From Arenicola marina (lineage: Eukaryota > Annelida > Polychaeta > Arenicolidae), in contig OZ025265.1 of the NCBI GenBank assembly GCA_964019135.1, forward strand, positions 23,163,143-23,227,142: 64,000 nt of DNA, in the 5' to 3' direction. Below the pieces are notes generated by a model. That model was not told the DNA's origin. It saw only the letters and a program-made list of their open reading frames with translations, and did no database searches. The stretch's first letter is position 1. Every line of letters starts with the position of its first letter. This document shows positions 1 to 64,000 of this stretch, in pieces. Position numbers and translations under genes: made by a program.

Positions 1-880
1 CACTGAGACCACTTTGTAAAGGACCACCACAGCTATCATGTACATGCTTGCGTAATATATATATATATATGCACATATGGATGGTCCCTTCGCGTACTCC
101 GTAGGATAGGACCGCACACGATGCCACCACTGATCCACGTGCCGTTTGTCTCTCAGTTGGGCTATCAGGGCGGCCCTGGTCCTTCTAAGTGTAAGCGATA
201 TATATATATATATGCATACTGCAACCCCGTGATTATAATTCAGAGATTGAAGCTGTCGATCATTTAATCTATGGCATGAACCGGAAATGACATCTAACAC
301 GCAAGAGGATTAATGGGCCAGAACCGACAAATATCCGGTTTTAGGCGAAATATATCCATAATGCAACCACATTATTTTAAATAATATATTATAAGAGGCT
401 ATAAGCAAATATTTGATATATTCAATGCGGAAATAACCTATGACAGAGGAGGATTAACGGGTACAAACAGAATAGACCAACAGCCCGTTTTGATATAGCG
501 TCGGTGTTTAAGACCGCCTTAAATCGGATGTGTATGGGTGCGGCTTTCCAGGAAACGCTGACAAAACACACACTGTACTGTTTCATCGGTTTGTTTTCTT
601 TTCGCGTAGCCTTTAACCTACTGTGCTTGGTTCGTAAACCTGTTTATCCGTGTTGACGACCATAGCCGGGTCCCTGCCTGGCAGTCGTCCGGTCGACCCC
701 AGCAGGAGCCAGGGCTCTGTTTATCAACCTTCAAGGTCACCCTTTGTGGGTCAAGCGCCGCTTAGGCCCATCTCAAACATACACCGAAGTGCGGTTGTTG
801 ACATTACGTCTGGACCACGGTTCTGCTGAAATTCTGATGTCCTGGGGTTCTACCGAACCCTAATAACAGGTTTCTATGTG

Positions 881-1093
881 GTGCGCGCGTTGGCCACCCG
901 AGAACAAAACGGCACGTGGATCGGTGGTTTGCGCCCCGCTGTGGCCATGTCTGTGTAGTCGCAGGATAAAGATCCCATGTCCTTTTTCACAAAGAGTAGG
1001 GGATTACCTCGGGGACATGGCTCCGCTCTTCCCTTCTCCCACTGACGCAATATGACCAGAATTGGTTAAAGTGTCCTAAATATACAACCAACC
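881..1093 (+). mobile_element. tRNA-derived SINE, main family, 5'-truncated
   Basis: This copy shares the family body: the B-box region (GGTGGTTTGCGCCCCGC), the internal ATAAAGATCCCATGTCC block, the pyrimidine-rich stretch and the tail ending in ATATACAACCAACCA. The tRNA-like A-box head is missing or badly diverged. It lies upstream of the first recognised LRP exon. Confidence 0.75.
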
Positions 1094-1128
1094 ATGCAAA
1101 TATCTGCGGTTCACCACGTGCAATAGAT

Positions 1129-1205
1129 TGTTGTATATTCAGGACGCGTTAACCAATTGTGGTCCTATCGCGTTAATTGGAGAAGGAAGGGAAGAGCGAA
1201 GCCCT
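1129..1205 (-). mobile_element. Antisense 3' fragment of the main SINE family
   Basis: The sequence is the reverse complement of the last ~77 bp of the SINE (pyrimidine tract through the ATATACAAC tail). It faces the sense copy ending at 1093, so the two 3' ends form an imperfect inverted repeat of about 70-bp arms around a ~35-bp spacer. Confidence 0.7.
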
Positions 1206-1802
1206 ATGTGAGTAATACGTGAGCTATAATGATCATCATATTCCAAATAAGCTTTCGGTTTCATGTGATTTCACTCAGCCATTTTGTAATCTTCAGCGTT
1301 CTCGTACCCTTTGCGGCCAAATGTTTTGGGCATCCCCATACCCACCAGGCCCCTACCAATAGTCCCTCGCCCCGCCACGGTAGCGGTTCCCCTCATACTT
1401 GCCTTGGTCTTGCAGCCCTCTGTCTGTTCCACAATATATTAACCGCTCTGTCATTCGAGTGTTGTCAGGATTTTAGTATTGACTGCCGAGTTATTTAAAT
1501 TGAACAACCAGTATGGCACGATATAGCCTTACAGGCTAAAAGTGCCGTTAAACCCCAATCAAATCAAATCAAATCAAATCAAATCATTCGAGTGTTATAG
1601 TTATTTCTACTGCTGTCGGACTAGCACCAACATGGGTATGGAAATTGATTATTGTTGCATATGCACCGTGGGAGTGTAATACGTGAACTATATTAACTAT
1701 AATGATTTGCGCTAGCATGGAGGATTGGTATAAAAATGACTACTTTTCCAGTGCACTATTTTTTGTATGTCAGTTGCGTTTTAATACTGATTGTGATTAT
1801 AG

Positions 1803-1928
1803 CCCCAGTGGTCTGTCGTCCGGACGGGTGGCTGTGTGGAGACACGCGCCAGTGCATACGCCATTCCTACCTATGTGATGGGGACTATGACTGCGATGAC
1901 GACAGTGATGAAGACCTAACCCTGTGTT
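1803..1928 (+). CDS. LRP exon 1: LDLa module 1
   Basis: The acceptor is a T-rich tract ending TTATAG and the donor is T|GTAAGT; both ends are phase 1. It encodes one LDLa repeat with the calcium-cage motif [13 protein letters not shown] and all six cysteines. The frame stays open upstream to a Met at 1736 whose first ~26 residues are strongly hydrophobic, so a signal-peptide start here is an alternative to an internal exon. I prefer the acceptor because it restores the phase-1 pattern of neighbouring LDLa exons. Confidence 0.85.
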
Positions 1929-4184
1929 GTAAGTCAGGACGCTTCCGCCGGTGCAAAAAAAATAGTTCCGGTGAAAGCACGTGGTGCGGCGTATGATACG
2001 GTGTACGATAAGCGTCAAAAGCTACTAACGCGTTCCATGGCGGCCATAACAATTTAGATAAGTTCTCTGCTGAGCATGATACAGGGTCCTCGGTGTGTTT
2101 TTGTTTTCTAATATTATTTACTTCCTTATTTACTGAGGTTGATTTTTTGCTGACCTTTAACCATGCTTCTGTGATACGCGGTATCAATCATTCTACGGGG
2201 GCGTTGTTTCATCCGGTTCTGCGTTATACTTCAATGCCCTCAACCCGTTTAATGCCACTACCGCACTTAGTAGGAACTCACCCCCCCCCCCCCAACCTCC
2301 CTCCCCGTCCATTAATTTTCGACCGTGTTATCTCCTTAAAAATCCTTATTTTCTTCTTCTCCGCAGATTTCTTCATGGCGGCATTGCCTTTCGTTCTAAT
2401 TGTTTTGCATTTTTTAAGGACTCCACGAGCTGGCGACGTGCATTACCCTCAACACAAGTAATATATCGGTTTCGTGTTTGCAGGTTTGAGCACATGTATA
2501 TATTTGAACCGGATGAAGATTCCATCTCATCTTCCTACCTCGGTCGGCTCTTGCCACCGTGGCGACATGCTTGGATTAGAATGCCTAGGGTTGTCCTACT
2601 TAATCAAATGAAGCGATGTCCTATCTGACAACCATTGATCAGCTGTTGGGGCCGCCGACAGAACATTTCTCCTCCGTAGAACACGGGATCATCTCGAGGC
2701 ATAGTGGGTAGCGCGTTAATCGGCTATTGTCGAAATGTTCATCCGGTAGGCCAGTCTTCCTGTGGACCCAATTGGCCTAAATACATGTATTTCATTAATG
2801 GTTGGCATTACACTGCTTGTCCTGCCCCGCGGTCAATGAGTGGGTTCTGTGCAAAGGTGTATAGTTGTGCCACATACATATTCCTTTCCTTGTCTTTCTG
2901 AGCAAGGAGTACCACAGGGGGCCGGGGGGGGGGGGGCTTATACTCCCGAAAAAAAGGCTTCTGCTCGCCTTCACCCTTGGTATTGTCACGAGATGACTTT
3001 CGGAGGGAGGTGAAAATCACTCGTTTTCGATGGCACACTGCATATCCAATGGGACCGCCCGTCTGTGTGTCTTACAGAGTGTAGCGACCCTTTCTGGGGG
3101 TGCGCCAGTGGCGACCAGTGTATCTACTCAGATTACCGCTGCGATGGGGAGAGCGACTGCGAAGATCGGTCAGACGAGGATCTCAACATGTGTGGTGGGT
3201 ATTCCAATAGAATGTGATTACGTATCGTCAGTATGTCATTAATAAATGATGATCTGTGGTTGGTACGCCATTAACGTTGCATGTCGAGCTCTTTCCCGCC
3301 AAAAACTAAAGAAGCCAAATTACAAATAACAATCAGTCCTTGGATCATCCAAGATTTCTTTTGTCTATATTCCACACATGGCCGACTGCCAAATGGAGTC
3401 TCTTAGCTTTGACCGTCATATCAATTTACCACAGGTTTTCAACTTAGAGGTAAACGTCCCGGGATAGACGCGTTTGCTACATCACAGCCGAAACAGCGGT
3501 GTTTATTAGGTTTCTGAATTTATAGAATGAAACAATCGAGTTTTCCACAAATTGTGATATATATGTCGCCTCGGCTTAGTTTTACCGCGAAAGAGCTTAA
3601 TATGCAACTTTAATGTCTGATAACAAACGTTGTGCTTTCTAATTAGTGTGATCACGTGCGATAAATTTGACAATAAAGTGCAAACTTGTGTAATATTAGT
3701 CTGTCACTCCTTGGTTTCATACATTGTGTACTAGCGCGTTATTGTGTGTGTTATTTTGTCCCATTCGTTGCTGAATTCCCCATGTACCCGCATCTTATTT
3801 TGCCAGTACCGCATGTCCTTGCTCACACCCCCATAGACTACTTTAATTCATCCGTGGCTTCGCGAATGGTTGGGGGCCTGGCCCCCTTCCACATTGACTT
3901 GCCATTGCTTATGACGAAATACCTTAACTGTACACTTACTTATGTACTTAAGTTTATTAACCATGTAACCCAGGTTTGGCTTGGATGTTTGTGTTACTAG
4001 CTCACTATTTAAGATGATTTCTTTATCGCGACGATGGTTCGGCTAATGTATCCGGATATTTTATAACTGTTTATCGAGAGTTTCGTGGACTTACATAATC
4101 GCTTTGCCATTAAAGGCTTACTGGTGGTATATTGGGAACTTTAATTTCCTCTTGTGTTACTGTATTACATATCAGATATTATTA

Positions 4185-4229
<45 letters not shown>

Positions 4230-7200
4230 CATGGAAGGAAATGCGCTTTAAGCAAATCACTTCTTTTTTGTTGGTGACAAAGTCACGTCACGGCTTGATT
4301 TTAATTGTTGATGAATATCAGCCCCACTGATATTTTGATATGTTGCAATATTTTTTTTTATGTTACCTTATATAACGAATATACTTGTGATATCATGGGA
4401 CGTGACGTATGTACCGGACCGACTTTGAAATATCAATCTTCTCATTCATTTTTGTTGTTGCCCGAATTATGCAGTCATGCACATAAACATAGCATATACA
4501 ATATCAATTTTTCGTTAATTTCATGATATGTTTTGTTTCCGCAACAGCGCAATTCACTTGTTTTGACGATTACTTCGACTGCGCGTCGAATCGAAGGTTG
4601 ATGCAGACGCCATATTGTATCCTCAACGAGTGGTTGTGCGACGGCGAAAGCGACTGCCATGATGGGGAGGATGAGGTTAGTGACACAACGGCTCGCCAGA
4701 TGGCGCACGGTGATAGTATGGAGATTGGAAGAACAATGAGGAGGAGGGCGACTGCCCCCTGGTGGGGGATCGTTACAACAGGGCGATCCAATCTGTGAGG
4801 GGCCTGCCCGGGAGTTCAGTGGGCTGGAGCGCTCGCATTGAGTGCTCTGGCCACCTGAGAGCCTAACGGCGCGTGGATCGATGGTTCGCGCCCCGCTGTG
4901 GCCATGTCTGTGTGGTCGGAGGATAAATATGCCATGTCCTTCTTTCGCAAAGAGTAAGGGGTTACCCCGGAGACACGGCTCCACTCTCCCTTCCTTCTCC
5001 CATTGATGCGATATGACCAAAAGTGGTTAAAGCGTCCTGAATATACAACCAACCAACCAATCTGTGACATACGGGGCATTAGTGCAAGCTTGAGCTAATT
5101 GGTTGCTTAGAGTCTGCCCAACATTCCTACAACCGGACGATAAAGCAATGTGTAACTTGGTACACGTAACGTCTGCAAACTTCTATCAGCTCCCAAGGAA
5201 AAATGGCTACTTAAAAAATGTCGAAATTCTGTTAACTATGTATGTTAATATTCACTGACAGCATGCCTTGCATAATATTTAAACTGGACGACAAATAACT
5301 GTATAGATAACGTGTGTCGTTGAATGTAAATTCATTTCATTTTATCCTTTCATCCTACGTTTTCCCACGATCAAGTCTTTGAGTGCAAAACAGCGACACA
5401 AAGAAAACGCCAACTTATTTCATCATTTCAGGCTCCAGAGTTATGTGGCGGAGGAGGGGGTGATGAGGGGGCCTGCAGTGAGGATGAGTTCCAGTGTTCT
5501 CCGGGGGTCTGTATTCCAAAGTCCCTCTATTGTGACACCAAAATTGACTGTCCCGACGGCAAAGACGAAGATTGTGGTGAGCATTTTTTGTAAATTTAAA
5601 TTCAAATGGGCTGCTTTTACAGTTGCTTTTCTTTACAATGGTAAGGGCACAACTATTTTTTTTTACATAGTGTGTATGTTCGTTGTTATTTACAATTATG
5701 ACAATTACGTCAATTAATATTATTAAATCCTATTCAACGTTAAATCTATAATTTAAATTAAATGAAGGTTTCCTTAAGAGTTTATATTATCTTTGTGGAA
5801 TTTCTGAATATATTGAATACATTTGTTCAATTCTTTTTTTCATGCAGCCCAATTCAGCTTTCATTTGCAATGTTTCATGTTCCGTGTTTTATAGTGCACC
5901 CAACTTGTAAGCCGGATGAGTTTAAATGCTACTCCGGCCAATGTGTCCTTCTGTCGTCCACGTGTGACCAACAGCGTGATTGTCGCGATGGAACAGACGA
6001 AACCGATGACCTGTGCAGTAGGTGTCACGTGACGTCATGCATCTCATTATCCTTCTTATCACATAAGGTTGCTTTCATCATTCTCCGTATACAATTGTTG
6101 TTGTCACTAATTTTCGTATACAATTTTTGTTGTCATTATTCTCCGCATATAATTTTTGTTTTCATATCCCCGTTGCGATGTTTTTGTTTTCATTATGCCC
6201 CGTAAACAAGTTTTTGTTTATTAACCTCCAATTTAGTTTTCATTGTCTGTTTTGTTTTCGTTATACATTTTTTTCTCCATGATCCTCCTCATGGAAACGT
6301 TGTTTTCTATGATCCACCGTATAGCATTTTGTCATACTAGGATTTGAAGTAATGTACCCTTGTTGGCCATTGTATAAAGTCTTCCAGTTACACTTTGTCA
6401 TGCTAGGATTTGGAGTAATGTAGATTTGTTGGCCATTGTAGAACGTCCTCCAGTCTCACTTTATCATGTTAAGATTTGGAGTAATGTAGACTTGTTGGCC
6501 ATTGTAGAACGTCTTTCAGTCACACTTTGTCATGTTAGGATTTGGAGTAATGTAGACTCGTTGGCTATTGTAGAACGTCTTCCAGTCACACTTTGCCATG
6601 TTAAGATTTGGAGTAATGTAGACTTGTTGGCCATTGTAGAACGTCTTCCAGTCACACTTTGTCATGTTAGGATTTGGAGTAATGTAGACTTGTTGGCCAT
6701 TGTAGACCGTCTTCCAGTCACACTTTGCCATGTTTGGATGTGGAGTAATGTAGACTTGTTGGCTATTGTAGAACGTCTTCCAGTCACACTTTGCCATGTT
6801 AAGATTTTGAGTAATGTAGACTAGTTGGCCATTGTAGAAAGGCTTTCAGTCACACTTTGCCATGCTAGGATTTGGAGTAATGTAGACTTGTTGGCCATTG
6901 TAGAAAGGCTTCCAGTCACACTTTGCCATGTTAGAATTTGGAGTAATGTAGACGTGTTGGCCATTGTAGAACGTCTTCCAGTCACACTTTACCATGTTAG
7001 GATTTGGAGTAATGTAGACTTGTTGGCCATTGTAGAAAGGCTTCCAGTCACACTTTGCCATGTTAGGATTTGGAGTAATGTAGACTTGTTGGCCATTGCA
7101 GAACGTCTCCCAGTCACACTTTGTCATGTTAGGATTTGGAGTAATGTAGACGTGTTGGCCATTGTAGAACGTCTTCCAGTCACACTTTGCCATGTTAGGA

Positions 7201-10200
7201 TTTGGAGTAATGTAGACTTGTTGGCCATTGTAGAACGTCTCCCAGTCACACTTTGTCATGCTAGGATTTTGCGTAATGTAGACTTATTGACCACTGTAGA
7301 GCGTTCGGCCACCTGTGCTCCGGGCTACTACCAATGCAGCAACGGAAAATGTGTATCGGCCTCGACCGCCATGTGTAACGGCATGAACGACTGTGGGGAC
7401 GGCGGTGGCGGCAGCGACGAAGACAAAGATATCTGCGGTAAGAGAGGGGCCGCCCCGGTAGCTCAGAGGGTTAGAGCGCTCGCCTTGACTGCTCTGGCCA
7501 CCTGAGAGCCTAGCGGCACGTGGATCGGTGATTCGCGCCCCGCTGTGGCCATGTCTGTGTGGTCGCAGGATAAAGATCCCATGTCCTTCTTCGCAAAGAG
7601 TAGGGGGTTACCCGCGGGGACATGGCTCCACTCTCCCTTCCTTCTCCCATTGACGCGATGTGACAAAAAGTGGTTAAAGCGTCCTGAATATACAACCAAC
7701 CATCTGCGGTAAGAGATTATTCATGACATTGCGAAAAGTTTTCCAAGTTAATCGAGTTTCCAGATCATGTTTCCATTGAACAAAGTGACCATCCTTGGCC
7801 TTAAACTACCCGTTTATCATGCGACTAAAATAATATTGCATATACATGATTATGAACAGTGAACATTATCAGACCAGGCAAATTTCATGACTGTCACCCA
7901 CGCTTGGATAAATTTTGGTAAATCCAACATGGCGCACATTCGTCCCAGAAACCCCGGAACCGTAAGCGCGTCACAGTGGCCGAACTCGATTGTGCATTGG
8001 CGAACTTACGCTTGTTCGACTTCAGTGCGCGTGGTCGCACAAGGTCATGATATGCCTTGACTGGTTCTTTCATTAATTACTTGCAGGTAGCGTGGGTACG
8101 AACGAGTGCAACGACACTTCTAAACATGTGTGCCAACACAACTGCGTCGATCAATCATTCGGCTATCGATGCAGCTGCCTGACTGGATACACTCTGCAGG
8201 GGGACAAAACATCCTGCACAGGTGAGACAATATAACAGAGCATATGTATATGACACGTTGTGCCCAAGACCAAAAACACAAACCCGCAAAAATCATTTCC
8301 GTATCCAAATAGGTCGCAGTTGTTCGTCTGATCAATGGCGATAGTTATGCATTAAAATGCATGGTGGGTTCTTATCACTATAATTGTTGTCTGTGGCCTG
8401 ATATCATCCTTTTTTGTCTGTATATACAAATAAGTTAGTTGTATTTAAACATTACAAGAAAGAAATATGTGTCAGTATTGCTTGGATAATAATGAGTGAA
8501 TGTCCTTCTGAAGAAGCCAAATTCTCTAATGTTCCATGTGTGGTATGCCATGCTGATATTGTTAATATTTTATGCTATATTAAGAAGCAACGTGGTTCTT
8601 TTTAAGACATCTATCGCGCGTCTTCCTGGTATAGTGGTTGGCGCACTTACGATCGCAGATCCTTAGGGGCGGGGTTCGATTCCGGGCCCGGACACCTAAT
8701 CTGGGGGCATGTCTCTTCCAGTTTATCCTCCATCGGCCCGGGAGGTTCCTTAATTGGGACAGTTGAGCCCCCGTGTGCACCTAAATCACGCTAAAACTGT
8801 AATATACTGGTCATTATGACTTATAGGGTTTGGTAGGGTATGATGAATGTTTTGTGATGGTCATACACGAGGTGGAGTTTGGATTGTATACTTTCAGTGG
8901 CCACCAGGTGTACTGCCTATAAATTAAAGAGAGTGTGACTTGCGATAAAGCCTTCTTCTTCATGTGTTACCCATGCTGTCTGGTTGTACTGGTTCTTGGT
9001 CATGAGATACAAAGGCCGTAAAGGGATAACATAATTCTATAAATGTAAAATACATGACTAAAGAATTGAATTCATTTCTTTTCAAGACACCGATGAGTGC
9101 ATGGATCAGATTGGCGCCTGCAGCCAGACGTGCGTTAATACCGTCGGGTCCTTCTCGTGTCAGTGTACGCCAGGCTATACCTCGATCGATCGGACAACAT
9201 GCGCGCCGTCCGTTAGTAAGTATGAAGCTCCGTCAGTCGTAGGGGCCGCCCCGATAGCTCAGTGGGTTAGTGCGCTCGCCTTGAGTGTTCTGGCCACCTG
9301 AGGGTCTAACGGCGCGTGGATCGCTGGTTCGAGCCCCGCTGCGGTCATGTCTGTGTGGTCGCAAGATAAAGATCCCAGGTCCTTCTTCTTCCGCAAAGAG
9401 TAGGGTGTTACCCCCGGGGACATGGCTCCACTCTCCCTTCCTTTCTGCCATTGACGCGATATGACCCAAAGCGGTTAAAGCGTCCTGAATATGCAATCAG
9501 CCAACCATCCTCTGGTGGTTCTGCTTATTACGCGATATGTAATAGCACGTGACTTAGCACGGCAAAGCTAGCCAAGGTCATCGCAGGTCGTTATATAGGT
9601 CAGTCGATATTATCTTAATATGTGACTATGGGTAGCCATCATGAATTTTATCACATACATCTCATGGTTATCATAGTTACCACCTATTGTGACATCAAAT
9701 GACATTTGTTTATCATGGTTGCGTCAAATGACATTAACTTGTTTATCATGGTAACATCAAGTGATATTCGTTCGTCATGGTTACATCAAATGACATTTGT
9801 TTATTATGGTTACATATTTTATCTTTTTAAATTCTATTTACATGCATTTAAATATATGTGGTATTTCATTATCATTATTATTATTTGCCAGACACGCGTC
9901 CCTACCTGATTTTCTGCAATAAATACTACGTGCGGACGATGAACCTGGACGGATCGAACTTCGAGAAGCTGCCGACCACCCACGAATATACACACGTCAT
10001 CGACTTCGATTACAAAGACAAGAAGTTGTATTTTGCCGACGCCGACCCTAAGCAACCGAAGCTCAAGCGAATGGCGTTCAACGGGTCCAACATAGAGACG
10101 ATTGACATCCACCAGGCCGCTGGGACGGAAGGCCTGGCGGTCGACTGGATCGGACGGTGAGCTGCTTGAACCGTCGGCGCCGCACCAAGGCAACTGGGGG

Positions 10201-13200
10201 CCGCCCCGATAGTTCAGTTGGCTAAAGTGCTCGCATTGAGTACTTGAGTAACGGCACGTGGATCGGTGGTTCGAACTCCGCTGTGGTCATGTCTGTGCGG
10301 TCTCACCAAGGCAACTGGTCCGTGGTTCGAGGCCCGCTGTGGTCATGTCTGTGCGGTCTCACAAAGGCAACTGGTCGGTGGTTCGAGCCCCGCTGTGGTC
10401 ATGTCTGTGCGGTCTCACCAAGGCAACTGGTCGGTGGTTCGAGCCCCGCTGTGGTCATGTCTGTGTGGTCTCACCAAGACAACTGGTCGGTGGTTCGAGC
10501 CCCGCTGTGGTCATGTATGTGTGGTCTCACCAAGACAACTGGTCGGTGGTTCGAGCCCCGCTGTGGTCATGTCTGTGCCGTCTCACCAAGGCAACTGGTC
10601 GGTGGTTCGAGCCCCGCTGTGGTCATGTCTGTGTGGTCTCACCAAGACAACTGGTCGGTGGTTCGAGCCCCGCTGTGGTCATGTATGTGTGGTCTCACCA
10701 AGACAACTGGTCGGTGGTTCGAGCCCCGCTGTGGTCATGTCTGTGCGGTCTCACCAAGGCAACTGGTCGGTGGTTCGAGCCCCGCTGTGGTCATGTCTGT
10801 GTGGTCTCACCAAGACAACTGGTCGGTGGTTCGAGCCCCGCTGTGGTCATGTATGTGTGGTCTCACCAAGACAACTGGTCGGTGGTTCGAGCCCCGCTGT
10901 GGTCATGTATGTGTGGTCTCACCAAGACAACTGGTCGGTGGTTCGAGCCCCGCTGTGGTCATGTCTGTGTGGTCTCAACCAAGGCTACTGATCGGTGGTT
11001 ACAACATACATGTAGATTACAACATACATGTGGATTACAGCATATATATAAAATACATGTGGATTACAACATACCTGTGGTTAACTACATTTATGTGGAT
11101 TACAACATATGCGTAGATTACAACATATATGTTGATTACGGCATAGATGTGGCGCGACTTGCTAATCCCATCGTGACCTTTGTTTGACCTCCAGGAAACT
11201 GTACTGGACCAACAGCAGGCACCGAGGATTGTTCGTGTCGAATCTGAACGGGACCTATGTGACTGACCTGGTGACTGACAGCACTACTCTCCCCCGAGGA
11301 ATAGCGTTACATCCACAGAGAGGGTGAGTAGGATTAAGCACGCACACTGGACAGGGGCAAAAACAAAACCTGAAATCGACAATTATTTTTGGTAAATTCC
11401 TTTTTTTTTAAAACTACGTAATAGATACAGCATGACGAACGTTTTGAATCGCGTGAAGCAAGTCAACTTGGCTCACTTCGCGATCTAAGTGAGTGAAGGC
11501 AGCTAGCTTGACTCACTTCGAGATCCAAGTGAGTCAAGTCTTGACTCACTTCTCGGTCTAAGTGAGCCAAACCGACTTGACTCCCTTTTTGATCCAAATC
11601 AGCTTGCTTAACTTTTTTATTTCAATCACTTCTCGATCCATTAGTTGACACTTCGGCAAACTTATTGAACTGGTCATATTCTAAAGCATCGATAATAACC
11701 CGACCCACACTCCGATACTAAGCCCCGCTCACGCTTGAGTCCTTTGTCGTTAATCGTGAGTATGAAATCGACAATCATAGCTGATGGTAGGCACAAGTGA
11801 GAAACTGACAAGAAGTCACATGTTTTACGTAGGTACTTGTTCTGGTCCGATTGGAATCTCACTCCGTTCATCGCCCGGATCGGCATGGATGGCTCTGACA
11901 TGACGAAGGTCATCACCGATGACTTGTTTTGGCCTAATGGCCTCACCATTGACTATACCACAGACACCCTGTGGTGGGCGGACGCCCACTTGGATTGCAT
12001 AGGGTAAGCATTGTTACCGTTAGTTTCGGTTTCAGTTTCGATATATAGCTTATGTATGCATATATATAATTGATTGCGGCATTAAATCAATGCCATACAA
12101 TGGCCAATTGTACAGTGGCCACATTACTCCGAACCGTAAGTCTTTACAGTGGGTACATTCAATGTTCAAAGGCGGATCCAAGATTTGTAGAACGATCGGG
12201 TGAGATGGGGTTGGAGTGGGGATGGGGGTGGGGGGAGGAATCAATTTGCCTACGGTGGAGTAACTTTGACGATTGAGGGATGGGTGGCATGAAGGTGTGG
12301 AGTCCGACACCGGGGGAGTGGGGGGCTGGGGCACCCGACACACTAGTTGTGTGTGTGGAGGGGTGGGGGGTACCTACGAGAAAAGAAATAAGGTGGAAAG
12401 TCCCGCCCCCCACAACCCCCCCCCCTACCCCCAGCCCCACATGACAGCCCCCTGGATCCGTTTGATCAGCGGCCTAAAAATATACGATTCAAATTATTTG
12501 ATGAATAGAAAGTATCGGCCAATCATCCACGGGCACGGATTACTGTGATTAGTGAGATGAACTATTCTGAATGCGATGTACGTTGCCAGTTGTCTAATGT
12601 GAAACGAGAAAAACTATTGAAATCTCTTGGTTATAATCCACAGCTATTCGAAACTGGACGGAAGCCACCAGCGGCGCGTTATCAGCGGCCTGGTTCACCC
12701 CTTTGCCCTCACCATCTTCGGCGACGAAGTCTTCTGGTCGGAATGGAATCTGATGCGTGTGGAGAAGGTCAACTGGAGACTACCAGGAGCCAACAAGACT
12801 GTGTTACAGTACACCACGCATCTCCCCTACGATCTCCACGTGATCCACCCTCTGAGGCAGCCGAATGGTCAGTCAGTCATCACCGGCACCTGTCTGTCTG
12901 GGTCGAGGGACTTTCTCCCTTTATGTATTTAGTTAGTTATATGCTGTTTTGCCTGTCTCTTTTTTTATCATTGTCTTTTTTTCCGTTTTTTTGTTGCTTT
13001 TTTCCCTTTGTTATTTCCTTTGTTCTTTCTTTCTTTTGTTATTGTTTCTTCGTTATTTCGTTTTCATTTGTTCCTTCTTCTTTTTTTATTTCTTTTGTTC
13101 ATCTGTTATTGTTTTTCATTTGTTATTTCTTTTTTCTTTTGTTATTTCTTTTTTCCTTTGTTATTTCCTTTGTCTTTGTTCTTCCTTCCGTCCTTCCGTC

Positions 13201-16200
13201 GTTCGTTCGTTCGTTCCTTCGTTCCTTCCTTCCTTCCTTCCTTCCTTCCTTACGTCCGTCATTCCTTCCTTCCTTCCGTCCTTCCGTCCTTCGTTCGATC
13301 GTTCCTTCATTCCTTCCTTCCTTCCTTCCTTCCTTTCCGTCCTTCCTTCCCTCTCAGCCCTCGAGTGTACAAATCTCCCTTACATACAGGACGCACACCA
13401 GTATATGTCTGTCGAGTGGAAGGTATTAACGTTACATTAACAGGTGGACTAGGTTGTTTATTATCTCGTGAAAATATTGCGGCTTTCAAAGGCCGCATGA
13501 GGGGCCGTCTCGATAGCTCAGTGGGTTAGATCGCTGGCGCATTCAGTGCTTTGGCCACCTAACGGCACTTTAATCGGTCGTTCGAGCCCTGCTGCGGCCA
13601 TGTCAGTGTGGTCGCAGGATAAGGATTCCATGTCCTTCTTCGCAAAGAGTAGTGGCTTACCCCCGGGGACATGGCTCCACTCTCCCTTCCTTCTGCCATT
13701 AACGCGATATGATCGAAAGTGGCTAACACGTCCTGAATATACAACCATCAAAGGCCGCATGTTCCTTGTCACATTATGAGTCGTATTATGTTGTTATGCA
13801 AAATTCGATTGCGCCAAAAACAACTCGATTACGTAGTTAAAAACATGATTGAGCAAATGTCTGGGATATACATCCTGTAAGCACCTATAACATTAGTCGC
13901 GAACGCCTCTGTTTAATGGAAAGCATTCTATGTCTCAGGTTTGAATCCCTGCGGGTCCAGCAATGGCGGGTGCTCCCATCTGTGTCTCCTTGCGCCGGGA
14001 AAAGACGAGTCGCTATCCTCCTCCTGCGCATGCCCGATGAACTTTGACCTGCAATCGGATAACAAAACGTGCTCGATGACATGCGGGGACGGATACTACG
14101 TCTGCAAAGCCCCGGATGAGAAGTGCATTCCCTCCAAGCTGAGATGTGACGGTCGAGAAGACTGTAAAGGAGGAGATGACGAGAGTGATTGCAGTATGTA
14201 TACGTCTTGCATGCTCAAACAATGAAATATTTTGGTTGCAAGGCATCCATCTGTCTCCGCAAGACGATGGACCCACCGTTAATTATGGTTTTAATGTAGT
14301 TGTTCCGAGTTGTTTTCATCATACTTTTAGTACTAATAATTGAAACACAGACACAGCCTATATGCACAGTTAATTGTGGTTTTAATGTAATTGTTCCCAG
14401 TTATTGTAATCATATTTTTAGTACAATTAATTGGAACACAGAAACAGCCTATACGCACAGCTAATTGTCGTTTTAATGTAATTGTTCCCAATTGTTTTAA
14501 ACATATTTTTAGTATTAATAATTGGAACACAGACACAGCCTATACACACAGTTAATTTTAGTTTTAATGTAATTGTTCCCAATTGGGATAAAGATATATT
14601 TGGTATTAATAATTGGAACACATGCAAAGCCTATGCGCACAGTTTATTTTTTAATGTAATTGTTCTCAATTGGGATAAAGATATTTTTAGTATTAATAAT
14701 TGGAACACATGCAAAGCCTATGCGCACAGTTAATTGTAGTTATGATGTAATTGTTCTCAATTGGGATAAAGATAGTTTTAGTATTAATAATGGGAACACA
14801 TGCAAAGCCTATGCGCACAGTTAATTGTAGTTTTAATGTAATTGTTCTCAATTAGGATAAAGATATTTTCAGTATTAATAATTGGAACACATGCAAAGCC
14901 TATACGCACAGTTAATTGTGGTTTTAATGTAATTGTTCTCAATTAGGATAAAGATATTGTCAGTATTAATAATTGGAACACATGCAAAGCCTATACGCAC
15001 AGTTAATTGTAGTTTTAATGCAATTGTTCTCAATTGGGATAAAGATATTTTTAGTATTAATAATTGGAACATAGACACAGCCTATACGCACAGTTAATTT
15101 TAGTTTTAATGTAATTGTTCCCAATTGGGATAAAGATACTTTTAGTATTAATAATTGGAACACATGCAAAGCCTATGAGCACAGTTAATTGTAGTTTTAA
15201 TGTAATTGTTCTCAATTGGGATAAAGATATTTTAGTATTAATAATTGGAACATATGCAAAGCCTACACAGGGTTCCTCTCGTGAAAGGAGCATCGCAAGT
15301 ACAACATATAGGAAATAATTGTTACCAAAAAGCTTTTTTTTCTTCGGACATTGTCTTCAAACATTTTCTTTCAAACATTATCTCTCCATCGATATTTACC
15401 TTTTAATATTTTTTATGTATGTTTTCATTTTATTTTTGTTGATTTTAGGTGCTTTAAAATTGTTTTTAATTAAGTTCTGGATTCGAAACCGGGTGGTGGC
15501 ACGTCATAACTGGGGCAGGTTTCACCCATTCATCTCTCATCGTTCCGGGAAGGTTCCTTTGCCTAGTTTAGACCTTGTTTGCGTGCGTATGTGCGTGCGT
15601 GTGTGCGTGCTTGCGTGCGTGTGTGGGTGTGCAATAGACCGATCCAGGCTGTCGATCATTCACTGCAAAAAGGTCTTCCACGTGCTTTTGGTCGGACAAA
15701 CAAATCAGACAAACAAAGCAGCATGTTACTTTGTTGTCAGTTTTAGAGATGAATACTTCTCGCTTGTACCTATACCATCAGCTATGATTGTCAATTTCAT
15801 ACTCACGACTAACGGAAAAGAACTCAAGCGTGGGCGGGGCTTGATGTCGGAATCTGGATTGGTCTATTAAAGGCGGTTTCAACTACTATATTTCTTTCAT
15901 TTGTAGGTCCCAGTTCGTGTCCTGTTGGGTACTTCCGGTGCTCCGATGCCCGAGCCTGTGTCCCGATGTGGCGTCTCTGTGACAAGGTCAACCACTGCAT
16001 TGACGGTTCAGACGAGAACGCGGACATGTGCCGCATTAACCAGTGTTTGGCCTACGAGTTTAGGTGAGTGCGACGTCACTACCAAGCCCCATTCGCTAGA
16101 TGGCGCTCCGCTCCTCCGCGGGGCCGGCCCGGTAGCTCAGTGGGTTTGAGCGCTCGCCTTGAGTGCTCTGGTCACATGAGAGCCTAACGGCACGTGGGTC

Positions 16201-19200
16201 GATGGTTCGCGCCCCGCTGTTGCCATGTCTGTGTGGTCGCAGGATAAAGATCCCATGTCTTTCTTCGCAAAGAGTAGGGCGTTACCCCTAGGGACATGAC
16301 TCTCACTCTCCCTTCGTTTTCCCATTGACGCGATATGACCAAAAGTTGCTAAAGCGTCCAGAGTATACAACCAACGAACCGCTCCTTCGCTTAGACCGCT
16401 GTTGTCGGCCGGGGGCAATCGCTAAGAACCTGCAAAACGATCTAATCAGTCATAATTTCTACCAAAGTAGTTAAATGTACAAGTAACCAGCGGAATTAAT
16501 ACATGCTCAGTGTATAATTTGGTAAATGGCATCAAAGAACGAACTCCTCCTTTGTTCATCTAATACCGTGTGTTATGTGGTATAGGCTGGGTCCCCGACA
16601 CTGATTTGTAGCGGTGCATGTCCTCATATCAGTTTGCACAGCGCCGCCTGGCGAGCAAGCGTGCTCATGTATTGAGGAAGCAGTCGACACCAGGGATATA
16701 ACGCTGCCATTATCGTAATGAGTCGAAGGCAACGAGTGCGCCACCAAGCGGCCGAGGATTAAACTAATGCCGAGTGCGCATGCGTGGCTGAGTCATCCCG
16801 AGCGAGCGGTGCGTGGTTCGAGCCCCACCCGCCTCCCCGGAATATAACCTTGTCTAACCATGTTTAGCCCAGGACCTTTCGCAAACGTGGTCCCAAAGAC
16901 AATTCAATCTTTTCTTTCACCCTCCCCATTAGGTGCACATCGGGCCAGTGTATCCCCAAAACCTGGGGCTGTGACGGGGATAACGACTGCTCAGACTCCA
17001 GCGACGAATCGCCGCTGAACTCCCAATGCAGTAAGTCTGAAGCATATCACGATCACAAGCAATGTCGACTTGTTGTCATTGCTATTGGTGGCGTAGTTTG
17101 ACACGTATGTGCATCATCTCTGTGGTTAATTGTATCCGTATACCCCCCACCCACTGTCGGGTTTTTCTGAGACAATCGATTTAATAATGCTGGAGATACT
17201 TATTTTACAACTTCTCTTACACGGGGAATAATAATTTATTGCAACAGTATAAAATAATAGACATTATTGCGTTGTATATATATAAAAATTATATCAGATA
17301 TTAGATAGCCCCCCCCCATTCCCCCCCCCCTCCCCCATCCCATTACATTGAAAAGAAAAGTGTTATTTCGCAAATGCCAAAACGGCCTTCCATACATATG
17401 TCCACCAGCCAATTGCACCAGAGACGACCGTTTCCTTTGTGATAATGGAGAGTGTATCCCGAAGCTGTGGGTCTGTGACTGGGATGACGATTGCGGGGAC
17501 GCCAGTGATGAGCCTATGGCTGAGTGTTGTGAGTGCTTCAATCAACTACTTTAATGGCAATGCCAATCAAAGATGTAACGTTAGGTTCATAAAACAAAGA
17601 TGCTCCTTGTGCTAAGAGCAGAATGAAGCATCTAGGCGACTTTCACGATAATTTTGGAAATCATTAATTGAAATGTATGTCATTAAAGTTGTAAAGAGAC
17701 ATATTGTATAATTGCATAAGTCATTACGCGGATCAGGAGTGAAAATGACATAAAATTTGAGGAGGTATAATGCGTATTTTTTCATGATCCTTGGGCATAA
17801 TGTGACTCTTGTACAACATAATTGTTTTCGTATAATTAAACACGATTTTTGACACGATAATTTTATTTGTTTGGATTACGCGATTTTTCATGTATCAATT
17901 ATGCGATTTTTCTTAGTGTACGCGATGTGATTTTGTTTTTGTATACAGTTTGATTTGTTTTCTTGCATACAGTGATTTTTTTCTTGTATACAGTGGGATT
18001 TTTTTCTTGTATACGCTATGATTTTTCGCTGTTATACACCTGTATTGTGATTTTGGGCTGTTTATACACACACATGTATTGTGATGACCTAATCTGGTGA
18101 CTTTGTGACCTGATGACGTCAGACGCCAACGTGTCCTGCCCGGCCGGCTGGGTGCAGTGCGAGTCCCACTACCGCTGTATACCGAGCACCGCCCTCTGTG
18201 ATGGGGACGACGACTGCCGTGATAACAGCGACGAGAAACCCGACAAGTGTCAAGTGGCGTGCAACGAGGGCGAGTTCAAATGCAATGCAGACACTGGCCC
18301 GAAATGCATCCCGCAGAGATGGGTGTGCGACTTCCACGCGGACTGCGACAATCAGGCGGACGAATCAGAGACGCATTGCCGTAAGTTGAAGCAATAGGTT
18401 CTGTAATTTTTACATTATTAATCTCTTAATTCTCTATGTCAAATAAGTATATTCCGTCTTGAATTTAAACCCTGAAAGCCTGTGGGCTTGTGTGGAGAGA
18501 AGCAAATTTGTTTACCGGAGCAGAAGTTGGTGGCCGGCTTTATATCCCTGCGCGCATCTTCGCTGCTGTGCTGTGTGACGTCGACCGCGGATCATCGCTA
18601 GGACTTCGGCGCGCGATAAACTAGTCCGCACAGTTTTATGTTAAAATTGTTGTCTTACAGACTCAACGAGATATAAAACATATATGCTTCATAATTTTGA
18701 GATACTTTTAGTCTTGATTCAAAAATGTAAAAATCTAAGATGGCGTATGTAAGTAGGCTGCTTTAATTGTTAATTTCGGTACTAGACTGTTCCAGGCTGT
18801 CAATCATTCACTGGCCCGACCTGCATTCCGTTTCTTTTTATAAGAATCGTATTCACCAAAATAATTTGACAGATAGCACTTCCTAAGTAGGTCCAATTTA
18901 ACAAGATATACACATTTGCCCAGGCCGTCGATTCACGCTTTACAATGAGTAATATCCGCCTGGTGCCGTTTTTAGCGTTGAGAAGCCACCCTTTATATGG
19001 CGTTACTGCTGCTTTTATCTGATCACGTGGTGAATAAACGTCTTTCACGTGCGTTATGTCCAACTTTTCGGACAAACAAAGCAGCATGTCACTTTCTTAC
19101 CAGTTTCAGACTTGAGTACTTCGCACTTGTACTTAGCACTAACTCCTGCCAAGTGGGTCTCACATACGGGCATTCAAAGAGAAGGTGTTCAATAGTTGCC

Positions 19201-22200
19201 GACGAAAGTGAGAAGGCAACATATAGGTTTCTTTGTCCCAGGGGCCGGTCCGCTAGCTCAGTGGGCTAGAGCGCTCGCATTTAGTGCTCTGGTCACTTGA
19301 GAGCCAAACGGTACATGGGTAGATGGTTCTGTGGCCATGTCTGTGTGGTCGCAGGATAAAGATATAATTTTCTTCTTTGCAGGGACATGTCTTCACTCTC
19401 CCTTCTTTCTGCCTTTGACGCAATATGACCAAAAATGGTTAAAGCATCCTGAATACACAACCAACCATCTTTGTCCCGTGTGCACAAGTTGGCCTAAGCC
19501 GCGCAGCAGTAAACATTCATTTCTGTTTTCCCTGTCTCCTCTGTCACACAGAGGGCAGACACCGCAATTGTTCCGAGGATGAGTTCCGGTGCTACAACGA
19601 GAAGTGTATCAGGAATCGTTACCTCTGTGACGGAGACGACGACTGCGATGATGGCTCAGACGAACATTCCTGCGGTAAGTAATGACGTCATAGTGACTCG
19701 GATGATGTCATAGTGAATCGGATGATGTAATAGTGAATCGGATGACGTCATAATGACTCGGATGATGTCATGGTGAATCGGATGACATCGGGATGACTCG
19801 GATGACGTCATAATGACTCAGATGACGTCATAATGACTCTGATGACCATTATGACTCTAGTGACGTCATAATGACTCGGATGAAGTCATACTGACTCGAA
19901 TAACGTCATAATGACTCGGATGACGTCACAATGACTCGGATGACGTCATAATGACTCAAATGACGTAATCATGATCCAGATGACATCGTATAGTGTTGTA
20001 TGCATTTGGTTATAATTGCACACTGTTTCGAAATATGGGTATTTAATAATTAGCACAATAGCGGACTACAACGCCAACATTTCATTTCATTCCTAAATTG
20101 GATAAATGACTTGATGTGGCGCGGCTTTGTTTTATATATATATGTTAGCCAAAGTACATATATTTTTGCCCAAACCTTGCATTTATTCAATGCTCTACCC
20201 GTATACGTTAAAGTGTTTTTATGTATAGGCTCTGTAACGTGTGGACCGGACAAGTTCGAGTGCACCGACGGCTCGTGCCTGGACTCCCGCCAGCAGTGTG
20301 ATGGTATGATTGACTGCTCGGACGCTAGTGACGAGAGTGCCTGCCCCACTCGCTTCCCCGGGGGGCTCTTCTGCGACGCCAGCCGGGAGTTTACCTGCAC
20401 GAACACGGTACGAACCATGGTCTCATTATCAGCAGGGAGTTCGCCTGCAATAACACGGTAGACATGGAACACGCCATTGGGGGTATGTCTGTGGTAACAC
20501 GAATACGCACATTACGCATTTGTATTGGTATACGTCCCGTTATTTCTTTGGCCGGGTATATATGATGCGAGTGAAACATCATATATGGAAGACGTGTGTC
20601 CCATGATATAGTGCAGGCGTATGTCCCATCATATAGTGCAGCCGTGTGTCTCATTATATATTACAGGCGCGTGTCCCATTATATATTACAGGCGTGTGTC
20701 CCTTCATATAGTGCAGCCGAGTGTCCCATCATATAGTGCAGGCATTTGTCCAATCATATAGTACAGGCTTGTGTCCCATCATATAGTGCAGCCGAGTGTC
20801 CCATTATGTAGTGCAGGCATGTGTCCCATCATATAGTGCAGGCGTATATCCCATCATATAGTGTAGGCATGTGTCAAATGATATAGTGCAGGCGTGTGTC
20901 CCATTATATAGTGCAGGCATGTGTCCAATCATATAGTACAGGCGTGCGTCCCTTCATAAAGTGCAAGCGTGTGTCCTATCATGCAGTGCAGGCGTATATG
21001 TCCCGTCATATAGTGCAGGCATGTGTCAAATGATATAGGGCAGGCGTATGTCCCACCATATAGTGCAGCCGAGTGTCCCGTCATATAGTGCAGGCATGTG
21101 GCCAATCATATAATGCCGGCGTGTGTCCCATCACATAGTGCAGGCGTGTGTCCCATCATATAGTGCAGGCATGTGTCAAATGATATATTGCAGGCGTGTG
21201 TCCTATTATATAGTGCAGGCATGTGTCCAATCATATAGTGCAAGCGTGTGTCCCATGATATAATGCAGGCGTGTGTCCGATCATATAGTGCGGCTGTGTG
21301 TCTCATTGTATATTACAGGCGTGTGTCCCATTATATATTACAGGCGTGTAGCCCATCATATAGTGCAGCCGAGTGTCCCATCATATAGTGCAGACATTTG
21401 TCCAATCATATAGTACAGGCTTGTGTCCTATCATATAGTGCAGCCGAGTGTCCCATCATATAGTGCAGGCATGTGTCCCATCATGTAGTGCAGGCGTATA
21501 TCCCATCATATAGTACAGGCGTCCGTCCCTTCATATAGTGCAAGCGTGTGTCCTATCATATAGTGCAGGCATGTGGCTAATCATATAGTGCAGGCGTGTG
21601 TCCTATCATATAGTGCAGGCATGTGGCTAATCATATAGTGCAGGCGTGTGTCCCATCATACAGTGCAGGCATGTGGCTAATCATATAGTGCAGGCGTGTG
21701 TCCCATCATATAGTGCAGGCATGTGGCTAATCATATAGTGCAGGCGTGTGTCCTATTATATAGTGCAGGCATGTGTCCCATCATATATTGCAGGCATGTG
21801 TCCAATCATATAGTGCAGGCGTGTGTCCCATCATATAGTGCAGGCATGTGTCCAATCATATAGTGCAGGCGTGCATCCCTTCATATAGTGCAAGCGTGTG
21901 TCCCATGATATATTGCAGGCGTGTGTTCCGAAGATCTTTGTGTGTGACGGGGATGATGACTGCAAGGACGACTCCGACGAGAGCCCAGACGCCTGTATGT
22001 CCATCCCATGCGACCGCGAGGCCGACTTCCGGTGCAGTAACAAACGTTGTATCCCAGCCTTCCTCAAGTGTGACAACGCCGACAACTGCGGGGACAACTC
22101 AGACGAAGTAAACTGTAAGTGGGAGATTCTGCAACCGTGTGATCAATTGCAACCAAAGTTAACTGGGTATTTAACCGTGTGATCAATTGCAACCAAAGTT

Positions 22201-25200
22201 AACTGGGTATTTAACCGTGTGATCAATTGCAACCAAAGTTAACAGGGCATTTAACCTTGTGATCACTTGCAACCAAAGTTAATTAACTCGGTAATTGTTT
22301 TTCACACGTACATGCGTGTATTGCTCAGTGAGTTAGAGCGCTCGCTCTGGCCAATCTGATGCAATAATCGTTACAGATCATAATGCGCTCAGTTCCCCCA
22401 CATGCGCTAAGAGCAGAGATGGCAGAACTCGCATGTTAAATTTAATAACAGTGTACATCCAATAATATACGTGAAAAATAACCGCGCCAACTTTGCGAAC
22501 ATAATAGTGAATATAGTATTATTATAATGTGTATGTATGATGAATCGTGGTCATAGCTGTGATGACATACGGTGTGCATTGATTAATATGGCATCTTGCC
22601 GAGGACACATATGGGCCAGACTAAGATTTGTTCACCCTCTTGTCGTTGAATTTCTCAGGTACTAACTCCAGATGTGGCGAGGGACAGTTTACGTGCGCCA
22701 ACGGACGGTGCATCTCTAAAGGCTACCTATGCGATAGACGGAATCATTGTGGAGACAACTCAGATGAAACTGGCTGTGGTAAGTGACTTCCCAGAGTTAC
22801 AGGGCTGTGGTGATATGAGGTGATATCTCAGAGGTACAGGGCTGTGAGGAGTGACATGGGGTGATAACTCAGAGGTACATGGCTGTGGTAAATGACGTGT
22901 TTGTATGTAGTGAAAATGCCGCCGAAAAATATTCATGTCTTTTACCTTTGGATCCCCTCGACCATCCCCCAACCCCCCTTTTCCCTGCTCTCCGACAAGA
23001 ACACATGTATGCAACATTTAAACATGTAATGCAATTATTCCGTGGCTTTTAATATTTCATGATATGATCGTTGGTAATAGCTATATAATAATCCTTATCT
23101 CAGCCTGAGCTGCCGATCAAAAGGTCGTGGGTCGTGGGTTCCAATCCCCGCACCTCCATCTGGGGCATGTTTCACCAAACTCCATGTCATAGTCCTGCGT
23201 AGTTACTTGGCCCAATATATATATATATAGATGGAGGTGCGGGGATTCGAACCCACGACCTTTTGATCGGCAGCTCAAATATATATATATATATATATAT
23301 ATATAGCCTACGTGAGTATAAAAGCGGCCTAAAGCACAAATAATTGTCTTTCTTTGCAGCCTTGCAAGCGGGCACCTGTGCCACCAATAACACTTGTCAT
23401 CGTCAGTCACAGACCTGCTCGGACATCATACTGCCGTTTGGCAATCCAGGACACAAGTGTGACTGCGTATCCGGTTTCGAACCCAGTGAAGATGGCGGGA
23501 AATTTTGCAAAGGTAATGGGAGTTTTTTTTTGGTGGAAAGTAAATGTGTTTTTTTTGTGCAAACAATATTTTATTAACTATTGGCAAACAGTGGAACATA
23601 CTTTATTAATGCCTCTAGTACATTGTTGACGTGGTAACATTTTGAAATATATCAGACTATGTCGTAATCTACACTAGAAAATAGTGTCATTTGTTGCTGG
23701 AAAACGATGTGATTGTTTATTGTTTTTACGCTGTATGTTTCAATTGTATGTGTGCTTTTCCTTTCCGAATATGCATAGCTTAGTAAACAAAACATCTTTT
23801 GATAATACATAGAACTGGTGTGGAATGGTCTGTGGGTTACCGCGTTCGGCTGTGTGACAAACAGTATACCAGGCCGGCCATCGTGCCGGAGTTCGGGGAC
23901 TGGTCTGGAATGGTCTAGGGGTTAGCACGTTGAGCTGTGTGACAAACAGTCTGCCAGGCCCACCATCGTGCCGGAGTTCGGGGAGTGGTCTGGAATGGTC
24001 TAGGGGTTAGCACGTTGACCTGTGTGACAAACAGTCTGCTAGGCCGGCCATCGTGTCGGAGTTTGGTGGCTGGCCTGGAATCGTCTGGGGTTAGCACGTT
24101 GGGCCGTTTCACAAACAGTCTGCCAGGCCCGCCATCGTGCCGGAGTTCGGGGACTGGTCTGGAATGGTCTAGGGGTTAGCACGTTGAGCTGTGTGACAAA
24201 CAGTCTGCCAGGACCACCGTCGTGCCGGAGTTCGGGGAGTGGTCTGGAATGGTCTAGGGGTTAGCACGTTGGGCCGTGTCGCAAACAGTCTGCCAGGCCC
24301 ACCATCGTGCCAGAGTTCGGGGACTGGTCTGGAATGGTGTAGGGGTTAGCACGTTGGGCCGTGTCACAAACAGTCTGCCAGGCCGGCCAACTGGGTCTCC
24401 GCTGTACAAATGCCTTCCATATAAAGATTCCATGTCCTCCTTCGAACAGAGTTATTAGGGGAGTTACCTGCGATTCCATGGCTCGGCCCTTGCTCCTCCA
24501 CTTTGAGCTGGGGTCTCACACCGTGGCCCAGTCGGTAGCACGTTGCAGTCCCTATTGTCCAGTGTTCTCCTCTGATACCGGTGTGCAGTTCTAACCTCAC
24601 ATGCGCAAATGCCTATGGTTGCGCAAGATATTTAAATCCCATGTATGTCTTCGCTGACGCAGCTATGCAGATAACATTGATGATTAAATTATTCACAAAC
24701 TGACCAACCAATCGTTTGAACCCTTTCAGATAAGGACGAATGTGCTTCAGTTAAGACCAACACTTGTCCCCATCAGTGTCTTAACGTCGATGGTGACTAC
24801 AAGTGTCAATGCCTCCCTGGCTTCGACGGCGCCGTCAACGGTTTGCGGTGTACCCCGAAAGGTAATACTTGTTTTTTTGGGAACGATTTAATGTTTGGCT
24901 GGCAACATGTCTATCTGTTGCCTTCATTCTGTCTTTTTCTTTCGTCTATATATTGTTTTTCGTGTACGGTTTATAAAACGGTATGATACTAATTCATATA
25001 GATGTAACATGTATAGCTGTTTCGCAAAATTTATGTTCTTTTTGTACTCCGCCAATTGTATGAAGATATTGTCCTAGGTCCTAGGTTCGAGTCTCACGCT
25101 GGGCGCCTAATCTCGGGCATGGTTAACCATCCATACTTCGGGGCCGCCCCGGTAGCTCAGTGGGTTAGAGCGCTCGCCTTGAGTGATCTGGCCACCTGAG

Positions 25201-28200
25201 AGCCCAACGGCACGTGGATCGGTGGTTTCGTGCCCCGCTGTGGCCGTGTCTCTGTGGTTGCAGTATAAAGATCCCGTGTCCTTCTTCGCGAAGAGTAGGG
25301 GTTACCCCTGGGGACATGGGACATGGACCCTTTAACCACATGGGACAGTGGTTATAGCGTCCTGAATATACAACCAACCTAATCCTAAGCCTAAGACACC
25401 AATTCACTTCATTCCAGAGGATGGACAGATAATCTTCGCCATGAGGAACGAGATTCGCAGTATCGCGCCGAAAATGCCCGATGAGCGTGACGTCGTTCTC
25501 GGCCAGCGACGCGTCGACTCCATGGACGTTGACGCCATCAACCAAGTCGTCTACTGGAGTGACGCCACCCTCAACCGGATGTACCGCGCCCGGGTGCCGA
25601 CGTCAGCGAGCGAGCTGGGAATCCCCCAGGATCTGGGGACATCCGTGGCTGGGGACGTCGTGGATCTGTCCTACGACTGGATCGGCAGGTGAGCGAGACC
25701 GGTGGCCAACTCTGAGAAGGGGAGTGGGGGGGGGGGTGCAGGGTGATTCAGCAGGGTCGGATCCAAATATGCTGGAAAAGGAGGGGGGGCGGGGGCGTTT
25801 TCGAGTAATTGCCTAGCTTTTTGATTTTCATATGTTAAATGGTGTAAATGTCGGTCCTAAAAGGGGGGACCAGGGCCGAGTTGGCCCCCCTTGGATCCGC
25901 CCCTGTTCAGTAGCGGGCGAAAATGTGTGTGCGTAAGCCAATATATCCATCCAGGCTGTCAGTCATTCATTGACGTCACTGTGGCTTTTATCCAATCACC
26001 CAGCGGGAAAAGTCCTTCAACGTGCCCTTTCTCCGAGAAACAAGTCCGACAAACAAAGCAATTTCAGACATGAGTACTTCTCACTTGATTGTACCTACCA
26101 TCAGCTATGGATGTCAATTTCATACTCACGCTTAACGAAAAAATACTCAAGCGTGCGCGGGGCATAACTCTGAGTCTGGAAGGGTGCATTGAACCAAGAA
26201 ATAGGGCAACAGACCGATCCACACTCCGACACTAAGCCCCGCCCACGCGTGAGTCCTTGTTCTTTAGTCGTGAGTATGAAATTGACAATCATAGTTGATG
26301 GTAGGTACAAGTGAGAAGTACTCATCTCTGAAACTGACAACAAAGTAACATGCTGCTTTGTTTGTCCGACTTGTTTGTCCGACCTAACGCACGTAGAACA
26401 GCGTTTTGCGGCACATGATTGGATAAAGGCAGCAGTGACATCAGTGAATGATTGACAGCCTGGATCGGTCTATTACACGTGGGAGGATGGCATTTCCCCC
26501 TCCGCTTCACACATAAATATTGGCATTCTTAATGAAGGTCCATTGTTTGCATTTGGATTTAAGGGTCAATCTGGGTCGAAACATCCTCTCTGGGCAATGA
26601 ACAAGAGGTTGGGTGAACCTTCCCCCATATGCAGGTGCCAATGTTGTTACGTTGACCACGACCTGTCGCGTGGGCCGCCTCGATAGCTCAGTGGGTTAGA
26701 GCGCTCGCCTTTAGTGATCTGGCCCCCTGAGAGCCTAACGGCGAATGGATTGGTGGTTAGAGTCCCGCTGTGGTTATGTTTGTGTGGTCGCGGTATAAAG
26801 ATCTCATATAGTTCTTCGTAGTAGGGGGTTCTCCTGGGGACATGGCTGCACTTCCTTCCTTGTGCCATTGACGCAATATGACCAAAAGTTGTAGCAGCGT
26901 CCTGAATATACAGCCAAACAACCACGACCTGTCGCTGCAGAGTTAGGGAGACTCTGTTGTCGATCTGCGCTGCGTGAAGTGGCATTTGTTATAGTGCCTT
27001 TCTCGTGTTGACGCTCTAGTTCTTAGGGACAGACCCTTTGATATCCATTTGGAAAAAAAGTAATCTTGCTCTGAAGTTTGTTAAACAAAATCTTGCTTTG
27101 CCGAAATTTCTTCAAAAAAGGAATCATGCCCTCGTACAAAACTGAATACATTTTGCAGATGAAACATACTAATAAAGTCGTCACAAGAACTCCCCATATA
27201 ATGTAGATCCCCGATGTCCACCCGAAAAAAATCTGATATAAGATATAAAATAGATAAGATATAAAATAGATAAGATATAAAATAGATAAGATATAAAATA
27301 GATAAGATACAAAATAGATGTAAATAGGTAAGATATAAAATAGGTAAGCTATAAAATAGGTAAGATATAAAATAGGTAAGATATAAAATAGGGAAGATAT
27401 AAAATAGGTAAGATATAAAATAGGTAAGATAGAAAATAGATCATATAAGTATAATATAATATGTAATATACAAAATAGATGTAAATAGGTAAGATATAAA
27501 ATAGGTAAGCTATAAAATAGGTAAGATGTACAAAATAGATGTAAATAGGTAAGATATAAAATAGGTAAGCTATGAAATAGGTAAGATATAAAATAGGGTA
27601 AGATATAAAATAGGTAAGATATAAAATAGGTAAGATAGAAAATAGATCATATAAGTATAATATAATATGTAATATAAGACACACGTTCAATTCTTCCATT
27701 GTCTTTCAGAAATTTATACTGGATTAATGGTGACACCAACACCATTCAAGTCGCCAAGGAGGACGGTCGATTCCGCCGAACTCTGATCCGCTCGGCGTCG
27801 GACACCCCGGCACTAAGCCTCGTTGTGAATTCGCAAATCGGGTAAGTGTGTGGCGCATCTCGATAAGGCGGTCACTAAGACGCTCGTGTATTGCATTGGC
27901 GTATCGAGGAACAGAGCAACATTGGAGTCCCCCCTTATCCTCAGATGCACTGTTATAGTCGCAATAGTAGAGAAAAATGCAGTGCTAAAGTCGCAATCTT
28001 TGAGATAATGCACTGTTAATGTCGCAATCTTCCTGAAAGATGCACTGTTAAAGCCGCAATCTTTGAGAATATGCACTGTTAATGTCGCAATTATTGAGGA
28101 AAAGGCACGGTTAAAGTCATAATCTTTTAAAAAAACATGCAGTGTTAAAAGTCAAAATCGTTTTGGAGGATGGCTGTTAAAGTAACATCTACGCGAAAGT

Positions 28201-31200
28201 TGCACTGCTAATACAACATCACTGCAAGGAGAAAACAAACAACAGTGCCCTCTGGCGAATGTAAAGGGTGCTCAAGATGAAATGAAGAATACATGAAATC
28301 GAACTAAAACACAGAATATGGATAGATGTACACGGAACTATCAAAGGGTGTTCAAGATGCAAATGAAGAATACATAAGATCGAACTTAAACACAGAATAT
28401 GGATACATGTACACGGAAATAGCGAAACAAAAGTGCCGCATAATCAATATCCTGTCGTTTCGCCGGGTGTTCCAGGATGATGTTCTGGTCTGAGGTGAGT
28501 GATTACCGGTACATGTCGGTGATCCGGTCCGGGCCGATGACGGGCGAATCTTCCGTCGAGCTGATCTCGTCCTCTCTATGGACCCCGACCAGCCTGACCG
28601 TCGACTACAACAGCTACAACAGACTCTACTGGTGCGACCGGCGAAAGAACACCATCGAGTCCGTGCTGCCTGATGGCACCGACCGCCAGGAGACCATGAG
28701 TAAGCTCGGATATGGGGGTCGTGGTGGGGGATGGGTGGGGATGGGGTGGGGTGGGGTGGGGTGGGGTGGGGTGGGATGGGATGGGGTGGGGTTGGGAGCG
28801 GGGGGTAGGTGATATGGATGGACGCCTCCCCAGGGAGCCGCCGTGCTGTGGTGTTAAAGTAGCGTGTTCGACTGACTGCAGGTGTCGCGTTCATAATCTA
28901 CCAGGTCATAATTAAGAACCACAACGAAAGCCGATTTCTTTCCCCTGTTCGATGCCTTGGACCGAATCATTTGGATCGTGAAATACTGAGCTTATCAATT
29001 GCAGATGTAACTTAATGGTTGAACGCAAGATAATCGGAGAAAAATGAAATGTAAATAATTTCATAAGTGATATATATATATATATACATATATAATACCA
29101 ATTTTATGCATAATGGTGCGCGAGCGGGGTGTAATAGAGTGTAGCATTGTAAACCTCTCACTTGATATAATACGAGTCGTGTGCCACTTCATCATAGACG
29201 TTAAACGCGTGCTATTATTTATATTTCAGCTGTGTTCTCCCCGTTCAACATTGATCTGTTCGGCGACACCCTGTATTGGACTGTGCGCACCGACGAAAAG
29301 CTCTACCAGCGATTGAAATGGGGCAGTGGCCCGAATACCACGATGATAAACGCTCCGCACGCTATCGTCGCCTTCAAGTTCAGCAACAAGCAGCGCTACA
29401 CCGTACCATGTGAGTATCGGCATCCTCAAGCTGTACGGGGCCGGCCCGATAGCTCAGTGGGCGAACCCACGACCTGTTAATCTGCAGCTCATGTTGCAAT
29501 TGAACCATGGGTCTGCCCCCCCCCCCCGCTCAACCCCTGAGCCCCAAACCTGCCCTGGGGCCGGCCCGGTAGGTCAGTGGGTTAGAGCGCTCGCCTTGAG
29601 TGTCCTGGTCACCTGAGAGCCTAACGGCACGTGGAGCGATGGTTCGAGCCCCGCTGTGGCCATGTCTGTGTGGTCGCAGGATAAAGACCCCATGTCGTTC
29701 TTCCCAAAGAGTAGGGGGTTACCCCCGGGGACATGGCTTCACTGTCCCTTCCTTCTTCCATTGACGCGACCAAAAGTGGTTAAAGAGCCTCCACAGTGGC
29801 GAACCCGATAGATACGAGCGATCCGGTGCCGCCGCACGCAGAAGGCTGAATTGCCGGTTTCCCCAAAGGAGGCTGAGTCATGATGACTCCTGAATCCAAA
29901 TCCAGAACGGTGGCAAGCGCAGCGCCTAGAGATCCTTGAGAGCTACGTGAGGCGAAATACAGCGCTGCTGCCGGTAGGATGGGGCCGTATTCATAATCGC
30001 CACTTAGGTTACGCCATTAGATTTAGCGCTAAGTGGAAGATTTGTCGAGCGATTATCGGGTTCAACACAGAAAAGTATTCATCCAAGAGGTGGATTTTTT
30101 GTCTAAATTAGGAAAGCGCTCAACTTACATGGAATGTGGTTTCTTCATCATGATCACCTTCACAATGAGATAGTCTATGACGAAAACCTCTCGTGCGTTA
30201 GCTACGTGGGGTTTATGAATAGGGACCCCGGGTTATACAAACGCGGCTCCGTCGCTGGGTGAGCTCTGCCAGGCCAACCAGTCTGTCCGAGTTCGGGGCC
30301 CAGCTGTGCGAATATCATGTCATTGCAGGACAAAACGTCTACGTCCTTGTTAAAGGCAAGGCATGTATAAAGTTAATGAGCGTTATATACTTTCCCTCGC
30401 ATAGATGGCCACGGTGAGATGGCAATATCGGATGTTTAACTGCGGACAGAATATCTATCTCACAGTGGAATTATCTGATATGCGAAATCGTCTATAAGGT
30501 GGTTCCCCCCATATACGACTTCGCCATTATACGCCGTCTAGGAAAAATCGAGACTGGCGCAAAGAGTTCTGGGAAATATTTTGGTGTTATCTTGGCGTTT
30601 TCGATGGTGATACATACCATATTTCCACGTTATTGGCAAAGCAGGTATAAAATAAATGAGCACATCTAACTTACATCCAGATTACATAACTGTTCCGTTA
30701 CATAGATGACACTATTGCATGTTTAAGTGTCTACAGAATACGTTGTTATGTGATGACGCCATCTTGACATCTCGCAGGGACCAAAATAATACCCAGAATG
30801 CATTGCACGTGCAGTGGCGCCTCACAGTGGAATAATTTGAACTATGGTTTGCGAAGTCGTCTATGGACATGGTTCCGACATACACTTGGTCATCCCAAAT
30901 GACTTTCATATGGCTTTCTTAGGTTAACGCGTCTTGATCAAATGAACCAATCATCCCCATGTGTTCCATGACATAGCACACACAACATCGTCGGATGAGC
31001 CAGACAGTTTAGCAAGTGTTGCCTGTCATTGTACATCTTGCTAAGTATGTTGGTTTAATTAACTTGGCAAAATTCCCTCTTCATAAAAAAAGAAAGTCTG
31101 CAACGGCATTCCCTGAGAGCGTAATAGTTTGCCGTAGAACTTTCCCATTGACTGACATTTTAGCTAAATTCTTTTGTTTTTGGTGTTCACTCGTTTCTAC

Positions 31201-34200
31201 ACTTACGCTTACATGTTTATCGGGTATTAGGAAAAGCAATAGAGATTCCTATATGGAAGATGCTGAACTGCATTCAGCTCCATTTCGTTGTCACGTGAGG
31301 TTTCTTGACCTTCTTTTGTCTTCATATCCTCGCAAGTGGTGCAAAACACCCGCATTTTACCACCACGTGTTTTTTATTCACAGCACAAACCCCGTGCGAT
31401 GGAATGAAGTGTAACGCGCTGTGCCTGCTGGGAAGGAATGGCGGGGCCAAGTGCAGCTGCCCGGAAAACACGCGACTGTCGACGGCCAACGCATCGCATT
31501 GCATTATGGGTAAGTGTCTATTGTTATCGCATATGTGCTTCACATGGTGGGGCGTCTACTATGATTTTTTTAATTGCTTAATCTTTTGATAAAATCTATA
31601 TTTCAAAAACATTCACTGTCCAGTCATGGAAAGTAAGACTTAGTCATCAGCGAATATTAAAGTCAAAGATTACTTAGTCAAATATTAGTGATGTACAGAG
31701 TATGGATGAGCTAGTGCCATTAGACATTTGTATAGTTGCTGAAAACGTGGTTGTTTTCTGGCGTCTATTGTTACTGGCCCGGTTTTATGTTCTTCTTCGC
31801 ATGTCCGTAATTGTCGAAGAAACTGTAAATATAAACAAGAAAAGAAGTCACTTGTATAGTTATTTGAACTACTGATTGTAAGTATGTTATTGCTTAAAGA
31901 AGTCGCTGAAAATCCGACCAAAAGAACTGGGTTTGATTCCCTGATGCGACATGTAACTCCCGTTATGTTTAACGTATATCATTGTCACTCATTATCCTGA
32001 TTCATTCAAGGGACATCCTTCAATAACAATAACATATCAGATGTTTAACCTAACATTTGATGATTCATTCTATGTATCGGATGACTCCCAACATATGCTG
32101 TTTGTAATAATGCACCCTGCGTAAACTGGAAAGATACAATGTAACTGTTACATAGCCATGGTTGTAACGTTGTTTTATGGATCAACGTGCGCGTAACAAA
32201 AAGATATCTTGCAAGAGGCATTCTGATCATTACTATATCGGGGTATTAGTACCCTATAATCCCCCGTTCAAATTCATATTCTTTTCTTCGCAATTGAATT
32301 GTTCTTTGGACATGGTTCATCCTCACCTTGAATCTCCCCATTGTCGCGATATCCTTTAAGCCACCAGATCAAGCCTACTGTTGCGCCGTCGTTGCGAATT
32401 TATGCGGCGTGAAGAACCGCGAGTGCGTACTAAAGCGTATCTATCAATATCCAAGCGGTAAGCTTCTTGGGCCTGCACCGCACAACGCATGGACACGCAC
32501 TGGCTGTTCTATGGCAAGGCCTGGGCCTGCTGACCGTTACGCATCGGGACGCAACGGCGGTTTAAAGGATAAGACAAACAAAGGTTAAGGCCCTCTACGT
32601 AGACCAAACCATCGTTCTCTCCTTGGTTGATGGCAGCAGGAAATGCAGTATGATAGCCATGTTTATTTCAATTGTCTAATGTTAATGTTTATTTGGCAAC
32701 ATTAAATATTGCCACTGGTGCCCTCTTTACTTCATGGTGTCCAGGCTGATAAATAGGTTCTGGGTTCGAATCCGGGCCATCAATTCTTCACCCCGGGATG
32801 TCCTTGACCTCTTTTAGCCATTGCGTACACAAGCGCGGCTTAAACACCAACTGGTTTCATTTTCTTGCATCCTGCATCGGCCCGGGAGATCCCGGCCCGT
32901 TAGCTCAGTGGGCTAGAGCGCTCGCCGTGAGTGCTCTGGCCACCTGAGAGCCTAACGGCACGCGGATCGGTGGTTCGCGCCCCGCTGTGGCCATGTCTGT
33001 GTGGTCGCAGGATAAAGACCCCATGTCCTTCTTTGCAAAGAGTAGAGGGTTACCCCCGGGGACATGGATCCATTCTCGCATTGACGCGATATGACCAATA
33101 GTGTTTACATGTTTGTATTTCACCAGGTGTGGTTCCTCCTGCCATGGCACTCCCCGAGCTCTGCAGCTGTCCGAATCGCGAACGCTGTGTGTATGTCAGC
33201 GGCCACCCCCAGTGTTTCTGCCCCCCAGGTAAGCCACAGCGTTCCTGTCCCCCAGGTAAGCCACAGTGCTCTTGCCCCCCCCCCGTGCGCTTGTTTTCTC
33301 ATACAATCACCGCCTGTGTATAATGCATTCCTTGTGCAATGAGGTATGTCAACGAAAAGAGGTGCATGACCCTGCTCGATGGCATCCCTTTAAGGGGAAC
33401 CTCTAAGGAGGGGAAATGATGTTTAAATAAATACATGTTTTAAATGTCACAAAGGATTAGTGTGTCGAGGGTAGCCGGTATGGTTTTTGCGGTTGTGTGG
33501 GGCGTGGGGTGCTGATCTGATGGAAAGGTCTACATTGGAAGTGACTAGGGGGAGAGGTGGGGGGAGGGGGGGGGGGCAAATACGTGCGCCCTGATTATGC
33601 AGTTTGCATGTATAATTTTGCTGGTTTTTGCTTGTTTTTTTCTGAGAAGGGAGTAAGCATAAAAAATGGCAAAATTTTGTGCAGAGGTATGGTTATTGGT
33701 ATGGTTATGATGAAATTGCGCAGATATGAGAATCACGTTTTTTGTTTACCACAAACATGTGCTTTGATGTCACTACAGTGTTCGTACCGTACAAGAATCG
33801 TGTATACGAGCGATTGTGAAATATCTTGAACCCATAAGTTCTAAGCGTTTTAGGTCGCGTATTTAATCTACCAGTGTAAAAATCTGCCGTATGGTGTCGG
33901 CTAACTCATGTTAACTATGACTAACAATCGTTTTAAATATAATTAACGCATAATTTCAGCGAGTAGAAGGTCTAGGAATTCCAGCATAATTAAAATTATA
34001 ATCTTTGTACAATTTTATTTTTTTACAATTAATATAATCTTTGTACAATTTTTTCACAATGAATAAAAAAATTGTAAAATTTGTTTACAATTAAATGCGA
34101 ATGCGTAATGCATTTTATTACGTTTCCCTTAGGTTTCCACGGCCCCAGTTGCCAGTTCACTATCACTCATCCTGGAAGCACCATCACCCCCCCACAAACC

Positions 34201-36918: not shown

Positions 36919-37770
36919 TGACTGACGGCTCGCGCGCAACGGAATGTTTACACAATGCTCAACATGTATCAGTGACTGCAGAATGTCAAATTGCGTCTCC
37001 ACCGTAATTTTGTTTCTTGCAATGCGTGTGATTTTGTGGGCCCCCTTCCAGCTTGATACAGATTCACATTCCTTTGTCGAATTGCTGCTGCTGTGATGAG
37101 TGGCTTCTTGTTTGCTACATGTTTGTACGTGAAATACTTTGACACAACGTTTGCCCAACAATTTCGCGACACGAACTACAGACTAAATGAACGTGATGGT
37201 AAACCCGCGAGTATATGCTAAAACGGGAGTATTTGGTCGCTCTTCCATGTCAGAGCCGCCCACAACATGGATTGTTATAACAAATAGTAGGCGCGAGTCA
37301 TACGTGAGCCATCTTAAAACAATGGCTGACCCTAACATGGAAGAACGTCCTTTTGAGAGACCATTCCAATCTTGTTTTGTTGGTTACTTTTATACAAACG
37401 TGTAACTAGATGTCACATATCCTTCGCACCGAGTTGGCCCAACGTAGCCATCGTGTGAACAGACAACGGCCTAAAACAACAAAGCTGCAGCAAAATGTGT
37501 CTGTTTAACTTGTATTAAATCCCTAGTTTTACATCGAATTATCTCAACCGTAGACTCTACGTACTTCCAACGTAAGGTTGGTTCCATGGTTCCATGGCCC
37601 CATGTTCGTGCCATCGCTATATCTGCTGTGAAGTTCAAAATAATAATTAGTATACTTCCTTATGAAAATTGCAATCGATATCGTTATCAAAATTACAATT
37701 AATTTCATGCTTTTCACAAGCAGATTATGCACCTAGGCCGATGTATGAAATAAATGTGTGTTTTTAGGTG
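36919..37770 (+). other. LRP 3' UTR (predicted)
   Basis: AATAAA at 37,749-37,754 is followed by a GT-rich stretch (TGTGTGTTTTTAGGTGT), a plausible cleavage signal near 37,770. An earlier ATTAAA lies at 37,514-37,519. No coding or repeat feature is seen within. Confidence 0.65.
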
Positions 37771-40515
37771 TCCTTCTGTGACGAGTGTAATCTCGCTTGG
37801 TGTTCAGTATTCTGAAAAACAAGTTCACAACTGCACTAGGAGCTACCACAAATGGAAATGAACGCGAGTGCTATTTTTATAGCGTGTTCATTGATTTGAA
37901 TGAAATCTATAACGATACCACGTGGCGGGTCATAATGTATGGTCACAGTGAGCAAGACATATCTTGAAATGTACACCGCACAGTTTGAGTACATGTATAT
38001 TAGACAAAAAAAAAATTAACTGTGATTTAAGTCCACACAAACGCTTATTATAGGTGGCAAAAGTATATGGTGTTATACCGTATTAAACTTATAATTACCA
38101 AGGTTATGTTGAATATAATATAATGCGTTGATACAATAATGTTACAAAGTACTCCAGAGAAGTTTGCATTGGGCTGAAGCTTGAATATTATTCTGCCAGG
38201 ATAAACATGTTAAATGTATTTGCTATTGACAGCATATCAATATCTTTGAACAGTTCTTTCATGGTTTTGCATACGACATTGTAATCCCCGATATACACAA
38301 GGCAAATTGTTGCATTACTACTACTACTGTACACATATTATACGGTCGAAACGAATATCCGTGTGATATCGCTATTATCGTACTATTCAAGGGTCTTATT
38401 ACACTAATAATCGGTGACTGCGCAACTGAAAAAATCCTTGGAAGGCTTGGTGGATTATATCAAGCTATCTAGACAAACCGGTTCATGTAATGGAGTGGAC
38501 CACTACGTATTTTTGCGGTACATACATTACTGTAGGAGGGGAACGAGCCAACCCCAGAGCTTCCCTGAGATGGACACGGTGCAAAGCATTAGCCAAATGC
38601 CAATTAAGGTCAAGCAAATAGTATGGTCAGTACCCATGTCGAAATGATCGCTACAGTATGTGTAATGCCAAGCGCACACATTTTTCGAGGATATGACAAT
38701 TTGTTTTAAACAATTAGAAGATAAGTGCTATTGGTATATTACACCTGGTAAAAACACAGTGTATGTGCATAGTAAGGAATGCCGATTTTCTAAGTGTGAT
38801 CAGAAATATATCATTCGTTTTGGCCTGTAATATGTAGGTGTAGCCCTTGGCATCATGCTTGGTTGCTAGGCTTGTTTTACGAGCCCCTGGCACGGAATCC
38901 CCGGATGTAGTATAGAGAAAACCAGCCGCAATGTCCATTATGGAGGTCTCTGACATGGTTAAAATGCAATTCAATCGTAAAAGCGGAGAGTGGTGGACGG
39001 CGAAATCTGTCAAAGCGACAAAGACACTAGCGTTTTTTCCTTTCCTGCAACCGCAATGCGGAAAATGGTGTCTGCCGAGGCCATCCCATCAGACTTATAT
39101 GTCCCCTTATAGTTGTACATAATTGAAAGCAACCCAGAAATGTGTAAATATACTGTACACCACGCTATTATACTAATGCTGGACAGTGGTGTAAAGTGGA
39201 ACCCTTTAAATCCCGTGTGACGTCATATTTGGAACCCGTTCTCACAATTATTTTTTGGCACTTACTTTCTCATAAGACGCATATGTATGACGCACGTACA
39301 CATGAAATGTAACATATACATGTTTATATATATATATATAGATATATGGTTTTGTCGACTTAACACTCTCCTGGCAGAGCCCGTTGTCTTGTCCACTATT
39401 TACATTTCATTGGACATGGAATGTATGTTATCTAGACTATATGCTTTGCTTTCCTATAGCTTAGGTACCCGCTGGATGGGGTCCGGTTCTCAAGATATGC
39501 TGTAAGAGTATTTCCAATGTTTAATGGTTTGAATCCAACTGGTTCATCTTTCACGTTGGGGGCCCAGGAAATGGGCTCTGCTGCACCAACGGTTCACCAT
39601 AACATGGAAGACATGAACGACCATCCTATTCACATGAGTTGGTTGGGGCCGACTTCTTTCCCAGGAAGCACAGCAGAGAGCACAACGACCTCTTTATGGA
39701 GAATGTACCACAAAGAGGCCCGAAATGTAATCCCACCTTCAGTATTGACCTCTGGTACCATTGCCTACATTCCTTTCAATTAGAGATGCTTAGCAAAAAT
39801 GAAATCAACGAATAAGAAGATTCTCCCAATCATCTGCGAATTATCCAATTTCAACACAAAAACATATATTTTATAATAAATAGATGTTCGAACATTGTCA
39901 GTTTAGCGTTTTCATTTGCTGGTCACTTTGCTCAGTTGTGTCTGAATAACCTGACCAACTGCTCTTCATTGCGACATAATTATTATCGACGCTATGTATT
40001 CCGTTCCTTATTTATTACCAGATAAGTGTTCTCACACGAAGACTGTTCCCATGAATGTTATTGCTTCGAATCGTAATTTCAGTGGGCACACCCCGTGCTC
40101 TAGTGGGTAGCGGGTTCGCCTATTGCGGACTCTATTTTGGTAGGCCAGTATGATATATCTCACCTGTCTCCATGCTTATGCACGACACGATTCCCCTATC
40201 TTCCGGCAGAGGGCCTTCCGCGTACGCTATAATCCCTCTGCCCCACGTCAAATATAATTATCAACATAATCGTTCATACGCGACCATTTAAATTGAATCG
40301 AAGTCGAAGTTGGGCATCAAATAAATAGGCTACCATAAATAGTATTTTATGTGCTATTGGAACCATACCGGACGAATGTATTTGATTTTGATTGATTGGA
40401 TGTCGTTTTTTTAATTAGATGTCGTTTGTGAGATCGATCGAGGTCAATGGAATGTAGCGCTTTGACCCCGTGTTATTTGCAAATGAGTTTTCTCTTCTCC
40501 GTTGTGATCGTACCA
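37771..40515. other. Intergenic, no recognised feature
   Basis: Only short open frames were seen, for example 88 codons at 39,517-39,783 that match no family I know. A (TA)n run lies at 39,328-39,345. A tRNA-like CTCTAGTGGGTAGCGGGTTC at ~40,100 is too partial to call. Confidence 0.55.
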
Positions 40516-40524
40516 CAACCGAGT

Positions 40525-40730
40525 AGGGGTCTGGAACGGGGGTAATTGGCGACACGCAACACTGGCATATTACAAACATCGACATTCGACATTCGCCCCC
40601 AAATTCCGACACCGAGGATCTGAAAAAGCGACATCGACACAGCTTTTTTTTTTACAAAACGACAGAATTAAGCCAAAAAGCAACACGGAACGACATGAAA
40701 AATCGACATTCCATGCTGAGAATTTGGAAC
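40525..40730. repeat. Dispersed repeat of unknown family, copy A
   Basis: It shares GGGTCTGGAACGGGGGTAAT, CGACATTCGACATT and CCGAGGATCTGA with 50,205-50,390 in the same orientation. No termini or coding capacity identified. Confidence 0.6.
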
Positions 40731-41405
40731 AATCGACACTGGACACTGGGTCCCCCCTTCCAAACCCCTCCGAATGTCCAAGTTTTGGAAAATTGTGCAT
40801 CGAAATACAAAGTTCTGCCATAGCAACCCACGAAACCACTTCGTGACCCCACCACCGTTGAGCTGCTGTAGGCAGCTAGACGTGGCTAGACGCCCCCTGA
40901 TACAGTGGGCGCCTTACTTTGAGCCAGGACCGGTATCCCGCCCGGTACCCCCAATACGCCACGGTTTTGCCGACGTACCAATAGGGACACGTCCTATATG
41001 CCAATGAAATCCACACACCTTTTACCAGCCTAGTCTATCACCAATCAAGCAGGCGTCATCTTTTCCCGAAGGTCCCGTTTGTTTTCAAGCGGGATACATT
41101 CGGCGTGCCGATTGAATGCGCGCGCACTAAACTCGTTCGAAATAATTAAAATGTTGGGAAGTTCACCGATGCGTAATGTGCGTATTAGGGTTACCTCAGG
41201 GATATACATGGCTACCAAAAAAATGCGCCCTGTGACATACCCAGAAGCGCCCACGAAATTTCCCGTACGTACTCCCATACCCAGTCACTCCCACAAACAT
41301 GCACTGAAAGGGTAACTCCGTGCATTTCCTGAACGTGACCAGTGCGAAACTAAATACCGAAGATCGATAACTGCCGTGTTTTGCACCACGCGGCCGTTTA
41401 CGTCA
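40731..41405. other. Intergenic, no recognised feature
   Basis: Single-copy-looking sequence with short open frames only. I see nothing to annotate. Confidence 0.55.
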
Positions 41406-41406
41406 G

Positions 41407-41540
41407 TGGTGGACCGTTCGAGCCCCGCTAGCTGTGGCCATATCTGTGTGGTCGCAGGATAGAGACCCCATGTCCTTCTTGTCAAAGATTAGGGGGTTAC
41501 CCCCTTGGACATGGCTCCACTCTCCGGTCCTTCTCAAATT
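41407..41540 (+). mobile_element. Main-family SINE, central fragment
   Basis: It matches from the B-box region (GACCGTTCGAGCCCCGC) through GGATAGAGACCCCATGTCC to ACATGGCTCCACTCTCC. Head and tail are missing. Confidence 0.75.
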
Positions 41541-41679
41541 GTGTCCGTGTTCACAATGACGTCGTATAGTCGTACCGTCACGCTTCCATTTCAGAATGGC
41601 TCACGCATGACAATCCATGTGCGTGTTCTTGCAGCGTGAAAGCAGAAGTTACGCTTGCGCACGAAAGATCCTGGCCTTG

Positions 41680-41895
41680 GCTGCAGTATTCCTTGCACCG
41701 ATCTCCGCGATTGGCATCTAGGAATTCTTGGAGATTCGCGATTAGCTGTTGGCAATTTTTGTGTCATCGTTATCCGTACAATTCCTGGTTCAACGCAAAG
41801 ACCCTTTGCCTACTTACCGCGATCCGTTATTATAGCAGTCTGTGAGTTCCTCGATATTCGCGATATCATTTTTAAGGGTTTTTTTCGCGCCCGGT
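41680..41895 (+). repeat. Dispersed repeat downstream of a SINE, copy A
   Basis: It matches 57,440-57,665 in inverted orientation (GGAATTCTTGGAGATTCGCG, ATCCGTACAATTCCTGG, CGCGATCCGTTATTATAG). In both places a partial main-family SINE lies on the same relative side, which suggests a larger composite element. 41,896-42,659 shows nothing else. Confidence 0.65.
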
Positions 41896-42659
41896 CTTGA
41901 ACAGTCGTCATCGTGGAGATTCGACATTGCTCTCCTTAATTCTTGGGGATTCACGATTCAGATGGGGTATTCTCATCATGATGTAAAACTCATCATGATA
42001 ATATAGAAAATACAATTGTTTAGCAATAACATCCTTGTGTCAAAGTGTATGACAATGTATTGAGGAAATAAAACCTCCTAAATGAAGTCATATTGAAAGT
42101 GCATAAGGATATGGAAATTATATTAAGATGTCTCTTGTGTTGAAATTTATGAAGCCATTCATACATGCATTACGTCTAGGACAAACAATTAAGGTCTTGT
42201 ATGATGTCGAATGTTGTGATTTTTCATGACTCAAAATGTCACCTAATTATGGAATTGCCCATATGGTACCGCAATCCATAGTATTAGCCTTTTCGCGGTT
42301 AACTGATGAATTGTGTCAGGCAACAGTATTGCGCCCGCGCGAGAAGATAGCGTCTGATACATACCGGAGAAATATAGTCCTAGTTATCTAAGGGCTTTCT
42401 AGCCAAATCAATACCGAAAGGTGTTGTTTGTGGTGGAATGTATCTGTTTTTGTTAACAATCCTATTAAATCCTGATTTACTATGACAGAGGCCATTCAAT
42501 TCTAAAGGTACAATCCCAATAGTGAATTAGTCAGGAATGCATTACCATCAACAACTTTTGATGGTAAACACACAACTGGCTTGCAAACTTTAGTTTAAAC
42601 ATATTTTATTGGCAAATGGAAAACAGGCACACTGCCTATGTGATTTCCTCTTGCAAACT

Positions 42660-43880
42660 TTAAAAGAAACCCCACGCCCGGCTAATCAAGCGTATACTAA
42701 ACACCCAGGCCCGTTTAATGAAGGGTTAAATGAACACCCACGCCCGTATAATGAAAGGGTAACTAAACACCCAGGCCCGGTCTAATGAAAGGTTGAATAA
42801 ACACCCAGGCCCGGCTTATGAAGAAGTGACTAAACACTCAGGCCCGGTCTAATGGAGGGTTGAATAAACACCCACGCCTGGCTGATAAAGGGTTAAATAA
42901 CCATCCAGGTCTGGCTAAAGAAATGTTAACTAAACACCCACGCCCGGCTAATGAAGGGTTAAATAAACATCCACGCCCGGCTAGAGAAGGGTTAAATAAA
43001 CACCCAGGCTATGGCCAATAAAGGGTAACTAAACACCCACGCCCGGCTAATGAAGGGTTAACTAAACACCCAGGCTATGGCCAATAAAGGGTAACTAAAC
43101 ACCCACGCCCGGCTAATGAAGGGTTAACTAAACACCCAGGTCTGGCTAATGAAGGGTTAACTAAACACCCAGTTCTGGCTGATGAAGGGTTAAATAAACA
43201 CCCAGGTCTGGCTAATAAGGAGTTAAATGAACACACACGTCCGGCTACTGAATGGTTAAATAAACGCCCACGGCTGGTTAATGAAAGTTTAAATAAACAG
43301 CCACGCCCGGCTGATGAAGGGTTAACTAAACACCCACGCCCGGCTAATGAAGGCTTAAATAAACGCCCACGGCTGGTTAGTGAAAGATTAAATAAACACC
43401 CAGGTCTGGCTGATGAAGGATTAAATAAACACCCAGGTCTGGCTGATGAAGGGTTAAATAAACACCCAGGTCTGGCTGATGAAGGATTAAATAAACACCA
43501 ATGTCTGGCTGATGAAGGGTAACTAAACACCCACGCCCGGCTAATGAAGGATTAAATAAACACCCAGGTCTGGCTAATGAAGGGTTAACTAAACACCCAG
43601 GTCTGGCTGATGAAGGATTAAATAAACACCCAGGTCTGGCTAATAAGGAGTTAAATGAACACACACGTCCGGCTACTGAATGGTTAAATAAACGCCCACG
43701 GCTGGTTAATGAAAGTTTAAATAAACAGCCACGCCCGGCTGATGAAGGGTTAACTAAACACCCACGCCCGGCTACTGAAGGCTTAAATAAACGCCCACGG
43801 CTGGTTAATGAAAGATTAAATAAACACCCACGGCTGGTTAATGAAGGGTTAAATAAATGTCCACGTCTGGCTCGTAAACG
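42660..43880 (+). repeat. 33-bp satellite-like array, ~37 copies
   Basis: Units of TAAACACCCACGCCCGGCTA plus ATGAAGGGTTAAA repeat over ~1.2 kb, with GTCTGG, GGCTGG and TATGGCC variants and a larger block duplication (43,130-43,330 resembles 43,570-43,770). The 33-base period gives long antisense open frames that I treat as artefacts. Confidence 0.95.
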
Positions 43881-46800
43881 GTAGCTCCCACGTCTCGCCC
43901 ACAAGGCTCGCCCATCTGGTGGCGTTTCTCAGGACGAACTGGTATTACCGGTGACTTCAGTAGATTGCACGTGCCTCCTATTCGTTTCACGGTGAACTAT
44001 TCGAACGGAATCGTTGCTTCTACATTTCCCAGATCAGTGTCATCAGGCCAGACGATATTATTACTTCATAAATGGTTTACTTCTGTTGAGTGGGACGATG
44101 TGGCCTACACCCTTCAAATGGCAGTGTATTCGGATAACTTTATCAATAAAGGATAGACCTTATGTCCAATTTCATCAGATAACCCCACCCCCTCAGCTGC
44201 CAATAACACACAATTCAGCTCCAGTCCATGTTTCATAATGACCTCGATGCACTGAAATAAAACCGAGCTAGCTCAATTAGAAAGCAACATTCGCTGCAGA
44301 TCATAGGTCATGTGTTCTCGCTCTGACACCTAAATCTGGGACATGTGTCATTAACACCCGTGTCGACCTTGTCGCGGAAGATTTCTTGGTCCCTAGTGTA
44401 CCCTTCACCCCGCACTACATTACTATATGGCCCATGCCATAGAGAGCATTTGGAGAGCGAGAGAAAAGTGCGCGATTTAGTGGTCATAGGGAGATTTTTT
44501 GGGGTTCAAAGAGGCATCTAAAATAGACACTGACTAAAATTTGCGGTTAAAAAGGACACTGACATTCATGACAAAGTGTCTGGAGGTTAATTATCTTGGA
44601 AACTTTCGATTGGGTTATCAACTGGACTATATAGTCAAGAACTGCAATTGTGACAAAAAGTCACTCTCAGATCGGCACATCGAGAGAAATTGTAAATTGT
44701 GCATGCTTCGGGGATTGAGCGAAAAAAAGGCGTCATTTGGGCGGCACATATGTATATACCTAACTATATGTAGTGTCCCCCCCCCCCCCAGGGAGCCTCC
44801 ATGTGTACAACGGTGGCGTGGCATGACATCACAACCTTCAGACACGCGAGTCGATGTACCGCCCTAATTATATATCATAAGTTTCGAGGCATATATTGCT
44901 AAAATTAATTTATCCCCGTTTTCGCTTTGGCTGGCAGTTGAATTTAATGTTGTGACCGATTTGTTTTTTATTGACGACACGCTAGAATGTGTGGACCTGC
45001 CACGTGGCAATAAGCATACAGGCTACTTCCTGTATGGGCTTGGGCTATCTATCTAGGTGTTGACAGAGCACAGTTTAGCTGTTGGCTATGTACATGGGTT
45101 TGGCTGAAGTATCTACGTGTTGATCTAACAGATTCTAGCCATTTGACCCACCACCAAATAACTGTTATTGATTTCATCTGACCTTCGATCTCCGTAGCCA
45201 TTAATATATCAACCCCAATAGCAGCCTGTCACAGCGCGAGGCATCAATAACCAACCAACGCACGCTGCCACAGGGCATACGTTGGGACACATTTTAACAT
45301 GTCGCCGCTTGGAGTATTAAACATCATGGTTCTTAGGTTTATAATCCGCTCTCATAGCAATATTTGTCATTAAATACTCGCTATCAGAGTTTGAAATTGT
45401 TGTACATTTACCATAAATTGACCATTGAAACAGTGACAGTGGTACTTTCTTGCAAAAATTCAATGATCCTCGAGTTGTGCAGAACGAGATTTTACACGAA
45501 AGCCACAATGCATGGAAGCGAATCTCAATATCTGTCTTCGTTTAAAGGACTCGTTGCATGCATTTGTTGGGGGAGGGGGCAAAGGGTATTTCCCTTCCGC
45601 ATGAATGGGCTTTTCATTTCACTGTGAGCTGGTAAAGAGGTAAATAATGCTTCGTGAACTGGGAATGGGGCATTAGCCGACCGACGTAATCAAGGATTTT
45701 CATGAATTGCGAGCTGGGAATTTTAATGTTTTTAACTAACCCGTGAATCGGGAAATCGTCAATTTAGTATCATGCATCCGCCCTTCCATTGCATGCGAGG
45801 AGTTTACCTTTTAATTCATCGTGACCTGGAAATAAAGAAAATTTGTTCTTCGTGTTCTGGGAGCTCGACCCATCCACACCCCCCCCCCCCCCACGTTATC
45901 GACGGCTGTTTGTCTTACGTCTTTTCAAAACAATCGTTCCTCACTGATGGTTGCAGATCTTTGACTAAATAAAACCAAATAAGCCGTTTCACGTTTAGAA
46001 GAGTACGCTTTACGGCACAGTGGCATTTTTGTTCGATTATGATGCACATGGCTTGCCATTGATCTACTTGATAATGGATCTGGACGGTTTTGTCTGGCCT
46101 TGTGGGTGACAGTGATGAATGGGCTGCCTGTAAAGCGCCATCCTGCGCCGGTATTTGAACCAATATATGACCAATAATGTCGAACGTCTAGTGCAGGAGA
46201 CCATTTTTGTCAAAATGGCGGCTCAAACAAATCCCACTGTAATGTTTGATGATGTATTTCCATGGTGTTGTGCATAGCTACTAAACACCACATTCGTTGA
46301 ACGACTCCTGCGTAGGTGGCGGGAGTGGTCAGTGGGGCAGTAGATCTATTTTATGCCCGCTGTCTAAACGTGTTCCAAATTCAGTCATTTACACAAATTT
46401 AAAAGAACGATTATATATGCAACATTGCTACCCCATTGCGTTAAATTTCGTATTTTATTCGGACGTCGCGTAGGAATTATTTAAGCATATATTAATTGAC
46501 AACGAAATCATACATCACCACTCCCCCCCCCCCCCCATTATCGCTCACGAAGCCATTTCAAGGCTGCACATTTTGATGCTGCATTCGCTGGCGTGGTCAC
46601 CACATGTTAATAAACCACAGGCCTGATATTTATTCATTCTGGAATCCATATTGCCGAGATTAACACGTGCACAGGTGCGGAAGTAATCAATGCCCAGCAT
46701 TTACGCCAATCGATGAATTTGCTTATTTGCAATATGACGTCACAGTCCTTTTTAACCCTTTCCGCGATTTGAGCAATTTGCGAAATCGGGTAGATTAAGT

Positions 46801-48850
46801 TCCCGTTATTTCTTGCAGTTATAGTTTATACATTATTTGGGAAGTGCAACATTTAAAAGAGAATCTTTTAACCATTGAACAAGAAAGCGTCTGAAAGTTT
46901 AAATGGAAATATTGTTCTTGCGTATCCATGTTTGTTCACCAGTGAACTTCTACCGGCACAAAATCAATTGATGTTCGATAGCGACGCAAGCTGGTTTCCC
47001 TTTTTCATCATCCCTTATGCGACCATCTGCCGGTGGCTTACTCGACTTAAGGGTTAATACCGTGGGTTCTGTGACCATTCGGTATTTATAAGCTTCGGTT
47101 ACGGGGATCTTACAGCCCTTTGGATTGAGCTCCCACTGTGCATTGGACACGCATTGACGGACATTTTGCATTTGGATTACACTGAAGATCTCCCAAAATG
47201 GTTAGTTGTGGCAACGATTCTGTTCTCTTGTGAATCTCTGACTGGTAACTGAGCCGGATCAATTTGCTGGTATAGACCCGTGTTTGATTTCTTCGTGGTT
47301 CGCGTGGGATTTAGACAACGGACATGTTTTCCTTTGGCAGGCGAAGTACAATGAATAATACGTCATTCACTGCACCATCTGATTGACTTCTGATCAATCT
47401 TCCTCTGCGCGCGTCCTCTAACGGGATTACATAACCATTTACGTCTTTATGATCGGTGGCTGACTTCACAGGACTTACTTCTGTACCGCCACACCGTGGT
47501 ATATTAAAAAAATGCTAAAAAAAAATTTGACTGTCGTATATATCTATATCATTACTATGATCTTCCCCGGTGGCGTCCGTTTCATGGCAATTCATCGTTC
47601 TATGTGAAGCTACCATTTGGATTCATTGGGCATAGTACGACGTGTGGACTGTACCAGGAGATCAATTAATACCTTCAGAAGACCTTTTGATTTGTTAATG
47701 ATTACAGCTGGAAAGCTCTTTGAAATCTGTGTAACATACCCAAAGAAATCACACCTTTAGGTGTCGATGCTTGAAAACGATGACCGTCGGTGTTAATCGT
47801 CTGTGTGTTAACACTTATCACAACAAAAGAATAGGCGAAAGCAACTAACACGGCGCGGTTTCACGGCCAATTGGTCAGATAAACGAGAAAAATAGGCACT
47901 TTGGTTGCAGAAAAGCCGTGTTGGTGTCGGAAAGCCAATGTCAGATTAAAGAGTGCAATGTGGAAGTCCGTTACAGGTCGAACTGTGTCAGATAGCGGGG
48001 TTTCCATATTTTCGGGTGTCGGATAAACGGGGTCTGACTCTACTACTTACTAGGATTCTTGATACTCGTTACATAGGCGTTTTCGTTTTTTGTTTGGTTG
48101 ACCTTCTATTCCGGTCAATACCTGTTCAGTTTTACGCTCACATAAAAGTCAATGCGTCTTGGTTAATGATGTTATTTTTGGCCAAAAAAATAACGTTTTT
48201 TTGCCACGACATCGGGTATTTTGCTCTGTACCGTTTTCATGAACTGGCATATGTGAAAGTGAATGTGAAAGGGCACACGCCAGGTGGCTTATTGCTATAA
48301 TCTACCGGTCCGATAACATTGTTCCATATCTGACTGATCATTTGGGGTCCTGAACCGAGTATGCATATCGCATTGATCAATATACATGCACCAAAATTAA
48401 ATGACTGGCTCAAATTTTATTGAAATTTCGGTCAGGTAGACCTTCAATTAGCAAAATCGTGTAATGCCCTGGCACATGGGTTATTTAGTACGTGATATAT
48501 ATTATTTTATATATATGGGCGACGGATTGTCCCATACATTGGCTCCCCAGTGGTAAGGAAAGCCACATTCATCGATTCATTCATCTAAAGTTCCCCATGC
48601 AACATTTTTGTCTCTGAATAATGACTTTCAGATTTGTTGATAGAAATGACTTGAACGCATTGTTCGACCTGTTTTAGTTGATAATCTTTAAAAAATATAT
48701 GCATTCTCATATATGTTATTAATTTAAGTGGCAAAAGCGCCAACAAGGCAACGATTTGATGACAGATTCGTTCCATATCCGTTATCTAGACAGTAAGGTA
48801 GAAACACAATGTATGGGTTTCATATTTGAAGCCATCATCCAATAATGTTC
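43881..48850. other. Intergenic, mostly unique
   Basis: At 44,262-44,400 a SINE-like piece carries GAGCTAGCTCAATTAGAAAG and GACACCTAAATCTGGGACAT, sharing the body motif of the second SINE family. Poly-C tracts lie at 44,778, 45,879 and 46,526. Other open frames are short and unrecognised. No gene is supported. Confidence 0.5.
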
Positions 48851-48856
48851 ATCTTT

Positions 48857-49080
48857 ATTGACATTGACATTGACATTGACATTGCACATTCACATTCACA
48901 TTCACATTCACATTAAAATCAGATCCGGATTCACATTCACATTAGATCCGCATTAACATTTACATTTGCATTTTACATTTGACATTTGACATTTGACATT
49001 TGACATTTGACATTTGACATTTACATTTTACATTTACATTTACATTTACATTTACATTTACATTTACATTTACATTCATT
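48857..49080 (+). repeat. Hexanucleotide and related short tandem arrays
   Basis: Successive blocks of ATTGAC, ATTCAC, ATTTGAC and ATTTAC units sit side by side, each homogeneous, as if one array had repeatedly changed register and sequence. Confidence 0.95.
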
Positions 49081-49564
49081 GAAATACCATCCCAGTGGAT
49101 GTAAGGGACCAACATCATACGATTATATGAAACTATAACTCATAAATTGCTCCTAAGGCCACATATTATAGGATATTGGTATCACAGTAGCGGCAAAGTC
49201 ATCGACCAGATTGACAGCGGTAGTCTTTGGTATATCACCAAGCAAGCGAAGCATTGATATTTGAACCATCCCACGTGTCTTTGCTCTCTGCGCTGATATA
49301 AGCAAACCTGTCAATCTGACGTTAGTGACTGTGCAGCGCCCACGATCAATAAGACGATATAACGGTCTGTGCTGTTCAGTCAATGACGCGTGTTGCGTCA
49401 ACAGAATCCGCCCATCGACTTTACTTTTTTCCGTGTGAACAAGTTTGAGGGACGTTGGTCGATTGACATTCACCTTCATGGTGGTGTTTCACTGAGTGAT
49501 GGAACGAATGTATTATTGTTTCGTTAAAGCAATATATTTCGTAATTTTTTGTTTATTACCAACC

Positions 49565-49905
49565 TCTTTTCCATGTCAAATAAGTACATTCTGTCTTGAG
49601 TTTAAACCCTGAAAGCCTGTGGGCTATCCAGAGAGAAGCAATTTGGTCACCGGAGAAGAAGTTCGTGGCCGGCTTTATATCCCTGCGCGCCTGTTCGCTG
49701 TTCGGTATTTTGTGTGTGATGTCGACCGCGGCTCGCTATCACGTCCGCGCGGGATGTAAATAAACCGCGGAGTTTTATGTTGAAGTGTTTGTTTTACAGA
49801 CTCAAAGAGATATAAAACACAGCCATCATAAATTTTGAGATACTTTAAATATTGATTGTAAAATGTAAAAAATCTAACATGGCGCATGTAAGTATATTGC
49901 TTTAA
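49565..49905 (+). repeat. Dispersed ~330-bp repeat, copy B
   Basis: This is the partner of 18,430-18,765 in the same orientation, sharing AAACCCTGAAAGCCTGTGGG and GGCCGGCTTTATATCCCTGC. 49,081-49,564 before it shows an antisense open frame of 108 codons at 49,153-49,479 that I do not recognise. Confidence 0.8.
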
Positions 49906-50204
49906 AGGGAGGAGAATATGGTAGACCATTTAAACCCGGTGAGGTGGGGGGGGGGGGTGGGGGTGTCCATCTGTGATGAAATTGAGAACTTGCGACCGGG
50001 GGCGGGGGGTGGTGCTCTGAAAATTTGCGTTCATAGAGCGGATTTTAGCAGTAAAACGCGTTTTGGCGGTGATTCTACAAGTAGTTAAGGATAATAATGG
50101 CGCATGGCCAATGATCCAACACAGTGATAGACGGACGTTGACACTATAGTATCAAATGTGAGGAGTAACAGTGCGTCTTGGGTGTGGCGGGGTAGGTGTA
50201 GGGG

Positions 50205-50390
50205 TCTGGAAAGGGTAAATCGCGACACAGGCATATTTGAAAAAAATCGCCATTCGACATTGACTCCCAAATCCCGACCCTCAGGATCTGACGCAGATTA
50301 TTGAAAAAAAACTACACTGAACTCCGCGAAAAAGGCCTAAACAACTTAAGAACCTAACAAGATAGGAACATTACGGGCTGAAATATAACG
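50205..50390. repeat. Dispersed repeat of unknown family, copy B
   Basis: Partner of 40,525-40,730 (CATTCGACATTGACTCCCAA, CTCAGGATCTGACGC). More diverged in its 3' half. 50,391-51,244 shows no feature. Confidence 0.55.
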
Positions 50391-51244
50391 AGGGCATGGG
50401 ATGCAATATCAATCTCTTCCATCAGCCATCATTAAGAGACGACCATTATCATCCCACCCATCCTGCCTGATACAGGCTTATTCTTAAGTATACCCCCTCT
50501 AGTAGCTGTGGTAGGGAACAACTAGGAGCGAGTTGCGTGTCTTGGCGCGTTGCGTGTTTATGCGATGACCCAGAATCCCGCCGTGTGGCTATTTATAGAA
50601 ACGCTTAAGCACGCACCGGCGGGCTCTACGGTACCTGTGACCTAAAAGCCGGCACGCATCATAACGCAACAGTGGTTTAGGATATAGTTTAACTTTACAT
50701 GAGGCAGCAATGACGGAATCTCGAATCCCACATTCACACGTGGCCTGGGGTGACCACACCCAAAATATGACGAAATCAGAGAAATATCTGTAAAATCTAA
50801 CCATTTAGATAAGAGGTATCGTTGCCATGAATGCTGATATATTCTTTTTTTTGTGGTTAACTATTAGTCGGAATATCGACTAGTTCATTTGTGGATACTT
50901 CGGGACAAATACACTCCGCCCTCCTTTCTTCTCCCATCATTAGCCCTTGTGCAGCGGAAATAAAGAGATAGATTATACATCAGGGACAGAATTAAATTGT
51001 TTGATAATTATTGCTTCGCCAGGAACAAGGGGATCGTTTCACTGGGTGTTACGAGCTCGTAATCCTGTCTTTTACAGGCTGATTTAACGACTGGTGATAA
51101 GCTTATGAGCAACCGAAAGGAGGTCTGGACAAATATATTATAAGGGTGTAACAATGTGTGCGTGAATTAATTTCCAACCAATACCATTCTAATTAATGTT
51201 TGGAATATTTAAGTGATAAATCCAACGTTGCTTATTGCATTTAG

Positions 51245-51331
51245 ACCCCTCGGCAATCAAACTTTTAAACTTGACGAGCAAAGAAATCTCAGTGCAATGG
51301 AGCCCTACGACCACTGTGTGTGTCCATACTG
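51245..51331 (+). CDS. Possible isolated fibronectin-III-like exon fragment
   Basis: After TATTGCATTTAG| the phase-1 frame reads DPSAIKLLNLTSKEISVQWS followed by PTTTVCVHT, which resembles the A-B strands of a fibronectin type III domain (an NLTS-x-x-I-x-V-x-W pattern). A weak donor G|GTGACG could end it. I found no neighbouring exon with the rest of the fold, so it may belong to a gene beyond the window, be a relic, or be chance. Confidence 0.35.
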
Positions 51332-51816
51332 GTGACGTCGGGGGAAAGGGGGGAGGGGTGGGTGGTGAGGGGGGTTGGGTCGCAGGTGGTAGGGGGTCGC
51401 AGGTTGGGGGGGGGGGGTGGGCAACTTTATATATAAGTACCGTTGTTGCTCGAATACGCGCATTTGCCCTTATTTGTTGCCCCTGTCACACTGTAAAATT
51501 ACGTCGTTCTACTCAGGGATTTCGTGAAATGACTAATTTAGGGTTCTTACTGTAACATATAACTGGAATTATGTTGATAATTCCATTGGTTGAGGATGTG
51601 ACGTATCTCCCAGAACCGCCATCTTCCTAGTTCCCGGCTTTTGTTTTTATGTGACATGGGTTTATGTGACGTGACGTCAACGGGAGCGCGTGCGGTGGCC
51701 ACGTGACGTGGGTGCTCGCGTGGGTGACCTATATAATGACGTATACCGACTGACTGGCGCCGCGGTTTCCGGTGCTTGACATTTACACCAGTCGTATGTA
51801 AAGTGTCAACACTCAC

Positions 51817-51853
<37 letters not shown>

Positions 51854-53080
51854 TAGATATATGTATCTTTATAGATACAGTACCATTTGACCAATGACTG
51901 GGATGCTGTCGTGGCGACATAATCTCTACGTCCATTCCCCACGCCACAGATTATTTAGAGTTTACCACTGTGAATATTTACCACTGTCGAGATCTTTCTC
52001 AATGGGAAACCCCGTTAGCGTAAGCTCGACAAACAAAGACCCATCCCCACCCTCACCCCCCCTGTCAGCCTCTCCCCACTCCCAGTGCATAGTATCTAGA
52101 CGGCTCACCCCGGGCCCCCACACCCACACCTCTTCTCAACACCCCCGCCCACCTCGTTCGCAAACAACCCCCCAGTCGTTTTTGCTCCACCTGTTACGTC
52201 CCACTTGCTGCCAATGCTTATGCCATGACGATGTGCGCTGGCAAAAGGTCATCGGTAACCGACTTTCCATTGACTGGCGGCCCACGCTGTCACCGCCCCC
52301 CCCCCTCCCTCACTCCCTCCACCTCCTAGTAACTTGCCCGTAACCCCCTCCCCTCCCCCCGCGCCAACAGCCCCACCCCAACCGCTGATATCTATAAACC
52401 GTTCAATGAGTTCGATAGGCCGCCGTACACTGAACATATACACGCATACCAGCACACATCCCATACCAGCCGCGGAGAACATCAATAACAGATCGAACCC
52501 CGGCCAAACCTCGTGGCGTGAGTGGTGGGTGGGGGGTGGGGGGGGGGGCGGCGGCTACGTACGTAAAAGACCGGTATGTCTGTCTGTCTGTCTGTCTGCC
52601 TGCCTATATATGTATGTGCCAAAGGTCGGGCCTAGTGACCCCCCTCCACCCCCCCCCCCGCCCCTTACCCCCCTCTCCCTCCGCTATATCCCTTCCCGAC
52701 CCCCACCGTACCATTGCGCTGCCGTCTTTCAACGCCCCGCCCCTCCCCCCGCTCCCCCCCACCCCACCCCATCGTCGCCGTGGTGCCGCTCGCGCAGCTC
52801 ACCAACCCAGCCAGCCAAAGGTCACGGCTGGAGGGCGCCACCCGCGTGGCAGGGTCACGCATGCGCCGAGGAGTTTTATGGTTAAACCCACCTGCGCATG
52901 CGCGTGTGGATGCGAAACTCGCCCTTGGGGTTGAAGGTGTTCGTCAGGCAGTATCACAGTTGGTTTTTTAGTCCGTGAACTGCGGACGCAGCCCGTGAGC
53001 ACTATTACCAAGGGGCTCCCCTGTCACTTCCTTTGCCTCTGTCATTGACACACACCAACTGGGCATCCGTTTATCCATCC
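51332..53080. other. Low-complexity G/C-run region
   Basis: It holds poly-G tracts (51,340-51,420, 52,530-52,550), C-rich stretches (52,040-52,340 and 52,640-52,790), a (TA)n at 51,821-51,852 and (TGTC)n at 52,577-52,605. Proline- and glycine-rich open frames arise from this skew. No gene supported. Confidence 0.6.
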
Positions 53081-53084
53081 ATTC

Positions 53085-53085
53085 T

Positions 53086-53120
<35 letters not shown>
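53085..53120. repeat. (TA)n microsatellite
   Basis: About 36 bases of alternating AT. Confidence 0.95.
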
Positions 53121-53121
<1 letters not shown>

Positions 53122-53475
53122 TAAACATATATATCTATATTGACGTATCTCTGGACAAGTCCACATTGGAAGAGGACCCCCCGCAGCGCGGTTCCCCGTC
53201 ACTTTTCTACCATCAGCGACAGCAACAGTGATCCTCAGGTGAGCCATTGAAGGACATCACAATGTGCTCATTATTCGCACGTTGTGACTGCCCTCCATTC
53301 ATTTTGTGACATCATATCGTTGAAATGTATTATTCTGCGTCTTCAAAGCGTTTATTGTGCAGTATGAACACGTATGCCGGTGTAGCATGATAACCTGTCC
53401 GCCGTGATAAAGTGTCCGGCTGACGTGCGCGCATGCGCAACGAATGGAGTTGCTATGTAAATAGCGCATTTTTGT

Positions 53476-53558
53476 TAGGTTTAGGGTTAGGTTATGGTTA
53501 GGTTAGGGTCAGGGTTAGGGTTAAGGTTAGGATTAGTGTTCTGGTTAGGGTTAGTGAC
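53476..53558 (+). repeat. Interstitial telomere-like TTAGGG repeats
   Basis: About a dozen units of TTAGGG and variants (TTAGGT, TCAGGG, TTAAGG) occur in a row, all G-rich on the + strand. This may mark an old break repair or fusion site. Confidence 0.85.
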
Positions 53559-53683
53559 ATGAAGGAAGCGTGGCCGGACAGGTTATCACGGCCGGACAGG
53601 TTATTATGTTACACTGGTCTCAGCTCGGTCTGCACGATCGAAACGTTTCTGCCCCAGGGTTCCAGCCCGTTGCTTCAGAAGAT

Positions 53684-53829
53684 ATGCATATGGCATTGCG
53701 TCGAGTGCGAGATGGGTTTATCTCAGCACAAGTCTCCAAAATCCTGCCTGAGCCTTTAGGCGAAGGCAGGATTTCGGAGATGCGTGCTGAGATAAACCCA
53801 TCTCGCACGAGAAGCAATGCCATATGTAT
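53684..53829. repeat. Long imperfect hairpin, 66-bp arms, 14-base loop
   Basis: Arms 53,684-53,749 and 53,764-53,829 are ~88% complementary by eye (shared core GCGAGATGGGTTTATCTCAG). Nothing else within ~100 bp on either side is mirrored. It could be a short foldback element or a processed hairpin RNA precursor; the sequence alone does not decide. Confidence 0.85.
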
Positions 53830-54672
53830 TTTCTCGCTCGAGTAGAACTTCAAACGTCGCCATTAAGTCAACACGGAGATCTAACAATGACAATGATACT
53901 CACAACTGCAGTCTGCACCTAAATATTTGGTCGAAATCATAACGGTGGCGCTCAATAGCACCTGTAACTAAGTGTTGCGCACGACGTGTTTCCTTGGAGA
54001 CATGACGTCGTCAAAGTGATTACGCCTCTGCGGCGGAGATAGGTCTAACGAACATATTGTTTTAGGCAAAATGGTATCTATTTGTTAAATGAACCTTTTG
54101 TTTTCGTAAATTGTGGCTGTATTTCTATAGTTGGAGTTCATATGATTCAGGCCTATAGCTATTAAGTTCGGTTGGTTTGTTGGAACTAGTTATGTAAATA
54201 TCAGTTACGCGCATTGACACCGCGGTAACCAATGAGACTGAGTGACAAGATCTGTAACGCGACTGGCGGCAGCAAAACAACGCACGATTGGAAAACTAAA
54301 ATGGATCTTACACAGTAAGTTTCAGCTCTTAGGCCGCCAAACTTCGCCACATAAACTAATTTGTCAAACTGTAACATAATATGATAAAATCTCAATTTCT
54401 GACACGTATACCGGGATGGGTTTTTCCCGGAACTGGTGTCAACATTGGCCACTGACAACAGAGTGCGAGAAGGATATTATTAACCTATATATGTATATAT
54501 ATAATTATATATAAATTTAATGGCGTGGTTTTTAAACATCATTAGTGGCGGGTTGTGTTACCCGTGATGTGGAGACGTCTGGTGTATAGGATGGCCCTGA
54601 CATTCTCCCTGTGGTGCGCTTCGCCTCAGTGGAGACCTAATGAGTGCTACACGAATCAGTGTTAAACTGGAC
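53830..54672. other. Intergenic, no recognised feature
   Basis: I see only short AT-rich runs (54,485-54,520). Confidence 0.6.
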
Positions 54673-55679
54673 TGTTGAGCCCTCAAATGTAACAATTTCC
54701 CACTAATGTAATAACCCGCAAATGTAACAACTTTTTCCCTCTAATGTAACAAAACCCACAAATGTAGTAATTTTTTTCCCGCAAGTGTAACATCGCCTTC
54801 AAATGTAACAACAAATTTCCCTCAAATGTAATAAAACCTCAACTGCAAATGTAAAACTTTTTTTCCCTCTAATGTAGTAAACTTTGTCAACCACAATTGT
54901 AACAACCATTTTTCCCTCTAATGTAACAATTTCCAAATCCGATTTAAAAGTGCTCCGGAAACAAACACTTAACAGATGTACAGTAAAGCTTCTCTATTCT
55001 AAGCCTAGACTTACACAAAATCGATCGGCTTTGAGAAGTGGTCGGGCAGACAGATGTCACTGTAGTCATTTATATCTACGCGCATGCGCTAAAACGTGTC
55101 CGAATGGCTGGACTGCTCCAAATGATGATTTTGTTCATTGCTTGTGTTTTTCGATACTCGGTTATCGGCCGCACATGGCTCTGCATCGCACGACGAAGTG
55201 TCGCTAAAATGTGGTGGACGTTGAATGGTGGACCAGCGTTTTACGATGTTTTGAACCTGTAATTGGCCCAACATTTCCAAAAGAAGCACTTTTCTGGTAT
55301 TGTTTTTAGTTTGATGGTGTCCTCGCCAATGCTTCAAACGGCTACAAATGTCGTTAATCGTATCAACCAACTATGGCGCATGGTGGCATATCTGTGTCGA
55401 TCTCGCGTTCTGGCCCCCGCGTTCTCGCTTGCTATGGCTCCGGGCGTAGTTCTCCTAGTCCACGCCCAGAGCCGTATCCCGGCGACCGGAGCCATAGTCC
55501 AGTGCACGGAGCCATATCCGCCAATCGGAGTTATAGCCTGGACCCATAGTCCGCGCCCAGAGTCATAGCCCAGTGCTTGGAGCAATCACTCCATGGTGTA
55601 TTGTAGGAAATTTATTTGTAGTTCACGGCGCAGGCCACGACTCCTGGCACGGGCTATGGCTCCGTATGCTGAACTTGTG

Positions 55680-55960
55680 CTCTAGGCTCCGGGCACGGGC
55701 TATGGCTCTGGGCTATGGCTTTGGGCTGGGGCTCTGGGCTATGGCTATGGCTCTGGGCCATGGCTCTGGGCTATGGCTCTGGGCTATGGCTCTGGGCTAT
55801 GGCTCTGGGCTATGGCTTAATGCGCTGGATTATGACTCCGGGCGCGGGCTAAAGTTCCTGGCCATGGCTCCGAGCGCGAGCTATAGCTCCAGGCTATGGT
55901 TCCATACGCTGGGCTATGGCTTCGGGCGCGGGCTATGGCTATCTGTGGCTCGCCCTCGCC
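55680..55960. repeat. GGCTATGGCTCTG array inside the 2.6-kb element
   Basis: Roughly 13-bp units of GGCTATGGCTCTG and longer GGGCGCGGGCTATGGCT variants repeat here, preceded from 55,430 by degenerate GGAGCCATAG relatives in the reverse orientation. Confidence 0.85.
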
Positions 55961-55964
55961 TTCT

Positions 55965-56330
55965 CGCGTGCGCGCCTTTTTTGTGCCAGGCGAGAATGCG
56001 AGATAGCGAGTGGCACAAATATGCCACCATAATGGTAGCATATTTGTGTTCGCAAGAACGCAGGACGAGAACGCCAGGGCGAGATCGCGAGAACGCCAGG
56101 GCGAGAACGCGAGGGCGAGAACGCGAGAATGCGAGGGTGAGGTCAATTTCGCGTTCTCTCTATCGCCTTCTCGCCCCCCGTTCTCCTCCTCGCCATCTCG
56201 CGTTCTCCTCCTCGCGTTCTCGCGTTCTCCTCCTCGCGTTCTCCTCCTCGCGTTCTCACGTTCTTGCCCGCGTGCGCGCCCTTTTTGTGCCAGGCGAGAT
56301 AGCGAGTGGCACAAATATGCCAACCATAAC
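55965..56330. repeat. GCGTTCTC / GAGAACGC arrays between ~55-bp direct repeats
   Basis: CGAGAACGCGAGGGCGAGAA units (56,050-56,140) face CGCGTTCTCCTCCTCGCGTT units (56,150-56,270) in inverted orientation. The block is bracketed by direct repeats (TTTTTGTGCCAGGCGAGA ... GTGGCACAAATATGCC) at 55,978 and 56,284. Confidence 0.85.
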
Positions 56331-57439
56331 CAATAAAGATTTGAACCCATATGAGCAGACCTCTGCAATCTCAGACCGACAGCAGGTTACTAATTAAGCA
56401 CGAATAGTTTATGATAATCTGTTAATGTTATTAACCATCGCTTCGTAAGTCTTCCCTTGCAACCTGGTCTCCCCATCGCGAGGTTCCAAGCTGGGAGGAC
56501 GAAGATGCACAATGGCCATGTGACATATTCAATAAAGAATGGAAACATAATCCTACCGTGGATTCCTTTCTCTCTTAAACGGTGAAAGTCAATTCCCCAA
56601 AACAAACTATCCAGCAGATGTCGTAAGTTCATGTCATATGGAGGGTCCATGGATTTGAAAGTGGACCAAATGACGCGAGAATGTCACGTTCATACCACCA
56701 GCCCACGCAGGAACCTCTGACACCCAATGAAACGTTTTCTAATGTATGCAATTGTCCAAAGACGCACAATTAAGATTAAATCATCGATTAGGACACGTCA
56801 GATATCTTAACATGTCTTTCTTAAGGCAGAGTTGGGGGCTCCCTTCTCGGGTCCTTGCAACTGCAAACACCGGTCTATCAATTAACAACAATCATAATTA
56901 GAATCACAGATCAGACATTCGAAATCTTTCGAAAAGAATTTGCCGGCGCACGTGAGTAAACAAACGAATACACCTGATAATTATTTGTTTCCGGAGCACT
57001 TTTAAATCGGATTTAGAAATTGTTACATTAGAGAGAAAAATGGTTGTTGCAATTGTGGTTGACAAAGTTTACTACATTAGAGGGAAAAAAAGTTTTACAT
57101 TTGCGGTTGAGGTTTTATTACATTTGAGGGAAATTTGTTGTTACATTTGAAGGCGATGTTACATTTGCGGGAAAAAAGTTACTACATTTGTGGGTTTTGT
57201 TACATTAGAGGGAAAAAAGTTGTTACATTTGCAGGTTATTACATTAGTGGGAAATTGTTACATTTGAGGGCTCAACATGGACTAATCGGCATCTTGATAT
57301 TCATGCTATAGCGACATAGCAACAATGGTCTTATGATATCACACGTTGTATTTTAAGCATATTCAGGGTGGGCGAGGGGAGGGGGGGGCGGTACCCCTTC
57401 AGAATCGCGAATCACCAAGTATTAGGGCGAGCCATATCA

Positions 57440-57665
57440 GAATCTCCAAGATGAGGACATTTTTTAAAGCTAGTCACGAAAAGAAAACACCTTCATATCA
57501 CGAATATGGAGGAATTCACAGAATGCTATAACGGATCGCGGTAAATAGGGAAAGGTTCTTCGCGTTGAACCAGGAATTGTACGGATAACGATCCCCAAAA
57601 ATGGGCAACTGCTGATCGCGAATCTCCAAGAATTCCTGGATACCCATCGCGGAGATCGGAAATCT
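57440..57665 (-). repeat. Dispersed repeat next to a SINE, copy B
   Basis: Antisense partner of 41,680-41,895 (CGCGAATCTCCAAGAATTCC, CCAGGAATTGTACGGATAAC). Confidence 0.65.
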
Positions 57666-57671
57666 CTTTGA

Positions 57672-57795
57672 TAGTTGTAGGTTGTATATTCAGAATGCTT
57701 TAGCAAATTGTGGTCATATCTTGTCAATAAGATAAGGGAGGAAAGAGTTGAGCCATGTCCCCGGGGTATAACCCCTACTCCTTGCTAAGAGGAGG
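57672..57795 (-). mobile_element. Main-family SINE, antisense 3' half
   Basis: It reads AGTTGTAGGTTGTATATTCA through GAGCCATGTCCCCGGGGT to a diverged ACTCCTTGCTAAGAGG, the reverse complement of the SINE 3' half. With the copy-B repeat it repeats the order seen at 41,407-41,895. Confidence 0.75.
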
Positions 57796-58685
57796 ACAGT
57801 CGCTGTTTGTTTCCATGCAGGGATCGATAGAATATATGCTCTCTTCTCGGTATGTTTGCAACGAATTGTTCGCGTGCATGAAGGCTAAGGTGGACCCATA
57901 AACCCCCCCGGGCTAATGACATCCCGGGGATAATATTCCATACATATTAATATATATATCCATATATATTTCATTTAAGTCCTCGATATAGATGTTAGAA
58001 ATGCGGGTGTTTGGCCCATTATGAGGAATAGTAGGGTGGCGATCAAAACCTTGCATTTCGGCGCCGAATTCCGTAGAAACTATATGTAACAATGTAGTGC
58101 TGACATCAAAACCACCACTAACGTTTTGAATAGCTACACAACACATTTCTATGTCCCTTTCGAAAACTCCCGACGTAAAATGTCTTAACTACTACTTAAA
58201 ATATGTACCTTTTTGCAATCTGCAAACTTTATTCGTAATTCCGATGTTTTTGTCTGAAGTCGGTCGCCGAGGAAATATGCATTAACATGTGAAAAATAAG
58301 CACGTGTCAGAGTTCAGTGTGCGTACACGTCGTGCTCGTTTTATACGTCGAAAAGTTTCGTCCCGTTAAAGACCTTCCCCTTGGTGGGGGTTTTGCCTTC
58401 AGAGCAAGAAACAGTGTTGTTATCTGGTGAGGGGATGCAGAAGTCACCAATGATATGATAAGAAGCTACGTTCCATCATTGTGAATGTGGTGACAGATCT
58501 TCTCGATCATATTCAGTTTCCATCTATTCATCCATTTACCCCGAAACAAAATGCAAGGACAACCAGATACTGATTTTGAGAAATCGCCTGGCATTCAATT
58601 TTACATTGGCCCAAGATAGAAGCCTGCGACTAATGATCATATATTGTGGTTGCAATTCACTGGTCATTTGAGTAACCTGTCTAAT
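57796..58685. other. Intergenic, no recognised feature
   Basis: Short TA-rich runs near 57,945-57,970. Nothing else supported. Confidence 0.6.
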
Positions 58686-58689
58686 GTAA

Positions 58690-58872
58690 CTTGCCGCCCA
58701 GCTAACCTTTTGCTGGCGGCAAGCTCGCCTTAATGCACATCCTTGGGAATGCGTTCATTTTGCATGCGATGAACGTTCCCAAGCCAACGAAGACGTCTTT
58801 GCTTTACAAGAGCAAGAATGCTTGGTAGGCTGGCCCTGGCTAACACTTCAGCATGCGTTACCTGGTCTTGCC
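58690..58872 (-). mobile_element. LINE (non-LTR retrotransposon) fragment, 3' end of the reverse-transcriptase ORF
   Basis: On the - strand the frame reads WQDQVTHAEVLARASLPSI, then VKQRRLRWLGNVHRMQNERI, then PKDVH, an in-frame TAA and GELAASKR. The RRLRWLGHV-x-RM-x-x-x-RIPK signature is characteristic of the C-terminal region of many invertebrate LINE polyproteins. The stop and short length mark it as dead. Confidence 0.8.
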
Positions 58873-58879
58873 AAGATAA

Positions 58880-59465
58880 GCCTACTCTAAAAATTGGTGA
58901 CATAAATATATGAAATTATGTGCCATAATTTCTTTTGTTGTGCAGCAACGACAGGAGGGATTACCAGGGGGTCGTGGGGAGCCCCGCCAAAGTGCACATA
59001 CCCCCATCGTGAACCCCGGGCATCCCGTTCCCCCAATGGGAGCCCCAGGCGCGGGGTCACGTGGGCTATGAGTCACGAGGCGTCACATGACCCACGCGCA
59101 CTTGTTTTCCATCCGCCATTTTTTCACTCTCCGCTGGAAAGTCGAAAGTCCCACCTCCACCCACTTCACCACCTGGCGCTCCTTATCCGGAGGGCACCCA
59201 TTCATACACCCCACTCCACATACGCATCATACAGACATGGCTCCATCATACTCACCACCTCCATTCACTACTCGGAAGGTCAACCTTGGTTGCCTGCCCA
59301 GGTCACCCTCATCGTCACACAACAGGTCACCCCATGCCGGGGTTAGCCCGGCATGGTAAACTGGGGGAAAGGTCAGCTTTGGTTGCCTTCCCAATCATTA
59401 GGAAGGAACTGTGGGAAGGTCAGCTTTGGTTGCCTTCCCAAAACATTGCTTTTTTACATGTTATC
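58880..59465. other. Intergenic with short direct repeats
   Basis: GGTCAGCTTTGGTTGCCTTC occurs twice and GGTCAACCTTGGTTGCCTGC once (59,278-59,450), with GCCGGGGTTAGCCCGGC palindromes. It may be part of the element that follows. Confidence 0.5.
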
Positions 59466-59469
59466 GTTG

Positions 59470-59725
59470 TGTAGCGCGCCAGGCCGGGACTAGCCCGGCA
59501 GGTAGGTTGTAAATACGTTTGTAAACACGTTTGTAAACATGGTGCCGCCTTGCGGCGGAATTCGAGAAAAAGTTTCTGTAAATAAAATGTTTTAACCCAG
59601 CCATTGTCTTCTGTCGTTGCTAGCGGAACAAAAAATATATAACTGAGCTTGTAAGAAAATCTGATATGCAGCTCCTGCGATACACGTAAGTTGCGTGTTG
59701 TAAACGGTGGTGACCGCAGCACATA
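59470..59725. mobile_element. Possible LTR remnant (fossil)
   Basis: A TGTAGCGCGCC start, an AATAAA-bearing middle and a TGGTGACCGCAGC stretch like the primer-site side of a Gypsy-type element suggest part of an LTR and its flank. No second LTR or coding part was seen nearby, so it would be an old, incomplete copy. The family assignment is tentative. Confidence 0.3.
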
Positions 59726-60175
59726 TGACGAAGGCGTGCAGGGATTCACTTAAAGCTATTTAAACATGTTTCCCGCGAAACAAAATCAGCATGGGATACT
59801 GAAATAAAAGGTCGTCATCCAAAGTAGCCACAACTGTAACATTTGCTTAAGATTTTCGAGTGAAACCTGCCAAAAAAGATATTTTTTGCCTGACAGCTTA
59901 ACGTAAATTTTGAAAGCTACGGGCCCTACGTCACAGATTTGTGTGCACTTCACCGGTTTCTTTACACCATTTTAGGTATGTTGGGCAGGCTACAGGCAAT
60001 GACTTGCAGTGATAATCAAGTAATAACAATTGATAATTATCCGTCTTGTCAGACCATAATATGTAACAAATTTAGATCCGGACAAGTTTTTGGCAGGCAA
60101 TAGCTGTTTGAATGGCTTTAAATCACTTAAAACCTCCATCTCTCGTGATGCCATGAGCTTATGACATGCAAATTA
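59726..60175. other. Intergenic, no recognised feature
   Basis: I see nothing in this stretch. Confidence 0.6.
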
Positions 60176-60177
60176 GG

Positions 60178-60352
60178 CCCCGTTTAAGCCACGTTTATGC
60201 CACGTTTAGGTCACGTTTAGGCCACGCTTAGGCCATATTTAGGCCACGTTTAGGCCACGTTTATGCCACGTTTAGGAAACGATGAAGCAACGTTTAAGCC
60301 GCGCTTAGGCACGTTTAAGCCACGTTTTGGTCACGTTTAGGCTACGTTTAAT
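60178..60352 (+). repeat. ~12-bp GCCACGTTTAG tandem repeat
   Basis: About fifteen imperfect units of GCCACGTTTAGG / GCCACGTTTATG. Confidence 0.9.
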
Positions 60353-62250
60353 CTGAAAAACTGACGACCGAGGATCGAGATTGACGGGGGAGATCGACTT
60401 AGTGTAGGAGAAGGAGAAGGACGAAGGAGAGAGGGAGGTCCTGACGCAAGCATCATCTATCGTCAGGGTGGAGCACTGACGAGACCGACCGGGGGGTGCC
60501 AAGATTGAGAAAGCCATCTCTTTCTCTCTGGCTTCTTCGCGTATTAAATATGGGTTACTCATTTAGTGCCATATCATGTCATATCATGAAAAAGGGCAGT
60601 TTTTTTTTATCTTTTAGAAGCATGCATGTGGAAAGTAAACTGGGCTAAACGTAGGGTGTCAGTTGCTCTGGTTGAATAAGCACACTACCCTCAAACGGTA
60701 AGACGATTAATGAAGGAGCCGCAACTAAGCCATTTTATAAATGGCAATATTATCTTCGAAAGACTGAAACCCGAAAGTGAAGCTGCATTTATCTGACACC
60801 ACCTTAACTCATGTCGCCGATTTGTTAAATGACTAAATTTAATCAAAATTGCATCTAATGTGTGTAATGCAGATTAAGTAGAGTATAGTTTCCAGCTTGC
60901 CTGGGTAATATAACTGTTTTTCTGTACACTTTATGTTCATCAAGTCTAAACTAGGCCACGAATTCTCCTGATTTTCCTTTCGATTATTTTTCAACACAGT
61001 TCAGCGGGGCAGCAGTTGATACGCTTTATATCGGAGCTCATATACATATAAAGTGTACGTTTTTGATTGCATTTATTCATTTGCGTATTTCATCGTTTGT
61101 TTTCAGTTTTTAATCTAAATGTATCAAAAAAAGAAATAATTCATCAAGTAATTTCCATATTTACCTGCTTTGATTCTGCGTGGAAGCAAACATATTACCA
61201 GTTGAAACTTTAGCATTTGCAAATGTTGACCAAATGTGCTCCACCATACCCATAAGCTTAACTGCGCATACCTACATTTAGGGACCCCCCTCCCACGTCA
61301 CGAATTATTTTTTGTTGACCTTCGACGTCCGTGGACCTCCCCTGTTGACAGAGAACATAAAGCGTCCCTTACGTAACGCGCAGCATTTACAGGATCGATC
61401 ACGTGATCGATGAGCGTCTATACCGGCGTCTGCCTCGGTCCCGCAAACCACGTGACCTTTACGCAGAGCGGGTTACCACGTGGGTCAGTTCTTACTTCAC
61501 CCCTCTGCTACAGCGTCATCCTAGGCTGGCCCCAGCATCATGTATGTACCTCCGGGGATGGGGAGAGGGGGGGGGGGGCACTATTATACAAATCTGGTGG
61601 GGAGAGGCGGGGGGGGGGGTGTCCTGCGGGTGATTTGATGCCTGAGAGAGCGGACATTTGTGATGAAAAAGATATCAACTATAGAGCGGATATTTTAAAA
61701 CTTGCGACCGGCGAGGAGTGGATTGGGGGGGGGGGGGGGTGTAATGACATGTGTGATCATATAGCGGGTTGCGGCGAAAATAGCCCTTTCGAGCGGAAAA
61801 TAGCCTTTCCGATTTTGGCGGTAAAACCCCGACAGAGCGGAGTTTGACGGTTAAACAGGGGGGGGGGGGGGCTTTACCGCGGGAGCCTCAAAACCCTGCA
61901 ATGTATTAAGCACCCCCCCCCCCCCCCCTGGATGTATTTCACTACTCTGGTTGTGGAGATTAATATCCTTTCTCGTGTGTCGGCGCTTTGCTCGTCCGTG
62001 TGGGGTGGGGATAGGGTATGTGGGCGGGGGACCTTGGTAGGGGGAGGGGGCTACAGAGGCAAAAACATGGCTATTATTATACTGGTGACTTTTAGCGGTC
62101 AGGTTGTCAGTCTGGCCTCCCCCCCCCCCACCCGCACCCCGCTTACACGCCCACTAGGAGATCTGTAAAGGGATTATAGACAGCAAAAGACATAGTTTAA
62201 TTGGCCGGTTAAGACCAAGGCTTCCATCAGCCCAATGTCAATGTCCCGCA
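60353..62250. other. Intergenic with poly-G/poly-C runs
   Basis: Long G runs at 61,567, 61,610, 61,727 and 61,858 and C runs at 61,913 and 62,120. GAGCGGAAAATAGCC-like phrases recur at 61,640-61,860. Open frames are short and low-complexity. No gene supported. Confidence 0.5.
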
Positions 62251-62255
62251 ACCTT

Positions 62256-62342
62256 ACTTGATCCATATTACTTGATCCATAGTACTTGATCCATATTACT
62301 TGATCCATATTACTTGATCCATATTACTTGATCCATATTTCC
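62256..62342 (+). repeat. 15-bp TTACTTGATCCATAT repeat, 6 copies
   Basis: Near-perfect units with a single variant (AGTACTTGATCCAT). Confidence 0.95.
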
Positions 62343-62533
62343 GTGCTATCAGATTCAAATTGTTATGTATATCAGGGATATCAAGTATATCATTACTTAT
62401 CTGAACGGTAGTGTGTCTGAGTCATAAGAACGTGGATTTACATCAGTGAACGTCATCGAATAACGACATTACAATATAACAGTGGGCCCTCGGGCTTCGC
62501 CATCTTATTATCCGGTGATGTAGTATTCCTTGC

Positions 62534-62730
62534 AGTGGCGGATCTAGGGATGGGGGGGGGGGGATGGGGGGGGGGGCACATGGGGCTCGTGCCCCTCCCT
62601 TTAGCTCGCAAAAAGGCGAAAAAAGGCCCGTGCACCCCCCCCCCCTTTCCTCTGAAGAAGGGGTCATAGATAGGGGGCTATTCACTATTCTTTCTTCACG
62701 ACCTCACAACCAGCCCCCCCCCCCCGGTCG
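62534..62730. mobile_element. G-rich MITE-like element with GGCGGATC start
   Basis: AGTGGCGGATCTAGGGATGG followed by G runs and a C-rich 3' half resembles the elements near 12,168, 25,755 and 34,441. The 3' boundary is unclear. Confidence 0.45.
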
Positions 62731-64000
62731 CAAGTTCATGACTAGATAGTACTGGATAAATATATAATGCCCAGCCCGCCTTTCGTTAATTCACGGATCC
62801 TACACGCAATTGTTGCATATCCACATTCACGTGCAGCAACAATACCAATACGGTTTCCACGTTGCAGATATCGCCAATAAAAATGGTCGGCGGTATATAT
62901 GTTGTTCGGAACCTCCCAGGTTGAACTCCTCTCTGGGGTTCTGCTATCGATTTAATTGATTTATTGTCTTGTTTATGTAGTTCGCTTGATCTATGTGTAT
63001 CAAATGTCGTCGTAAAGCGTCGATAAGCTTAATGGTCGTTCCAACGGGTCGAACTCTATCTATTCGCATAGTTCTGTTGAAAGGATCACTAGCATATAGC
63101 AGGCAGGGAGGGAACGGCGGGTCGGGGCGGCCCTCCCCTCTCCCGACTCGCCTTCCCTCTCTCCCCACTCGCCCTCCTTTCACACCCCTTCCCGACTCGC
63201 CCTCCCTCGCTCCCCCTTCCCCAACCGTCCTCCCCCCCCCCCTCCCGCAACGACCGATGGTCTGTCATACGTAATACGGAATTAACTTGCTTAATACCTA
63301 AATGATACGAGCTTCAGTCACACGCCAGGATGCGACCGGAGCCATAAAGTTTAGCCTTCCCGGCATAGAACGCAACAGCTTGCCATGACTGCCGGGACCA
63401 ACGGCTTGGTTTATGAGCTCTGCTGATTGTCCAGTACTCAGTCCTTAATATTTAACCGTTTTGGGCCCTTAAATTTAAGCTCGTAACAGTGACATTATGA
63501 GAGGTAGCTATCACCCCCGTCGCTTCACTCATGCAAAATGCTTTTCCTAGTAATATGACTAGGTTTCCTTCTGCACAGGATTAACAATGAAATATTACTG
63601 AACCATCAACATCTGCTCCAAGGAAAACGCGTGTGATCGATATGCGCACTTATATATCACTGCGCTGCAAAACATTTGGGTTTGCCTTATAACGCCAAGA
63701 CAATTTACGTTTCTCATAAATTACGATGTAGAGCTTGATTTGACTTAAAATGCTAGCGTTGAATAGCACGGACTGAGAAATATTAAATGCGACTAATATT
63801 ACACGTATATATATATATATCAATGGAATCTAGTAAAAATGCAGCTAAATATCGGGTGTTTCGGCATAAATAATCGCTTATTATGTAAAAAAAATAAATT
63901 ATTATGTAAATATATACGCTAATGGGTTAATCGTGGCCAATTTGGAAATAGAGAAATTATATTCATAATTGCTGTTTAAAGTAAGACGAATGCAACAAAA
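62731..64000. other. Intergenic, no recognised feature
   Basis: A C/T-rich stretch (CTCGCCCTCC-like) lies at 63,120-63,245 and a (TA)n at 63,806-63,820. Nothing else is supported. Confidence 0.55.

Follow-up and report, generated by a model that had tools for sequence, protein, structure and literature searches.

The stretch of DNA analysed here (the window) comprises 64,000 nucleotides of Arenicola marina DNA, C20:23163143-23227142, within an 867-Mb genome. Its + strand carries the C-terminal part of a gene of the LDL-receptor family with LDLa, EGF and LDLR class B domains, the N-terminal part lying outside the window. Among solved chains, LRP2 was the best match for the three LDLa repeats around the 25-bp tandem array with which we are mainly concerned (8em4_A, residues 3799-3917), and an open reading frame at approximately 36.7 kb (36673-36918), which gave no Pfam match, encodes FSNPMYDTV, presumably a fit to the NPxY tail motif. 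By its predicted protein, the host gene of the array is LRP2/megalin-like. The exon model that we used for the window is approximate and partial, and several of its exon lengths violate the phase rule; the exon after the 25-bp array is the 17th of this model, the modelled exon start at 18131 has no AG and was placed by domain, and that at 7282 was later shifted to 7300, a choice made with a second, 66-bp array in view.

We also examined the mitochondrial contig of the assembly (C762, 15,942 bp), on which the identified genes all lie on one strand in the order nad4L, nad4, (tRNA-Val), nad1, nad3, nad2, cox1, cox2, cox3, nad6, cob, atp6 and nad5, which we take to be the annelid ground plan. The cox1 frame contains no stops under code 5 (or under codes 4, 9, 13 and 24) and five under code 2. 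Pfam matches supported nad4L, nad4, nad1, nad3, cox2, cob, atp6 and nad5, with cox1 supported via its family; the nad2 frame matched the antiporter family only, cox3 was named by eye and the nad6 frame gave no Pfam match.

The 25-bp minisatellite (Table 1) was reported by TRF with a period of 25, 53.9 copies, 80% matches, 0% indels and a score of 1686. Counting back from the exon, we found 53 full units (20592-21918), 43 of them distinct and one of 27 bp, in agreement with the approximately 54 copies given in a first-pass annotation of this DNA. The unit consists of 11 exon-like bases, GCGTGTGTCCC, and 14 intron-like bases, ATCATATAGTGCAG. That annotation had also placed one given sequence in every unit, which is too strong a description: ATATAGTGCAGGC occurs in the array only 21 times and ATATAGTGCAG 28 times, and a CAG end is found in 46 of the 53 units and an AG end in 47, so that many units carry a splice signal. 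A 250-base block at 20617-20866 is identical with 21269-21518 at 234 positions (offset 652), the best of the placements tried for it, the alternatives reaching at most 212, and as judged from these repeats within repeats the array grew in blocks.

Table 1. Features of the window at or near exon–intron boundaries (positions in the window)
Feature	Position	Strand	Basis and remarks
Second candidate acceptor array, 66 bp × 14.7	6338..7304	+	TRF; units TTGTAG/AACGT
Exon before the 25-bp array, donor AACACG/GTACGA	20229..20407	+	One LDLa and first part of the next; PF00057 in ORF 20054-20458
Degenerate copy of exon tail and donor	20431..20460	+	Matches at 25 of 30 bases, offset 50
25-bp minisatellite	20577..21926	+	TRF and unit lists; 53 full units plus partial ends
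Penultimate unit	21869..21893	+	Sole YTNAY of the last 60 intron bases; ends GCAA
Last unit, inferred working 3′ splice site, ATATATTGCAG/	21894..21918	+	Identical in second gene copy
Exon after the 25-bp array, starts GCGTGTGTTCC	21919..22114	+	Rest of LDLa and another LDLa; PF00057 in two stretches, LRP2 alignment
Donor-side duplication GGCTGTG/GTAAGTGAC, copy ending GGCTGTGGTAAATGAC 109 bp on	22751..22896	+	Boundary score 39
Donor-side array, 27 bp × 2.6, CCCAG/GTAAGCCA repeated	33210..33280	+	TRF; donor scores

The array does not stop at the exon. TRF placed its end 8 bases inside the coding sequence, so that the junction lies within the array, and the acceptor CAG at 21918 closes the last unit, which is therefore the acceptor itself, as had been proposed; the earlier figure of some 12 coding bases per unit was correct to within one base. 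Exon bases 1-11 are identical with the unit consensus at 10 of 11 positions and, when compared with 37 units taken in 25-bp steps from 21894 back to 20994, matched them at a mean of 8.2 of 11 positions, with at least nine matches in 16 of the 37. The next 11 exon bases matched the units at only 2.1 of 11 positions, the likeness thus ending after base 11, and a control set of 2,000 random 11-mers of intron composition gave a mean of 2.8 matches and a maximum of 8. The first bases of the exon encode Ala-Cys-Val-Pro, the Cys of which we take to belong to the LDLa framework. As these bases encode a framework residue, the exon is the likely source of the repeat and the array its derivative. Because the penultimate unit ends in GCAA, the nearest cognate copy of the acceptor is lost.

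Joining position 20407 to 21919 keeps the frame in phase 0 and yields a three-LDLa segment of 375 nt, in which the intron splits one of the repeats. The spliced segment matched LRP2 3799-3917 with 116.6 bits (120 query compared with 119 chain residues) and the 53 amino acids around the junction matched LRP2 3834-3885 with 46 bits, this support consisting of matched residue ranges and not of a residue-by-residue alignment. At C20:28.36 Mb lies a paralogue with 47-50% protein identity over the matched stretches, the coding sequence of which is interrupted by an intron at the same codon boundary (CDNT/ICIA, compared with NT/ACVP here). This intron is 183 nt long, with a GTAAGT donor, the acceptor TTATTATTACTACTCTTCAG and a good pyrimidine tract, and the array is absent from it. 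Protein homology and the paralogue agree on the authentic boundary copy as the likely junction. Since the paralogue shares the phase-0 intron, the intron predates the gene duplication and was not created by the array, and since its version is free of the array, the exon and its acceptor came first. On this comparison, the array took over the 3′ end of an old intron.

Rogers, as cited in PMC3087553, has proposed that introns are gained when an AG/GT proto-splice site is duplicated in tandem, and the Arenicola array resembles that model in being a duplication across splice signals. A gain of the intron itself by duplication of a boundary, such as has been suggested for globin introns in amphioxus, would account for its position within one LDLa repeat of the three-repeat segment and for the duplications at both of its edges, the one at the 5′ edge being a degenerate copy 50 bp downstream of the real donor, the use of which would shift the frame. 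However, the paralogue has an ordinary intron at the same place and the Arenicola intron, unlike that of Rogers' model, existed before the duplication; we considered gain at 20407/21919 so improbable that it was rejected.

Starting 20 nt past the donor, the intron contains 107 AGs including the real one, 102 of which lie in the array. The frame is kept by 39 of the upstream AGs and a stop precedes the exon in 37 of these, whereas all of the out-of-frame upstream AGs in the window hit a stop before the exon end. The claim that only the final copy is productive thus stands for 104 of the 106 upstream AGs, but fails for 21895 (+24 nt, encoding RVSHDILQ) and 21889 (+30 nt), which are open and in frame. 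As these are the two AGs nearest to the acceptor, at −24 and −30, the further statement that the nearest upstream copies shift the frame or meet a TAG does not strictly hold. In a second copy of the gene, described below, two frame-shifted AGs, 80 and 50 nt upstream, have no stop up to the exon end; the donor of this copy was set one base short in the test, which left the counted AGs unaffected. At NAGNAG and other tandem 3′ splice sites, the competing AGs are few and lie a few bases apart. The Arenicola array is similar in that neighbouring AGs compete, but differs in having approximately 100 AGs over 1.35 kb, nearly all of them unproductive.

Use of 21889, 21895 or both as alternative acceptors would add 10 or 8 residues inside an LDLa repeat. 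Both sites are open and in frame in the two gene copies, which are identical in the last 60 bases of the intron, but 21895 scores only 1.2 bits and the LRP2 match ranges leave room for a net gap of no more than a single residue; we regard such use as unlikely. The splice matrices in the present study were built from generic splice-site frequencies, and in the simple weight matrix for acceptors the real site scored 6.6 bits, tied 9th-12th of the 107 AGs and outscored by seven upstream array copies. Its pyrimidine content, 0.62, shared ranks 6-9 from the bottom of 23 acceptors. The single YTNAY in the last 60 intron bases has its A 35 nt before the junction, in the penultimate unit, and is a candidate branch point. 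As the last copy is not marked by its strength, we infer that exon definition, a local branch point and the loss of wrong products distinguish it from the others.

The second copy of the gene is inverted and lies on the same chromosome (C20:23046001-23076000, read inverted; loci L009-L011), with approximately 125 kb from array to array, and is either an allele placed twice by the assembly or a paralogue. Its array has approximately 24 units compared with 53 in the window. As we read the lists of units, it lacks a block of 26 units and three others, and approximately 3.95 kb of other sequence, with ends that appear inverted by eye, is found inside the unit matching 21494. The first unit, like the last 60 intron bases, is identical between the copies; array length varies between the gene copies and the array end does not. 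When 21 exons were compared, identity ranged over 94.7-100% in 20 of them but was 90.8% in the exon after the array, where 12 codon changes are non-synonymous and three synonymous; the remaining equal-length exons, some of uncertain phase, together have 26 non-synonymous and eight synonymous changes. The exon at 21919-22114 therefore differs by 9% between copies while the 60 intron bases that precede it are identical, a divergence which could reflect conversion, relaxed constraint or mutation near the array.

The genome is rich in minisatellites, with 79 TRF rows in the 64 kb of the window, and we searched the whole genome with the array. Of the 32 matches, most of them weak, one was the array itself, two fell in the second gene copy and 29 lay elsewhere. 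Relatedness was judged on five loci (L004-L008) from among these 29, some of the other 24 rows overlapping with them. Three of the five (L005, L006 and L008) contain a common 23-bp minisatellite of different sequence, and the other two are 25-bp arrays of 89 copies (L004, on C12) and 43 copies (L007, on C4), the units of which share 16 and 15-17 of 25 bases respectively with window units at the best rotation. Shuffled units reached the same likeness in 0.03-0.07% (L004) and 0.03-0.6% (L007) of 20,000 trials, fractions that overstate the likeness because the two loci were picked as the best whole-genome hits, and the resemblance may be due to chance in a repeat-rich genome or may reflect a wider repeat family.

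The placement of arrays relative to exons was assessed with 37 merged arrays of period at least 10 in the window, 19 of which lie in modelled introns. Against an intron-restricted control, two of the 19 touch an exon edge (expected 0.06, P 0.0014), three lie ≤10 nt from one (expected 0.66, P 0.024) and five ≤25 nt (expected 1.56, P 0.012), an excess that appears only under this control and includes one exon start set with an array in view. A free circular shift over gene plus exons gave the opposite sign, with three boundaries inside arrays compared with 9.9 expected and six within 25 nt compared with 11.7 expected, because arrays avoid exons, and it was rejected as an unfair null. The array could also be a satellite of independent origin, possibly one of a broader family with 25-bp units, which spread to the exon and ends there by chance, and both the abundance of minisatellites and the bases shared with L004 and L007 would be in keeping with this. 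The likeness to the exon, 10 of 11 bases in register, and the excess of arrays at exon edges argue against such an origin, which we consider very unlikely.

Tandem repeats across an exon–intron boundary have been termed mirages in amphioxus, where PMC3087553 describes them in Adh3 and in the globins BflGb6 and BflGb9, and PMC3902484 likens TnC and PGBD5 to them. According to PMC3087553, the BflGb6 mirage has 6 and 3 units of 150-160 bp and differs in length between haplotypes, whereas Adh3 has units of 10-72 bp and shows somatic length instability. The Arenicola array is like these in that it spans an exon–intron boundary, carries a splice signal in many units (46 of 53 ending in CAG) and varies in length between copies (53 compared with approximately 24 units, both on C20). 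It differs from them in its annelid host (the cited mirages are from amphioxus, which is not part of the definition), in its 25-bp unit repeated 53 times and in an intron that is shown to predate the array. By these sequence features, the array is a further mirage, of a kind already known from amphioxus. A literature search confined to titles and the openings of abstracts found no mirage outside amphioxus, which is weak evidence of absence, and our data suggest that boundary-spanning minisatellites occur outside lancelets.

We consider it highly probable, at roughly 0.83, that the array is a boundary-seeded intronic minisatellite, i.e. a mirage, with its terminal copy as the working acceptor. 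The tandem duplication would have taken in 14 bases at the 3′ terminus of an old phase-0 intron plus the first 11 exon bases, and the repeat would have grown to 53 units, later steps including the duplication of a 26-unit block. The unit nearest to the exon body would remain the working acceptor, which sequence and homology support, and the other units would be intron and be cut out. Exon definition, acting from the downstream exon and its donor, probably selects the last copy, with the putative branch point in the penultimate unit, approximately 35 nt upstream; transcripts from earlier copies would nearly all contain stop codons and would be lost. The array itself is most likely without function, and it is most likely unstable, with the terminal copy kept by selection on splicing.

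The first-pass annotation had suggested that array length could tune splicing efficiency, which is possible. If the array acted as a splicing rheostat, the frequency of correct joining would depend on how long it is and how strong its copies are, and allele length would tune the receptor level. The AGs of the array, 102 with the real one, could indeed compete, seven upstream copies outscore the real acceptor, and copy number differs approximately 2-fold between the gene copies. However, the exon is open in both gene copies despite 53 and approximately 24 units, and amphioxus mirages seem not to disturb regular splicing according to PMC3087553 and PMC3902484; we think a rheostat improbable. With the boundary-seeded reading, one genome holds both a before state (the 183-nt paralogue intron) and two after states (approximately 24 and 53 units). 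It seems that the spliceosome skips some hundred AGs, many of them in a near-identical setting, which makes the choice of the last among equal acceptors directly testable.

Boundary-spanning copies in the neighbouring intron that scored at least 30 were found at four of the 46 model boundaries, namely at the 25-bp array (73), the 66-bp array (71, with the start at 7282) and the donors 22778 (39) and 7437 (30); in control introns, no query scored above 29. The last unit of the 66-bp array lies at the acceptor TGTAG/AGCGT of exon 7300-7437, with weak likeness on the exon side. For the duplication at donor 22778, the maximum in 44 control intron pieces was 18, compared with 39. The copy of donor 7437 is more readily accounted for by the flanking duplication of a dispersed repeat inserted at 7446-7700. 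This repeat (7430-7716) lies approximately 8 bases past the donor, the sequence of which, CTGCG/GTAAGAGA, is reproduced in the flanking duplication, and related stretches were seen near 891, 4797, 9242, 13501, 16120, 25140, 29557 and 32892. The 27-bp donor-side array holds two equally strong donors, with scores of 11.2 at both 33228 and 33255, in the same frame (+27 for the second), and proteins nine residues apart could result.

A wider test covered 121 predicted LDLa exon boundaries (60 acceptors and 61 donors) from the window, the second copy and 33 further loci, some of which overlap. At 12 of these boundaries, a local copy spanning the boundary scored at least 30, five of the 12 being in the window or the second copy. 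Control scores in this test reached 120 because related exons were among the controls, and the acceptor of the 25-bp array was left out because it is in phase 0. The sole clear case among the seven inspected outside the gene and its inverted copy was a 92-bp donor duplication at L028. L029 (offset 401) was set aside as probably a neighbouring duplicated exon and two positives at L033 as likely false donors within a multi-domain exon, and re-inspection of the putative copies at L036, L038 and L047 gave only a trivial self-match. A tentative and rather doubtful extension of these results is that splice boundaries serve genome-wide as preferred minisatellite seeds. Mirages would then not be peculiar to lancelets; they would be a common means of replacing intron ends by repeat arrays with the terminal copy preserved, and array length would modulate the splicing of some genes.

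Two further arrays of the window were noted. A 20-bp array of ATGACGTCATAATGACTCGG (14.8 copies, 19682-19974) starts 7 bases into the intron after donor 19674, and a 33-bp array at 42663-43872 (36.7 copies), which showed no sign of a gene, has open frames of 122-183 amino acids on both strands.
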